Below the pieces are notes generated by a model. That model was not told the DNA's origin and ran no database searches. It saw only the letters and a list, made by a program, of their open reading frames with translations. 64,000 nt of DNA from Thozetella sp. PMI_491 (taxonomy: Eukaryota > Ascomycota > Sordariomycetes > Chaetosphaeriales > Chaetosphaeriaceae), in NCBI GenBank assembly GCA_021432635.1, contig MU270097.1:62001-126000 (forward strand), written 5' to 3'. Each line of letters starts with the position of its first letter. The stretch's first letter is position 1. Made by a program: the position numbers and the translations under genes. Of this stretch, positions 1 through 64,000 are shown piece after piece.

Positions 1-1891
1 CGTGATATCTTTGATCGTCATCTGCACTACCCTACCGCGTAGTTTGATATGGCCACTGGAGACCTGCCCAAAGGGGTCGGGCCCTGTAGGGACCGTAGCA
101 ATTTCGAGGACTTCGGGGAACTCGTAGTCATCGTCACTCGGCATCTTCTGCGGGTTCATGTACCAAATGACGGCGCCAGACCTTGACGCCCAGGACCACG
201 AAGGAGCAGCGTAGATTTCATGGCGGGAGCATTTGACAGTCTTGAGCGCCTCCCACTGGAGGGACAGAAGAAGCCTGTGTTCCCAGATTCCGGCGTAGTA
301 CTGGCCCAGCTGTGGTGCAAACTCGCTCATGAAGCTGGCAACGGCCGGGAGCGTGTCTTCGACGAATGTAAGTCCCCGATCGGTGTAGTCCTCACACAGC
401 TCCGTAAAAACCCTCCACAGCTTATCGCGAGACACCCCAGGATCCTCGCTATCGTCTTTATGAAACAATGCCCGAGTGAGCCTTACTTTCAAGCTGTCGC
501 GGTCAGTGGGGATCCGAGTCCACTCGCAAACCGTGCAAGTGCCGCATTCAAAAAACATCTCCTCCCTGTAACCTCCAAAGTGCAACATGCGAGGAGAGAA
601 CAGGCGTTCCTGTAGACACCAGGCTCGGCCGAACCACGAGGTGGTGTCCGACGGGCTGAAAAATAGGTTCTCGTGATCCGCGAGCACACGGCAGTAGACC
701 GGAGGGTCGTCTGGCCTCATAGGATCGTAGATGGGCTGTGGTTCTTCTCTTATCAAAGTGAGATCGCTGCCATGAATCACAAATGTGACATAGGCATTGC
801 CGTATATCATCCCCATCCTTGGGAACTCGCGCTGCCAGTCATCAACGTCATCCTGGATAATGCATAGGGAATCCATCCAGATGTAGTCCAGCCCTAAGCG
901 TCTAGACACGTCCATTGTATCGATAATGGAATCGGAGAGGTGCTCGAACGGTAGGCAGGTCTTGTGCTGTTCTAGGTTGGACCTCGTTGTCATAGGCGGC
1001 CTGGTTTCAGCCCATACATGGCTAAGGGCGATATATCGATAAACTCGGTTAGGATCTGTATCCACCAAGCGGATCTGCAGTTCCCTCTCGCCATCTTCAT
1101 ACTCCTCCTCCGTGACGTGGAGAAGCCGAGACGGGAGATCGGGCGTGACTCTCATATTGCAATCACTGTGGTTGTCATGGCAGTCTTGGATCCAGCCGAG
1201 CATCATATCGACACACGCGTCTCCCAGAACCGACGAATGGGCATGCGGCGCAGCTCCGAAAGCTCGCCAGGGATTTTTTGCATCTGCGGTGCTCCAGTTA
1301 GCGACTAACGACTTGTTTGTTCTCGACACGGCTGCTATATAAGTTGGCTTCAAGGAGCGCGATAAATTCACCTCGGTCAGTATAGAACTCGAGTGTCACC
1401 ATGGGGCGGTTTCTGGGGCGCTCCCGGTGGTCAGTAGCCCACGGTTCGACCATTAAGTAAGCAGAAACGTAAGGGCTCCCCTTGGGGAACCAAACATTGA
1501 CGAGCACCGAACTCTGGTCTATCTCCTTCGCTCCACGGAGTTCGTCTCGGTACTCCTGCAGCCACGGCTTTTCTCGGAAGACTTTGGAAAGGTCAGTGAC
1601 ATCTAGGTGATTATCGAACCAACGATGCGTGGCCCATTCTTCCATCCACAAATCTGATCTCTGTTGTATCCCTTGGTAGAGTATTGAGCAGAACCCGCAG
1701 CTATCGGCTGAGGCGCCAAGCTGCTCGAGGTTGGTGTAGCCGCGATGTGCCTGGCCATACTCAGCTCTGTACTCCTCGGCGGAGCCATACGGGGGGTGAA
1801 TAAATGCAGTGCAGTGTCCCGGGGTAGGGTCCTCGTCATCTAGATGGATAATACGACCGCCGTCCGGGGTATGAGACCGCTTACTACACAT
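1..1891 (-). CDS. HET-domain (heterokaryon incompatibility) protein, 3' end outside the window
   Basis: HET proteins take part in non-self recognition and programmed cell death in filamentous fungi. Starting from the ATG at 1891, the N-terminal part carries a paired-cysteine segment (SCGFC). After a change of frame it continues with WIQDCHDNHSDC, then the core HET block LDYIWMDSLCIIQD near 840-900, and later the APSWSWAS motif near 150-180, all in family order. The frame stays open to position 1, so the C-terminus lies outside. The frame change near 1335-1371 is met by a possible 37-nt intron (GTGAAT donor at 1371, TATAG acceptor at 1335), which is unusually short. A one-base frameshift is the alternative, and would make the allele defective. 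The family call is firm; the splice model is not. Confidence 0.9.
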
Positions 1892-2678
1892 AACATGATC
1901 AGTGAGCCGCGTGACACGGAGCAGGGTGGTGTAAGGGCGTACTCTGGAGAATATGGATCCGCGTCGAAGTAACGTATAGAATGCCGACCATCAATTGTCT
2001 TCTTGGTCATCATTCCATTTCTGGAAACCTGGTTGACCATTCCCGGGGCAACATGGAAGGTATATTTTTTCCACCCGAGACCGGACCGTTGCGAGTCATC
2101 CTTCGAGGACTTGAGATTTGGAGCTATACTGGGGTCACTCATCTTTGAAGCCATGTTCCAGAACCCAAGCCGTATTACCACAGGGGAAGGAGGGGCATCG
2201 CCAAAGGTAGTTGGATGTCTCCCTATGGAAACTGCGGCTGGAAATTACGACATACCGCCACGGCCCTGGCGATTGGGCTGCATGAGCACGTGAGCGCCCA
2301 TAACGGTCCACAATAAGGTAGGAGGTAGGTAGGTAGCTACGGTACCTTCGCCACGAAGATCTATACCGCGGCATCGGCATGATTGCCAACAGGTAATTGG
2401 TCGTGCTGCACAACCTGGTCGCGACAGGTACAGGCTTGAAGGGGACAGAGATTAGAAAACCAAGTTAGTCGATTAGTGCTCCCTTGAAGGAACTTTCTAA
2501 GTACTATATAAATATTTGGATGACTCGCCCCTAGTGTCTGTGACAATTACGTCGCGACTACAGTTGTGCGAATCAAGAGAAGTGAAGCCCCTTTAAACAA
2601 GATACTCGGCAGCACCGAATGCTACCCCATTTCTGCCTGATTTCCTCTTCGTGCTCTCGTGAACCCCTAGGAAAGGGA
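1892..2678. other. Intergenic, 5' side of the HET gene
   Basis: No supported gene. It is the upstream region of the HET gene and the 3' flank of the hydrophobin. A short GGTA/GTAG-rich run lies at about 2317-2335. Confidence 0.5.
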
Positions 2679-3148
2679 TTAGACCGTGATGGGGGAGCAT
2701 TGAAGGAGGTTGAGGTTGATGAGTCCCTAGTTGCGATATGGTCAGCGGCGTGCTTGTAGCGCTGCGTGGCCGGAATCCTTACATTCTGGTTTGTGTTTTG
2801 GCAGCAGGCGACGATCTGGTTGCCGGTGCAAGGGTTGCCTCCAGAGTTGAGGATGGCTTGATGTTTGAATACGTTAGCAACAAGATCGGTCGGCATTGGG
2901 GGAATGGGCTGCTTACGGATGAGGTCTAGTACGCTGACCCCGACGTTGGTGCAACCGCTCAAGAGAGACAACCCATCAAGAAGACCACCGCTGCTCGAAC
3001 TCTTAGGATTGCAGCACTGATAATTCTGGGTGCCGGAGCACTGTTGCTGCGTCTGGGAGCTTCCTCCCGAGCTGCCGTAAGCCGGGGCGGCCGAAGCAGC
3101 GGCGAAGAGTGTGGCGGCGGCCAGGACGATGCTCTTGGTGGAAACCAT
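2679..3148 (-). CDS. Class I-type hydrophobin, three exons
   Basis: Small secreted amphipathic protein that coats aerial hyphae and spores. Exons, read on the minus strand, are 3148-2917, 2856-2783 and 2726-2679. The introns are 60 nt (GTAAGC donor, TGCTAAC branch, AAG end) and 56 nt (GTAAGG donor, TAG end). The spliced product is 117 aa. It has a signal peptide (about residues 1-20, ending ...AAASAAPA), a Ser/Gln/Gly-rich linker, and eight cysteines in the hydrophobin order C-CC-C-C-CC-C: CSGTQNYQCC, LSGC, NPCTGNQIVACC and a final LLQCSPITV. The last Cys comes only from the third exon, which supports the splice model. Spacing between the Cys pairs fits class I better than class II. Without splicing, the reading frame would run into unrelated sequence and lose Cys8. 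Confidence 0.93.
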
Positions 3149-3310
3149 TTTGATGATGGGGGTTGTAGGTTTGGGGGAATGGTTGAAAGTGTATGTGAGA
3201 GAGTTGGAGAGAGTTGGAGATAGAAGAGTGAGGTTGAATGATTGTCAAGCTGGTTGAGTGAGCTGGGTTGATGATAAGAAGATAGTGTAGGAGAGGGTGG
3301 AAAGACTCTA

Positions 3311-3320
3311 CATTTATAGT
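3311..3320 (-). promoter_or_regulatory. TATA-like box of the hydrophobin
   Basis: Read on the minus strand the sequence is CTATAAATG, about 165 bases before the hydrophobin ATG. Hydrophobins are often strongly expressed with long leaders, so the placement is plausible, but no transcript start is known here. Confidence 0.4.
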
Positions 3321-4110
3321 AATTCTGAGCACACGCATCCAGCCGACAACGACCTTGAATTCGTTCTCGTTCTCCCTGACTTCGGTCCCTCGGGCACCCA
3401 CAGACGTGAAGTTTGCGCGCTAGCATCGGCGTCTGCGGATAGCATCGTGCTCGCGTAAACTGCTCCAAGTGTTTGGATCTTGGCGATGCAAGTGAAAGAC
3501 AGGACAAGTCCCCGCGCTATTCGCCGCCCGCCTTACTAGTTTGATGCAGTGTCTTGGATCGCATTAAAGCGTTTTGATAACTCCGTGCTCAACTAACCGC
3601 CATGTCTCACACTAGCGACCCAAAAACTCCCTTCCTCCCTTTGCTCCCCCAGCCGCTGGGTTTTGCCCCGGGGAGCTGGTCTAAAGTTGTCTCAATTGCC
3701 CTGCCTGCTGACCCAAAACATGCCGCCGATCCCTCTCTAGTCGATGCACCTAGTGCGTTTCCATCAGCTCCTCGCCCTTTTGGGCCCGAGACCCTCGGGC
3801 GAGAACGAAGCGTTGAGACAGCCGTTCAGGGGAACATCGCGGCGACACAAGCGCGGACCGCACCAAGAGGCTCCTCCCGCACGAACCGCACTGCTACCCG
3901 CCAATAAAAGTTCGCCCAGCACTGAGCAGAGCACAGAGTGTGTCTCTAGCCTGCAAGGCGGAGATTCTCTCTTGACCCCTTTCTTCGGATAGGAGAAAGA
4001 TCTACGGATCCCATTTCCACGACGGCATCATCACCATTTCTGCCGTTGTTCCTGCTGCCGATCGCACAATAGCCATTCTGTAATGCATCATGCATGTCAT
4101 CTGGACCTCT

Positions 4111-4148
4111 TCTTGCTTGCTTGTTTGCTTGTTTGCTTCTTTGCTTCT
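4111..4148. repeat. TTGC/TTGT microsatellite
   Basis: Imperfect four-base repeat of cttg, ttgc and tttg units running for about 38 bases in non-coding DNA. Confidence 0.8.
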
Positions 4149-4234
4149 GAGCCATCCCAATCGTTGACGTCAGTCCCCCGCGGTAGCCGACGCGATGATC
4201 AGAGACATTGGCTTTGGCGCTTGCTCCCTGTTGT

Positions 4235-5341
4235 CTAAACGGCCTGATCCAGAAGCCACGTCAGCCCAGCGAGCCTATCGGCCTCCCACTTCTGACGCAG
4301 AAGTAAATGAGAAAATAACATGAGTCCACAGTGCGGGAAGCCGGGATAGAGGTCCAGCCGTGTCGGCACACCGCTCTCTTCGCGAAGCACGGTTTCATAC
4401 ACGAGCGTGTCGTCCCGCATCAGGCCCATGCCCGAGACTTGAAAGTAGACGGGAGGTAGACCGACATGGCCCTTGCCCACCCTCTCCTCCTCGTCGACGC
4501 CGTCCTTCCAGTTCGGCCAGGCGAACGGTGTTATTAGCTCGGCGCTCTCGGGCACGCGCAATATGTCGGTCAGGCCAAGCACTGTGGTCATCGGCAGCAG
4601 CGGATCCTGGGTGTTCTCCGCCATGGAGATCCAGCGCCCTGCATATGGTGCTGGTACCTGCTTGGCAGGGAACATGTACCAGCCATCGTATAGCATTTGG
4701 CCAGTCAGCGGCGGTTCGAGGCCAGTGTCTCGCGCCAAGTGCGCCGCGACTGTGGCCATGTTGGCACCGGCGCACGACCCTCCCACGACGAAGCCGGCGT
4801 TGGCATCTGCGTGGGCCGGGAGCAGTGTCCGCCTGCTCGGCTCTGCTGCCGCTTCTAGCGCGACGTGCTGGACAAGAGCCCACGCATCCTGCACGGCTGC
4901 GGGGTAGGGGTGTTCCGGCGCGAAGCGGTAGCTGGGCAAGATGACGACGGCCCCTGTCGCATCGGCGGCCTGGCGGGCGAAGTCTAGCTCATACTCGGGG
5001 TAGCCAGACGCCCAGCCGCTGCAGTGGAAGAGAATCAAGATGGGCGCTTTCTCGTCGGCCGTCTTGCGGCTGAGCACGATGGTTCTCGCCCAGAAACCCG
5101 TCGACAGCTGAACAAATCTCTGGACTTCGCGTAGAGTTGGACGGCGCGTCGTGTCTTGTACAGCCTTCATAGTGGTGAAGTTCGCGCCAGCATGCGCCCT
5201 GTTCCTGGCGACCATATCCTCGGGGCTGATGCTGCTCGGTGTAGGAGGAAGATGAGACAGTAATGTGGCGACGTCCGGCTCAGGGACGGCCGCGGCGCGG
5301 AGGTCCTCGATCGAGAGCGCCGAGACGTCCGTTGGCGCCAT
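4235..5341 (-). CDS. Alpha/beta hydrolase-3 (HSL-like) with cysteine at the nucleophile position
   Basis: Single-exon product of 368 aa from the ATG at 5341, with no signal peptide, so probably cytosolic. The fold-3 landmarks are in order: FHCSGW (residues 105-110) where the family has HGGGW; YRFAPEHPYPAAVQD, a hallmark of the family; GGSCAGAN at 187-194 where related fungal esterases have GG-x-SAGAN; the acid region (MRDDTLVYE); and GFPHCGL carrying the catalytic His. In this alignment Cys190 sits exactly where the catalytic Ser should be (G188-S189-C190-A191-G192), and the oxyanion HGG is changed to HCS. The protein may therefore be a cysteine hydrolase, a binding or regulatory relative, or inactive. 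The length and the intact remainder argue against simple decay. Confidence 0.85.
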   Translation of the reverse strand: MAPTDVSALSIEDLRAAAVPEPDVATLLSHLPPTPSSISPEDMVARNRAHAGANFTTMKAVQDTTRRPTLREVQRFVQLSTGFWARTIVLSRKTADEKAPILILFHCSGWASGYPEYELDFARQAADATGAVVILPSYRFAPEHPYPAAVQDAWALVQHVALEAAAEPSRRTLLPAHADANAGFVVGGSCAGANMATVAAHLARDTGLEPPLTGQMLYDGWYMFPAKQVPAPYAGRWISMAENTQDPLLPMTTVLGLTDILRVPESAELITPFAWPNWKDGVDEEERVGKGHVGLPPVYFQVSGMGLMRDDTLVYETVLREESGVPTRLDLYPGFPHCGLMLFSHLLLRQKWEADRLAGLTWLLDQAV

Positions 5342-5353
5342 GACGGTCTGCAC

Positions 5354-5994
5354 CGCAAAAGGGGGAGGAAGGCTATAGTCCCGGATGGCAGGTACGCGGC
5401 CGACCGTGAAGGGAAGGACTAGGTCTCGAATGTGTAGCCACCTGTGGGCTTGGGGCGGGGGCGATGATCAAGGAAGCACGGGTTTGGGCACTTGACCACG
5501 GCCAGCTGCACTTTGGGTGGGCCCGTTCTGACCCCTGCGCGGAGTGGTCGGGAAAGGCGCTATTTGCCAATAAATCGAGTCTGTCCGCACAGGAGGGTCA
5601 ACAGTGGACAGTGTGTAGCTTCATGGCCTTAATTGTAGCAGAAATCGAATTGACGATGCAGAACTAATAGTATTTGGGCAACACGCAGCCTAGCTTGATA
5701 TGGGGGCGACGACTTGATGCTTAAAAGGCACAGTGGCAAGGAAGCAGAGTACCTAAAGGTCTCCTCCATAGAGCCTTTTACGCGCAATTCTCAAAGAGAT
5801 TCAAGGATTCTCCCTCAAACAGTTCCATCCCAGCACCAGCCCAGCCTATGCCCCTTTATCGCGGTTATTCCTCCTCTGCTCTCGGATTGCGCAGATTTCT
5901 TTCTGTTTCTCTGCATCCTGCAGCTGTGCCTTCTTCTCTCGGCTCACAGCCGCCTTCCTTTCCCAATTTTTCGAGCATAGGCTGGGAATGTTGT
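5354..5994. other. Intergenic
   Basis: Upstream of the hydrolase and 3' of the nuclease-like gene. A pyrimidine-rich stretch occupies about 5850-5970. No gene seen. Confidence 0.5.
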
Positions 5995-6676
5995 CTAGTG
6001 CAAGCTGTCGTAGAAAGCTAGTCTCTCATTGTAGAGGTCATAGCTATTGTGTTGGTTGATATATGACTGAATCGAGAGAAGAAGCACGGCTCTTAACGTG
6101 AAATTTGCATCATTTCCGGCACAGTGAAGCCCATTGTAAGGACAGCCTAGCAATCCCAAAAGGCCCCCAAGAGAACCAGACCAGGACTTATAAATCTTGC
6201 TCGTTCCGTGGAGAGTGTCAAGGATGCCGGACAATGGTGCAGGAAAAGTGAACCGAAGACCTCTCAGAGCCTTAAGATCATTATTGATATCATGGCCTAC
6301 GAGTATCACGTTTCGATCCTTAGGTATCAATGACTCGATATGACTCGTGAAGGCTGTGAAATTGACTTGGCATGTCTCTCCGAAAAGACACCTGCGCGAT
6401 GCTTTTTTCCACATATTCGGGAGAGCCAGTTGCAAAGTGGTAGGTTGAGATAAGTTGGCTTGTTGAGGTCGTGTAAAGTTGTCTGGTGCCTAAAATAGCA
6501 AGTCCAACTTGACGGTTTTGCCCTTGGCGATTTATCTTACTTGTGTTCTCAAAATCGATGGCGACAAGAACCGCTCCAGAGAACTTGGTCTCTTCAGAAG
6601 AGAAAGGACCCAGACCAAGCGCCTCGTCCAAAGTCCCAAAGCTGTTTATAACAACCTTGTCTTGCTTGCGTCGCAT
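5995..6676 (-). pseudogene. GFD2/YDR514C-like DEDD-fold nuclease gene, frameshifted
   Basis: This fungal family resembles RNase-H/DEDD exonucleases. The first part (ATG at 6676) has LVAIDFEN, the likely first Asp-Glu pair, followed by QVGLAILGTRQLY and a YHFATGSPEY segment. The second part, in another frame, continues with CLFGETCQVN, IPKDRNVILVGHDINNDLKAL, ILDT and LHCAGNDANFTLRAVL, as in the family. The two frames join at a run of six A (near 6406-6411 on the plus strand, written tttttt there), so one extra base would explain the break. It could be a true mutation or a sequencing error, because the rest of the reading frame is well kept. No splice pair rescues the frame convincingly. Confidence 0.7.
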
Positions 6677-7386
6677 TGTTACGACAGACAGAGCAGTGCA
6701 AAATAGAAGTAAGGCTGAGACAGTATCTTGTGGTATATATCCCTCGATTGTTCTGTGAGGTTTGGAGATCAGTGAAGGTCGAAAACCCTGGAGTTCATAG
6801 CGGTACGGCTAGCGTGAAGCGTGCTGATACCCTCATCCTCAAATATCTTTTTTCGCTTAAAGTCGTCATGTAAGTTTGGAGGGTAAGATTGAAGCGATCT
6901 GAGTGTGTTTTAAAAGAGTAAGAAAACTGAGAGTAGACTTTGTGTGAGGTTGATCGTAATACTGACCTCCCTTCTGCGTACTTGGGGGAATGTTATATTC
7001 CTAATGGTACTGTATATCTCCGATTGATCCGGGTGACCGAGACCTTAGAAGAAAGTTTATTGTAAAGATCTGTAGCCATAGTAATTATAATTATACGTGC
7101 GCGTTTATAAAGCGATAAAATGCTTTCCAACAAATTTTATCTTGTGCCTGGAGAAGTGGTAGTGAGGTGGTGCTGGTGGTGGTGCTGGTGGTGCCTCAAA
7201 ATCTGGACCCACTGAGTGGCTTACCGTTTCGAAAGCACAGTGTGCCGCAGATCCTAGTGGGGCCCAGCCAAAAATGGTTGTTGCCTGACGCAATCCACCA
7301 ATCGAACCTCACTCAACTCATTCACCACAGCCTTTCCTCCCTTCGAACTCCTTTGGTCGTCAAATCGACAAGCAATCTCAAGAGAA
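6677..7386. other. Intergenic between divergent genes, AT-rich
   Basis: Holds the upstream regions of the nuclease-like gene and the small membrane protein. Sequence from about 6890 to 7140 is AT-rich. A short GGTGGTGCT repeat lies at about 7161-7196. No gene seen. Confidence 0.5.
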
Positions 7387-7728
7387 ATGGCGCAAACAAT
7401 GTACAACCGTCCGTTCCCGGCCTGGGTCCCGCTCCCAGTCGGCCTGGTTATGATCGCTATGCTCATCGGTGTGGCCCTCACCAAAGGCTTTGGTTCACCA
7501 GCCATGTTCATTGCCCTTTCCATCGAGCTCATTGTCATGGGCATTCTCACAGTTCTCGACCCAGAATTCACCTTCGAAAGTCGCAAGGCCCTGCCCAACG
7601 GCCGTGAGGTGACGGTGCGGAGGCCGCTGGTCGGCTTCAAGAGACACGAGCGCCAAGTCGGAGTCACGGGAGGCTACGAAGTGAGGGTTGATGGATACCG
7701 GTATGAGGCCGCCTATATTCGAATTTGA
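7387..7728 (+). CDS. Small two-helix membrane protein, unknown function
   Basis: Single-exon product of 113 aa, with the ATG in a good context (AGAAATGGCG). Two hydrophobic segments, about residues 16-32 (LPVGLVMIAMLIGVAL) and 37-57 (SPAMFIALSIELIVMGIL), would span a membrane as a hairpin. A charged tail of about 55 residues follows, with several Arg/Lys and a Tyr-rich end. I do not recognise the family. It stands alone, transcribed away from the nuclease-like gene. Composition and start context favour a real gene. Confidence 0.65.
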   Translation: MAQTMYNRPFPAWVPLPVGLVMIAMLIGVALTKGFGSPAMFIALSIELIVMGILTVLDPEFTFESRKALPNGREVTVRRPLVGFKRHERQVGVTGGYEVRVDGYRYEAAYIRI

Positions 7729-9331
7729 ATACATGCGAGGGAAGAGATTCCCCGGCAGGTGGCTAGGGCGCTTGTTAGGATGCCATGTCACGTATCGTCA
7801 ACCATCACTAGGGTCTTCGCCAGACCTGGGCATGTCTTACAGGAGGGTAATGAGTCGCCTGCGGTAAGGTTCTGTTCTTCGCGGTGCTTCAACCTAGGGA
7901 GCAACTGACAAGACTTGACAGCCCAGGCTACCAAACCATTAATGAATCGCTGTCTCCCCCACCTCGGCGGACTCAGCACCCATATCGGCCGCTGTTGGCA
8001 ATGGCGCTTGCCGGCATCTTTCTGTTATAGGCCAGAAATTGGCAACCAAATAAAGAAGCCGGGTCCTGGTACTGGTGACTATTGACAGCAGTGGGTCTAC
8101 ACAGTGCTTGCCCTCCTCACCACGGTCTTAGCTCTTTACGTTTCTACAACAGACAATGGTGAGCTACCCAGTCGCCAACTTAGAGTCGATCTGAAAATAG
8201 ACGCGACATCCCTGGTCCATAGAACGAGGCTGAATGCTCGGAGCTGTCTGGCAGATTTCGTTAATCGCGACATACTACCTTGACACCGCCGGCAGGGCAT
8301 CTTGGCGTGTTAGGGGGTTTCGTTCCTTACTTCTTGCCCGCAATAGAATCAACATCAGTATCTACACGCCGGTTGAAGTCTCTGATGATCTCCTGATGAT
8401 CTATCCGAGACTTGAAAAGCACGCGTCGCGGGAGCGCCTGAGTACTAGAGCCAGGATCTCGAGGGCTGTCGCGCGATAGCATGAGACCAAGGGAGTCCGC
8501 ATAAGGAGCTGTTAGAAAGTTGTTAAATTCTTATTTTCTGACCAAGGGACGGAAATGCTGCCGTGTACTTGAAGTCGACTGGATCCAATTATACTTTAAG
8601 GTAGTTATTATGTACTTAGGACTGATGTTGAACTGGGACTTTAGCGCCCAGGCTTTGCTCGCTAACCCACGGACCAACTGATCCGCGGTCAGGCCACGAG
8701 CTAGCCGGGGAGCAAACAAGTGAGCGATTGTTGCATGTGATATTTTATCCCTTTCCATGAGCTTTGCCGGCTAGGTGATTTCTGTGCGCGGATGTGTCCC
8801 TCTGTGAGAATGCCAAGCGTGTGATTACGCTGAATCAATATACTCTGCGTCACGCAAACCCTTTCAGCGGCTCCTACATTGGACTCGACTTGATCCCATG
8901 GTCAATTACCTCTCATAGGAAAGACTATTGCTGTCTCTCCTTAAGGAGCAGTGGGACCAGACAAAGCGGTATCCATCAGTTTTACTTTATTTCAAGCTTT
9001 CTTTACTATCGCCGTGATTACGCTAGGGCCAAAAACCCACGTAGCCGGCTAATATCATGAGGATGATGGTTGGTCATTGTCTCTAGGCAAATATAGATAG
9101 GGTTGCATGCGAGCCGCGAAGGGCCTAGATCCTTCGTGTCCAGCTTTGAAGATGACCATTGCCACATTCTCGTTGGAATTATAATGACGTTACCGTCCGG
9201 TTGCTGCCGCACAATGGTGGAAAAGCCTTTCGACGACCGCGCTGAATTACTTACAACGCTAGATGCACATGCACCTGGCTACTTCTCAGATCCAGTAGCT
9301 ATTCTCATCGGAAGCGCCCTCTATTTCCAAA
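7729..9331. other. Intergenic, 1.6 kb
   Basis: Short open frames on both strands, none with a recognisable domain, signal or splice pattern. I see nothing reportable. Confidence 0.5.
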
Positions 9332-10009
9332 ATGCGAGCCACTGTGCTGCTCCTTAGCGCCATGGGTGTTGTCAACGGCGTACCATACTCCACCGCGGAT
9401 CCTCCTCACATCTCATCCTCGCAAGGGTTCGTACTCGTAGCGAACGTCACCGACCTATCCAAAGATTTCTCGCCGTCTGTCAACCATTGGAAGGTTAATG
9501 GCGTCCACATCGGGGCTGCGCAGAGCACGGTGGTCCTGGACAACAGTACCGATGGTCGCATCTTCTTTCAGAACGGAACTGCTGGCACCCTCGGGATCGG
9601 CGCCGACGGTGGTCGGTACCCGTGGGGTCTATATGTCCTCAACTTCGGCTCAGACTCGCCCGGACTGGAGAACGTGAAGTGGGTTGGTCTCCAGGTCGGA
9701 ATGACCCAGATGGGACTGGTCATTCGCGATGACAAAGACGCACGGCCACGGCTGTATACCCCAGACGAGGGCACCTTTGTCGTATGCAACGAAACGCGGC
9801 CGACATATGGGCGACCCCCGTTCCCTGTCAGATTCGTGAAGCCCAAGGTCATCGACGGCGTCGCGCATCAAGAGATTCCGGACCTCTGTGTGCCGATAAA
9901 CCTGCTGCCTCAATGTAGTAAGCTGGATCCGGTCTCATCAGACGCCGAGTATGACCACGCCTACGTCCAAAGCGTGAGATGCTACGACAATGCTACCACG
10001 GCCATGTGA
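9332..10009 (+). CDS. Secreted cysteine-containing protein, DUF7907-like
   Basis: Single-exon product of 225 aa. The N-terminus MRATVLLLSAMGVVNG is a signal peptide, and the mature protein carries several N-glycosylation sequons (NVT, NST, NGT, NET, NAT). The block QGFVLVANVTDLSKDF, followed by VNHWKVNGVHIGAA, resembles a domain of unknown function common in secreted ascomycete proteins, which I recall as DUF7907; the name is from memory. A C-terminal module, DLCVPINLLPQCSK, supplies a Cys pair, with further Cys in VVCNET and VRCYDN. It is probably extracellular; the role is unknown. Confidence 0.75.
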   Translation: MRATVLLLSAMGVVNGVPYSTADPPHISSSQGFVLVANVTDLSKDFSPSVNHWKVNGVHIGAAQSTVVLDNSTDGRIFFQNGTAGTLGIGADGGRYPWGLYVLNFGSDSPGLENVKWVGLQVGMTQMGLVIRDDKDARPRLYTPDEGTFVVCNETRPTYGRPPFPVRFVKPKVIDGVAHQEIPDLCVPINLLPQCSKLDPVSSDAEYDHAYVQSVRCYDNATTAM

Positions 10010-10421
10010 TAAAGATAGAGAAATCGGGATAGCGTATCACGGTAATGTTAATATAATATATGCACCATTATCAAAAAATCGCACTAGCCGACAGTCTTGT
10101 TGTCGGAATATGCTTGGACTGAAACACTGCTGGAGGCGGCCGTCGTCTCTCTATGGAGACAATATGATGCCCAGAATGGAAAGAAAGAGAACAATCACCT
10201 GGAACAATACATTGGCATAAAAACAAACAAATATGCCTCATCCCACCTATATCCACCCTAACCCTGAATGTTACTGTCAATTGGATATCAAGCCACTTGC
10301 CTTGCATAAAGCATCGAGAAGTGCGGGTCTCCGCCAGATAACACGCCTCGGCATTCTCACTTCCCCGCACACGAGCTTTCAGGTCGCCACACGTCGTGAA
10401 GTATTGTGTCTTATTAGGATT
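10010..10421. other. Intergenic
   Basis: 3' flank of the secreted protein and leader of the NmrA-like gene. No gene seen. Confidence 0.5.
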
Positions 10422-11443
10422 ATGAGCCAACAGAAGCTCATTGTCGTGGTAGGGGCCACGGGAAACCAGGGAGGTTCCGTGGCGCTGCGCTTCCTGGATG
10501 ACCCGAAGTTTCGCGTCCGCGGTCTCACGCGAGACCTGTCTTCTCCGAAAGCTAAGGCACTCGCCTCACGAGGTATAGAAATGGTGCAAGCAGACTTGAG
10601 CGACTTGGAAAACCTCAAGTCGGTTTTCAAGGGCGCCAATGTGATATTCAGCGTCACGCAATACTGGGAGCCCTACTATCGCCAGGATTGCAGGGAGCGA
10701 GCCGCTAAGCTGGGTGTCTCGATCCGGCGGCTCGCCTACGACATCGAGTACGAGGCCGGTCGGTGCATAGCAGATGCCGCAGCCACGACTGTGGACTCGC
10801 TGGATGATAATGGGTTCCTAGTCTCGACACTGAGCCATGCGGCGAAATGCAGCAAAGGCGCCTACTCGGACTTGTACCACTACGATGCCAAGGCCGACAT
10901 CTTTCCTGACTACGTGAGCGCTACTTATCCCGAGCTGGCGCGAAAGATGTCCTGCATACATACAGGCTGTTTCATGGGCAGCCATAAACTCCTACCGAAT
11001 GCTTACTTGCGCAAGGTTAGTCAAAGACGCTAGTGCTATGACAAGGTATGCGAAGCTAACGTTTTCGGGCTTACTTAAAGCTATCGGACGGTAGCTTTCG
11101 GATGGAGCTCACCACGGTTCCTACTAAGCCCGTGCCACATCTCGATGTAAACGCTGACACCGGCAATTTCGTGTACGCGGTGCACCAGATGCCACCTGGG
11201 CTGGCCTATATGGCAGAGGGAACTACCTGTCCCTGGCCAGAATGGATCGCGGCGTGGAGTAAGGCGGTGGGCGTGCCAGCGAGCTATAAGCAGGTTTCCC
11301 GGGAAGAAATGATTAAGTCGGCGGAAGATGATGTGGATTTTGGTATTGAGGTCACGACGATGTTCTCGTACATGTCCAATCCGGGTTACGACGGTGGCAT
11401 GGCCCTGGTCACTGCTGCCGATATGGTTAAGGTAGAACCTTGA
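10422..11443 (+). CDS. NmrA-like NAD(P)-binding reductase/regulator, two exons
   Basis: Exons 10422-11015 and 11081-11443, with a 65-nt intron (GTTAGT donor, GCTAAC branch, AAAG end), give a 318-aa product. The N-terminus LIVVVGATGNQGGSVA is the NmrA/HSCARG dinucleotide-binding loop GxxGxxG. It is followed by RVRGLTRDLSSPKAKAL, which is the NADP-selecting region, and VQADLSDLENLKSVFKGA. The middle (YPELARKMSCIHTGCFMG) and the C-terminus keep the extended-SDR layout without the YxxxK catalytic pair, as in NmrA relatives that sense NAD(P) redox state rather than catalyse. The upstream open frame before 10422 is not needed, because the Rossmann strand begins directly after this ATG. Confidence 0.9.
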
Positions 11444-12197
11444 TCCAGATGTCGACTTGTGCCTGCTAATGAATCTAGGCTGGCATTGAATGCCCCATGA
11501 CATCTATAGACGAGTGGATGGCTAAGCAGGACTGGTCTTCTGTTCTGAACAAACCTGTCACTTACAGCCAATAAGCGTGCACACCGTCGCTCACATCCGG
11601 GAGGCAAGACATCTTGATCTCTAAGCCGGCTTGCGGCAAGGGGGGTACGTTGCTCGATGTTGTTTCCGTGGATGGTCTCAAGCTGCTGGGCAGCGTTTCT
11701 TGGATCGATTCTGCAGCTGCTCCCGTCGCAGTTGAGATGTGTCCCGGTGAAACTCCGTCGTCTTCTGTGGGTCAGGTGGTCCGATATGTGTGAGCCAGCG
11801 GTCATATTCCATGCTCCTTACTGCAAGCCTGCAAACTCGCATGTTTACAAAATGCCTCAATATAATAGCTAAGGGATGCATTGTGGGGGGTGTGATGATG
11901 CCGTGAAGCGGTTTGACAGATAAGACAAAATTTTGATAGTCCAGTGCAAGTGTTGTCGTTAAACTTGAGTAAATTGCTGAAGAGCGGCTATGAAGCGCTA
12001 TTCTAGGTAGGGACTGTGGGTTTACACAAAATTGCCATTGTTATTGACGCTGCCCTTTTACCACACTAGGAAACCCATCAGAATACTATTTCATTAACTC
12101 CCAATTCGCCAGATAATCCCTATATGATTGAACAGCTGAAGGCGCCTTCAAGTGACCGTTCTTCAGAGGTGGACTAAAGCCATCCAAAATCTTATCA
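11444..12197. other. Intergenic
   Basis: Convergent 3' flanks of the NmrA-like gene and the gene at 12198-13709. Short open frames only, no domain seen. Confidence 0.5.
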
Positions 12198-13709
12198 CTA
12201 TTTGCGTTTCCACTCGTCCACCTTCGTATACGTCTTGACCTCGCCCCTCTTCAGGTGTTTTGATCGCAGGCTCCGCGTCGGCAAGTGAAAACACTCGTCT
12301 CCCTTTTCTCCATCGCATAAATCCCAAACCCGCCGAGTGCACATGTCGCAGAACTGCCGTCCGATAACAGAAACAAAGTCTGGGCCCCAGCTTGTGGTGC
12401 TCTCGCACAGAGATGTTGCAGACCGTGCGTGAGAGACATGTTCTGACACCGTCAGGTGACTGACGCACTTGTCATGCTTCTGGGTGACATGGCGCCCTTT
12501 GATACGTGGTGCAGCGACGGCCGGAGTAGGCCCGGCTCGTTTTGCTTGTGCTTTTTGAATAGACACGATGCTAACGCCGACGCCTCCGTGGGGAGTATCT
12601 CTTGGGGGAGGGCTGGGCGTCGGTGTGGCCTGTTCGGTCGGCGGACCGTCACACAGAGGATCATCTCCACAGCCATCGTCGCCAGTAGGGATCGGGGCAG
12701 CTGGCGAACTGGGGGTTCCTGCTGCTGGAGGCGGCGGAGTAGAAGTCTGTTGTGGAATGGGCGCAAAGCCCTGAGCTCCCCCAAAATTACCTTGGCCGAT
12801 TTCACTCGTAGGGTTGGGCACGAATCCGCCAACGCCACCGAAGCCGTCTTGCCCTTGCACGGGTATGGGATGAAGCACTATGTCGGCGTTGTTAAATGGC
12901 TCCCCCGGGTTGCAGTTGTTATCGAGCACATGACCGAATTGGACCTCTGAGAAGTTGGAGTCGGAGCCATTGCTGGTCTTTTGCGGAAACCCATTGTATC
13001 GGGGGACACAGGCATCTGGAGTTGTCTTCTTCCAAAACTGCAATCGAGCCGGAGCCTTGCAGATGGTATCGCTAAAGGTCTGGTACTGCTGCGCAAGGCC
13101 CAGAAGCTTGTCTCCATCGGGATTAGACATGTCTCGGAGACGGAAGGACATGCCCATTGGCTTTGAACCGTCCCCTTCGTTACTGAACCAGACGCAAGGG
13201 GGTTGGAGGTCCTGGGCCGGAGAGGGCAGGAACGTCTCGCTCTCATACCAGGGCAAGTCGCACGCCTTTCCTATTGAACCGTTCCACACGTAGAGGAGAC
13301 TGACCGCGTGGTTGTCCACAGCATCGGAAATCAGCATATATGAGATGCAAACGTCGTGGTTGCTCGAGTCCGGAATCGTAATTTTCATGTACTCGGGATG
13401 GTTGTCCGCTTCGACGAAACGGAACGCTGTCCGACTGCCAGTGTCAAGCTGTAGGTCACAACCGGACGGGTCTTGACAGGCGTCGTTTGTACCAAGATTT
13501 ATCCCGTCAAATGAGTAAAATGTGAACCGAGGAATTGGCCCCTGGAATGAGGTGTCCGTATTTTTATCGAAACTGCTACCCACACCGATTTCCACGTTGA
13601 TGGCTTTGGTTGAGGTGCTGACCGGCGGAGTAAACACGGCTTGTTTGACAGCTTCTATAACCTGACCCAAGACGATGAATGCTACTCCGACACCGATAGT
13701 TGCCGCCAT
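12198..13709 (-). CDS. Fungal-specific membrane-anchored or secreted protein with Pro-rich linker and C-terminal Cys module
   Basis: Single-exon product of 503 aa. A hydrophobic N-terminus (IGVGVAFIVLGQVIEAV) acts as a signal anchor or uncleaved signal. About 250 residues of a likely beta-rich ectodomain follow, with scattered Cys pairs (NDACQDPSGC, NHDVC, IGKACDLPW). Next comes a Pro/Thr/Ser/Gly-rich linker (about 300-380). The C-terminal module holds SLCESTTSWGPDFVSV, QFCDMCTRRVWDLC and GDECFHL. This motif set (SLC..S..SWGPDFVS...FCDM) recurs in fungal secreted proteins of unknown role, as far as I recall. The basic tail is odd for a mature ectodomain. Function unknown; the reading frame is clearly real. 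Confidence 0.8.
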   Translation of the reverse strand: MAATIGVGVAFIVLGQVIEAVKQAVFTPPVSTSTKAINVEIGVGSSFDKNTDTSFQGPIPRFTFYSFDGINLGTNDACQDPSGCDLQLDTGSRTAFRFVEADNHPEYMKITIPDSSNHDVCISYMLISDAVDNHAVSLLYVWNGSIGKACDLPWYESETFLPSPAQDLQPPCVWFSNEGDGSKPMGMSFRLRDMSNPDGDKLLGLAQQYQTFSDTICKAPARLQFWKKTTPDACVPRYNGFPQKTSNGSDSNFSEVQFGHVLDNNCNPGEPFNNADIVLHPIPVQGQDGFGGVGGFVPNPTSEIGQGNFGGAQGFAPIPQQTSTPPPPAAGTPSSPAAPIPTGDDGCGDDPLCDGPPTEQATPTPSPPPRDTPHGGVGVSIVSIQKAQAKRAGPTPAVAAPRIKGRHVTQKHDKCVSHLTVSEHVSHARSATSLCESTTSWGPDFVSVIGRQFCDMCTRRVWDLCDGEKGDECFHLPTRSLRSKHLKRGEVKTYTKVDEWKRK

Positions 13710-14984
13710 TGTCGGTGCTGTCGAGAAGGGTAGATTCTTTGGTTGCTGGAGGAAATAGAAACCGTGGTTCCTCTAGCGGACACAATGCAATAAGGTATTG
13801 TGGGGGAAACCCGTTTTAGGGAGATATCTGCCAGAAGTTGACTTGAGGTCTTAGATGCAAGCAGATGAATGCAGACTGACGTTTCTATGGCGAGGAGGTA
13901 CTGGGGCCGATTATATCCTCTTCATCTTCACCATTGAGACCCCCCGAGATTTCGAAATACTCGTATATACCGCCACGAGTTAGCCTTGTATCCACTATAA
14001 TTAGAAAAGCTACTTATACAACTAGCCAACTTACGCCGTATGGTAAAGGGCACATAAAGCAAGAGGCATCGCAGCCACTCACCATCGTTCTGTTGGTCAA
14101 AAAGCTCGTCAGAAGCAAAAAAGCCAACCAACATCATAAACGCAGTTGGTGGCTGGGGCCCAATCTTTGGCCGTTGGTTGTGATATTATGAGTATATCAT
14201 GTGGTCGGCTACGGCAAGAAACGATTAAGCGCCAATGTAACTTCATGGCGTCGGTCGTTAGTTATAGGTACTTAGCATTCTTGGCAGATGCACCCGAAGC
14301 TTCTTGCTTCGCCGCCCGGCCCGTGGAAAATTTCGTCTTGTGCCTATTCTAGTATCTTGTCGGGAACTCACCTATGCTTAAAATAGACCGGAATGGTTTG
14401 ACTCCGATCCTTGTGGTCGCTGTTTTAGGTCGTTTGCTACTGACGAGGATCGCTCAGTGCGGTATGTTGGCGTACACAAACACGCACCCACATATCCAGA
14501 TGGCGACAGCAAGGATCCAATGTGCTCTCCAAAACCTTGGATCTAGGACAGGGCTTCGCAAAGTCGTTTAGTCACAAAGATACCACGAGGACCTCGTACG
14601 GCGAGGGAGGGACTCTGGGGCCTCGGATCAAAGGCACGAAGGAGGGAACGAAAGCTCCGTATCGCTCAGGGAGAATCCCACTGCACTTAAAAGAGGAATG
14701 GGCTCAAAAGCAGTGTACTAACGCATCGCTGGTCGTGTATGTAGTCACCGGTCGGTGATGGTGATGGTACCCTTGATTAGGGCCGCCGAAAAGAAAGGGC
14801 CCGTATCTTGCATTTCTTACAAATGGTTTCCCTAAGGACCCAGCCCTTCACGCCACTCATCCATACAGTTCATGAATAAATCGCTATTCGAGAATGAAAT
14901 ATCTACTGCCTCTGCATGTGGCTGCTCCTATGCCGTTCTTAGCTCTGTGTCCTGGTTGTAGCACCGTCCTCCGTTGCAATATCC
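13710..14984. other. Intergenic, 1.3 kb
   Basis: Upstream of the preceding gene and 3' of the 2EXR gene. No supported gene; only short frames. Confidence 0.5.
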
Positions 14985-16127
14985 TCATTCGCAAATACCA
15001 CCAGGATCCATTCGCCTTATGAATCTTATGTTCAAGTGCTCCAGCTCCTTGTAATACGGGAAGTTTGGCCGCCATGCATGCCTGATATTCCCAATGACAC
15101 CGTGTGCCGGAATGCATCCCGTTCGCTCATCCCAAACAACACACCACCTATCGAGATCAGATGATTTAATGTTCGGCCAGTTGTGATTCAGCCCGCTGGC
15201 TATTTCTCCGTCCTTGCTAGTTCCACAGTGGCAATCGGCATTCTCAAGGACTGTGGTCGCGCCAGTCTCCTCATCGCCGAAGTCCTCGTGCTTGTGGGCT
15301 ACCCGGGCAATGTAGAAGGACTTGAGAGAGGGGAAACAGGATAGAAAGTGAGGCAGGGGATCAAACTGGCAAACGTCACGGCAGGCATCGGTGGAACAGT
15401 CGCATCTAGCCTCGCTTACGCCATAGGAGCCGTGATGCCCGCCGCCACGTAAGCGATGACCCGTGGCGAAAGACGATATCGATATACCGACATGCTCCAT
15501 CTGTAGGAAAGCGACTGGTACGCGACCTTGACGTTCTGAAATCTTGGCAACGGCTTCCTGGGCTTCCCAATCGGCGAAATGAAACACGATAATATCCCTG
15601 GCTCCATTAAAACGCAAGCTGTACTCAGGATGATTTGAGCCGTCGGCAGGATCGTCCTGTGACTTCTCTTTCATGTTCCACATTTTCGGAAGGTTCCGGA
15701 ATGGGATAGAATGAGGAAGGAGCTTCAGCGCGATCCGACGTGACTCTTTACATGCTGCGAGTGTGGCTCGGCTGGTGGAAGTAGAGCGAACGAGGTTCCG
15801 CCATTGCTCGCCGCGACAAGACGGAGGACGATCGACTGCTAGTTCAAGAATGACTGTATCGTCGGGCTCAGGAGCGTAGTGATATATACTATAGACATAT
15901 CCTTCCGTCCACCTGACCCTTGAGCTGAGTTTGTATCGGATACAGAATCTGTAGATCATTGGAGTCGATGATTCCCTGAGGTGTTCCATCCAGACTTGCT
16001 CTCTGAGCTCGTAAGGAAGTGCGGAAAATAAGCTGAAGACATGACCTGAACTAGCGACGGCGAGCTCATCAGTTGGTGATGGCCCCATCTTGGTGGTTCC
16101 TGCAGAAGTGTTTGTATCTTCCGCCAT
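14985..16127 (-). CDS. 2EXR-domain protein
   Basis: Single-exon product of 380 aa. Residues about 30-50 (VFSLFSALPYELREQVWMEH) match the opening of the fungal 2EXR domain (F..LP.ELR..IW). The domain continues with RFCIRYKLSSRVRW and a later LAACKESRRIALKLLP helix, typical of the second half. The C-terminal third has a Cys-rich patch (ARCDCSTDACRDVCQFD) and an aromatic region. 2EXR proteins are abundant and expanded in Pezizomycotina; their function is unknown, and no catalytic residues can be named. Confidence 0.85.
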   Translation of the reverse strand: MAEDTNTSAGTTKMGPSPTDELAVASSGHVFSLFSALPYELREQVWMEHLRESSTPMIYRFCIRYKLSSRVRWTEGYVYSIYHYAPEPDDTVILELAVDRPPSCRGEQWRNLVRSTSTSRATLAACKESRRIALKLLPHSIPFRNLPKMWNMKEKSQDDPADGSNHPEYSLRFNGARDIIVFHFADWEAQEAVAKISERQGRVPVAFLQMEHVGISISSFATGHRLRGGGHHGSYGVSEARCDCSTDACRDVCQFDPLPHFLSCFPSLKSFYIARVAHKHEDFGDEETGATTVLENADCHCGTSKDGEIASGLNHNWPNIKSSDLDRWCVVWDERTGCIPAHGVIGNIRHAWRPNFPYYKELEHLNIRFIRRMDPGGICE

Positions 16128-16988
16128 CTGCCAGGGGCGCGCGTGCCCAAATCACTGGGCCTAAGGCAAAATTAATGGGGAGGTACGTTTTTCGTAAAGT
16201 GAGGGTGATGGTGATGGAGCTGGCAAGGCCGAAAATGCCCTTGTAATCAGTGCGGGGGCATCCAGGGAATGAATGGCAATTTGGTGCCAAGACTTGTTGG
16301 TTTGAGAAGTCAATGAAGCTGGCCCGGAAAGCCTGTTTCCGATAATTTATATCCGGAAGGCCTTAGTCGTGTTGGTGGCAAGCAGCCGCTAATTCAATAC
16401 CAACATGCAGAAAGTAGCCGCTAGAGTACCAACATGCAGCGGATGTCGTCTCTTTAGTGTTTGTCATGTTTCAAGTTTCAAGCGAGCCTGGCGCGGCGTG
16501 GAAATAGAGTATTTTATGAGCCCTCCGCATCCTTTGCCGTTTAGTATAAGAAAATACAGCCCCGTTATTTCGAGGTCTTAGGCCTGTCGGCCATGATGCT
16601 TGGCCAACTTTGATTCCTTGTGATATAAAAATATGCCGCTCTCTAGTTCGGATGACTCGAGTTCCGTTCTTCCTTTTAGTTTGCAGTACAAACATCACCA
16701 AGCCGGGCCTGTTGGTTCCAGGAAGGAATGTTGGTACGCACCCTGAGGCCTCATGAAAGCCATGATGTGAAGGTTTACTATTTACAGATGAGTCCTAGGT
16801 AATGCTCGGTATCACTATCTATACAAGGTTGAATAGAAAATGCTCAAAAGGTGCCTCCAAAGCATCAAAAGCCTCCATCTACAAGCCAACCCCTTCATAT
16901 CGCTCGACTCCCACTCTTCCCGCTCACATCATAACAGAAAACTCTCTGCCACCCCGTGACTCAGGACGCAAATACGAAGGAAATTAAG
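16128..16988. other. Intergenic between divergent genes
   Basis: Contains the upstream regions of the 2EXR gene and the CD38-like gene. A short direct repeat of accaacatgcag is seen near 16401-16438. No gene seen. Confidence 0.5.
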
Positions 16989-17999
16989 ATGAAATTTACC
17001 TCGTCTCTCATTACGGTGGGAGCAATTCTCATCGCTAGTGCCTCCCTATCCTTCTCTCGGGCGCTTCCCGGTGTCTCCTCAGTTGCGGTCAGCTCTTTTG
17101 AAGATATACCTAACTGCCTCGATGGATTATGCGTCCTTGATAGGTCTGAACCTCTGAAGGTTCGTGCCGGAACTTCTTCTGGTGCCGGTGCCGCCGCAGG
17201 TGAGGCCGCCGGTTCCAGAGTCCCGCCGCCAGTGGTACCCGCTCCTGAAGTAGTGGGAGGACCTGGGGCTGGTACCAGACGACCCGGTCCCGACGACCCA
17301 CAAGCCCCCAAGAGTCCCAGGCCCATCGCCGCACCCGCACCGGAACCAGTGGCAGGGCCGGCTGCCGAGGAGGGTTCAACCGTGCAATCCTGGGTCCGGC
17401 CGCCGGGGCTCGACGGTCCTGTGGAATCGCAATTCTGGACGGACACGACGAGTCGCATAGCCAGCCCGGACTTCAATTCTATCAAACCAAATGAAGGGAC
17501 GGCCTTGTATACTGGTAAAGCTGCCTGGACCGACGTGGAAGATTTTGGAACAGAATTAGGAACGGCTCTGGGCAGACCGATCCGACATTACCTCAACACC
17601 GTAAAATCCGATCCACAACTCCAGGGGATGATTAAATCGTACGACGATAACCCAGCTGGGCAGGGATGGACCTTACCAAACGGTGTTGCATCTTTAGAGC
17701 TTGTATCGATGGCAAGAGAGATACCCAACGACGTGCATGTCCTCTTCAACACTCCAGAGGAGGCTGCAGCGGCAGCTGAGAGGGGCGAGATACCCAAAGG
17801 CCATCTGAAATACTTCGAAATGCACGCCATTACCAGCGAGAGTACTAAGGTCCCAAGAGTTTTGGCATGGGATGCCGAGACCTGGAGAGGGAATCTTGGC
17901 AACAAGGATTACCAACCGCCGGTGATCTGGACAAATGGGCAGCCGCCATTGGGATTACCCGCTGATTTCACCACGAACTCTCGCGCAAGAACAGATTAA
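16989..17999 (+). CDS. Secreted protein with ADP-ribosyl-cyclase/CD38-like C-terminal domain
   Basis: Single-exon product of 336 aa, starting at the ATG at 16989 because a signal peptide follows directly (MKFTSSLITVGAILIASAS). A short Cys pair (NCLDGLC) comes next, then a Pro/Ala/Gly linker (about 65-135). The C-terminal domain has no exact family I can name, but its layout follows CD38/ADP-ribosyl cyclase. ALYTGK (about 171) stands where CD38 has FWSG. GRPIRHYL takes the place of the TLEDTLLGYL helix. A Trp precedes a helix that ends in NDVHVLFN (about 248), which matches DVVHVMLN. YFEMHAIT (about 275) matches SVEVHNL, whose Glu is catalytic in CD38, and RVLAWDAE matches LEAWVI. If right, it would process NAD outside the cell. 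CD38's disulfides are not conserved. Confidence 0.6.
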   Translation: MKFTSSLITVGAILIASASLSFSRALPGVSSVAVSSFEDIPNCLDGLCVLDRSEPLKVRAGTSSGAGAAAGEAAGSRVPPPVVPAPEVVGGPGAGTRRPGPDDPQAPKSPRPIAAPAPEPVAGPAAEEGSTVQSWVRPPGLDGPVESQFWTDTTSRIASPDFNSIKPNEGTALYTGKAAWTDVEDFGTELGTALGRPIRHYLNTVKSDPQLQGMIKSYDDNPAGQGWTLPNGVASLELVSMAREIPNDVHVLFNTPEEAAAAAERGEIPKGHLKYFEMHAITSESTKVPRVLAWDAETWRGNLGNKDYQPPVIWTNGQPPLGLPADFTTNSRARTD

Positions 18000-18857
18000 T
18001 CTGGTCTGAAGGCATGAAGGATGGCCGAGTAACTGGGACTTCGAGCCCTCCTCCGGCTGTTACAGGGAGGGAGTCAGGAAGTCGAAGTTCCGGTCAATCT
18101 CTTTGCAAAGATCTCTATGTTGTTTTCCTTGTACTGACTCCCTACGTTTCCATATTTCTGTCGTTATCGTCTCGGTATTCTGTTTACTGTGGCTTCCAAC
18201 CTACGCTCGTTACTTCCTAAACTCAAATGCAATGATGCTCTTCAGCGGCTCTCCTCTCTCTATGCTTCAATTTGAATGTTCGCTTCCGCAGCCTAAAAAA
18301 AATGGGTGTTCACAAACTAGGAGTCAGAAGAACCCTCCTCCTCCTACCCTCAATACTAACAGGCACAGTCAACACGAGAGCGCCGCTTCTACCAATCAAA
18401 TCTAGGGTTAGGGTTAGCGTATACTCAGTATAAGATACAAGGTAAACCCTCGGGGCTTCTGTTCAAGCATACCTCTAGGCAACGTGGCTAAGTCAAGTGC
18501 TATTGGGGTGGGTTTCAATGACCGGGACTTCTACTCCTACTCCGGCCGGTACTGGGGGAGGCACAGCATCTCCTACTGTTTTCAATCCCCCCGCCAGAAA
18601 GTGTGGTGCTAAAGTGCTGAAGATGTCTATGATGGCGCTTAAGGGTTTTATAGCTGCTGCTACTTGTAAATGGTTAGAAACACTTCGCGAGTTGCCTCGA
18701 GACATTAGAGAACCCCTCTATTTAATGCCATCCAGGCTGCCATGCAGCGTATCTATAGAAGAGAGCCCTTAGGTAGGTATACATGCTATCATACCTACAC
18801 GATGATCCGAACTCCTTTTTTGTTGTAAACTCCGTAAGTTCCCAACTTCCCTGGCTT
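18000..18857. other. Intergenic with short open frames
   Basis: A telomere-type repeat lies at 18403-18417. Overlapping short frames on both strands around 18493-18772 (70 and 91 codons) have Gly/Pro/Val-rich composition but no signal, domain or splice support, so neither is called. Confidence 0.4.
18403..18417. repeat. Short interstitial telomere-type repeat
   Basis: TAGGGTTAGGGTTAG, just over two copies of TTAGGG, the telomere unit of most filamentous fungi. Too short to be a telomere. Confidence 0.6.
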
Positions 18858-19968
18858 TCAAAGCAATGCCGAGACCAAAAATACAATTCCAGTAGCGAAT
18901 AAGACAGTAGAGAGATTCCGAGGACCTGTCCTCGCGGAGCCACCAAGAAGAACGCTTGGGTCTGGGACTGTGCCTAACGATGCTGCAGGCCCAGCCGGTG
19001 CGCCAGAGACGCCCGGGGGAGCTGGGGGACCCATACCTGGGCCAGGAGGTGTGGGTGGTCCAGGCTGGCCAGACTGCGCCGCTGGAGCAGGCCCAGCAGG
19101 GCCACCCGCGGCAGCAGCAGGCCCCGCAGCAGCGGCAGGGCCGGGAGCAGGACCAAGACCTGCTGCAGGACCGGCTGCGGGGCCGGATGCAGGGCCAGAA
19201 GGTGCAGCAGGGCCCGGACCGGAAGCTGCGGCAGCTGCTGGGGCTGGCGGTCCAGCACCGGGCCCAGCACCGGGCCCAGAACTTTGACCAGCAGCAACTG
19301 GCGTGGCCTGCACAGTGACCCCTGCGACCAGGGACGTTGCTTGAGAAGAATATGTAGTCGCTGGGAAGGCACAACGGTTCATAATGGCGTTGACATTTTC
19401 TGCGCGTGGGGCGTTAGAGCTGAATTTTCCCGGGTGACGGCCAGGACTTACCACTTCTCCCTCCCTGCTGGCTGATGCAGCTCCCACAGTTGGCCATCAC
19501 AGCGGGGACGTCGAAACTGCGGTTTGGACATATACATTGGGCTTGTGCATCTCGGCGTACTGCTCGAATCGCCGCAGACCGCTTGGCCGACTTCCCCTGC
19601 GGCCCCGCCCCGGGACCATCAGCAGGACCAGCCGGCCCCTGCGCTGCGGCATCTGGGCCTCGGCTGGGTTGTTGGGCAGCCGCACCAGGGGACCCGGAGT
19701 TGTTCTTCTTCCCTGGTCGATCGGCAGCCGCGGGACCGGCGGCATTCTGGCCGGCCCCTGGGGCGCCGGGCCCTGCGACGACACTCGCGGCAGGTGCTGT
19801 TTGTGGCCCGTTGCACGCAGCGACGAGCTGTACTACTGGCTGGCAGATTGTTGAGCATGCCGCTGGGACTTCGCTGGCGTCGAAACGGAGGTTGTCGCCT
19901 TGCGCCACGGCGAAGGGCAGTGCGCCGGCGAGTGCGACCACCATCAAACCAGTTCTTGGTGAATGCAT
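18858..19968 (-). CDS. GPI-anchored Cys- and Pro/Ala/Gly-rich cell-surface protein, two exons
   Basis: Exons 19968-19452 and 19399-18858, with a 52-nt intron (GTAAGT donor, CTCTAACG branch, CGCAG end), give 352 aa. The parts in order are: signal peptide (LMVVALAGALPFAVAQG); a Cys module split by a low-complexity insert (AACSTICQPV, VAACNG, then QCICPNRSFDV, ANCGSC and MNRCAF, eight Cys in all); a long Pro/Ala/Gly segment in exon 2; and a hydrophobic end (STVLFATGIVFLVSALL) after a small-residue site (GGSA), typical of a GPI signal. The Cys pattern recalls CFEM-type surface proteins but does not match CFEM exactly. The 3' AG at 19420 would make a 32-nt intron, so the later acceptor is preferred. 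It is likely a cell-wall or membrane surface protein. Confidence 0.85.
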
Positions 19969-19974
19969 CGCCAC

Positions 19975-21648
19975 AGCTCACGGAATATAATCCTTCTCGT
20001 GTTTCTCATCAGGCGACAGAACAAACATAGGTGCGGGAGGGGATGCCGCCAGATCGCGCGCGGGAGGGGACTAAGTTTCTGGAGGATATACCCCGGATCG
20101 TCCCATGTTTAAGTCGATCATCGTGATTTGAGTTAAGGATTCATGTTCGGCCCGCTCTGTTCTTATTTATCCTAGTTCATCACTGGTCTTACTCGAACCG
20201 TTAAGAAAGCGGTTTCAACCCAACTAGGGTGTGTCGGGAACACATCGGACGATCCAGGAACGATTCGCCGACAAGGATTAGCCCAGCACCACACAATTCG
20301 CTTTAACCACAATCGAGGAGATCGCACTACGGACAACCAGCTTTGTACAGTCTGACATGGAAATCTACCTATGATGCCGTCTGTGGTTCTCGCACGGTTT
20401 TGATATCCACCTTTTAGTATTGCAGGTGGTGTGACAAATGATGCTCCTACTAAGGAAAGTGTGAAAGCTGCTCCTAACGTCATGTCAATGCGGTAGATTG
20501 GTCCAAAATTATGTGTAATTATCAAAGAAAAATACCGAGAAAAGGATGTGTTGAGATCTAGTTAACTTGCCTCGTCAATTCGGCAATGACAAATTCGGCT
20601 GTCTCGACACCCAACTGGCGGGTCCCATCGAAACAACAAGCTGGGCTTACACAGCCCACTCAGGTCCTTCATAAGTTAATGTCACCCTATGAAGATGTGA
20701 TGTTTCCGAATTGGCACCATCAGTTTCGCCCCTGAGGCAGTGTTCTTCGATGGTAGTGATAGGAGCCTGCCAAGACTAACTTCGGCCTAGAACATCCGTT
20801 AGCCACATGCTAGCATCACCATGGAAGGGTTGTCACAAAATGGCATTTTGGGCCGTTGCAAGCCACTTGGTGATGTGCTCTCTGACGGCTGTCGGTTGCG
20901 CCGGTTGCGAGCGTTTGGCATTGTGGCACAACCTCCTAGAACAGGTTTTGGGTACAGGCTCTCGGAAACGCAGGCTCCGTCATATCTCCCCAAACATCGG
21001 ACAGTCTTGGCTGAAGCCAGATTGTGGTGCAAGGAAATATTAAAATAGTTTCCAGGACCCTCAGATCGGCACCGGCGAAATAGTTAATAGCGCTCATTCT
21101 AGGTGGCGAGTGTAGTTGGCTGCTATTATCTACATGCAAAGCCCCCCCAACCTAGCTTCTTTGCACGATGTTTGCATATACTATTCGCAATAGACCAATG
21201 ATGACGCCGTGACAGGCCACAAACAATACGGAACGTCGCAAATATATCAATGCGAAACAGATCTAACAGTATCCTGTTCGAGGTGCGGCCTGCTCAGGGA
21301 ACAGGGGCAGAACTATTGGAGTCCTCCCCATTCTTTTAAAGAAGCGAACAAAAAAAAGTGTGGGAGTCTCTGAAAATTACTCGATAGGCAGTCTCCTGCA
21401 AACCATGCAACCTGTCCTGTTTGCCTTTCCCGCAGCTACAAGGGGAAACAGGAAATTGTGCAAGCTTACGACACGGACCAGGAGATAGCGGCTGCCCCCT
21501 CCAAATATATATATAACTATTGGCATTTAACCCAAGTCTTTCTCATCATCTGTTCTCAGAGCCGTCTTATCTAACCTCGTAAATTCCCAGTGATAATTTG
21601 GTATACCATCTTCCGCCATGGAGTTACATCTGGGCTAAGGATACCTCA
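19975..21648. other. Intergenic, 1.7 kb
   Basis: Upstream of the GPI protein gene and 3' flank of the carboxylesterase. A short AT dinucleotide run (about 21506-21517) is present. No gene seen. Confidence 0.5.
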
Positions 21649-23691
21649 TTAAGACCATATCTGAAGATCCGCAGCGACCGAGTTCATGAACTCCATGCCC
21701 TCCCGCCGATATGTGTCGTCTTCTATGTAGCTGCCGTTCGCATCTAGGACTATGTTCTTCGGCCCACCCAAGTCATAGCGGGGCCACACAGGCAGCGTGC
21801 TTCCTGTTCCTCGGCTCGTATTTGGGTCGTGATCGTTCACGAATGAGATGTAGGCGCGTCCGATGTTCTCACTCAGCACCTTGTAGCTTGCGTATTGTGG
21901 AAGGGGCCCTAAATCCCCGGAAATATTTTGGAAACTAAAGGCCACGTTCTGAAAATGGCCGACACCGTAGTTTGGATTTTGTCCGTACTTTGTGAGATGG
22001 TCAGCCTTGCACTAATTATTCTGAACGCCGGACGACCTTCTTGCTAGGCTCCTTGAACTCACCCCAAGCGTGTCGAAGCGGTACGAGTAGACGGGTGCGC
22101 CGGCAGCGGTGAACTGCTCAGCGACCCGACGCCGACCCGCGATCATTACCAAGTCACCGGATATGGCAGCCGCTCGGCGCCACAGGAGTCCCTTCTCCGG
22201 GAAGACAACCGGGTTAGGGTTCAGGTAATAGGGAGGTTGGTTGGCCGGGTCATCCGGATACAGATCCAGAAGCCTGCGCGCCATACCGGGCTGTATGGCA
22301 TAGTGACGGTAGTTTAGAAATGCCTGAAACAGAGCTGTTTCGTTGTCGACTCCCTGGGTTGCAAAGGTACACCCTTCATCGCTGTTTGTCCCGATCAGGA
22401 CCGGCACTTTGCGAAACTTCTGCTGAGCAGCCAGGACACTGGGGTAGTCGCTCCAGAGCTCCCCATCGATCACTGGGAGTGTGGGTTCAGTAAAAAGGGG
22501 TGACAGTTAAGATGGAAGGAAATCACAGACGTGGGTTCCAGATTAGGCTCGTCGTGCTAGCGTTTTGCCATTGGGAACAGGGAACTGCACGAAGGCACCC
22601 GATCACATCCTTGGCGCCCGTGCAACCCATAGCGTCGCATAGTGACTCTATGTAGCCACTATAGAATGTCATTGGCGGTAGAGGGGCTCCAACAGGACCG
22701 CCTGACTCCATGATGCAAGCGTGGTAAAGGCCCTCATCTTTCCCATCGTAGGCGTGGAGGTGGAGACCAATGGCTTGCGCTCCCGCCGCTGCCACAGCGA
22801 TGTCAGTAAGTACGCAAGAGCAAGTTCGTGAGCTTGCTTCCGATAGGCCGACGTACACTCTCCCCAGATCGTCACCCGCTTTGGATCGCCACCAAACGCC
22901 TGTATATTTTCCTGGACCCACTTGAGCCCGAGTCTCTGGTCGTGAAACCCGGCGTTACTACTTCCTTCTGCTAGCAACTGGGGGCTCTGGAGGAAACCAA
23001 GCTTATTGATGCGGTAGTTGAAGGATACTATGCACGCCTCAGTAACGAGCATAGTAGATGGAGGTAGGTCTAGGCAACTTACCGCCAATGATGGGCTTTC
23101 CCATTTCCTGGGAGAGGCGAACGATGCCGGACAGATTGTATCGCGGATCTGAGGTGCCACCACCATCAAAGCCGCCGCCGTAAATCCAGGTCAGGATTGG
23201 GAGACTGTCGTTTGCGCCCACGCCATGTGGACGAACAACTGCAGTGTGTAAGTCATTGCATTACAATGTATGCCCCTACACTGATCCGCCAAAGCTCACC
23301 ATTTATTGTGAGGCAGTCTTCGGAAATAGCGGTCCCGAATACGTTTGGCGGCGAGTACTGGGGGCACTGCGTTGTCAAGCATCAGACTCTGCAGAATCTC
23401 TCGGGCCTAGTTGCACTTGTATGACCATACCGCAAGCCCGTAGTTGGTAGCGTTCCGGGTCCCGGAAAAGGACTCGTTGATGTAGTGCGGGCGCTGAAAT
23501 CGACGCGTGCTGGTAGGAGGTAGTGCGAACGGCATGCCAAGGAAGGCGTCCTGCTGGAACTCGGGCAAATACTTGCCTACGTATGTTCCGTTGACCGTGT
23601 TTGCTTCTGGCGTTCGTGAAATGCAGCTGGCGCTGGATACCCAGAGAAGGGACAACGCTGCTAGAGTGGCAGCCATATTAGATGGCCCCAT
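21649..23691 (-). CDS. Secreted type B carboxylesterase/lipase, seven exons
   Basis: Exons, read on the minus strand: 23691-23431, 23366-23300, 23238-23083, 23027-22857, 22788-22531, 22472-22063, 21987-21649; 553 aa. The six introns are 55-75 nt. The signal peptide is near MAATLAALSLLWVSSASC; the ATG at 23676 is an alternative start. Family motifs: SEDCLTINV, YGGGFDGGG (oxyanion hole), the nucleophile elbow WGESAGAQAIG rebuilt across intron 4, GTNSDEG (acid) and NYGVGHFQNV (His), so the Ser-Glu-His triad is complete. It would hydrolyse carboxylic esters outside the cell; the substrate cannot be read. Intron 5 has a weak donor (GTCTGT). It sits beside the exopolygalacturonase on the same strand. 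Confidence 0.92.
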
Positions 23692-23715
23692 CGGGAACTT
23701 GTCTTCGGATGTCAC

Positions 23716-24557
23716 AATAAGTTATCCTTCCTGTTTGTGTTTAGGGACTGTTCACAGTAAACTTTGGAAATTTGTAGGCTGTTTATTCTAGAGTAAAGGT
23801 AAGTCACATTCCTCTTCCTATGACTATAGAGACGCCGGCTAAAGAGCCTGAAGTAGAAGTTGATGTCTGCAGGGGTGCTGGGAACCAGGCTAGTTATGAC
23901 ATTCTCACTCCTCAATTAACGCGGGGTAGGCCTAACTAGGGGAAGTGCAGGCCTATCCAAGCCTGGGTGCCGCCGCCGGGGTTCTCCAAATGCACAAAGC
24001 GATTACCCACAATGGAGGCGCCATTCTCCGCAGTTCTCCTTAGAGGAAGTCTTCATCTAGTTCAGGCTATACCCTCTAGGAATTGAGGAAGCAGCTGTCT
24101 TGGAAGTTGGGATTCAGTGATCTGCAAGGCTAGCTTTACTCCTCCTAGTGCCGGGGTCGTCGCTGACAATAAAATGTCCACCAATAACGGCTCTTGAACG
24201 ATGATGCTCTGAATGCCACTTCTCGGATCATGTGTATCACTATGAGCCGACGGATGTTACGTGCAATTCGCTACAGTCGATGCAGGTACGAGATCAACCG
24301 GAAAGAAAATCTGCATTTGGAGGATTACGTCGTGGCGATGCCAGGGTTGAAAGCATAGGCTGGGGATTGAGATAAACATCGGGTAGTTTAGCATGACTTC
24401 TGCTAGGGACTCTTCGTTTTCCTTAGAGCACCGCCCAGTTTAGCTGAAAAGATTTACCCTATCTGTAACTACCTAATAAGTCTACTGTGACGGCCGAGCT
24501 TCTATGGCATAGACTATGAGTAATTGGTGCGTAGCACTCGTACATCGCCGTGCTGGA
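23716..24557. other. Intergenic
   Basis: Between the esterase (5' side) and the exopolygalacturonase (3' side). No gene seen. Confidence 0.5.
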
Positions 24558-26151
24558 CTACTTTTGGCAAGTGTTCTTTCTTGCGGCCACAGCTTCGTCA
24601 CTGGTTGAGCTGTAACACGGAACAGCCCCTAGGCCATCTTTGATTCCATCACAGACGACAATCGTGGGCTCCCCGCAAGGCGACGTGATGTTCCAGTTGA
24701 CGAGCCTGATGTTCTCGCACACGGCGTTGGGGTTCGTCGAGCAGGAGAAAATAGCAGTCACACGGCCAAACTATATTTCAGCACGTCAGTCGGTTCACAA
24801 GGCTATGATTCCTGGGGTTTCTCACGCTGCCACTCGTTTTGCCCTGCACGTTCTCGATCGTCACGTTCGTCACGTTGACCCTGGACGGGTACTGTGCGCA
24901 TTCGGTGGCGTTGATGTTGAAGTAGCAGGAGTCTAGTTGGCCAGCAATGTCACTGTTCGCCAGGTACATGTTTCTATTTTCCGAATCAGTTCCAGCCATG
25001 GGGAAATCAGAGGTATGAGGCAGGGACAAACCTGTAGGTGATGTTGTTGATGTAGCCATAGCCGATATCTGGTCCCGCCCACGACTTCATTCGCGGACCA
25101 TTGTTTCCGTTCATAAGGTAAATGTTCTCGATCAGTACGTTTTCTATGATGCTCTTCTCGCCGGCGTATTGACCTATGGACCCCATAGATTGCCCGTGCG
25201 TTCCGTTGCAGTACATGGTGTCAACATGGATGTTCGTTGAGTTCGTCTTGGGAGAGAAACAGTCTTGAATAACAAATATTAGCAAAAGAGGCACCTCTAC
25301 GAAGGGCGCCGGCGCGTGAGTAAATACCGTCGCCGATGTTGACCCAGATATCCTTTACTTTGATCTGATCCACGTTGATGGAGTCGAAGAAATCGGTATT
25401 CTTGGGGAAGGTAGAAGCGTTGCGTGCCTCGGCGGTGCATATAAGGTTGGTCATGGAAATATTCGTAGCTAGTGGCACTCGGTTAGAATCAACAGGGCAA
25501 CGGTTGAACTACACGGCCGGGGATCTCCATACATGTCACGTAGAGCTGGTGCCAGATGGGTGAGTTCATCATGTGAATGCCTTCCATCTGGAAGTCGGTG
25601 AGGTTCTCGCCATAGAAGAGGATTGGCCGTGTGAAGTCGTCAGTCGTGTGGTTGTTTCCAAACTCTTGCCACCACAGCTCGCCGTTGCCGTCTAAGGTTC
25701 CTGTGCCGTAGATCTTTACATTCTTGCCTCCCCACTTCCAAAACGTGATGGCACTCTGGAACGGATACTTGAAGGCGTTCGCCTGCCAATACGCAATGTC
25801 GTTTGTGAAGAGAATCCTGCCATCGAGGCGTAGCTCGACATCATCGAGGAAAGTTAGTTCTAGTGCCTTGCCGATAACGAATGTCTGACCCTTGGGCAGG
25901 AGAACGGTGCCGCCATGGTTCGCCTCGCGAAGGGCATTGTAGAAGGTGTCGGAAACGTCATCGAGGTCGTCTCGGGACGGTTTGAGAGTCACAACTCTCC
26001 GGCCCTTTGGTATGCACCCAGGGTGATACGGGTGCTTACTGCGGAAGTCCTCAATGCTGGTCGCGCTACCAGGCGGGTATTCGGGAGTAGAGGAATAGGC
26101 CGCGGCAAGGGAGGTGGCTGCCCAGGCAGCAAGCGCTCTCGAGAAACGCAT
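24558..26151 (-). CDS. Secreted exopolygalacturonase, glycoside hydrolase family 28, five exons
   Basis: Exons, read on the minus strand: 26151-25533, 25468-25328, 25263-25032, 24973-24826, 24770-24558; 450 aa. Introns are 55-64 nt. A signal peptide (MRFSRALAAWAATSLAAA) precedes a right-handed beta-helix. GH28 motifs are complete after splicing: FPKNTDFFDS (NTD), IGDDCFSPK formed across intron 2 (the catalytic Asp pair), CNGTHGQSMGSIGQY (catalytic His and G.S.G) and RMKSWAG (Arg-Lys region). The NTDxFDS, DDCFSPK and THGxSMGSIGQY variants are those of exo-acting enzymes, which release galacturonic acid from chain ends. The many NxT/S sequons suggest N-glycosylation. It acts in pectin breakdown. 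Confidence 0.94.
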
Positions 26152-26154
26152 CAC

Positions 26155-27239
26155 CGTGGTTCGGAGTGCTTAGGGAAGCTCGGCTGCGGATTATAGTGCA
26201 TTGGAAGCTCGAGGATGGCATTCCGCAATCCCTCCGGCTGGCTTTATGTATGTTGCCTTCATCCCGGAGCAGAGCATCAACCAAGATCTGCAAGCACCCC
26301 TCGCCAGGTTTACATTAGAAGTAGATTCTCCGCATCTACCCCATACCCGTTCCCCATACCCCGTATTTGTTTACCCCAAATAGTGACGCTTGGCTAGGAT
26401 TAACAGACGTTATGAATGCCTTTTCTAGGTAAGTCCTGCTGTAATCGCAGGACCCCGTTTGCTAGGCTGATATGGAAGTCCGCCAAGACGGAGACTTCGG
26501 CGAAGCACTGCAGGAATCTCCACCAATGACAGAACACGGGGGAAAATGTACACCTGCTTGTTATGGCTGTAATCGCCTCGTAGAAGTTACCCGACGGGTT
26601 GAAACCCACACGTGCTCGTGTGGGATATAAGCAGTGGCCGTCGCGGAAATAAGCGCAAGCTAACAGTGTCAGCAGAAGTAGGTACGTAATATACGTGGTG
26701 CATATATGACAAAACTAGCTTAAGAGCTCCGAGAGCTCGCTTTCTATTTCATTTGTGATATGGAGGCACCCATCTTGCTACCTTGACAAGTTCGAGGGTC
26801 TAGATATTTGCCTGTAGCATAACTTGGCTACTCGTATCTCTGCCATTACTTCTTTGAGACTCTTTCCTGCTTTGTGCAGTCAGGTAGGTATAAGCCTTGG
26901 GTAATTAACTATCTTGAACACGACCGATACTTTCGCGCGTAACTCATGTTTCACGTGCCGTAGATCGATGGCCTATCGAATGGACGTGGCCAAATTTCAA
27001 GGCTGTCAAGCATAGAATAGTGAACAACAGTTCTCGATGTGAGCAAGAGGCGCAAGATCACTTGGGCTGTCAGCTAGGGGCTTCGACTTGACTAGCTACG
27101 CAGGGATTCTTCTTAGATATCCTTGCCAGAAAGAAAGACGGGAGATCGTCCAGTCATTTGACGGCTCGGTCGTGTGCGGTAGGGTCCAACATGAAGGCTG
27201 AGCGACAGGGACCAAGACCCGGCTGATTGGGCATCACGC
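26155..27239. other. Intergenic, exopolygalacturonase promoter side
   Basis: Upstream region of the GH28 gene and 3' flank of the Zn2Cys6 gene. No supported gene. Confidence 0.5.
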
Positions 27240-29390
27240 TCATGGAGCACCAGGCATAGGTGGAAGGAGTGCGGCGGGGCTAGACACATCAGACGGGGAA
27301 TCTCTATGAGTCGACGGAGTGTGTGTCCGGGGCGGGGTCAGGACCGACTGATCTAGAGCCAAGTCGCCGGCAGAGACAAGGAATCTCTGCCTGCTCTCGG
27401 GCCACCAGTCCGGGAGGGCTCGTCGCGCCTCCTGATCCCCAATGCTGCCCTCAGGCGTACCCCTCAGATGGAATGGAAGCCTATTGTCTCTCGAGAGCTC
27501 CGAATCCGCCCGCTGTCCGCTGGCGACGACATGGACTTTACCAAAATATGGGAGGTCCAGTACCACGCCGTCCTCCCGTTCGACGAAGCGGTATTCCGGG
27601 TCGACGTGCGGGCTGCGTCCCATCCAGACGACGAACGCGACCCCGGCATCCGCGCGGGCCTGTATCTCGACGAGCTTCTCGCAGATTTTGAGGCAGACCC
27701 GGCTCACGGGGTCGTCGGACCGAGCATCCACTGCCTTCATGGTCTTCATGGCTTCAGCAACGATGAGCATATCCTCCCGCCGCTGGGGCTCGAGCACGTT
27801 GTCGAGATCATGGCTCTGGCCGTTGATGTGGGCGAGCATAAGGGCGACTATGGCGACAAAAGCCTTGATGCCGCTGCCTTGGGAGGAAAAGGGGAAGGCG
27901 CCAAGCCTGTGGTAAAAGACAAAACGGGTGAGCACCTCACGGGTCGCCCTGGCCCCGCTGACTTTGCTGTATGCGTAGTCGGGAATCGCGGCACTCGGCC
28001 GAGACGGATCGGTGAGACCTTTCGAGTTCGAGGCGGAGGGGACAAGATACGGCAGGTGAAGCAGTATCAGCAGGTAGTTGTGGTGAACGTGCGTCAGGAC
28101 TTGGCTGAGGAGCTTGGTGCCATCTGCATCGGCGGCATCGGCGCTAGGGGAGGCCCACCAAGTGGCAGGCACTGCTCTCGCCGTCCGCTTCATGTCGTAG
28201 TCTATGATTCTCGTCTCTTCGTAGCGGTCGCTGCGGGGCGAACCTTGGGCGACGTCGATCTGCATCGCGTTGTTTCTCGCGATGAGCTTTCCCATCACCA
28301 CCGTGTGCATTCGACCGATCCAGGTGGGTCGATCTCCTCCGACGGGCAAGTCCGTCTCCTTTGATTCGATAACAGGTGGGCAGCAAAGGATCAAGCAGAG
28401 AAAGTGGTCGACGTAGATCAGGAGACGCCATAAAAACTCGGCTGGCGAGCCGTACATGGAACCATCGCCTGCTGTCAGTGGCGAGCGGCTGCGCGCTTGC
28501 GGCAGGTGGAGGCCGAGCAGCTGAGCGATGTTGAGGGCCCGGCGGCACGAGAGCCATGCGAAACGCCAGTGCGACTGGTTGGCGTGGTAGAGAATCTCTA
28601 GGACCAATGTTTCTAACCCCTCGAGCGATAACATTAGCGAGTCGTGCGAGGTGACGTAGCTAGAGGCGACCTCAAAGTAACGCCGCGCTTCGCCGTTGAT
28701 GGTCGCGTCGAGTCCCAGCGCACGCGCGGCCGCACTGGTGCTCATCTCCTGGAGGCTAGTAGCCAGCTGGAGGAGGCTTTTGGCCAGCGCAATGGGCGGG
28801 GAGGTCGGGGACTGCACGTAGAGGTTCTTGAGGGAGCGCGGCATGCCGGGCTGGTTCGGCACGCGAGAAGGAAGAGCCAACATGCCGCTCTGCAGAATGA
28901 TGGAGGCCGCACGGGCGGTCGGGAGAAAAGAAGAGACGACACGGCTTAGGTGGTAATCATTTGCCGGGTCCAACATCATGGGGAGTGGGACGCGGGATGG
29001 CATCGGCCGATCCCGGCGGCGGCCGGGGTGGGCCGCGCCGCGGGCAGGGCCGGCCGGGCCAGAGGCCGGGCCGGCACGGGCAGTGCGGGCCCGTTCACGC
29101 GCCAGGGACGCAACCAGGGACTCTAGGCGCGTGATTTGGTGGGCCATGTCAGTCGGCTGCCCATCTGGAGAGCTGGCCGGGGCCTCGTTGGGGTCCGGGA
29201 GGTCCTGGGGGATACACTCGCAACGGCGGCGGCGGCAGGAGATGCAGATTGTCGAATCATCGGGAGCGAAGCGGCAGCGGATCTTGCGGTGCTTGCACTC
29301 CCAACAGCTGGTAGTGCCCTTTCGGATCTTGATCCGGCTAGCCTCGTGCGGCAGCCGCCCTGAACCAGTGCCGGGGGGTTCGTCCGGCAT
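27240..29390 (-). CDS. Zn2Cys6 (GAL4-type) transcription factor
   Basis: Single-exon product of 716 aa from the ATG at 29390. The DNA-binding domain lies at about residues 28-60: SCWECKHRKIRC, then CISC and CEC, giving C-x2-C-x6-C-x9-C-x2-C-x6-C, with one extra Cys in the last loop. A short Gly/Pro/Ala stretch follows (near 115-135). The large middle region (LVLEILYHANQSHWRFAWLSCRRA, AQLLGLHLPQ, then PAEFLWRLLIYVDHFLCLIL) has the look of the fungal middle homology region, and the tail is Pro/Ser-rich. Probably nuclear. It lies upstream of the exopolygalacturonase and esterase on the same strand, so it may regulate them; that is inference only. Long open frames on the plus strand here are GC-driven shadows. 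Confidence 0.92.
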   Translation of the reverse strand: MPDEPPGTGSGRLPHEASRIKIRKGTTSCWECKHRKIRCRFAPDDSTICISCRRRRCECIPQDLPDPNEAPASSPDGQPTDMAHQITRLESLVASLARERARTARAGPASGPAGPARGAAHPGRRRDRPMPSRVPLPMMLDPANDYHLSRVVSSFLPTARAASIILQSGMLALPSRVPNQPGMPRSLKNLYVQSPTSPPIALAKSLLQLATSLQEMSTSAAARALGLDATINGEARRYFEVASSYVTSHDSLMLSLEGLETLVLEILYHANQSHWRFAWLSCRRALNIAQLLGLHLPQARSRSPLTAGDGSMYGSPAEFLWRLLIYVDHFLCLILCCPPVIESKETDLPVGGDRPTWIGRMHTVVMGKLIARNNAMQIDVAQGSPRSDRYEETRIIDYDMKRTARAVPATWWASPSADAADADGTKLLSQVLTHVHHNYLLILLHLPYLVPSASNSKGLTDPSRPSAAIPDYAYSKVSGARATREVLTRFVFYHRLGAFPFSSQGSGIKAFVAIVALMLAHINGQSHDLDNVLEPQRREDMLIVAEAMKTMKAVDARSDDPVSRVCLKICEKLVEIQARADAGVAFVVWMGRSPHVDPEYRFVEREDGVVLDLPYFGKVHVVASGQRADSELSRDNRLPFHLRGTPEGSIGDQEARRALPDWWPESRQRFLVSAGDLALDQSVLTPPRTHTPSTHRDSPSDVSSPAALLPPMPGAP

Positions 29391-29414
29391 GGTGTGTACA
29401 AGGTGCGTTACCAC

Positions 29415-30589
29415 GGCGGGGGGGCTGGCGGGGGGGCTGCCGCTCGGTTCCGTCGGTCAAGCCAAAGTTGCAGCGGCTCGTGCGGTAGGCGGCCGAGCCG
29501 TGGGTCCCAGTGGCAGCTGGCGGCCGAGATAGGGCTGCTTGTGCAAGCGAGCGCTAACTGCAGCTGAAGGCAGGCTCTCGATTCGGCGGGCGTGCCGGGG
29601 CGTGCTGTCTCGGAGGTTGGCGGTGGTGATAAACATGGACTTGGGTTGCTCCGGGGCCGTCTGGGGACTAAAATCCACCGCAAACTCCGGGTGGAGTTCG
29701 GCACATTTTTGTACTACTGTGGCGCAGCGCGCCTATTGGATACATAATCATTGGACAGGTATTATACTCCATACTCGTACACCCTTAGCTAGCTACCTAC
29801 CTACCTACCCAGCTAACGCAGGTTATCGAGAATTTTCTTTGTGTTGTTCTCCTATGCAGCAGTACTATAAAACACAGTCCTAGGCGAACTGGGTGTTGTC
29901 GGGTTTAGTCCGTATCTTCTTCCCAGTACCTGAGGAAGCGTGAATTCTACCGAAATCACTAACAATCCCCTGGGTAGTGGCTCGTTCCCACAACCCTTGC
30001 GGATTCTGCCTTGTAACCGCTTTGGGTTGTACAGCCAGGTAAGGTCGTCGTTGACGGGAAGGACAAACGGCTGGCACAACTGAATTTGATATATAAGCAC
30101 ACCCAGCCGGCCCAATTTTCATCAGGGCACTGCTTAGTAAAACAAACATATAAAGACACAGAGAATAACGGAGTCGCCAGGAATGTCTTTTGATTTGCCA
30201 ATATTTTACTGAATAATTATGGTGTAAAGTAATGTCGATCATGAGATTAACTATTGATTTCCAATAACTTTTGTGCTCTCGTAAGACGCTCATTGCTAAA
30301 CCCTACTCACAAACTGAACTATTCCTGTCCAAGCGCTTAGAAATCTGCTCCCTTTCTTGATTGGCCAAGTAAGCATCATACTTGAATGAACTAGGACCGA
30401 AGAGGCAAACGGTCCCTTGTCCCTTGAATAGACGATAGAGTGGCTCGATTGGAAATATACTGCGCAACACAAGGCGTATCTCTCCAAGTGAAGCTCTAAA
30501 ATCACGTCTTGTAAATATATAATCTATAGTTTCTTGCTGTGTTTGAATGTTAATACACCCAAGCTTGTCTACAGCAGCGAGTCTCAATC
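29415..30589. other. Intergenic between divergent genes
   Basis: Shared upstream region of the Zn2Cys6 factor and the epoxide-hydrolase-like gene. A TAGC/TACC microsatellite sits at about 29786-29812. No gene seen. Confidence 0.5.
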
Positions 30590-31725
30590 ATGGCTTTCCC
30601 CAAACTTATCCAAGCGTTTACCTGTACCATTCTACTAGTCTTAATCTCTCTAGCAAGTCCTGCACAATCAACTAAGTGCACTGACTCTGGCTTGGCTTTC
30701 TTCGCAACCACTGATGGTACTAAATATGCCTACAGCTTTACCCCAGCTCAAGGGGAAAACTCGACCTTCCTCCTCCTTCACGGCTACCCGGGATCTCACA
30801 AGGACTGGCATTATCAAATTGCCGCCTTGACGGCGGAGGGATTTGGAGTCCTCGCCCCGGATATGCTCGGCTTTGGCGCCTCTGATATGCCAACAGACCC
30901 ATGGCAGTACAGTGCCAAGCGACTGGCAGGCCATTTGGTGGAGCTGCTGGATCACGAAGCCATAGATACTGTGATTGGCGTGGGCCATGACTGGGGCTCT
31001 TCGATCCTCTCACGGCTGGCAGTGTATCACCAGAACCGGTTCAACAAGCTTGTCTGGATCAGTGTGGGTTACCTGGCGCCGGGTGGTCTCCTTGACCTCG
31101 ACGCTATCAACAGCATGGCCGCCGCTGAATACGGATATATGCCCTACGGCTATTGGTATTTCTTTACTCGGTATGACGCGAGCGGTGTCATCGGCAATCA
31201 TGTAAGCCCGCCTCCTACGATCTTGTTCTGAAGTGACTGTCTCTAACAGGCGCCGTTCTATTACAGCTGGAATCCTACTGGCATCTCCTGTTCCCCGAGA
31301 ACAACACAATCTGGAAGGCCCATTTCGGCCCTGTTGGCGCCGCTCGCGCTTGGCTGAATGCAAACACTCTGACTGGGGACCCATCTTTTCTGGATGCGGC
31401 CTACAAGGCCGACTGGCTAGCCTGGATGAGCCGACCGAATGCCATAGACGCTGGACTGAACTGCTACAGGTCGCAGTATGGAGGCATCAACGAGGCCGAC
31501 GAGGCCAGTCTCACTGATGAAGACTGGAAGCTGCACGTACCAGTCTTGACCATCGCGGGAGCCCTAGACGCGGTTACTCGGCCTGGGGATATGGAGGCGA
31601 CGAAGGCCTGGGCAGGAGCCGGGTTTGAAAGCAAAACTTTGAATGGAGGGCATTGGTTGTCGCAGGAGTTGCCAGAAGACGTCAACGAGCTTCTGATTGA
31701 GTTCGGCCGTGCGCAGGCGACCTAG
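30590..31725 (+). CDS. Secreted alpha/beta hydrolase, epoxide-hydrolase/haloalkane-dehalogenase-like, two exons
   Basis: Exons 30590-31201 and 31267-31725, with a 65-nt intron (GTAAGC donor, CTCTAAC branch, TTACAG end); 356 aa. The signal peptide is residues about 1-27. The fold motifs are LLLHGYPGSHKDW (HGxP oxyanion hole), APDMLGFGASDMP, and VGHDWGSSI, where the nucleophile is Asp as in epoxide hydrolases and dehalogenases. Later come GALDAVTRP (acid region) and NGGHWLSQE (catalytic His). A cap domain lies between (YGYMPYGYWYFFTRYD) with several Tyr able to open an epoxide. Hydrolysis of an epoxide or similar small molecule is likely; the substrate is unknown. An earlier AG at 31249 is possible but breaks the family alignment. 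Confidence 0.9.
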
Positions 31726-33577
31726 GCATAACTATGATTGAGTCAAACTGTCTAGTTAGGTGGCCAGAGAGTTGGATATGACACCGTAGCATATGGAGGC
31801 ATTATATGCGTCAGACACGGCGATGATGTTCATAGTAATGAGGGGTAGGAGTTGGTCTTCGAAGTCGGTGACTAAAGCGAGAGCAGCGGTCTGAAGTAGA
31901 ATGACGCGGAGATTATCCCAAATTGTTTAATTCTATAAGAAATGAAGGTATCCGTAGATCTATGAGTGATTTGGCATTCACTGCTGAGTTTACCAATAGG
32001 TTCAGTTGGTTAGTAGGGAGCTAACCCTGGAATGCGCTCGCTTTGGGAAAATGTAGGCGAGCCGAGGTGATACTCTTCTGTCCACATACGAGGGCCATCG
32101 ATCCTCGGTGAAGCGCTGCTTGGGGAAAAAAGATATATAGCCTATCTTTCGAACTTGGTCGTAGAGATCATTGACGCTAAAATGCGGCGGCTTCTCTGCA
32201 GCAACCTTAGCCGTCTCCGTAGACCTTCTAGAAGCTCAAGCGAGACGACGGATTTCGGGGTTCTTATTTTTAGCGAATAGCGGTCGTGCTGCGCCATTAC
32301 GTTAGATGGGCACAGGGCATACATTGTGGTCTGACAAGGCTTTTACTGCCTGGATTTATTTGAAACGAGGCGTGTAGCTCTTCGTCTTGCAAGCAGAGTA
32401 GACCCCCCTTTGGTGTAGAGGGCGTTTTTACTAAAGTCGGCTTGTCGAGCAAGCAAGCGAATCGAGCGCTCTTCCGAGAAGCATCCCTCGCGACGGGGAG
32501 ACGCGGATGATCCATTACCCTCCGCTGTGTGGTGCTAGAATCGCGTAAAAACGCGTGTTTAGGTTCTCCCACCGGCACAAAGCCGCCGCTTTGATATCCC
32601 CTGGCGTTAGCAGTACACTAAGCTCGTCCAGGTCGGCGATAGATCACCCGCCCTGCCTTGGCGGCTCACAGTCTCGACTCATGGCGCGCCCCCGTGGTCG
32701 ACCTCCTTGCCGAACCCCGGAGCTATTCTCAGGCTTGGGAGGGCAATGGCGTCGGCTACCGGCTCTCCTTATTCGTCCCATCTCTGTTCACTAAGTAGCT
32801 TTGCGCTAGCAAAGGTGCCGGACTAGGACGGCGCCATCTCCACAGTGCTCTAGTAGGGGGGTCAGCCGAGCAACGAAACCACTTGCTTTCTGTCATCGCT
32901 GTTTTTGGACGCGATAAAATCTGTATCTGGCCAACGTCTGGGCCCTACTAGCTTAGATCCTCGGCCTGAGCTATGTGTCTCGGCGGCGCCGGGGAGTACA
33001 ACATTCCGCCTTCTGTCATCGCTGTTTTGCATTGCATGCGATAGGTTCTATATTTTGGCCCACGTTTCGGCCACGCCAGCTTAGACCCTCGGCCTGCGTT
33101 CCGCGTCTCGGCAGCACTAGTGATCACACGCTTCCTTCTGGTGGCGCTAACTTCAGTTTCTGTCATCACGAATCGCCCGTGCGCAGGTACAAGTTCACTG
33201 TGTACGCCTTACTGGGTAGAGTCGTACCACACGTTCCCCCTGCCCCTCCTCTTCCCCCTTATTTTCTCCACTGTGACCACGGCTCTCGTGGCCAGAACCA
33301 GCTAGGTCATGTCTGACTCTTGTGCCTGGCTAGCGTCGCTTGGACTATGGTTCGAAGTCTATGTACGCTACGATCCCACTATTGTAGCGGCGATCGATAT
33401 CTAGGTGCTTGGAATCCGGTACGAGGTAATAAATGTCATCCCCCCTCCCCGCTCTGCAGTTTGAGCCTTTTGCTAGTGAATGGTCGATTCGGCATGCTTT
33501 CCACCCCAACGGACAGTAGACAACGGCTGCAAAGTCGACAATAGAGACGAGAGCATCTAATTTGCATCCCGTCGACA
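31726..33577. other. Intergenic, 1.85 kb, contains a tandem duplication
   Basis: Contains the 123-base tandem repeat described separately. A 37-residue frame at 32681-32794 starts with an AT-hook-like MARPRGRPP but has no further support. No transposon ends or target-site duplications are evident. Confidence 0.5.
32888..33133. repeat. Two diverged tandem copies of a unit of about 123 bases
   Basis: Both copies begin TTCTGTCATCGCTGTTTT (32888 and 33011). They share CTTAGA.CCTCGGCCTG and G.GTCTCGGC at matching offsets. A further TTCTGTCATC near 33158 may be a third, partial start. The copies differ at many sites, so the duplication is not recent. Confidence 0.75.
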
Positions 33578-35283
33578 ATGAGGTCCCTCTCTTTGCTCCC
33601 GCTCACCATCCTGCTATGGTGTGCTGGGGTCGTCGTGGCGCAGGCAGACCTAGCCTCCCGTATCCTCCAAGCAACGCCGAAGTGTGCGGTAGGTAGCAGA
33701 CGCGTCGTGAGGGTGTACGGTTGTCTTGGTTTTAACATTGCATTTCCCAGCTCCCATGCGTGCTCGGGATATTTAGTAGTGGTATATGCTCTACAGACAG
33801 TATCGCGCCTTGCATCTGCACCAACACCACACTTCAAGCCGATTTATCGATATGTGTACAGGGGGCCTGCATTTTTGACGACCAACTAAGTATGTCACAA
33901 GCCCCCCCTTTTCTTATTCGTTTGGCTGCCATGATTCCGAAGGTGTCATGTGGCGGCGCGATTGATTTTACTGGAATGGAGAGTAGCAGCTAAACGCATG
34001 TGTCTACAGAGGCGGTCGCTATTGAGACAGGAGTCTGCGAGGGATACCCTGTGGAGTCTAGGAGTAACGAGGTGAAGCTTACCATCATCGTATGCTGCGC
34101 TCTTGTCTTTCCGTTTGTGCTACTACGGTTCTTCGCACGGATTTATATCACTCAGACACTCTGGGTAGATGACTATGTGATATTGGCGGCGTCGGTGCGT
34201 CCACCTTGCGCCCTCAGTGTCTCCATATCTCGTCCACGCGCAGGAACTAACATTGCTATTACCAGTTCGCGCAAGCCGCGCTCGCTGGCATCGAGTTCAC
34301 CAGTGCCAAAATGGGGTTTGGAAAGCACTATTGGCAGATTGACCCGGCAGACGGGGAGGTGCTGCTCCGGTACTTCTGGATCGTGCAGATGCTTTACATC
34401 TTCATCCAGGTCTTCACCAAGATCGCCATCCTGCTTCTCCTAGGACGCGTATTTCCGACGCGGGGTTTCCAGCTGATAATCAAGATTGGAAGCGCTCTGT
34501 TAGTTCTCCACGGCGTCATATTCTTCTTCATCGATGCCTTCCAGTGCGTTCCTGTATCTTCCATTTGGGACCGAACCATCACGGCCAAGCGATGTGTTGA
34601 CATCACGGCACTTGGATATGCGGGGGCAGTGTTCAGCATTGTCGAGGACCTGCTGCTGCTCCTGATCCCCGTTCCCTGGGTGTGGGGACTGCAGATGAAC
34701 ACCCGGAAGCGCATAGGCGTCTTGGTTTTGTTCAGCCTCGGCTCGTTGTGAGTAGAAGTGCCCATGCCTAGCCATTGCTGCAACTAACTCGCTCGAAGCG
34801 CAACCGTCACCAGCATGATCCGGTTAAAATATCTCGTCAAATTTAGCAGGTCATTCGATTCAACTTGTGAGTGCCCTTACCCTGCCGACAGCCCCGGCCC
34901 GGCGCGCTAACGGAATTACAGGGGATAATGTCGACGTGGTCATCTGGTCCCTCATCGAAGAGTTCGCTGCCATCCTGTGCGGCAGCCTCCCGGCGGTATG
35001 GCCGCTCATTACTCGACTGGCACCGCGGCTTCTGAGCACCAACAAGAGCGATGCTGACAATGGGAGAGCAACGAAGGATTCTCTTCCCCCTTCGGTCTCA
35101 ACAAACCGGCGATTTCCAGCTGGCAGGACCGGGTTCACGGAGATCGGAGGGAGTGAAGAGGAGCTACAACAGTTGCCCGACAAAACTAGCGATAAGGCGA
35201 GCCAAAGCGACAGGCCGCCGCTCACTCCGGTTAGCGATACGTATGGGTCGGAGTCCAATATCATTGGCAATTTAAAAGTATGA
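33578..35283 (+). CDS. CFEM-domain, Pth11-like seven-helix receptor, six exons
   Basis: Exons 33578-33688, 33751-33889, 34010-34194, 34266-34747, 34799-34866, 34922-35283; 448 aa. Introns are 51-120 nt, several with a CTAAC branch. The parts in order are: signal peptide (LSLLPLTILLWCAGVVVAQA); a CFEM domain with eight Cys (KCALPC, GICSTDS, PCICTNTTL, SICVQGAC, ETGVC); then seven hydrophobic segments of the fungal rhodopsin-like type, with LRFFARIYITQTLWVDDYVI, GFGKHYWQI and FQCVPVSSIWD landmarks, DNVDVVIWSLIEEFAAILCG near helix 7, and a polar cytosolic tail. This fusion defines Pth11-class receptors, which sense surface cues in plant-associated fungi. It is probably in the plasma membrane, with the CFEM domain outside. 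Confidence 0.93.
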
Positions 35284-35920
35284 GTTGTTCGGATATGTTT
35301 GCATGATGTAACGCTATCTAGCCTTTGCTTCGACAATTATATACCCTCTACAATACAGATATTATGCTTTATATGGAGTATAGATTCCCATTTGAGGTTT
35401 GGGGTTATAGAGTAGCTATGAATATCTAAAGATACGCTTTGAGCTTTGTGGCATCACGGAGGTAGTGAGCTTATCGAAGATAGAAAGTCGTGTTGCTCCA
35501 CAGAATGAACTACTGCGGCAGTCTAAGTACCTCTCCGGGATTCGGTCAGTGTGATATACGCGGAAAGAGATAGAGCCTGACCAGCGGTGGTTTCAAGAGT
35601 GGATGACTTGAAGGCCTCGGACTTTAGACGTTATGACACGGTGGGGCAGCAGCTTCTCCCAGTAACAGCGAAAGAATCACCCCCGAGGTTGCATTTAGTG
35701 TCAGTCCGTGACAACAGACCGACCACCTACCGACTGGCGATGAGCAAACCTGTTCGCTGACTTTTGTCCTACCGCCTCGCATCGAATCCATTCCTCTACT
35801 GGAGCTCTCGCACACGTGATCAGTGCTGATGCCGAATGAGGCTGTGCACTAGCTCCGCCCGACTCATGCTTCTGACTGACTTTGGATATTCCCTCGTTCA
35901 ACAGCGTCAAGTTCACTATC
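35284..35920. other. Intergenic
   Basis: 3' flank of the receptor and leader of the next gene. No gene seen. Confidence 0.5.
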
Positions 35921-36856
35921 ATGGCGGATTCCAAAAAAGAGACGCAGCACCCGCCAATCGGTTCTGGGGATGATGAGGCGCCTCCGGCATACGACGACAC
36001 CAATCCCGAAGTGCTTGCATCATCAAGCCACGGGCACGGGCTAGTGCTCCCAGCGCAGTCCGGCCCAACGGTCGATTCCCCGTTTGACTTCCCCACGGAC
36101 GCCTCCGTGCCTCCGTACTCGGCTGCCGGGTCGTCAAGTTCCGCAGTCCGGAAGCCAATCGCCATCCCGCAGAGCAAGCCGCACCCGGCCGCCCCGTTCG
36201 TGCCTGCTTATGCGCCGGTCCTCCTGAGCTACGGCATCGCGGGCGATAGCTGGTGCTCGTTCGTCAACACGCTGTCGGCGTTCCTGGCAGCGAAGGTGTC
36301 GGACCGAGCGGTCGCACACGCCGCCGACATGGCCAAGGAGCTTGGCAGAGGCCCAAAGAGCTTCGGCAAGGGGACGGCCGACCACCTCAAGTCGGTCGGC
36401 CACGACATCAAGCAACGCGCCAAGGAGGGTAATGTGCTGGGGGCAGCCACCAGTGTGGTAGGAGCTGCCATCAGCTTGCCGATAGGCACCGCCTTCCGGG
36501 CCGTCGGCGCCATCGTTTCGCTGCCCGGCTCGGCAATCGCCGCCGCGACCAAGAGGCCGCAGTCGCCACGCGAACGGGCCGCCGCATACGTCGCTGCGGC
36601 AAACAAGGACTGGTTCGGCGCGCGGGGGCTCATCGCCCGCCTCTTAGACACGACCGAGCTCGCTGCGCTTGTAGGGGTGACGGTGGACTCGCTGCTGGGT
36701 CAGGCGGATGGCGCCAAAGATGCGTCGGGAAAGCTGCAGGCGATGGCAGCACATATCGCCCAGTTGGATGCGCCAGCATCCACCTCTTTAGAATTGGCGG
36801 CAGCGACTTTGTGGCTGGTTGTCACCGAGGCTAGCTCAAATCCAGGACGCGCTTAG
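35921..36856 (+). CDS. Pro-rich cytosolic protein of a fungal-specific family, unknown function
   Basis: Single-exon product of 311 aa, starting at the ATG at 35921. The N-terminus is acidic and Pro-rich, with PPAYDD and VPPYSAA motifs of the PPxY-like type that bind WW domains or arrestin partners. The motif AAPFVPAYAPVLLSYGI starts a helical domain (SWCSFVNTLSAFLAAK). A Gly/Ala-rich region follows (GAATSVVGAAISLPIGTAFR), which could be a membrane-dipping hairpin, and then an ERAAAYVAAANKDWFGARGL helix. I recall this layout as common in Pezizomycotina hypothetical proteins, but no function is known to me. No signal peptide. Confidence 0.8.
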   Translation: MADSKKETQHPPIGSGDDEAPPAYDDTNPEVLASSSHGHGLVLPAQSGPTVDSPFDFPTDASVPPYSAAGSSSSAVRKPIAIPQSKPHPAAPFVPAYAPVLLSYGIAGDSWCSFVNTLSAFLAAKVSDRAVAHAADMAKELGRGPKSFGKGTADHLKSVGHDIKQRAKEGNVLGAATSVVGAAISLPIGTAFRAVGAIVSLPGSAIAAATKRPQSPRERAAAYVAAANKDWFGARGLIARLLDTTELAALVGVTVDSLLGQADGAKDASGKLQAMAAHIAQLDAPASTSLELAAATLWLVVTEASSNPGRA

Positions 36857-39250
36857 GACTAAAATCGATCTCTAGCAAGTCTGCAAGGAACTATGGTAAC
36901 GTTGTGACCTGACTATGTCGTCGCGGTCGTTGCCCCCGGTGGATCGATATATCTAAATTTACCTACCATCCTAAGGATATGCCTTTGTAGGCCGCCATGC
37001 GCTCTAGGTTCTTTCGCCCATACGGTTAGTCGTCGGGTGTGCTGCCAGGCCTGGCGCAATCATCGATGCCACCTCTTGCTTCCCAGACAGGGACATGCTG
37101 TGCCTCCTAAACGCCCATTTAGAAAGGGTTATGCCCGCGGATGTCACTTACCCAAGCTTAGGATGAATTTTTTTCCTGTCCGGGGCGACGCGGCCAGAAA
37201 CGGCCCCTAGTTTGCTGTTCACCATCTGTTCTCCTAAATCGGACGAGATGACGTAGGAATGATTTGATAATGATTTGATCATGACAGCTTTTTTACTTAT
37301 CTCTCTCATAAGCTCCGGGATGGTGTACCAAGCAACAGTGGCATCATATCGCTCGCCCTTCAGCTCATAAAACCACATCTTTATCGTCGGAACGAGGTAA
37401 CCCAGAAAAACAGTCGAAGAAAAGCCCTTCCGCTCCCAGGCCGGCCTCAAGACGAATCCAGCTGCACCCAGGCCTGTGTGGCAAATGGGAGGAGTGGTGA
37501 GCCAGCGGCCGAACGCTAAAAGTTAGTTGTTCTGAAGGACCACGGTCCCGCGAGCGACAGCGAGGATATCCGACCATCAAATCACAGCAAACTGTTGGAC
37601 TCGGGAGAAATTACCTCTGCTTGATATCGACCTCGGTTAACCCAGGTTTAGTGTAGCAGCCTCCCGCGCGTTTCGCAGGGCCAACCATGCTGCTCTCATG
37701 GGAACAAGTCAGCTGAGAGCTGGAAGACGTTTGATTCCCACGACGCCTGAGCTAGCTTTCCATGGCAATTTGGAGCTCTACAGTCATTCCGATTGTATCA
37801 AGTGCAAATTGCGTGCCGAGGGGACTTGTCGCGTCTCGTCGGGAGTGAGAGTGCCGGCTCTAGTTACAAGTGCTGGGCTCTCGGCCTATCATTGCCAGCT
37901 CTAGCGAGCAGAGTTCATACCTTCACGGCGAAGAAAGACGCGTATATAAAGATGTGAGTCGGAATCCCTTAATCGTTGGAGGCTTAGGGGGCGGTCGCGG
38001 TGAGCGGCAACTGAAAGTTTGCTTGCGACGGGGCAACTGTCGTTAGTGCTCGAGTCTACACAAATATTGCCTTCTGTATTGTTCCCCTATCGCGCCGAGG
38101 CCGTCAGTAAGACTATACAATCATAGGCTACCGGCGAAACGTCGAAGGTGCGGAGTCTAGGGGTTGGAAGTGAGGGACCAGTCTCCATCTGACCTTTCGA
38201 AGCCGGAGGGCTCAGGAAGCAAATTACTGTCGTTTATTGTCTCCTTGAGTCTCAATCACCGCGCACGACAGTCCTGTCGTAGCCCAGCTGCTCTGTTCTC
38301 CGCTCGTGTCTTGCTCCTCGCGAGTTGACTCAGATCTACTTCTATTTATATAACGTCCTGGGCTGTTGAACGGAGGCTGGGAAGAGTGCTCGGCGCCCCT
38401 GCGGCCGTGCGAGCCATGAGCAGTTACATAAGACGCCAGTCCTCTCCCCAACCGTGCGGAGTCACGTTAAACTACCAGTCAGCATGCAAACATGATCCGT
38501 GGAGGCCGGCGGGCACGAGTAGTGGAGGAGGGCCAGATGCATGCTGCTTCTAGCCCTACTCTACAACATCGGCTTGGTCGGCACGCCCGTGCAGGGCCAG
38601 AACCCTCGGGCACTCTGGACATGAGCCAACTATCGGGCGGTGTTGAACACTAACCGATCTCTCCTCCACAATTATACGCGCTCCGGACCCCTGTTTGGGA
38701 CCCTTGTTTTCACCCATCTACAGTACCAGGTCCCACGCTGGACGAACTAGCTGCCGGCCCGAAGATGGCCATACTATTATATCACATTCTTTCCTAAATA
38801 TGATCGTGGCCTGGGAGCAAGCGACTGATAAGGGATTCGACAGACCAGGCTAAGGGGGGAGATATACTGAGAAATACGGAATAGGTACGGACGGGTTCGC
38901 CAACGAAGGTATCGGTACCGATTAGTACGGTGGCGCCCACGGCTGGATTGATTGGCTGGCCAGGCTCGGTCGGCCAGCCGCCAATCAGATATTAAAACGG
39001 ATCCCCGGCGTGGCAAGAAAACGACACATAAAACGTGAAGTACCCCGAGTACCAGGTACGATAAAGACCACACTCAAGCCGGTTTCTTGTGTCGTGGGAA
39101 ATCCCTGGGTTCTCCTGCACAGCCAAATAACCTACTCTCTCCTCTCTGTGAAAACCCCGGCTCGGCGAGCGGGGTTCATGAGAGTGTTGAAAATGTCCTT
39201 CCTTGTCCGCCAACGCATCGCCGCATCAACTCCACGCCCACGCGCTGCCA
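36857..39250. other. Intergenic, 2.4 kb
   Basis: No supported gene. A minus-strand frame at 37148-37450 has fairly coding-like composition (KMWFYELKGERYDATVAWY), but no family, start or splice context could be established; it may be a gene remnant. The part from about 38460 to 39250 is the upstream region of the first bZIP gene. Confidence 0.4.
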
Positions 39251-40396
39251 ATGATGGCGTCCCAGCCGACACCAAGGTTTGCGGTCGTTCAGACCAGATG
39301 TCTCAACGACTTCTCGCAGGTGTATCCCCATTTTCCGCACCAGGATTGCTTAGTGGGCGAGCAGGGCTCTCCACTCGCCAATCTTCCGGCCCAGCACCAT
39401 CATGATGCCAGTCCACCCACGCTAGACGAAAACAACGCGCTCCTGCCAGCCCGGGCCGGGTGTCATGACAACCAAACCATACAACGTGGGTATACAGCCG
39501 GCGGGCTTGTCGAGTATCCTTCATTGCCGTCCGATGCTATCAATACGTTCCCTTACCCTCCCTGGAGGTTTCCCAACACAGACCTTGGCTCACTTACGGA
39601 CACGGAATCGCTTGCAACTTCCTTCGTGGCCGAGGGAGCTTGCTACTTTAGTGCTTTTAGTCCAGTATTTGCGCCCAGCCCAGCCTTTTCGACTACTTCT
39701 CCGGCTGGGTCCCTCAGCTCACCGAACTCAGTCTTTAGCAACCCTAGTACACCGTCTACTCAGCTGCATGTTCACCCATGTTTGCCCCTACATTCTGTAT
39801 CCCACCGGTCGATCGGCACGCGGGCACTGCCGGCACGCCAACAGCCCATCAAGGGAGCAGAAGAAACGGGAACAGCACTAAGGAACGAGGGAAAGGACCG
39901 CGAGGACAATGGGAAGGACCGCGAGTACAAGGGGAAGAATCACGAGAACAAGCGTACTGGTAACCGAAACCGTCACCACCACAAACCGACCCCGAGTAGC
40001 GCTGTCAACAAGCCCCCCAATCACGAAAAGACCAAATCCGGCGCCGGCCCTCGCCGTTCGGGCGACCTATTGGCCCGGAACCGGGTCGCAGCCACCAAGT
40101 CCCGAGCCAAGATACAGGCAGCGATGAAGCAGCTGGCGACACACGAGCAAGACACGAGAAATCACCACAACGGGTTGGTTGCGGAAGAAAAGCGATTGCG
40201 CGATCAGGTCTACGTTCTCAAGAACGAGCTGCTGGCTCACGCAGGCTGCTGCCCCCTAATACGGCGCTACTTGGCCATCTCGGCCGCACAAATCTCTGGC
40301 ACGGCTGTAGAAGCCGTTCAGGGATCAGAATCGAAGAAGATTATATCAGCAGCAGCTATGGTATTGGAAGGTCATCAAGAGCAGTGTCCTGTCTAA
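39251..40396 (+). CDS. bZIP transcription factor
   Basis: Single-exon product of 381 aa; the first in-frame ATG is at 39251, followed by a second at 39254. The long N-terminal region is Ser/Pro/Thr-rich and likely disordered or activating. A charged EGKDREDNGKDREYKGK-type repeat and a His/Lys-rich stretch precede the bZIP domain at about 265-335. The basic region is LLARNRVAATKSRAKIQ, with the invariant N-x7-R (NRVAATKSR). The zipper continues through LVAEEKRLRDQVYVLKNELL and ends HAGCCPLIRRYLAIS. The HxGC..I..Y ending is like Atf/CREB-type fungal factors. Nuclear. The neighbouring gene downstream shares the ending. Confidence 0.85.
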   Translation: MMASQPTPRFAVVQTRCLNDFSQVYPHFPHQDCLVGEQGSPLANLPAQHHHDASPPTLDENNALLPARAGCHDNQTIQRGYTAGGLVEYPSLPSDAINTFPYPPWRFPNTDLGSLTDTESLATSFVAEGACYFSAFSPVFAPSPAFSTTSPAGSLSSPNSVFSNPSTPSTQLHVHPCLPLHSVSHRSIGTRALPARQQPIKGAEETGTALRNEGKDREDNGKDREYKGKNHENKRTGNRNRHHHKPTPSSAVNKPPNHEKTKSGAGPRRSGDLLARNRVAATKSRAKIQAAMKQLATHEQDTRNHHNGLVAEEKRLRDQVYVLKNELLAHAGCCPLIRRYLAISAAQISGTAVEAVQGSESKKIISAAAMVLEGHQEQCPV

Positions 40397-40906
40397 CTTG
40401 GGCCGAAGGGGATGGTCTGGGATGCATATAAAACAAGTAGTGCGAAGGAAGGGTGTGCAAATTGCGCGGAATGGGACACCTTGTTCTTCTTCTTCTTATT
40501 TTTTAGCCGGCGCTGAAGATCTGGCTCACGGTAATTAAGGCGTTCCCAGTGGTAGATCTACAGGATAAGCTTGAGCACTGCTGCGTGCAACTTTATGAAT
40601 ACTGATCGTCCTCGCCCCCGCCCTTCGCCCCTTGCCCCTCGCCCCCCGCCTCGCGTCCTCTCTGTGTGGCGTCCCAGCAGGTGTCATTCTAGCGAGTTCG
40701 AAACTAGAGCGGATTGCCTTCTTGAGGATAAGAAGCGAGGCCCTTCAGGTTAAGCAGTGCCCAAGTATCCGAACCAGCTAGAACACGCCGGTCCGGCCTC
40801 CAAATTTCTTCGCACCCATAAAGACTGTCAAAGAAGGGTCTGCAGCATAACGGCCTTTCAGGTCGAATATGGTCGAGACTCTGCTTAGCTTCTCGCTCCC
40901 AATCCA
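40397..40906. other. Intergenic between the two bZIP-like genes
   Basis: 3' region of the first and leader of the second. It includes a short pyrimidine run near 40485-40503 and a CGCCCC-rich run near 40612-40655. No gene seen. Confidence 0.5.
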
Positions 40907-42201
40907 ATGAAAAGCGGTGGACCAGCTCCCACCAGTCTCTCACAATTGGTTTGGTGTCCGCTTGAAACGCCCATTTTTACGAACGGCACGATGTTATCTT
41001 CCATTAAAGTAACAACACTTCCATTTGCCGAGCCGGTCATACCCTCAGGTGTCAAGATTGTCTTCAGCGTATCCCAAGGTGTCCCCTCCCCCTTGCCGTT
41101 ATTACACCGCCCTTCACGCTCAGCTCATTTCGAGCCATTTGACATGGACGGAGAGCATCTCTCAAACACCTGGTCCTCTGCGTATCTCAATGATCCAGAC
41201 GGTGCTCTAGTCCCTTCGCAGGACCCACGCCGCGACAGCCATAAGGATATAGACTTGGACGTAGGCTGGGGTCAGTACTCCGATCTCGTCGTTCCTACAA
41301 ACGTAAGCGGCACGCGAGAACTCAACCATGTATCTCCCTTGTCCTCGTTGTCTCCATCTCAAATGGATTCATGCACAGATACTCTTGCAGGACACGATCA
41401 CCCACAATTGTGGAAGGCCATTGGGACTCATCCTCCAGGTCTGCATCAGTCTGAACACCCCCGGTTCAGCGGCATCTCGAGATTTCCGTATCCTCCCCCT
41501 CCTCCGAAAAGAGCCGACTTCCTGTTGTCAGGATCGTCGTACAGCTCACGTGATGATGCTAGTCAGGCAAGTCACACCTCACCTCATGATGCGTTGGGCT
41601 GCTGCCAGGCAGATTGAGGAAGGGGGACTGATGATCAGCTTCGTTTGACATAGCAACACGAGTACTGATTCGATTATGGCAGGCGGAGACCTTTTTCTAC
41701 CTCAAGCAGGATGATAATGGAAGTCCCTGTAATAGGAGTGTGGATGTTGTGACGCCCAACGATGCCTGTCGCATCCTGTACTCCCACCACCACCTTCAGG
41801 GATCTGCTCAGGTCACCCCAATGCACACAGCTCATGATGTGGCGTCCGAGGAAGTTGTTGGTAACGAATCGGATCCAAGCAGTTACTCAGATCGACGCAC
41901 CAGAGTCAACAGAGAAATCGAACGACTGTCCCGCAAGCGCATGGCTGTGGCTAAGTTCCGAGCCCAATCGATCATGTCCTTGCAGCAAGTCAGGGACCTT
42001 GAGTACGAAGCGGGCGTTCTCAACCGCGAACTAAAAGAAGAATATGACATACTGAGAGGCGAGGTGCATCACCTGAAAGCCGCGCTCCGTGAGCATGTGG
42101 GCTGTGACTGTATCTTGATTCAGCGATACATGTCTGTGACGACGAACCGACAAGCACCTGACCTGCGGATAGATAGCAGCCACGAGGGCCATCTGGTTTA
42201 A
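40907..42201 (+). CDS. bZIP-like protein with altered basic region, two exons with GC-AG intron
   Basis: Best model: exons 40907-41566 and 41683-42201, 392 aa. The 116-nt intron uses a GC donor in a perfect consensus otherwise (CAG|GCAAGT), a TACTGATT branch and a GGCAG end, and keeps the frame. The start is uncertain; ATGs at 40990 and 41142 are alternatives. The N-terminal part is Ser/Pro-rich with a PPPPPK run. The C-terminal domain is LSRKRMAVAKFRAQSIMSLQ followed by a zipper with Leu every seven residues, and ends REHVGCDCILIQRYMS, parallel to the upstream bZIP. The asparagine of N-x7-R is replaced by Lys (KRMAVAKFR). It may bind DNA differently, or act by pairing with another bZIP. Confidence 0.75.
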
Positions 42202-44251
42202 CCATAGTGCATTCGAACTCCAAAACTAGCCAAGAAACCACGCCAGAAGAGCTAAAGCTATTATCTCAGGGTAGAAAGGTGGAACAAGCGTGGTAAAAGC
42301 GCACAGGGGGCCCGGCAACAATGGAGTAACCCCACCCCGCCACCTCCCCAAAAAGGGAGAAGTCGGGCGATAGTACAAGTTTGAAATGGTCAAGAACCGA
42401 AACGTGTTTGTTCACTTTCACCTGGATACTTCTTCGCGGGCACACGAGAGTGTAGGACAACAGGGGAGGGCTATAATTTCAAGTTCTATTTTTTTTGGTG
42501 GCGTTGCCTCTCGATTTCGGCGTCTACGGGACAGGTGAAACGACTTATCTAATACCGACAGTGTCTTAGCAAAAGGCAGCATCTTCTTTTATGAGATTAA
42601 GTCACCTTGGTTGTTTACAAGGGGTGGTCTTTTGCGGTTCTTTCCACGATGCCCTCGTGACTACATGTCGATCAAGTCGCGACTTCTACCATCAAGGGAG
42701 AAAGCCAAGGCCACAGGCAGACAGACCACGTCCCGAGCCACGAGAGGCAGCTGAGAGAAAGGCCTACGCCGAAGATCTCCCAGTGGACAACCAAGATTAA
42801 ACTTCTCTCCCTCGTCATCTAGTACGTCAGCTTTTAGCACTTGCACTTGCTGCCAGCTGTAGGTCTTGTGGTGTTCAAGATGTCACACAATGCCAGTCTA
42901 TCTACCATCCGATAGACTGCCATTAACCAACTCTGGGACGTTTAAGAATCTCCTGTATCGGAAGCCCGGCGGCCCTGACACGCAATAGATGGCTACGATC
43001 CAGCATCCTCCATGCTTCATGTAACACAGATTGACTTGGACTCGTGGATGTCTGAGTTCGTCTCAACCGATTACGGCCTTGAAGATCTCACTACCCGCTG
43101 GCGAAGAATATCATCCACTTGTCTTTAGACCCAATAGGGAGATGTAGGCTTTAACCAAATAGAATATCTTACTCGCTGCAACTAGCTCGATCGTGCCAAT
43201 ACAAAGATCCAAGTCTAGTCATTTTTCAAGCCACCTACACAACAGTTCTGTGACAAGGCCAGATCACTCTTTGCATCTCAAATTGATTCAATCATAGGTA
43301 TTTGACGAGATAAAAGTTGACGTATATTTGGAACACTGTCGTCTCATTCTAGTGTTGAAGAGCCACCATCAAGGCCCATGGCTCGAGCTAGGATACCAAA
43401 TATGACTTCGTCATACGTAGCGATAGTAGTGTCCACATAGCTATGATCTTACTTCTTCCGATTCCGGAGATTGGCTGGCTAGGACCCTATATCTGCTACA
43501 AAGGAATCCTCTCTCTGCGTACAACCTAGCAACTGCGGATGAATGACTGTTGCCGCCAACATAACATCGCCACCGCCGCTATGCCGCATCCATGTGACAG
43601 GATATGCTGTTAATCAGTTTTTTAATGCTATAACTTACTTGCTCAAGCGGTATTACCTCACTTAAGACATCTGTGAGACGGTTGGACTTCGGAAGTGTTG
43701 CGATTGCCGGACCGAGCTTCACCGGAGGTCCAGTGAAAACGAACACAACGTCTAGAACCCAGGTGACGAAAACAAGGAGCGCAATCTTGAGGCATAGATT
43801 AAAATGAGACATAAGAGTGTCATGTGTCATAGGCTAGGGACCAATCCCTAATGTCAACAAGGATTGCCACAAACTCAGGCTTACAGAGCATAGAACCACA
43901 TCCCATTTGACCCCTATTGTTTGCAAGCTTTTGAAGCCATGGAGACGATCTCTGTGTGGTGGAATATGAAGGATCCTTGGTTTGACAGCAAGATTACACG
44001 CAGGAATCACTAGTCTTAGACGAAAGTCATAGGGACTTTGACATTTATAGACAATACAGCATTAAGAGACCTCCATATGTCCCTGCCAAGTGTGCTGCCT
44101 CTAATTCGGACTTGTGTTTATCTATATAAAGCTCGTTCCCCATTCTGTTTCCATTTGACTAGGCAGACAATCATCCTCGTCATATAATCAATAGCTCAAG
44201 CTCTTCACGTCCTATTACGATATTCTAAGGTGTCTCGATACTCATCATTCA
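42202..44251. other. Intergenic, 2 kb
   Basis: No supported gene. A minus-strand frame at 43579-43830 begins with a hydrophobic segment (CLKIALLVFVTWVLDVVFVF) and contains a possible GTAAGT donor. It could be the first exon of a small secreted or membrane peptide, but no second exon is convincing. Confidence 0.4.
44123..44130 (+). promoter_or_regulatory. TATA box of the CAP-like gene
   Basis: TATATAAA, 122 bases before the ATG at 44252, a usual distance in fungi with a short leader. Confidence 0.5.
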
Positions 44252-44803
44252 ATGAGTTCCTATCTTCTGCCAACCATCCTAGTCATCGTGTGCAGCCTCG
44301 CCTCCGCGTCTCCCTCCGTCGAGCCCGTCAGACCACGTGATGTAGTTCCGGACGGACTGGCCACGGCAAACAAGTGGCGCTCTGCCTTTGCACTCCCCGT
44401 CTTCACCTGGGATGTCGACCTAGAAGACAACGCCTATGAGACCGGCGCCGCTGGGGGAGGCAAAACTCAGGCTCACCAGCTCCCTCCCGCGAACGGGGCC
44501 CACATGGTTGGCCAAGTCATCACACCAGGAAGCAGCACTCTTCGCCCCGAGTACGGCGATATGACGCCATTCGAGGTTGCTTACCTCACTTGGCTCTGTG
44601 AAGTGCAGACTGACCCACAAACTAAGGACGTGTGCTTGACGGTTGCGAAGGTCAACCCTATGACGTACTCGGGAACATCTCATCATGATATCGTCAACAA
44701 TCCCTCCTTCACGCACGTGGGATGTGCGTTTGCTCCAGATCAAAGCGCTGACTGGCAGTCGCCGATAAACGGGCTTTATGTCTGTTCCTTTAGGAGCAAC
44801 TAG
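44252..44803 (+). CDS. Secreted CAP/SCP-like protein
   Basis: Single-exon product of 183 aa with signal peptide (MSSYLLPTILVIVCSLASA). The mature part follows the CAP (SCP/PR-1) layout. ANKWRSAFALPVFTWDVDLE, followed by DNAYETG, is the first helix and strand. AHQLPPANGAHM holds the first His region. VAYLTWLCEV is the central helix, and SHHDIVNNPSFTHVGCAFAP, followed by GLYVCSFRSN, is the CAP end (H..i....t.VGCa....YVC.F). It is shorter and more divergent than the PRY1 type. Extracellular; CAP proteins often bind sterols or lipids, but nothing here shows the ligand. Confidence 0.75.
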   Translation: MSSYLLPTILVIVCSLASASPSVEPVRPRDVVPDGLATANKWRSAFALPVFTWDVDLEDNAYETGAAGGGKTQAHQLPPANGAHMVGQVITPGSSTLRPEYGDMTPFEVAYLTWLCEVQTDPQTKDVCLTVAKVNPMTYSGTSHHDIVNNPSFTHVGCAFAPDQSADWQSPINGLYVCSFRSN

Positions 44804-47230
44804 TGGTATGCCAGGAGATATCGCGCCAGTGGAGTACTTTGAGGGTGCCAATCATGGATTTTGTTTGTTGCCTGCTCCCCCTTTGTAGGTTTTCGAATAT
44901 GTACGTCGGCGAAAGAGAACTATGATATTTTTCTCGAAAAAGAAACTAAGGGGAAGGAAGTTAGGGAGAGAAGGGTCACCACATTTACGATAAACATATA
45001 GTCATGAGATTTACATCAATAGGCACCACTCTGTTCTATGGCCAATATTCTAGTACATTGTGCCTCCATTTTTCATCGAAATGGCGCCATTGGCTGCAGT
45101 ATGAATATAGGCACCATTGGGGAAGCCAACAGCAGGGTTTAGTAAAAGCTAACCTGGACGAGGGCTTTTGCAATACCCCTGTGGGTTCATGTTGCAAGCT
45201 TTAACTGGAGGGGAAAGTGTGTCCGAGTAGCTGGCACAGAGACGTGTCTGTTGATTGAATGAACTAGATATCTTGAATACGCGCTCTCAGACTCGCAGTC
45301 AGAATAAATGAGGGTAGTGACGGTGTTAGTAGATGACACCTTGATCATCGGCATATACAATCGCAGAGCGACTAAGGCTGTATGGCAGGCAATCTGCAAG
45401 GGGAATCAGGTGCGACTACGGTAGACAGATACATGGGTGAAAACCTATAACGAGTATGACCTTGAGCAGGTTGCTAGGAAAGACCAGTGATCTCTGTTTA
45501 TTAGTGGAGTTCAGTGAGCTGAATTCCGGGTCGTTCTGCAGCCATGGCTACTTTGCACTGGGGCTTAGCTGGCCAGCAAACATCGGACCCGCGGGGACAC
45601 TCCGTGGCCATTGAAGGCCGCTCCGCTATGGCGACTGCTATATTAGGTATGATGCGATAGTGGCTGATAAGACCTTGGGATATTCTCTTAGATGAAGCGG
45701 ATGCAGGGTGGCACCTGGCCGGTCCTGCGGCCTCCAGCTCGACTTTTGCCCACCGTACAAACTATCCTGGACGGGCGGAGGAAAGCAAGAATGAGGAGGA
45801 AAATTGTGCTTGGCAGGGCATGGTTTTGGCAACCACGGAGGAAGTCGTCTAGGCGCTTTGTTATCGCGAGAGCATCGATTCGGCAACTCACGTTGCGGAA
45901 CAGAGTGACGTCGATTAGATATGAAGCCACCTTCTGCATTCCGCTGTTTCGGCCGTTCCTGGCAGCATCGGCGGTTCTAGGTGGCCCAGCCAGGCCAAGC
46001 GCATACGAGCCGATGGTGTAAATGGCCTCCCCCGGGGGCAGGGCCAATCGGAGTCACCTGGCTATATTCGGGTAGCTGGTGGTGCTTAATCCGACGCCGA
46101 CGGACCCTACCCTCCTTGGGACGGCTCAATGTCGTGCCACTTACACGCTGGGAAAACCACAGGAGGGAAGCACAGGCGGAGATCTAGGCGCCATGGCTTG
46201 CCTCGGATTCTGCAGCTCGAATCCAATCATCCGGTTCGGTTTGCTGATCGCCAGCGCGCCCCAATCCCAGCTGTGGCCGCCGACGCCTCCAAGCCGATCG
46301 CTGCTGTCCGGGATGACGCGAGGCGATGCGGTCCGCTGTGAAAGCAGGGCGTCACGGAACACAAAAGTAAGAAACCGGTCGAACGTGTTGAACGTGAAGG
46401 GAGGCATAAAGTAATCAAGCCGCCTGCCTTGCGACACCGAGAGGGACCTTCCGCGGCAGTGGAAAGCCACTGCCTTCCTGAACTAGAATGGAGCTTAGGG
46501 TCCCTCCCCCCCCCTTTGGCGGGGCAGGCACTTGGCATGCCACGTCCGGCAGATCCACCCCAGATCTCATGCCGCCAATCTAAGCTGTATACGGCAGCTA
46601 ACCCCTGGCCTGGCGGCAAGGGAGGCAACGCCCCAACACCCGCCCTCAAGGCTGCGAGCCCGACCCCCGTTCTGGCACGTCCATTCCTGGCACCCGCGCA
46701 CCCACCACTGCCGCGAAAGCCAGGAGATGCAGACCGCCCCTCGCGCACCCGCGCATCTTCTCCTGTCCGGTCCGCTCGCATGCAAAGCTTATGAATGGAA
46801 GGTGCCTTGGGCGTGTACAGATACGGGGACTGGATGCCAAGATAGGCAAGATGCTATTAATTAGAGTCCGTCTACACCGCGGACGGCCCCCGTCCCTGCC
46901 CTTCCACCAACGTTCCTCCCCACCCGCCACCTCGGATACACTTTTCATGTCGAGCATCTCGGCGCGGATATAACCCACTATAAAGGGTTCTCCCGGCTGT
47001 GTGCCGCCCTTCGAGCGCCAGCCCCTTTTCATTCCATGCCATCCTACCCCTTGAAGGACTCATACCGTGGTACGCTGTGCAGCCCGCTGATGCGACCTTG
47101 TCCTCCGCGGCTGTGAGCACCCCCGACTCTTGCTGTTCAAAAGACCGCTCGCTCGCCCCTTGCTTGCCCGGCCGCCTGTTCACCTTCTCTTCTCCATCCC
47201 GGCCGAGTGACGCCGTGACCCGACCTCACC
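44804..47230. other. Intergenic, 2.4 kb
   Basis: No supported gene. Short frames on both strands (for example 45638-46047) lack any family signature. The last 500 bases are the GC-rich promoter of the sedolisin gene, with a CCAAT near 46047 and a TATA box at 46979. Confidence 0.45.
46979..46984 (+). promoter_or_regulatory. TATA box of the sedolisin gene
   Basis: TATAAA followed by GGG, about 250 bases before the ATG at 47231. No transcript data, so tentative. Confidence 0.4.
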
Positions 47231-49138
47231 ATGATGTTCCTGCTCCCTCTGCTTGCCGCGGCCGTCTCGGCCCGCGTCATGGACAAGCTCCCCGGCGTGC
47301 CGCCCGGCTGGAAGGAGATCAAGCCAGCTCTATCCAACGAGCCCATCTCCCTGCGCATCGCGCTACGGCAGCCGCGCGCTGCTGAGCTCGAGCAGGCGGT
47401 GCTCGACATGTCCACTCCCGGCCACCCGAACTATGGCAAGCACCTGTCGCGCCTGGAACTCCGGGCTTACACGGCGCCGTCCGAAGCCGCCACTGAGAAG
47501 GTTAGCACTTGGCTGCAGAAGTACAAGATCGAGCCTTCGGTCGACAACGACTGGGTTCTCTTCACCACGACAGTGGGCGCGGCCAACAAGCTGCTCAACA
47601 CCCAGTTCGCCTGGTACGAGTACGTAGAGGGTGGCGGCCCGAAGCTGCGGACGCTCTCCTACAGCATCCCCGACGACCTGGCCGAGCACGTCGATCTAGT
47701 GCAGCCGACGACGCGCTTCGGTCAGCTCGGGGCCAAGAAGTCGACCATCTTTGATATGACTATCCTTGAAGATAGCCCCGCGGAGGAGGATGCCGCTCTG
47801 GGTAGCACGGCCGCGGACACTGCCGAGTCTGGTGCTGCCGCAGCTGCAACATGCACTAGGAGCTCAGTAACCCCTGACTGTCTGAAGGATCTCTACAACA
47901 TCAGCTACACTGCGAAGCCCGACGGAAATCTGGTCGGTGTCGCATCGTACCTCGAACAGTACGCCCGATACAGCGACCTTCAGCTATTTGAGAAGAACTA
48001 CGTCTCCGCGGCTGCCGGGCAGAACTTCTCTGTCAAACTGTTCAACAACGGACTCAACGACCAGAATTCGAATGAAGATTCTGGTAAGTGAGAGTCCCGT
48101 GTGTATGACGGCGTCAAGACGCACTCACTGACTAGTGTCTAGGCGAGGCCAACCTCGACGTCCAGTATGTCCTTGGCATAAGCCACCCTATCCCCATCGT
48201 TGAATTCAGCACTGCCGGCCGTGGCCCCCTGGTGCCAACCCCAGACGAGCCCTCCCAGCCGGGCAGCAACGAGCCGTATCTGGAATTTCTGACCGGGCTC
48301 GCGAACTTGTCCGACGCGGAGCTTCCCCAGACCCTCACCACGTCCTATGGCGAGGAGGAGCAGTCGGTGCCACAAGAATACGCTCTCAAGGTGTGTAACT
48401 TGATCATGCAGCTCGGCGCCCGCGGCGTGTCCGTCATCTTCAGCTCTGGCGACTCCGGCCCGGGTAACAATTGCGTGCGGGTGAGCGATAATGCGCCGTT
48501 TTTCAACCCGGTAAGGCCCAGCATATCTCTCCTTCTATTGAACTTTCTTGTTTCCCTCTAACAAGTTGGAAACCTAGACATTCCCTGCCGGATGCCCGTT
48601 TGTCACATCCGTAGGAGGCACTCTTGGCGTTAACCCTGAGGACGCGGCTTCATTCTCCAGCGGCGGCTTCAGCATCTACCACGCACAGCCGGATTACCAG
48701 AAGACAGCTGTTCCCGGCTATCTCACTAGGATCGGCAGCACGTATTCCAGCTTCTTTAACGCATCAGGGCGTGGCATCCCGGACGTGTCTGCCCAGTCGA
48801 ACGGCTTTAGAGTCTACGACAAGGGGCGTGTTATATCACTGGCGGGTACTAGCGCCTCGTCTCCCGTGTTTGCCGGTATCGTTGCGCTCCTCAACGCGGC
48901 GCGCAAGAGCCAGGGCAAGCCGCCCCTCGGATTCCTCAACCCGTGGCTGTACAATAACAGCGCGGCCTTCACCGACGTCACAACTGGCTCAGGCAGCGGG
49001 TGCCGAGGTGCGAAAGGCTTCCCCTCTGCGGGTGCAAAATGGAACGCCACGAAAGGGTGGGACCCGGTAACTGGTCTGGGCACTCCTATCTTTCCCTCGC
49101 TGCTCCAGGCTGCTGCTCCGGGTGTTAAAAACGAATGA
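47231..49138 (+). CDS. Secreted tripeptidyl peptidase, sedolisin family S53, three exons
   Basis: Exons 47231-48083, 48143-48510, 48578-49138; 593 aa. Introns are 59 and 67 nt (the second with CTAAC). A signal peptide (MMFLLPLLAAAVSA) precedes a pro-domain (GWKEIKPALSNEPISLRIAL, HPNYGKHLSRLEL, TQFAWYEY). Catalytic motifs: GEANLDVQYVLG, with the Glu-x3-Asp pair formed right after intron 1; SSGDSGPGNNC, with the oxyanion-hole Asp; and GTSASSPVFAGIVALLN, with the nucleophile Ser. The C-terminus, KGWDPVTGLGTPIF, is the usual calcium-binding end. It would remove tripeptides from protein N-termini at acid pH outside the cell. Confidence 0.95.
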
Positions 49139-51590
49139 GAGGTTAGGGGAAGCAGCAGCGATAAGCTGGAGCGCTTCTCGCTGTTCGAGGCACGAGGAGG
49201 ATTAAACGTTCTGGATCTGGTAGACTCCCGTCCGCCTGCAGGGGTGTATATACAATAGTAGACCTGCACCTACAGAGTGTTCCTTCATTAACAAAATAAT
49301 CCGTTGTCTTGTCACATGCCCTAGACTAGATGCGATTTGTACAGACAACGTCCCCATGCTTCATGATGAAGCATGGCAGTGGCTCTACGTCTTGGGCAAA
49401 CATAAACATATTGCTCCTGTAAGCGCGCTGACGATGAGATGAAGGGTTTAGAAGCTGCTGGTTAGAATGGAATGGGCAGTTCCTTGTTTCCGTTGACCCG
49501 CCATCCTCAACCGGCCACCCCGAATATCCGTCCGAGATAGGCGATTGGGCGTCAGGACGAGGCGGTCAACGATAAACGGGCGCCAATGGGGGCAGCGAGC
49601 TCGGCAATGGCCATAGGAGACGTCCTGCAGCACGCTAACTCGGTTCGCGCAGAATAGTGCATAGACCCCTGGATATCCGCCAGGGATGCTAGTGCGGGGA
49701 GCAGCCTTCGTTACTTGCCGTGCAAACGACAGCAAAAGCCTTCTGCAGGACCCAGCCGAGACAGTCACAAGATCGAATGCCGAACCCCAGCATAATGTTG
49801 GCTAGCTTCCAGGCAGGATATCGCAAGCTCTGGTAAGCACGGAAGCGCGGTGAAGGGGGCGGGCGGGCTGGGTTACTAGAGAGCCATTAATCAAGAAGAG
49901 AGTGCATTTCTACGATGGGGTTGAGGTGCATGAGTTTTTTATGAAGCCATGCCGGAGCTGTCTGGGTTGGTCTTTTCTTTTTCTCTCTTCCCTTGCGCGA
50001 CCCCCTGAGTCAATGCGAGCAAGCCAGGAACAAGCTATCTCCAACCACTGACTGCGCACGGCACGCCGGCGGCGCACTGGTCTGTCCCTGCCTGCGAGCT
50101 CTCCACATTCCCCAAAGCTGATCCAAGCTCGGAGGGGGAGGGCCGGCGCGGGCTAGCCTTGATTCGTCGCCGTCCCCGGTCGTCATCCCAGCACGCTGCA
50201 CCATCTGGCGGCACAGGCAGGCGACTGGCACGGGATCGGAGAGGACCCCCAATACAGCCAGAAAGGCGGCAAAACAACGAAGAGGGGGGAGAGATGTGGC
50301 ACCTGTGCGACATGGAGGCGGCATGAAGCCGTGTTCGTGCGCCCTTGATGTCGTGTCGTGTGCGCGCAAACGCGGAGCCCAGGTTGCAGCTCTTCGCTGG
50401 AGGTGGGGAAGCAGAGGGCAATTTTAGCTAAGGCCCTTCCCCCCTCAGATCGCGCTGCAAGGCCGAATCATAAGGATGACATATGATGCAGCATCACAAG
50501 ACAGCACTCGGGAGGAACAGCTGGGAATCGAGCGTCGCAGTCGCAAGCTTCCCCTCCCTGCATCTGCATCTTACCCACCCCCTTCTCCTCGCCGAGCTTT
50601 CTTTCTGTGCTTCGGTTGGTTCATGGCGCACCCTGTCCACCCTGTCCACCCACCCCTCTCCTCAAAAAGCTGCCATCCTTTTTTTTTTTTCACTTTCAGA
50701 TGTCGAGCTCACCACGATCCCACCGCCACTTCACGTCATGGTTCCTTCCACTCCCTAGTGGGAACAGAGGGATTAGCCGCATTCCTGGCCTGACTACCGC
50801 GCCGGCCTCCTCAAACTCTAGGTGTCCAAGGCAGGGAGGAGGGGATAAAGAAGAAAGTTGCCGCATAGTTGGTGATTTGTCGGGGTGTAAGGGAAGGGCT
50901 ATAGGATCTCCGAAATAAACTTTCGCCGCATCGTCGCAGCTGATGCTGGCTCTTCGCAAGGGGACAAGAAGAAAAGAAAAAAAACAAGGGCCACCCACCA
51001 CCAACAACGCCCTTCCCCCCTTCCCCTCCCCCCCCCCCCCCGGTTGTCAAACACCACTAGCGGAAATCCTCCACCCCTGCCCGCCCGGCTTGTTTTTGGG
51101 TCTCCGCACGCACCCAACATTCTGTTGGCGCCCAGCCGCCGGTGAAGCTCGGATCATTCAGTAGCAGCCAAGCCAGCCCAAAAAAAAAGAGGGCCCCCCG
51201 GGACAGGGCTGGCAGGGGGAGGGTAGTGGCCCGTGGCCCGTGGACCGCAACCAGCTTGGGGAAGGCGCCTGCTCCTGCTCGCAGCGGACCAGGCCACGAG
51301 GAGATCCAAAATTTTATGCTCTTTCCCGACTCACCGGGCCTCCCAACATCTCTCACACACGTTGCCTCTCGCCCAAAAGACCTCGTCCGCTTCCCTCTGA
51401 CGGGACTCCTAGCAACTCGACCGGGACGCGGGCAACCCCCTCGGACGCGCGCGCGGGATTCAGGGCCAACCAACTCGTCACATTTTCGTTTTAGCGCTGT
51501 CGATGCCGCCCGCGAGAGGCAGAACCTCGGGCGAAAAAACCGGCTATCCTCGTCATTGTTTTTCAAGCTAGGGAAAACCAGCAAGGCGCA
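49139..51590. other. Intergenic, 2.45 kb, boundary between accessory and core genes
   Basis: No supported gene. It contains an inverted repeat pair near 49358-49375 (TGCTTCAT/ATGAAGCA), a T run near 50679-50691 and a 14-base C run at 51028-51041. The last 700 bases are a pyrimidine-rich leader and promoter of the Rxt3 gene. Confidence 0.45.
51011..51041 (-). repeat. G-rich tract with quadruplex potential
   Basis: On the minus strand there is a run of 14 G followed by further G runs of four and six. It lies about 550 bases upstream of the Rxt3 start codon. Confidence 0.5.
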
Positions 51591-54500
51591 ATGGATCCAA
51601 GACAGCAGCCGCCGCCGCAGCTCCCCTTCTCACGGAATGCTGCGTCGCCGTACGGTCGCTCGCCTTTTCCGCCCGCCACGACCGCATCGCAACAGCCGTC
51701 GTACCCGCCTGCATCGCACCCGCCTGCCGCGAACCCTTCGTACCCGGAGCTTCATGCGCGCAAGATTTCCGACCCGCCCCCTTACTATCCGTCGCGACAA
51801 TACCCTCCCGACGCCGGCCCTCATCCCCCCTCCGGCCATTCGCGACACCAGAGCGCATCGTCGATAACCCCCGGGCCGCATCTCAATCGCGGCATGCCTC
51901 CCCCCAACTCGCCGCCTCAGCAGGGCCAGGGCTCAAATAGCCACGAGCTCAGGAACTCATACGGCCTGCCGCCGCCCCGGCCGCCACCGGTATCGGTCGG
52001 GCCGCCAACCAACTTCCCCCGAGGCCGCGAGCTGCCCGCGCTCGATTCGCTGCCCCGAACCGCGAGCACCGGCAGCAGCATGTCGATCAGCTCGATGCTC
52101 GGAGGGCCGCCGCCAGCCCGCGAGCCCTCGGTGCCCGCGCAGTACAACCCTGCTCCTCCTCCTGTTTCATCCGGCCCACCTTTTGCACAATCAGTCCACG
52201 CATCGCCGCGGATGCACGCCGCCTCAACTGAGTACGCGCCATTCCGCCGACCGCAAACGCCAGAGCGACATCGACTATACGACGGTCGGGACTCGCGGGC
52301 GAGCGCGGCGGGTTCGCCGCAAGGGGGCTTCTCGACTACACCCGAGCTGCAGCGATACGGAACGCCACAAGCTTACCCCCAGAGAGGGCCACCGCTGACG
52401 GCCGCCGAGCAGGCGAGAGAACATTCCCGACTCTCAGGCGGTCCTGTCCCGCCCCGTCCGAGCAGCCAGCCGAAAGCGTACTCGAGCGGGCCTCCGCCGC
52501 GGCACCCCGACGTCGGCCGCCCGCCCCAAGGAGACATGTACGGTCGGAGGGAAGAGCCGAGGCCATCAGAGGAGTATAACCCCGAGCGTCCGATACGGGT
52601 ATCACAGTATGACGACCAGCGATACATACCCGAACGAGATCGAGAACGTCTGGAGCGTGACCGTCTGGAGCGCGACCGCCTCGAGCGTGACCGCCTCGAG
52701 CGCGATCGTATCGAGCGCGAGCGCCAGGACCGCGAGATCGAGTTCCGCGAACGCGAGCGACGAGAACGAGCCATGTCTGGAGGCGAGCCGGGCCGACCGT
52801 ACCCTATGCACCAACCCGAGTATGCACGACAGGCAGAGCAGCGAGAGATAGAGCAGAGGCAGATGGAGCAGCGGGCACCGCCTTACGGTCGCCATCCCGA
52901 TCCAAGAGACCAAGGTCCTTGGCCGCCGCGGCAGCCCTACGAGCAGCCGAGAGGGCCCTACGAACCAGCTCCCCGTCCTCGGCAAGGCGAGTATCCAGCA
53001 ACGACCGCGCCGCACTACAGCGGTCATCCTGCTTATGCTCCTCCAGCCGAGCGCTACCCGCCGACGACACATGCCCCTCACCAGAGCCTGCAGGCGCCGC
53101 CTCCGTCTCAGCCGTACGAATCGCCAGAGCGTCAGCGCCATCTGATGCTCGACCGGCCTCCGCCTCCGCCTCCTCCTCCGCAGCGGGCAAGGATCGAGGA
53201 GCCGCACTTGACCAGGCGAGAGGAGAATGCGCTCCCGGCTGCGTCTGTCGCCTATCGCGAGCATGAACATAGGGGACCTGCGATGTTCGATTCCCCGCGC
53301 AACCGGGTTATGGAGGAGCCAACCGGCCCAACGCCCCAAAGACCCGGTTTCCTCGGGATCCAGGAGATCAACCGCAAGGGACGTGTCTCGCCTCTACCCC
53401 AGGCCGTGCAGGGTGCTCAGCCGCAGCTTGCCGGTCCGGCCGGCGAGCCCGGCATCAAGAGCGAGTTCGGCCGTATGTTCTCTGGCATCGGCAGCGGTGT
53501 CGGTGCTCTTTCCAGCCCCATACCTACGGGCGCTCAACTCCCGTATAGCAGTGCCGGCCTGGCGAGGCGCGACGAGGCCGACAACGGGCCTCAGGACACG
53601 CCCATGGATAGTGCGGGCAAAGGGCCCCGTGATTCCGGGGCACGCTCCAGGAGACGCAAGCTCAAAGAGGAAAACGACGACGACAGCACGGGCCGGGCTA
53701 CCCCCTCTGGAAGCCGCTCCAAGAAAGCCAAGACCCACGCGCACCACCATCACCAGTATGTTGACCTCCGTATTCCATCTCAACAGCACGTCGCTAATGG
53801 GAGACATAGCCACCATCACCATCACCACTTCCACGGCTCGGAGCAATCTGCCTCAGCCACACCCACCGGCAACACTCCTTTCAAGAACGTCAAGGGCACA
53901 ACGCCGATACCATCGCCCACGAATGGCTTCGCAAAGGACCTGCCCAACGCCCACCATCACCACAGCGCACCTCGCTCCCGCCCACCAAACCCCAAGTCCG
54001 TGCCTGCGCCGCCTCCGACCCCTCCGCCGGTCGTGCTGCCGAAGCCGAAGTGCGTCGTGTCGAACAAGGCTGTGCTAGACAGCGTCGCTGAGCGTCCTCG
54101 AAACCACCTAGGCGATGTCGTCTATGATCCAATCCTGAAGCCTGCCCGCCGCCAGGATCCGCGCACGGGGCGGCCGCCGCGCCTCGGGTACTCGTCCACG
54201 CCTAAACCGCTGCCGCAAGGGCTCATTGAGGACAAGGAGAATTGCACTCTGACCGTAAAGGTTGGCAGGCAGCATCTGACGAAAGATGCCAGGGAGGAGA
54301 TAACCTCGCGCCGGGCAGTCTGGGGGACAGATATCTACACCGACGACTCCGACGTCATCGCCGCGTGCATCCATGCCGGCTGGATACGAGGAGAGTGGCC
54401 CGAGGACGTCGATGTGAGTATGCTCGACCTCCACGAGGGCATCAGCAACTTCAGCATCAAGGATGTGAGAGGCGGAGACAACGCCATTCCCGACGACGAG

Positions 54501-55175
54501 AAGCAGGGGAACCTCATCGTCCTCTCGGAGCCCCCCAAAACCGGGCCTGTTGACGTTCCCGAGAACCAAGACCTGCACGTTACACTCCTCATCCTGCCAT
54601 TGCTCAGCAAGTACAGCTCCTCCACGCGCTTCGGCATCAAGAGCCGCGAGTTTGGCGGGCGACTCGGGCCGGATGGCTCGGTCCGACGGGCGGTTCACGA
54701 CGGCGTCAGCTTCATGGTTATCGGTGCCCGCTTTGTCACCAACGGTGCAGCGCCTTCCAATCGGCTTCGTGGCAAGGCGCGTCGCGAACGGATCCGTAAA
54801 CACCTCGCCGAAGTGGAACGAATCCCGCCCTTCGTGCCCGGCCCGAACTACGTCCCAAAGGGGCCTCAGCTCCGCCTCCTGTGGAAGCCAACATCAAGCA
54901 AAGCCTCGAGCGACGGTGATAAGGAGAATCTCCCCGTCGGTGAGAAGGACAGCGCGGCACCCGTGGTCGAAGAGGTGGACGTGGATCTACCAGCCAAAGA
55001 GAACCCCCCTGCTCCTGCGGAGGAAGCCGTCCAAGAAACTGACGAGACTGTCACGAAGGGGGGCGCGAATGGAAGCCCCACGAAAGAGGCGGTGGAGACG
55101 ACAGAGCCTCCAGCGGAAGAGATTAGCGTGGATGAGAAACCAGCGGCCGCACCCGTTGAAGAGTCTGCCGCCTAG
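51591..55175 (+). CDS. RXT3: Rxt3-like subunit of the Rpd3L histone deacetylase complex
   Basis: Single-exon product of 1194 aa. The N-terminal 700 residues are low-complexity, rich in Pro, Arg, Tyr and Ser. A repeated ERDRL unit (about 344-400) should form a charged helix, and several His runs follow (about 717-795). The Rxt3 domain lies at about 840-1105: VVYDPILKPARRQDPRTG, LTVKVGRQHLT, VWGTDIYTDDSDVIAACIHA, DLHVTLLILPLLSKYSSSTR and GIKSREFGG, ending near RLLWKP. An acidic Glu/Pro-rich tail ends the protein. In yeast Rxt3 is a nuclear subunit of Rpd3L, which represses transcription. The N-terminus is much longer than in yeast, as is usual in Pezizomycotina. Confidence 0.93.
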   Translation: MDPRQQPPPQLPFSRNAASPYGRSPFPPATTASQQPSYPPASHPPAANPSYPELHARKISDPPPYYPSRQYPPDAGPHPPSGHSRHQSASSITPGPHLNRGMPPPNSPPQQGQGSNSHELRNSYGLPPPRPPPVSVGPPTNFPRGRELPALDSLPRTASTGSSMSISSMLGGPPPAREPSVPAQYNPAPPPVSSGPPFAQSVHASPRMHAASTEYAPFRRPQTPERHRLYDGRDSRASAAGSPQGGFSTTPELQRYGTPQAYPQRGPPLTAAEQAREHSRLSGGPVPPRPSSQPKAYSSGPPPRHPDVGRPPQGDMYGRREEPRPSEEYNPERPIRVSQYDDQRYIPERDRERLERDRLERDRLERDRLERDRIERERQDREIEFRERERRERAMSGGEPGRPYPMHQPEYARQAEQREIEQRQMEQRAPPYGRHPDPRDQGPWPPRQPYEQPRGPYEPAPRPRQGEYPATTAPHYSGHPAYAPPAERYPPTTHAPHQSLQAPPPSQPYESPERQRHLMLDRPPPPPPPPQRARIEEPHLTRREENALPAASVAYREHEHRGPAMFDSPRNRVMEEPTGPTPQRPGFLGIQEINRKGRVSPLPQAVQGAQPQLAGPAGEPGIKSEFGRMFSGIGSGVGALSSPIPTGAQLPYSSAGLARRDEADNGPQDTPMDSAGKGPRDSGARSRRRKLKEENDDDSTGRATPSGSRSKKAKTHAHHHHQYVDLRIPSQQHVANGRHSHHHHHHFHGSEQSASATPTGNTPFKNVKGTTPIPSPTNGFAKDLPNAHHHHSAPRSRPPNPKSVPAPPPTPPPVVLPKPKCVVSNKAVLDSVAERPRNHLGDVVYDPILKPARRQDPRTGRPPRLGYSSTPKPLPQGLIEDKENCTLTVKVGRQHLTKDAREEITSRRAVWGTDIYTDDSDVIAACIHAGWIRGEWPEDVDVSMLDLHEGISNFSIKDVRGGDNAIPDDEKQGNLIVLSEPPKTGPVDVPENQDLHVTLLILPLLSKYSSSTRFGIKSREFGGRLGPDGSVRRAVHDGVSFMVIGARFVTNGAAPSNRLRGKARRERIRKHLAEVERIPPFVPGPNYVPKGPQLRLLWKPTSSKASSDGDKENLPVGEKDSAAPVVEEVDVDLPAKENPPAPAEEAVQETDETVTKGGANGSPTKEAVETTEPPAEEISVDEKPAAAPVEESAA

Positions 55176-55604
55176 GCTATGATGACTGACGTTTGCAAAG
55201 GCATCAAGCGCTTTGCTTTTTGAAACAGGCGCGTTGCCATGTCACACTGCGCGGCGTACTCGATACCTCTGCTTCTACCTGCGCTTCAAGCTACTTTTGC
55301 TTTCTATAGATGGATGGAGCCGCAACACTGGCGGGTCCGGCGCTTTAACTGAACCTTTTTGTACAACTATGTAATAGTACAAAGCCCACGAGCCATGCCA
55401 CACATGAATGCCGTTTGCCAGATCAGTCAGAGCTGCCATAGAGACACTATTGAGATTGTCAAGCCACAGGTGCATCCCCTTACTGCGCGGAGGAGGTGGA
55501 CGTCCCAGACGAGACCTCTTATAAAGGTACTCGAGATCGGGATGCGCTCGATGTTGATGGTTGGGTGTTGTGTCCTCCTCTAGTCCAAGTCCACTTGCCC
55601 ATGC
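55176..55604. other. Convergent intergenic region
   Basis: 3' flanks of the Rxt3 and SDHAF4 genes. No gene seen. Confidence 0.5.
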
Positions 55605-56063
55605 TTAGAAATCTGTCACCCGTCCGTTGTAGCTCCAATCACCTTCACTTCCCCAGCGCAGCGGCTCGTTCTTTGGCCCGCCAATCTCGCCGGTCTTGGG
55701 GTTCTTCTCGCCCGTGAACTCGGGCGGTGCACCTTGCCGGATGCCGCCGCTCAGCGTCGCCGTCGCGGACTGGTTCGCCTCGGCGGCCTGGTCCTCGGGC
55801 TGCGGCGTCGAGACGTGGCGCGACGTCGACAGCGGAGACGCGGGCGTCTCAGCCGCCGGTATCCGCGTGTGCGAGTAGAGCTCGGCCTCGGCGGCGCGCT
55901 GGAGCCGCTCGAACTCGGCCTGCTGCTCCGCGGGGAGGCGCGGCGGGGATGGCTGGTTCTCGAAGCTGGAGGCCAGGCGGTAGGCCGAGCGGAGGCGAAG
56001 AGCAACCGGGGCGGGGCGGAGCGGCCGGACGATAGGGACGGCGCGGGCGAATATCCCGGCCAT
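55605..56063 (-). CDS. SDHAF4: Succinate dehydrogenase assembly factor 4, mitochondrial
   Basis: Single-exon product of 152 aa. The N-terminus is basic and hydroxylated without acids (MAGIFARAVPIVRPLRPAPV), a mitochondrial targeting sequence. The middle is low-complexity. The C-terminus holds the family signature NPKTGEIGGPKNEPLRWG, followed by DWSYNGRVTDF, as in Sdh8/SDHAF4 (formerly DUF1674). The factor binds flavinylated Sdh1 in the matrix and protects it until complex II is assembled. Convergent with Rxt3. Confidence 0.93.
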   Translation of the reverse strand: MAGIFARAVPIVRPLRPAPVALRLRSAYRLASSFENQPSPPRLPAEQQAEFERLQRAAEAELYSHTRIPAAETPASPLSTSRHVSTPQPEDQAAEANQSATATLSGGIRQGAPPEFTGEKNPKTGEIGGPKNEPLRWGSEGDWSYNGRVTDF

Positions 56064-56494
56064 AGTGTCGGTTGCCGAAGTTGCGGTCGTCAGGCTGGTG
56101 GAGAGCTTCTGGGAAGACCGAGGTTGTGGTCGCAGGGCAGCTAGCGGCTCGGGGCAGGTGCAGGTGCAAATTGGACAGCGTCGGCGCGTAACTACCGAAT
56201 GCGTCTAGGTCGGTTCCTAGGCGGGCTACGCAGGCGCAAGAGTTCTGACACGGAGGTGCAAGACAGGGCGACTGGCGTAGAATCTGCACCAAGAATAAGG
56301 CCCGCCCTGATCGATCCCGTCGTTCTTTTTGCCTCCCTGCACCCTCTTCGGGATCGCGTGGGTTGGAGGACCCACTATGGCACGTTGTGGGGCTCTGGAA
56401 GCTTGGGCCTGGATCCCGGAGCTATTGGCATCCTCGGCTCAGAGGAAACCTCAACCTGGCTTACGGCTTCCCTCCTTTTCCCAGTCACAGAAAA

Positions 56495-56589
56495 GGGGGG
56501 GAAGGGGAGGGGAAGAGGGAGAAGGGGGAGTGCTGTTCTTCATTTTCCATTTCCCTCCTTTTCTTTTCTTTTTATTCTTTTTTTTTTAG
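56495..56589. repeat. Purine tract followed by pyrimidine tract
   Basis: 56495-56529 is almost all G and A, with five G runs. About ten bases later, 56539-56589 is almost all T and C. The arrangement could form quadruplex or triplex DNA. Confidence 0.55.
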
Positions 56590-57090
56590 GAAGAGAGGCA
56601 ACAAATTTGGTGATCCCAATCCGGTACCTGATTCATTTAGACACGCTAGGCCGTACCTTAGTACGAACGAACGCCGGAACGGGAATAAAGACAGCCAACG
56701 GTCTCCCTCTCACCCCATGTCTCCCGGCTATAAACCGTCTTTGGTTTAGTAGACACCCAAAAGACTCCCTATCTTCGTGTCAGATGCACCATTTGCGATG
56801 AATCCTTGGCGGCTCGTCGGTCATGAGCCTGCGAAAGAAAGAAAAAATTAACTCGCTGCAAGGGGGGAGGGGGGTGGGTTTTGCCGGCGGCCGGTGTTGC
56901 CCATCCGGTGACGAGGGTAGCAGCAGCATGCATGTTGCAATGTCGTGCTTCGCCCGCCTTTGCTGTGGCTGTTGGCCGCTGTGGGGTCTGCCCTATTTAC
57001 GCAAGATAGTGACGATATAGTCCCGTTCCGGCAGAGAGAGAAGGTGCGCCAGGCTCATGGCCCTTTCCGCCAGCTCCAGGCAGCCGCTGC

Positions 57091-57160
57091 GTCTCCCTGT
57101 CTCCCCGTCGCTCCGTCACTCCTGGTCTCCCTGTCTCCCTGTCTCCCTGTCCCCCTGTCT
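57091..57160. repeat. CTCCCTGT minisatellite
   Basis: Repeated GTCTCCCT units, with three perfect tandem copies at about 57125-57150 and diverged flanking copies, in non-coding DNA. Confidence 0.8.
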
Positions 57161-57990
57161 TCGTCTTGCTCTCTCGTGCTTTCGTGCTCACCCGCTCTCT
57201 GGCCTGCAAATTTCCAAATGCACCACGTCTCGCGGTCTGAGTGGTTTATTCTGGCCGCCATCTGTAGCGGCCATTGGCTATAACGCCAGCTACCCACTCC
57301 CAGCTCCCACCCCGGCGCTGGAGTGGCATTTGTCGTCCCATGACGGCAGCAGAGACACTGAGCCAGTCCCCGGTCCGCTGTCCTGGCTAAATCATCCTTT
57401 ACTGAGCCACATGCAAAGCAGCCTACACGAGGCCAATCAGGACGGCAGGCCCTGCAGACATTCACGCCTCTTATCGCGGCACGCCTGGACGGCCCCCCGG
57501 CCCCCCTCTTCTTCCCCCGAGGCTCCAGATCGTGCAGCAGTCAGCCAGTGAGGGTCCGTCCCGGCGAGCAGGCTGGCCTCTTCAGAGACTCATGGCATCC
57601 CCCGCACCATCGGTGCATGTGAGCTGGTAACCCACCCCGCCTAGTCACGCCCCGTCGGGATTGAACGAGCATTCTTCCTCTCATCCACCCGGGCCAGAAC
57701 GTGTCATCAAACCCATCTACAAGATGCGCACTCCACGCCATCGCCGCTTCTAGTCCGTCTCTGCCGCGAAACGGTGCGCCGCCAGGTCGTTTGCATCCTC
57801 GATATGCCCGCCGGGGGCTGTGCTGCGCGAGCGACCCGCGGAGCTGTCCGAGGACGGTCGTTCCCAGTCTCATTGCCATCCGCCAGCCGTCGCACCCCGT
57901 CTGCACCATCGCCTAAGACACATGACTGACGGCTTTGGGCTCGGCCATCTGATCTGACACGCCTCGGTCGTGGGGTCAAAACCGTAAGCG

Positions 57991-59819
57991 ATGGAGGAGC
58001 CGCAGGATCTAGGGGACCAGCCGCCCTCGTTCACGCTCGTGCCCTTGAACAGCCAGGCCAGGCGAGCTACCGAGAATGCGAGAAACCAATACTTCCAGGT
58101 CCAGCTAGAGGACGGAACTTGGGGGCTGTGGTTATCATTCGAACACGCTGAGAAGCAGACGTTCACGCTCGGCCGAACCAGCTGTGACATATACCTCCCG
58201 GAGGGGAAGTCCAAGGGTCACGCGTCCGACATATCCCCCTATCAGGCTTCGTTCCATGTTGCCGAGAGTACGGGCGCCGTCATCCTGACAGACCATTCCA
58301 GTCTCAAGAACACAGAACTCCTCTCTAGGGAGAACACGGTCACGTTGCCCTTTCGAGATCACCACCGCTCCGTGATTGTCTGTAGGGGTATTAACACCTG
58401 CATTGCCTTCGGCCGTGATCGGTGGTATCAGTTTCAGATTAGATGGACATCCGACGGCCTCTACGGTTTTTCCAACAAGGAATTCCCATACCGAACAGGG
58501 CCACGCAAGTCCAGGGTCAAAAAGTACATCGAAGGGGAGAAGGTCGGCGGCGGGGCCTACGGAATCGTATTTTGGGTGATCGACACCGCAACCGGAGGGA
58601 GAATGGCTGTCAAGAAATTCCACAACCTGTCCGATAAGAATCTGGAATTTGCCACGCGCGAAGTCAAGAACCTATTCAAAGTCAATGAGAGCAACGCGGA
58701 GCAACACGTGAGTCCTCCCTTGTGCTTTTTGCCCTTCCGTGACTCGTTGTCAGTCTCCGGCTAACCTTCAAATCCAAAATAGAAACATATTCTTGAGATA
58801 TTTGATTATGCAGGTGGACGGCCCGGAGACGAATGGGGCGAGATATTCATGCCACTGATGGTTGGCAACCTCAAGACGTTGGTGGAAGGCGCGAGTATTG
58901 ACGAAGGCGAGATATCGAACAAGGTTTTGCGACAAATGCTCCATGCTCTTGACTGCATGGTCTCCCACAAGCTCATCCATCGCGATATCAAGCCAGAAAA
59001 CATCCTGTGGGAATTTACCGAGTCGCAAGACTATCACTTCCGCCTCGGCGACTTCGGGCTGTCCAACGAGGTTATGGTGGCCAAGACGGTGGCGGGCACA
59101 GAACCGTTCATGGCACCCGAGGTGTTCAACAGGCAACGACAGGGTTTCAAGGTCGACATTTGGTCACTCTTTGCTACTGTCGTCTGGGTCCGCAACACCG
59201 GGGGCTTTCGTGATATATGCGGCAAGATGCATGTTCCTGATATCCACAATATGCTCGTTGCCATCTCCGGATCCGAGGGATATGAAGACATCAAAGCCAT
59301 GGGGAGTAGGAATCCGTCGAAGCGGCCGTCCGCGCGCATGCTTCTCCGGACGTTCAACGGGGAAAGCACGAGCGAACTGATGGCCGAGGAACTGACAGCC
59401 GATTTCGAGACGATGGACTTTGATGACGACGGCCTCGGCGACAACGATCGTCCATACTATGAGCCGTACGCCGGAGGAACAGTACCCGACTCCTTCGCCT
59501 GGGAATTGGATGGCCAGGGCTCTATGACAATCAAGAACAAAGGGAAAGGGAAGTCTCAGTACATCCCACCCACGGAAGATGATTATCCGCGGGAACAGGT
59601 AATCGCTCCCAGGCCAGATTAGCTACACTTGGAAATTTCCGGCTAGAAGCTAACATGCCGCAGGCCTTTGTAAAGCCACTGAATCCGGCATACCAATACG
59701 ACGATGATGAAGACGATACGATAGTGCGGTCGCAGTGGAACACTAGACCCTTTAGAACCACCAAAGAACACTCCGAGGTGTACAACAAAGGGAATGGAAA
59801 GGGCAAGAGGAAACCCTAA
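57991..59819 (+). CDS. FHA-domain serine/threonine protein kinase, three exons
   Basis: Exons 57991-58707, 58783-59598, 59664-59819; 562 aa. Introns are 75 and 65 nt, both with GCTAAC. An N-terminal FHA domain (about 45-130) has FTLGRTSCDIYLP and ISPYQASFHV, carrying the Gly-Arg and Ser-x2-His phosphothreonine-binding landmarks. The kinase domain (about 180-455) is complete: glycine loop GGGAYG, AVKKFHN (Lys), LIHRDIKPENIL, LGDFGLSN, TEPFMAPEVF and DIWSL. A polar tail with an acidic stretch (MDFDDDGLGDNDRP) and a basic end (GNGKGKRKP) follows. FHA-kinase fusion is the plan of Rad53/Cds1/Chk2 checkpoint kinases. Here the loop and tail differ enough that orthology is not claimed. Confidence 0.92.
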
Positions 59820-60828
59820 AAGCTTAATCGTCCAGGCATTGTGGAGTAAATATTTCTCTCGTGGCCACTGTGCTAAATTCAAATATGCACGATCAAGGAG
59901 AATGGCTGTATCTTTCTTTTTCTTTTTCTTTTTTTATAGCCAGAACCCCTCAGTTTCCTGTTTCTCTTGCTATTCACTACTCACACAGCTTCAACTTTGA
60001 ATTCTCTTTTTCCAGCACCGCCGACGGTGGTCTCACAGGATCAAGAAACGGCGCGGGCTACGTGGTTTGGTTGAGCTCGCATGTCGATGTTACAGCATAT
60101 TGCATTATCTCAAGCGGGTCTTAGAGCTGTGGTTCTCTTGATACCATTTCCTAGACTCTTGTAACTTGAAGAAACAGGCCAGGCCCATATGTCTCTATTA
60201 TCCTCGCTAGTTACTTGAGCGATCCGTCTAATCTTGATAATATATGCTAGGGCAAGGTCAGGCGTCCAATGATAGCTCCCTACGCATCGAAAGATGAGTT
60301 CGAATGGCTTCCCATATGTTTGTGGCATCGTGTGTGGCTGGTACATAGAGCCAATAAATCCTGAGGGGAACATCGAGCTGCTAGAACTGCCAAGCCCACG
60401 GCAGCGAGTCGGCGTTGGTAGCGGTGTACAGGGCATCTACTCTTGTCGATACATCGCCTTCGAGCTCAAATACGATCAACTCCCGCGGATTACAAGGATC
60501 TCCTTACGGGGAAAGGAGAGCCAAGAAGGAAATTAGTCAGGAGACGCGGATGCCTTCGTAGCAATTCCACCGACTGCTGTGTTTGTGGCTAGAGCCGATT
60601 TATCAGCACTGCCGTTTGCCGAGGCGCTAAGATTACACCAAATGGTGGCGATGCTAACACCAAGTTGAGCACTTACCAAGCCGCCAACATTATAATAAAA
60701 TAAAAAAGGAAGCGTGTAGTAAGAGGAAGCAGATGATCCTGGAGGTTCGCTTCGCCTTCTTCACCCGCCGCCTTCTATTGGGCGATAAACGCGCATTATC
60801 TGCCGAGATTCCCCAGTAGTCCGTCGCA
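59820..60828. other. Intergenic, 1 kb
   Basis: 3' flank of the kinase, with a T-rich run at about 59912-59936, and promoter of the RidA gene. Short frames only. Confidence 0.5.
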
Positions 60829-61315
60829 ATGTCGAACCTCTCGTACTATACCTACCCGAACTGGGGAGAGAAGCTACGGGAGAACATTCACTACAGCCAG
60901 GCCGTCCGCATCGGCGACAGAATTGAGTGTTCTGGCCAGGGTAAGCGGTTGCCTCCCGCTGTATATTCCCCGTGCTGCGGGACTAACAGCGAAGGTAGGC
61001 GGATGGGACCCTGACACGGGCGAGATGAAAACAGACCTTGCGGAGGAAGTCGACCAGGCCTTCAGAAATGTCGATCTCACACTTCGGTCCGCGGGGGGGA
61101 AAGGATGGTCGCAGGTTTTCCGCATCAATCTCTACCAGACCATCAACACGCCAGAGTTTATAGACCGCATCATTGAGAACCTGAGGAAGTGGTTGCCGGA
61201 TCACCAGCCCATCCTGACCGGCGTCGTGGTCAAGGAGCTCCATCTTCCCACCATGCACATTGAGTTAGAAGTGGTCGCAAACGACCAGGACGGCGCGCAG
61301 AGCAATCAGCAATAA
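60829..61315 (+). CDS. RidA/YjgF/UK114-family enamine/imine deaminase, two exons
   Basis: Exons 60829-60940 and 60999-61315, with a 58-nt intron (GTAAGC donor, GACTAAC branch, GTAG end); 142 aa, the normal family size. Landmarks: YSQAVRIGDRIECSGQGGWD formed across the intron, DLAEEVDQAFRNVDLTLRSA, and VFRINLYQTINTPEFI with the conserved Arg that binds the carboxylate. The C-terminus is PILTGVVVKELHLPTMHIEL, where many relatives have a Pro-x-x-x-Val-Glu-Ile end. The protein probably hydrolyses reactive enamines from amino acid metabolism. The AG at 60994 is an alternative acceptor but shifts the frame. Confidence 0.92.
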
Positions 61316-61990
61316 ATAGGGGCTCAAAAGAAGGTCCTTCTATAGCACATTACTCGCAACTTTGAACAAGACACTTCTAGTCAACGGGAGATTGTGGCCT
61401 TCCTTTCTCACCCTAACAAATAAACAAACAGGGGTTGCATTGTGCTGCTCACATGCAATCAAGATATTTCGATGAGCAGCTCGCCCTCCTTCGTTCGCTT
61501 TTTAAACCTTACACACTACACTGATCGTTCCATGACCAGCTGTATAGTCGTATATTGGTGACAACATCTCACCTCAATCCAACTTCGCAAGCACTCATCG
61601 GGAAACAGCGCCGACCTCGTCAACAGTGTTGAGAGCGGTGGCGGTACTGCCACTGCAAGAGTCAAGATATACTTTAGTAACCAGTCCTGCTTCGTCACCA
61701 CCAGCCCTTCCGTCCTTCACTTTGGCTTGCAAAATTTAGCCAACTTCCATGTGAGTGTTCCTGTTGCACCCAAGGTTATCGCCAGCTTCTAGAAGCGCAG
61801 TAGCGCCGAATACAGATGATAAGGCAGGAAGAGGCTTTCTTGCCACGGCTGCTAGGGCCTGAAGTCTGATGGTCTTGGGAGCAACGACAGCTATCTGCGG
61901 AATCAGCAAGAAGGATTTCGCAGCCAAACGGAACCTCAAGAGCAGACATGAAGATCAGCAAATGGAACCCAGCCTCTAACACCACGGCAT
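61316..61990. other. Intergenic
   Basis: 3' flank of the RidA gene. No supported gene. Confidence 0.5.
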
Positions 61991-62920
61991 ATCACCGGGT
62001 TGGGGTTAAGGCCTCGCTCTGACAACCCCGACATACGCGACAGCCTCAAGAGCACGGATTATCTAGGTATTGTCGCTACCCTGGGCGGCGATGAGTCCAA
62101 GATGGCGAAGAATCTCGAGGTTACCTTCAACGAATGGATTTCTAAGGGAAATTCTGCGCGTCGTCTACGTGTTAATGAGTGGCGTAAGCCCACCATAAGC
62201 ATGGGTATGCAGACTCTCCATTACGACAGTTTCTGGTCATGGATCCCGTGTTCGCGACCGTGGGCATCGAACTGAAGTCGCCACTATCCCATGGAAAGAA
62301 GACTATCCATGGACTTGATTTCGAGACCCAGGTCGATTATTTTCCTGAGCCTAGTGACCCAGGCTATTTTGCCCAGTCCTGTGACGCCGAAACCCCTGAT
62401 GTTACCGACGAGGTGCTGAATGCACTTGCGGATGCCGTTAAGAAGGACGGGTTCGACTTCTTTCATCACGTCTTACTCAATAATGAAGTTGTTGCCAATA
62501 CTGTGGTTGTTAATAGGCACACAAATACTCTTTCGAAGTCGCCAATGCTTCCTACGAAAATAATATCCTTGGTAAGAATGCCTCAGGCGATCCACATGCG
62601 TCTGACGACAACACAGGCCTATTGCTGGAAGAATATGTCACGTCAATGATGCTGGTCAACAACCTTATAGTGCCAATCAGACACAACTTGCGTCAAAGGC
62701 TAGATGTCGCCTATCTGATGACAAATCTTGGCAAGACGCGAGGGCGCTTGCGGGAAATTGAAGGAAACACTGTTGTCATTCCCCTATCTGACTTATCCGC
62801 TCAAAAATGGCAGATGGCGGCAACAGCCTTTAGGGCGTTCCCTCTCGCGATAGTCCTGAGTTGTCAAAGATGCTTGCGGATCGTCTGGAGGGCGCAACTA
62901 GAAAGCGAGTCCCCATGAAC
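61991..62920 (+). pseudogene. Unrecognised decayed coding remnant
   Basis: Coding-like stretches succeed one another on the plus strand in different frames (for example DIRDSLKSTDYLGIVATLGG and TVGIELKSPLSHGKKTIHGL, then NTGLLLEEYVTSMMLVNNL). Together they look like one broken gene with a few interruptions. I do not recognise the family, and I cannot exclude an old mobile-element remnant. Not enough conserved residues remain to propose a function. Confidence 0.35.
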
Positions 62921-64000
62921 TGACCCTCTCGAGACGCGATCCCTGCCTCTACCGGAGTGATATGCACAAGGTATGGGCATTCGGGAGCCGGCATGGGACT
63001 TTCGGGAACTGGAGCTTTCAACAGGCCGCCATCGGAAAGCCTACGAGCATGGTCTTTGCTGGTACCATATCCCCCCACGGACGCATATATGGTAATAAAT
63101 ATATGGTCAATGCCTCTCTTCTCTAGGCCACCTTACCCCTCCTCGAGAAGCGGTAGGTATCTTAGTGCTGTAACAAGGTGGTAGGAAGGCTGTAGAGACC
63201 GCTGATTCAGAAGAGGGGCAAGCTGCATCGTCCGACATTAATGATGGTGTAGAAAAACCATAAATGGGGTGTCTTGTATGGAATCGTACCGCGCGTGTGG
63301 ATAGACAATGACCTGTTGTCAAATAGTTGAGTCGCCCATTGCGCTTGGCAATGGATCGGCTCACCATTCACAACTGCCATTGGCTATCTTCAACTTCACC
63401 CAGACCTAGAGTATTTACTATTGAATGCAAGGGCAGCAGATGGGGGGAAACCGGCATAAGCGTGGGGAGGAGGGGGAGGGGGCGTGGCTGCCGGCCGTAC
63501 TCGCTCCTGTCTCGCAACTGTGTGCTGGCCAGAGCTTGGGGTAACATTCCACGCCTTCTTCACCGTAGCTCGGTCCTCGGTCTGTGTCATCGCTGCACAA
63601 GGCAGGTACCTCAGCCGCGGCAAGCTCGGAAGGGGGGAGGCGGGGGGAGGCTCAGGCGATGGAACCAAGCCCTCGGGAGTTGTGGCCTGACCGTGCTCCA
63701 GAGTCAGGTCCCAATCTCGCCGCCGAGCCTCGAGCTGAGGGGGCAGCCCGACACCTTGGAAGCGCTGGCGCTGCGCAGAGTTCCATCCGCTCGTGTTGGC
63801 TCGGATGGGCCGTGCCGGGCGCCCAATCAAGGGCGTTGGGCGCGGGGAGCCTCAACCAGCAGAGCTTCCCAGCTGGGCAGCCCGGCACCGGAGCTGGGGC
63901 GAGGGGGCATGCAGAGAAACAAGCTTCTTTCTAATAGTCTGGCTTAGCCTGGGCTAGTTCCAGGCTGCAAGGGCCGAGTGCTAGACTTGCCGGGGTGTGG
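62921..64000. other. Right-end sequence without a convincing gene
   Basis: From about 63400 the sequence is GC-rich, with G runs near 63465-63480 and 63630-63650. Long open frames on both strands there are explained by composition. A gene cut by the right edge cannot be excluded. Confidence 0.4.

What the first reader, a model, noticed from the sequence alone, without database searches (positions are those of the whole stretch)
16989..17999. Secreted protein with a CD38/ADP-ribosyl-cyclase-like domain
Seen: signal peptide, Pro/Ala/Gly linker, then a domain whose ordered motifs follow CD38: YTG for FWSG, a Trp-led helix ending NDVHVLFN for DVVHVMLN, YFEMHAIT for SVEVHNL, and RVLAWD for LEAWV. 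Known: in CD38 the Glu in SVEVHNL and two Trp residues form the NAD site. Inference: a secreted fungal NAD-processing enzyme, with the Glu kept. The TLED helix and the disulfides are not conserved, so activity could differ.
Basis: partly seen in the sequence, partly recalled or inferred. Interest (0 to 1): 0.72.

Follow-up and report, generated by a model that had tools for sequence, protein, structure and literature searches.

The report
Secreted fungal protein, CD38 likeness unproven
The gene looks like a real secreted fungal protein, but its resemblance to the NAD-consuming enzyme CD38 is barely above chance and the supposed catalytic residue does not clearly line up with that family.

Summary
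The ORF (16989-17999 +, 336 aa) is real and single copy: hydrophobic start, two-Cys segment, 60% Pro/Ala/Gly linker, ~200-aa domain. The CD38 reading is not established. Pfam, NCBIfam and PADLOC give nothing; PDB and PHROGs only chance-level hits. Against 14 bacterial ADP-ribosyl-cyclase (ARC) domains plus Aplysia cyclase, nine left-out members score z 7-17 on a block model, the target 0.8-1.1. A looser model made afterwards gives z 2.1 (54/2000 shuffles), or 3.0 (10/2000) with a second gene of the same genome added. Alignments disagree on which Glu would be catalytic (E277 or E267) and both score badly; the Ser found in all collected members is not in register. Two structure predictions failed (pLDDT 32, 33), so the fold is untested. 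The second gene, a 257-aa ORF on contig C32, carries a far clearer ARC block (0/1000), though fungal ARCs were reported in 2012. Best reading: an orphan secreted protein (0.55); a very divergent ARC relative remains possible (0.33).

The parts
16989..17999 (+). ORF, 336 aa plus TAA stop, no intron needed
   Evidence: best codon log-odds of six frames; only itself found in the 72-Mb assembly at E<=10
16989..17060 (+). putative signal peptide, residues 1-24 (boundary approximate, by eye)
   Evidence: hydropathy peak 2.4 over 12 residues from residue 7; no dedicated predictor available
17061..17168 (+). short segment, residues 25-60, holding the only two Cys (C43, C48)
17169..17384 (+). Pro/Ala/Gly-rich linker, residues 61-132
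   Evidence: 60% P+A+G
17385..17996 (+). C-terminal domain, residues 133-336, family unknown
   Evidence: no Pfam/NCBIfam/PADLOC family at E<=10; PHROGs only phrog_773 at E 0.21; PDB best E 0.23, unrelated
17502..17519 (+). ALYTGK, residues 172-177: the one N-terminal stretch resembling the ARC [FL][WY][ST]G motif
   Evidence: 8.0 bits; 26/500 shuffles have a block as good; compare ALYSG in bacterial ARC L121
17682..17753 (+).
   Evidence: -7.4 bits on the ARC block, an ordinary value (shuffle best mean -6.1); invariant Ser column is Leu and Trp column is Ala in this register
17787..17789 (+). Glu267 (GEIP), the Glu that MAFFT and the alignment to P0003 pair with the catalytic Glu
   Evidence: alignments A3 and A5; -25.8 bits in the rigid block
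17817..17819 (+).
   Evidence: hhalign pairs it with the ARC Glu at probability below 1%; -19.6 and -8.2 bits in the blocks
17919..17939 (+). PVIWTNG, residues 311-317: resembles the last ARC strand (VIFTRG) and LIWQRG of the second fungal gene
   Evidence: 6.0 bits without and 10.2 with that gene in the model

Best explanation
A lineage-restricted secreted protein of a filamentous fungus. Inferred working: the signal peptide sends it out of the cell; residues 25-60 (with one possible disulfide, C43-C48) and a flexible Pro/Ala/Gly linker hold apart a C-terminal cargo domain of about 200 residues that acts outside the fungus, most likely as an effector-like or competition protein. The CD38 motif order is a resemblance that the sequence evidence does not raise to homology. 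Shown: ORF, hydrophobic start, linker, single copy, no match in the libraries and collections searched. Inferred: secretion, extracellular role, effector-like function, lineage restriction (no fungal collection was available).
For: No family or meaningful PDB hit; scans that reach close relatives only found none in the prokaryote genome collection or viral contigs, and tblastn none in phages and only E 0.6 and 5 in plasmids; single copy in its own genome. ARC profile HMMs rank it 172 of 1002, 57 of 1088, and 544 of 1552, 165 of 1622 and 288 of 1423 reported rows from 2002 sequences; hhalign probability 0.2-0.5%. Rigid ARC block model: z 0.8-1.1, and 16 of 146 window ORF pieces score as high, while nine left-out ARCs, Aplysia included, reach z 7.2-16.8. 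The same Pfam search finds PF02267 in 7 of the 10 bacterial ARC domains given to it but nothing in the target.
Against: The looser block model, with variable spacing around the Glu and the last strand added, gives 54/2000 shuffles, or 10/2000 with the second fungal gene included, and 0 of 146 window ORF pieces score as high. Target against that gene: 55/2000 and 148/2000, 9/2000 to 1340/2000 over ten settings, tail alone 151/20000 locally. Effector-like function is a guess from architecture alone.
Confidence: 0.55

Rival explanations
1. A very divergent fungal member of the Tox-ARC/CD38 superfamily, distant paralogue of the C32 gene (P0003), derived from bacterial polymorphic-toxin ARC domains. 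It would bind NAD(P) outside the cell and either hydrolyse it with a rearranged site or be an inactive relative, since the Ser and one Trp are not in register and the Glu is uncertain.
For: Looser block model z 2.1 without and 3.0 with P0003, above all 146 ORF pieces; ALYTG block 26/500, with Tyr at the Trp position also in 4 of 15 collected ARCs; PVIWTNG like VIFTRG; ordered VLF..PE, E[IF]P, D...W and P.[VL]IW..G before PPL shared with P0003, at 9/2000 and 17/2000 shuffles in the two loose local settings and 10/2000 and 40/2000 in the loose global ones; P0003 itself fits the ARC model (0/1000; 0/2000). Fungal ARCs were reported (PMC3482391, passages read).
Against: Rigid model z 0.8-1.1; the best path of neither model carries a Glu; the Ser present in 15 of 15 collected rows is absent in the ungapped register; other target-P0003 settings give 45, 122, 135, 620, 670 and 1340 of 2000, and the tail end to end 5053/20000; mature N-termini are not convincingly alike (135/5000 to 4081/5000 over 12 settings); target against CD38 or Aplysia at chance in most settings.
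Confidence: 0.33
2. A different NAD- or nucleotide-acting secreted domain, for instance a divergent ADP-ribosyltransferase-like or TNT-like (AfNADase) fold, with ARC likeness coincidental.
For: Secreted TNT-type NADases exist in fungi (PMC7955114, passages read), and toxin-derived domains diverge fast (general knowledge).
Against: No family at all at E<=10 in Pfam or NCBIfam; no motif of those folds was seen by eye.
Confidence: 0.07
3. The C-terminal part is not a folded enzyme domain at all but a structural or disordered secreted or cell-wall segment.
For: No confident structure in two predictions; a neighbouring gene also codes a P/A/G-rich protein (by eye).
Against: Residues 133-336 have ordinary composition (26% P+A+G, 26 acidic and 18 basic residues); low pLDDT without an alignment is expected for an orphan.
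Confidence: 0.05

Closest known systems
ADP-ribosyl cyclase family (PF02267; CD38, BST1, Aplysia cyclase)
   Different: No profile hit and no robust pairwise hit; no TLED helix; only two Cys, both before the linker; Ser and one Trp not in register; catalytic Glu not fixed.
Tox-ARC polymorphic toxin domains (Tac1, PDB 9OUF; ARCtox, PDB 9RO8)
   Same: ALYTG resembles the [FL][WY][ST]G start (ALYSG in L121); PVIWTNG resembles the last strand VIFTRG.
   Different: No delivery module seen in the protein; z 0.8-3.0 against z 6-17 for left-out members. An Imm74-like partner was not searched for in this genome.
P0003, 257-aa secreted-looking ORF, G000:C32:150474-151244 of the same genome
   Same: Hydrophobic start (by eye), intronless, ordered SRI, TG.A, VLF..PE, D...W and P.[VL]IW..G..PPL-like stretches.
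   Different: P0003 carries a clear ARC block (SIWTRVEFPALSNNPNVEKVYRVDP) that the target lacks; no long P/A/G linker by eye.
Fungal surface NADases (AfNADase, TNT domain)
   Same: Secreted fungal protein; the known precedent for NAD cleavage outside the fungal cell (PMC7955114, passages).
   Different: No TNT domain found in the target.

Membership tests
ADP-ribosyl cyclase (PF02267 / Tox-ARC) | Profile-level sequence match | tested here: not met
   Pfam none at E<=10; PF02267 in own genome 0 matches, though no control genome rang; HMM ranks 172/1002 and 57/1088, hhalign <=0.5%; positive control: 7 of 10 bacterial ARC domains hit PF02267 (121)
ADP-ribosyl cyclase (PF02267 / Tox-ARC) | [FL][WY][ST]G stretch at the first NAD-binding aromatic | tested here: inconclusive
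   ALYTG, 8.0 bits, 26/500 shuffles as good; Trp replaced by Tyr, as in 4 of 15 collected rows
ADP-ribosyl cyclase (PF02267 / Tox-ARC) | TLE helix Glu (CD38 Glu146) | tested here: not met
   no TLE motif by inspection; this Glu is also missing in ARC-like L100 (inspection) and in Nac1 (PMC12356396, passage)
ADP-ribosyl cyclase (PF02267 / Tox-ARC) | Invariant Ser in the second helix (S in 15 of 15 collected rows, by my anchors) | tested here: not met
   Leu in the ungapped register; a gapped hhalign path pairs Ser with Ser at probability 0.45%
ADP-ribosyl cyclase (PF02267 / Tox-ARC) | Catalytic Glu in E-[LFY]-P context (CD38 Glu226) | tested here: inconclusive
   hhalign pairs E277, MAFFT and the P0003 alignment pair E267; both score badly (E277 -19.6 and -8.2, E267 -25.8 bits) and the best model paths hold no Glu there
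ADP-ribosyl cyclase (PF02267 / Tox-ARC) | ARC two-lobe fold | tested here: inconclusive
   AlphaFold2 pLDDT 31.6 and 33.1, no usable model, no fold search run
ADP-ribosyl cyclase (PF02267 / Tox-ARC) | NAD(P) cleavage or cyclisation | not testable with these tools
   needs purified protein
Fungal TNT-type NADase (AfNADase) | TNT domain | tested here: not met
   no Pfam family at E<=10
Secreted fungal protein | N-terminal signal peptide | tested here: met
   hydropathy peak 2.4 over 12 residues from residue 7; a simple test only, no predictor

The most novel reading that the evidence does not exclude
This genome holds a small set of secreted proteins descended from a bacterial Tox-ARC toxin domain: one (C32 gene) with the ELP-type catalytic block still readable, and one (the target) in which the first Trp, the Ser and the Glu context have eroded, turning a CD38-like NAD enzyme into an altered or non-catalytic secreted protein.
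Probability: 0.22. Interest if true: 0.45.

Novelty: new member of a known kind. Interest (0 to 1): 0.17.

Why it matters
If it were an ARC relative it would add a secreted fungal branch to the family that links bacterial competition toxins to human CD38, with a chance to see how the active site decays. As it stands it is one more orphan secreted fungal protein. The C32 gene found on the way is the better candidate for a fungal ARC.

Tried and rejected
Single-sequence AlphaFold2 of the domain and of target plus one ARC row: both too poor to search; no fold search was run. Only one distinct homologue row (L126; L127 matches the same query at 100%) came from the sources that the structure tool names, so rows from plasmids and whole genomes were left out of the job. 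In that two-row alignment (A5) ALYTG and FWSG were not paired, so the job was a weak test from the start.

Seed hunting that led nowhere: plasmid hits H1, H2 and H3, H4, of which H2-H4 were read; Imm74 in 369 genomes of the class of a Pantoea (1 of 369; a neighbouring toxin-like ORF not ARC by eye, 41-42); viral contigs with five further queries (none) and one with two loci. PF02267 in 394 genomes of the order of that Pantoea (4 of 394 at E<=0.05) gave one ARC-bearing genome (L095, L098); L094, L096 and L097 looked like noise by eye. Of 19 plasmid records with an L100-like domain I fetched 8; L111 was a fragment and was not used. L101, L102 and L123 looked ARC-like but were not used. L115, L117 and L118 of the own genome looked unrelated.

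The first block model had a rigid Glu block, which a short deletion breaks, so I rebuilt it with flexible spacing and a fifth block. This was a post hoc change made after seeing the target; both results are given. Anchors in both models were set by me, and 9 of 15 rows were left out in turn (the six close ones, L105-L110, were not). The 146 decoy pieces are six-frame ORF pieces of the window, many of them not genes. Alignment settings differ widely in outcome; the ranges are given. MAFFT paired ALYTG's Gly with the ARC Gly in 80 of 84 runs, row L122 apart, but in none did E277's column hold the ARC Glu across the rows.

P0003 was picked from a 72-Mb genome for its ARC block (E 0.305, E 0.394), so its 0/1000 is not corrected for that search; its PDB hits 9OUF and 9RO8 rest on the same stretch; a model of the Tyr-type ARCs plus L124 and Aplysia ranks it only 7th of 1423 reported rows, and its second block scores -12.7 (130).

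Full report
What is there. The window lies in a 72.3-Mb assembly of 157 contigs (G000:C83:62001-126000). The ORF at 16989-17999 (+) codes 336 residues without an intron. Its frame has the best codon score of the six, though near zero. The N-terminus is hydrophobic, residues 61-132 are 60% Pro+Ala+Gly, there are only two Cys (43, 48), and residues 133-336 have ordinary composition. Only the gene itself is found in the genome at E<=10.

Does any library know it? No Pfam, NCBIfam or PADLOC family at E<=10; in PHROGs only phrog_773 at E 0.21 (112); in PDB only two unrelated chains at E 0.23 and 0.32 (6). Scans for close relatives found none in genome contigs (47 pattern stretches, none confirmed) or viral contigs (3 stretches, none confirmed); tblastn found none in phages and only E 0.6 and 5 in plasmids. 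PF02267 found nothing in the own genome, though no control genome rang either, so that search alone does not show absence. No fungal collection was available, so absence of fungal homologues is not shown.

Building a yardstick. Zhang et al. 2012 (PMC3482391, passages read) list Tox-ARC in bacteria, animals and fungi (ascomycota, basidiomycota), with the conserved pattern '[ST] [DE], S, E' and partner Imm74. Tac1 (PMC12356396, passages) loses activity without Glu573, its equivalent of CD38 Glu226; ARCtox (PMC12605009, part 1 of 7 and passages) loses it without any of two Glu and two Trp. Through a distant PF02267 match (L095, E 0.015), whose two best PDB hits are those two ARC toxins (E 0.018 and 0.23), I reached 14 bacterial ARC domains: L095, L100, L103-L110, L112, L121, L122, L124. 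Four of them (L105-L108) sit beside annotated Imm74 genes (58-61). Of ten given to Pfam, seven hit PF02267 and nothing else, and three (L103, L121, L122) hit nothing; L095 hit PF02267 at E 0.0017 and one other family weakly.

Target against ARC. A profile HMM of 11 bacterial ARCs plus Aplysia ranks the target 172nd among 1002 sequences, 1000 of them its own shuffles; a model of P0003 plus ten bacterial ARCs ranks it 57th of 1088; three further models rank it 544th, 165th and 288th among the rows reported from 2002 sequences. hhalign gives probability 0.2-0.5%, although its forced path does pair ALYTG, the Trp, a Ser, E277 and VIW with FWSG, the Trp, the Ser, the ELP Glu and VIF. Against 12 single ARC sequences the best is 9/300 shuffles (L095); of six true controls five reach 0/300, and L103 against L109 gives 10/300 (74). 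In a three-block ordered model, nine left-out ARCs give z 7.2-16.8, P0003 6.8 (0/1000), the target 0.8 (202/1000) or, with P0003 in the model, 1.1 (128/1000), and 16 of 146 window ORF pieces score as high as the target. A five-block model with flexible spacing, made afterwards, gives left-out ARCs z 6.0-12.4, P0003 5.5 (0/2000), the target 2.1 (54/2000) or 3.0 (10/2000), and none of the 146 pieces equals the target. So there is a weak signal, carried by ALYTGK and PVIWTNG. The catalytic part does not carry it: the best paths hold no Glu in the Glu column, E277 scores -8.2 there, the Ser found in 15 of 15 rows is Leu, and the Trp column (Trp in 11 of 15) is Ala in the ungapped register. Alignments disagree on the Glu: hhalign takes E277, MAFFT and the pairwise alignment to P0003 take E267.

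To Aplysia cyclase there is nothing (185/1000 to 834/1000), whereas CD38 and Aplysia recognise each other at z 18-37. A true relative should match what the family conserves, not mainly what one member has; this counts against kinship with CD38 in particular.

Structure. Both AlphaFold2 runs (single sequence; with one bacterial row) had no residue above pLDDT 70. They say nothing about the fold.

A second gene. Searching the fungal genome with bacterial ARCs L109 and L105 gave one place each, the same (E 0.305 and 0.394): G000:C32:150474-151244, a 257-aa intronless ORF (P0003) with a hydrophobic N-terminus by eye and SIWTRVEFPALSNNPNVEKVYRVDP, close to the bacterial VWETTEFPALKANPNVTKI. Its best two PDB matches are the ARC toxins 9OUF and 9RO8, at E 0.029 and 0.23; Pfam gives nothing. 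It was chosen for this block and only that block is strong (its helix block scores -12.7), so the evidence is good, not final. Target and P0003 share ordered short stretches; whole-domain counts are 55/2000 and 148/2000 (79) and 9/2000 to 1340/2000 over ten settings, the tail alone 151/20000 locally but 5053/20000 end to end, with 9 of 1430 ORF windows (the target's own among them) scoring as high, and the mature N-termini are not convincingly alike. They may be distant paralogues; it is not shown.

Surroundings. Of 86 window ORFs of at least 150 codons I gave 20 to Pfam; above cut-off were Abhydrolase_3, 2EXR, Pro-kumamolisin, Rxt3, LCCL, DUF7907, NmrA, GH28, Abhydrolase_1, CAP and an L-PSP domain among others, below it a zinc cluster and a bZIP. 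Nothing in these points to an immunity partner or to extracellular NAD turnover.

Verdict. A real, secreted-looking orphan protein; the CD38 likeness is weak and the 'Glu kept' claim is not borne out. I put about 0.55 on an unrelated orphan domain, 0.33 on a very divergent ARC relative and 0.12 on other readings.

Noticed in passing
G000:C32:150474-151244 (+), L113:949-1719, outside the window: 257-aa intronless, secreted-looking ORF with an ARC-type block (SIWTRVEFPALSNNPNVEKVYRVDP); 0/1000 shuffles on an ARC block model from which it was left out. Better candidate for a fungal ARC than the target; its first-motif Trp is Leu.
   Followed up: partly
   Followed up: partly
L103, L104, L121, L122: Bacterial ARC-like domains with Tyr (or Leu, by my anchor, in L122) instead of the first NAD-binding Trp (LLYGG, FYSG, ALYSG, LLYG); three of the four (L103, L121, L122) ring no Pfam family, a possible separate ARC branch.
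   Followed up: no
L093:2056-2697: An Imm74 match (L092) lies near a toxin-like ORF that by eye is not an ARC; whether the two are partners was not tested.
   Followed up: no
window 18858-19968 (-): Two neighbouring ORFs that may be one split gene: Cys-rich secreted-looking N-terminus, very Pro/Ala/Gly-rich middle and hydrophobic tail, like a GPI-anchored cell-wall protein; no Pfam family.
   Followed up: no
window 18403-18417: Short interstitial telomere-like stretch TAGGGTTAGGGTTAG (by eye); TTAGGGTTAGGG has no exact match in the window.
   Followed up: no
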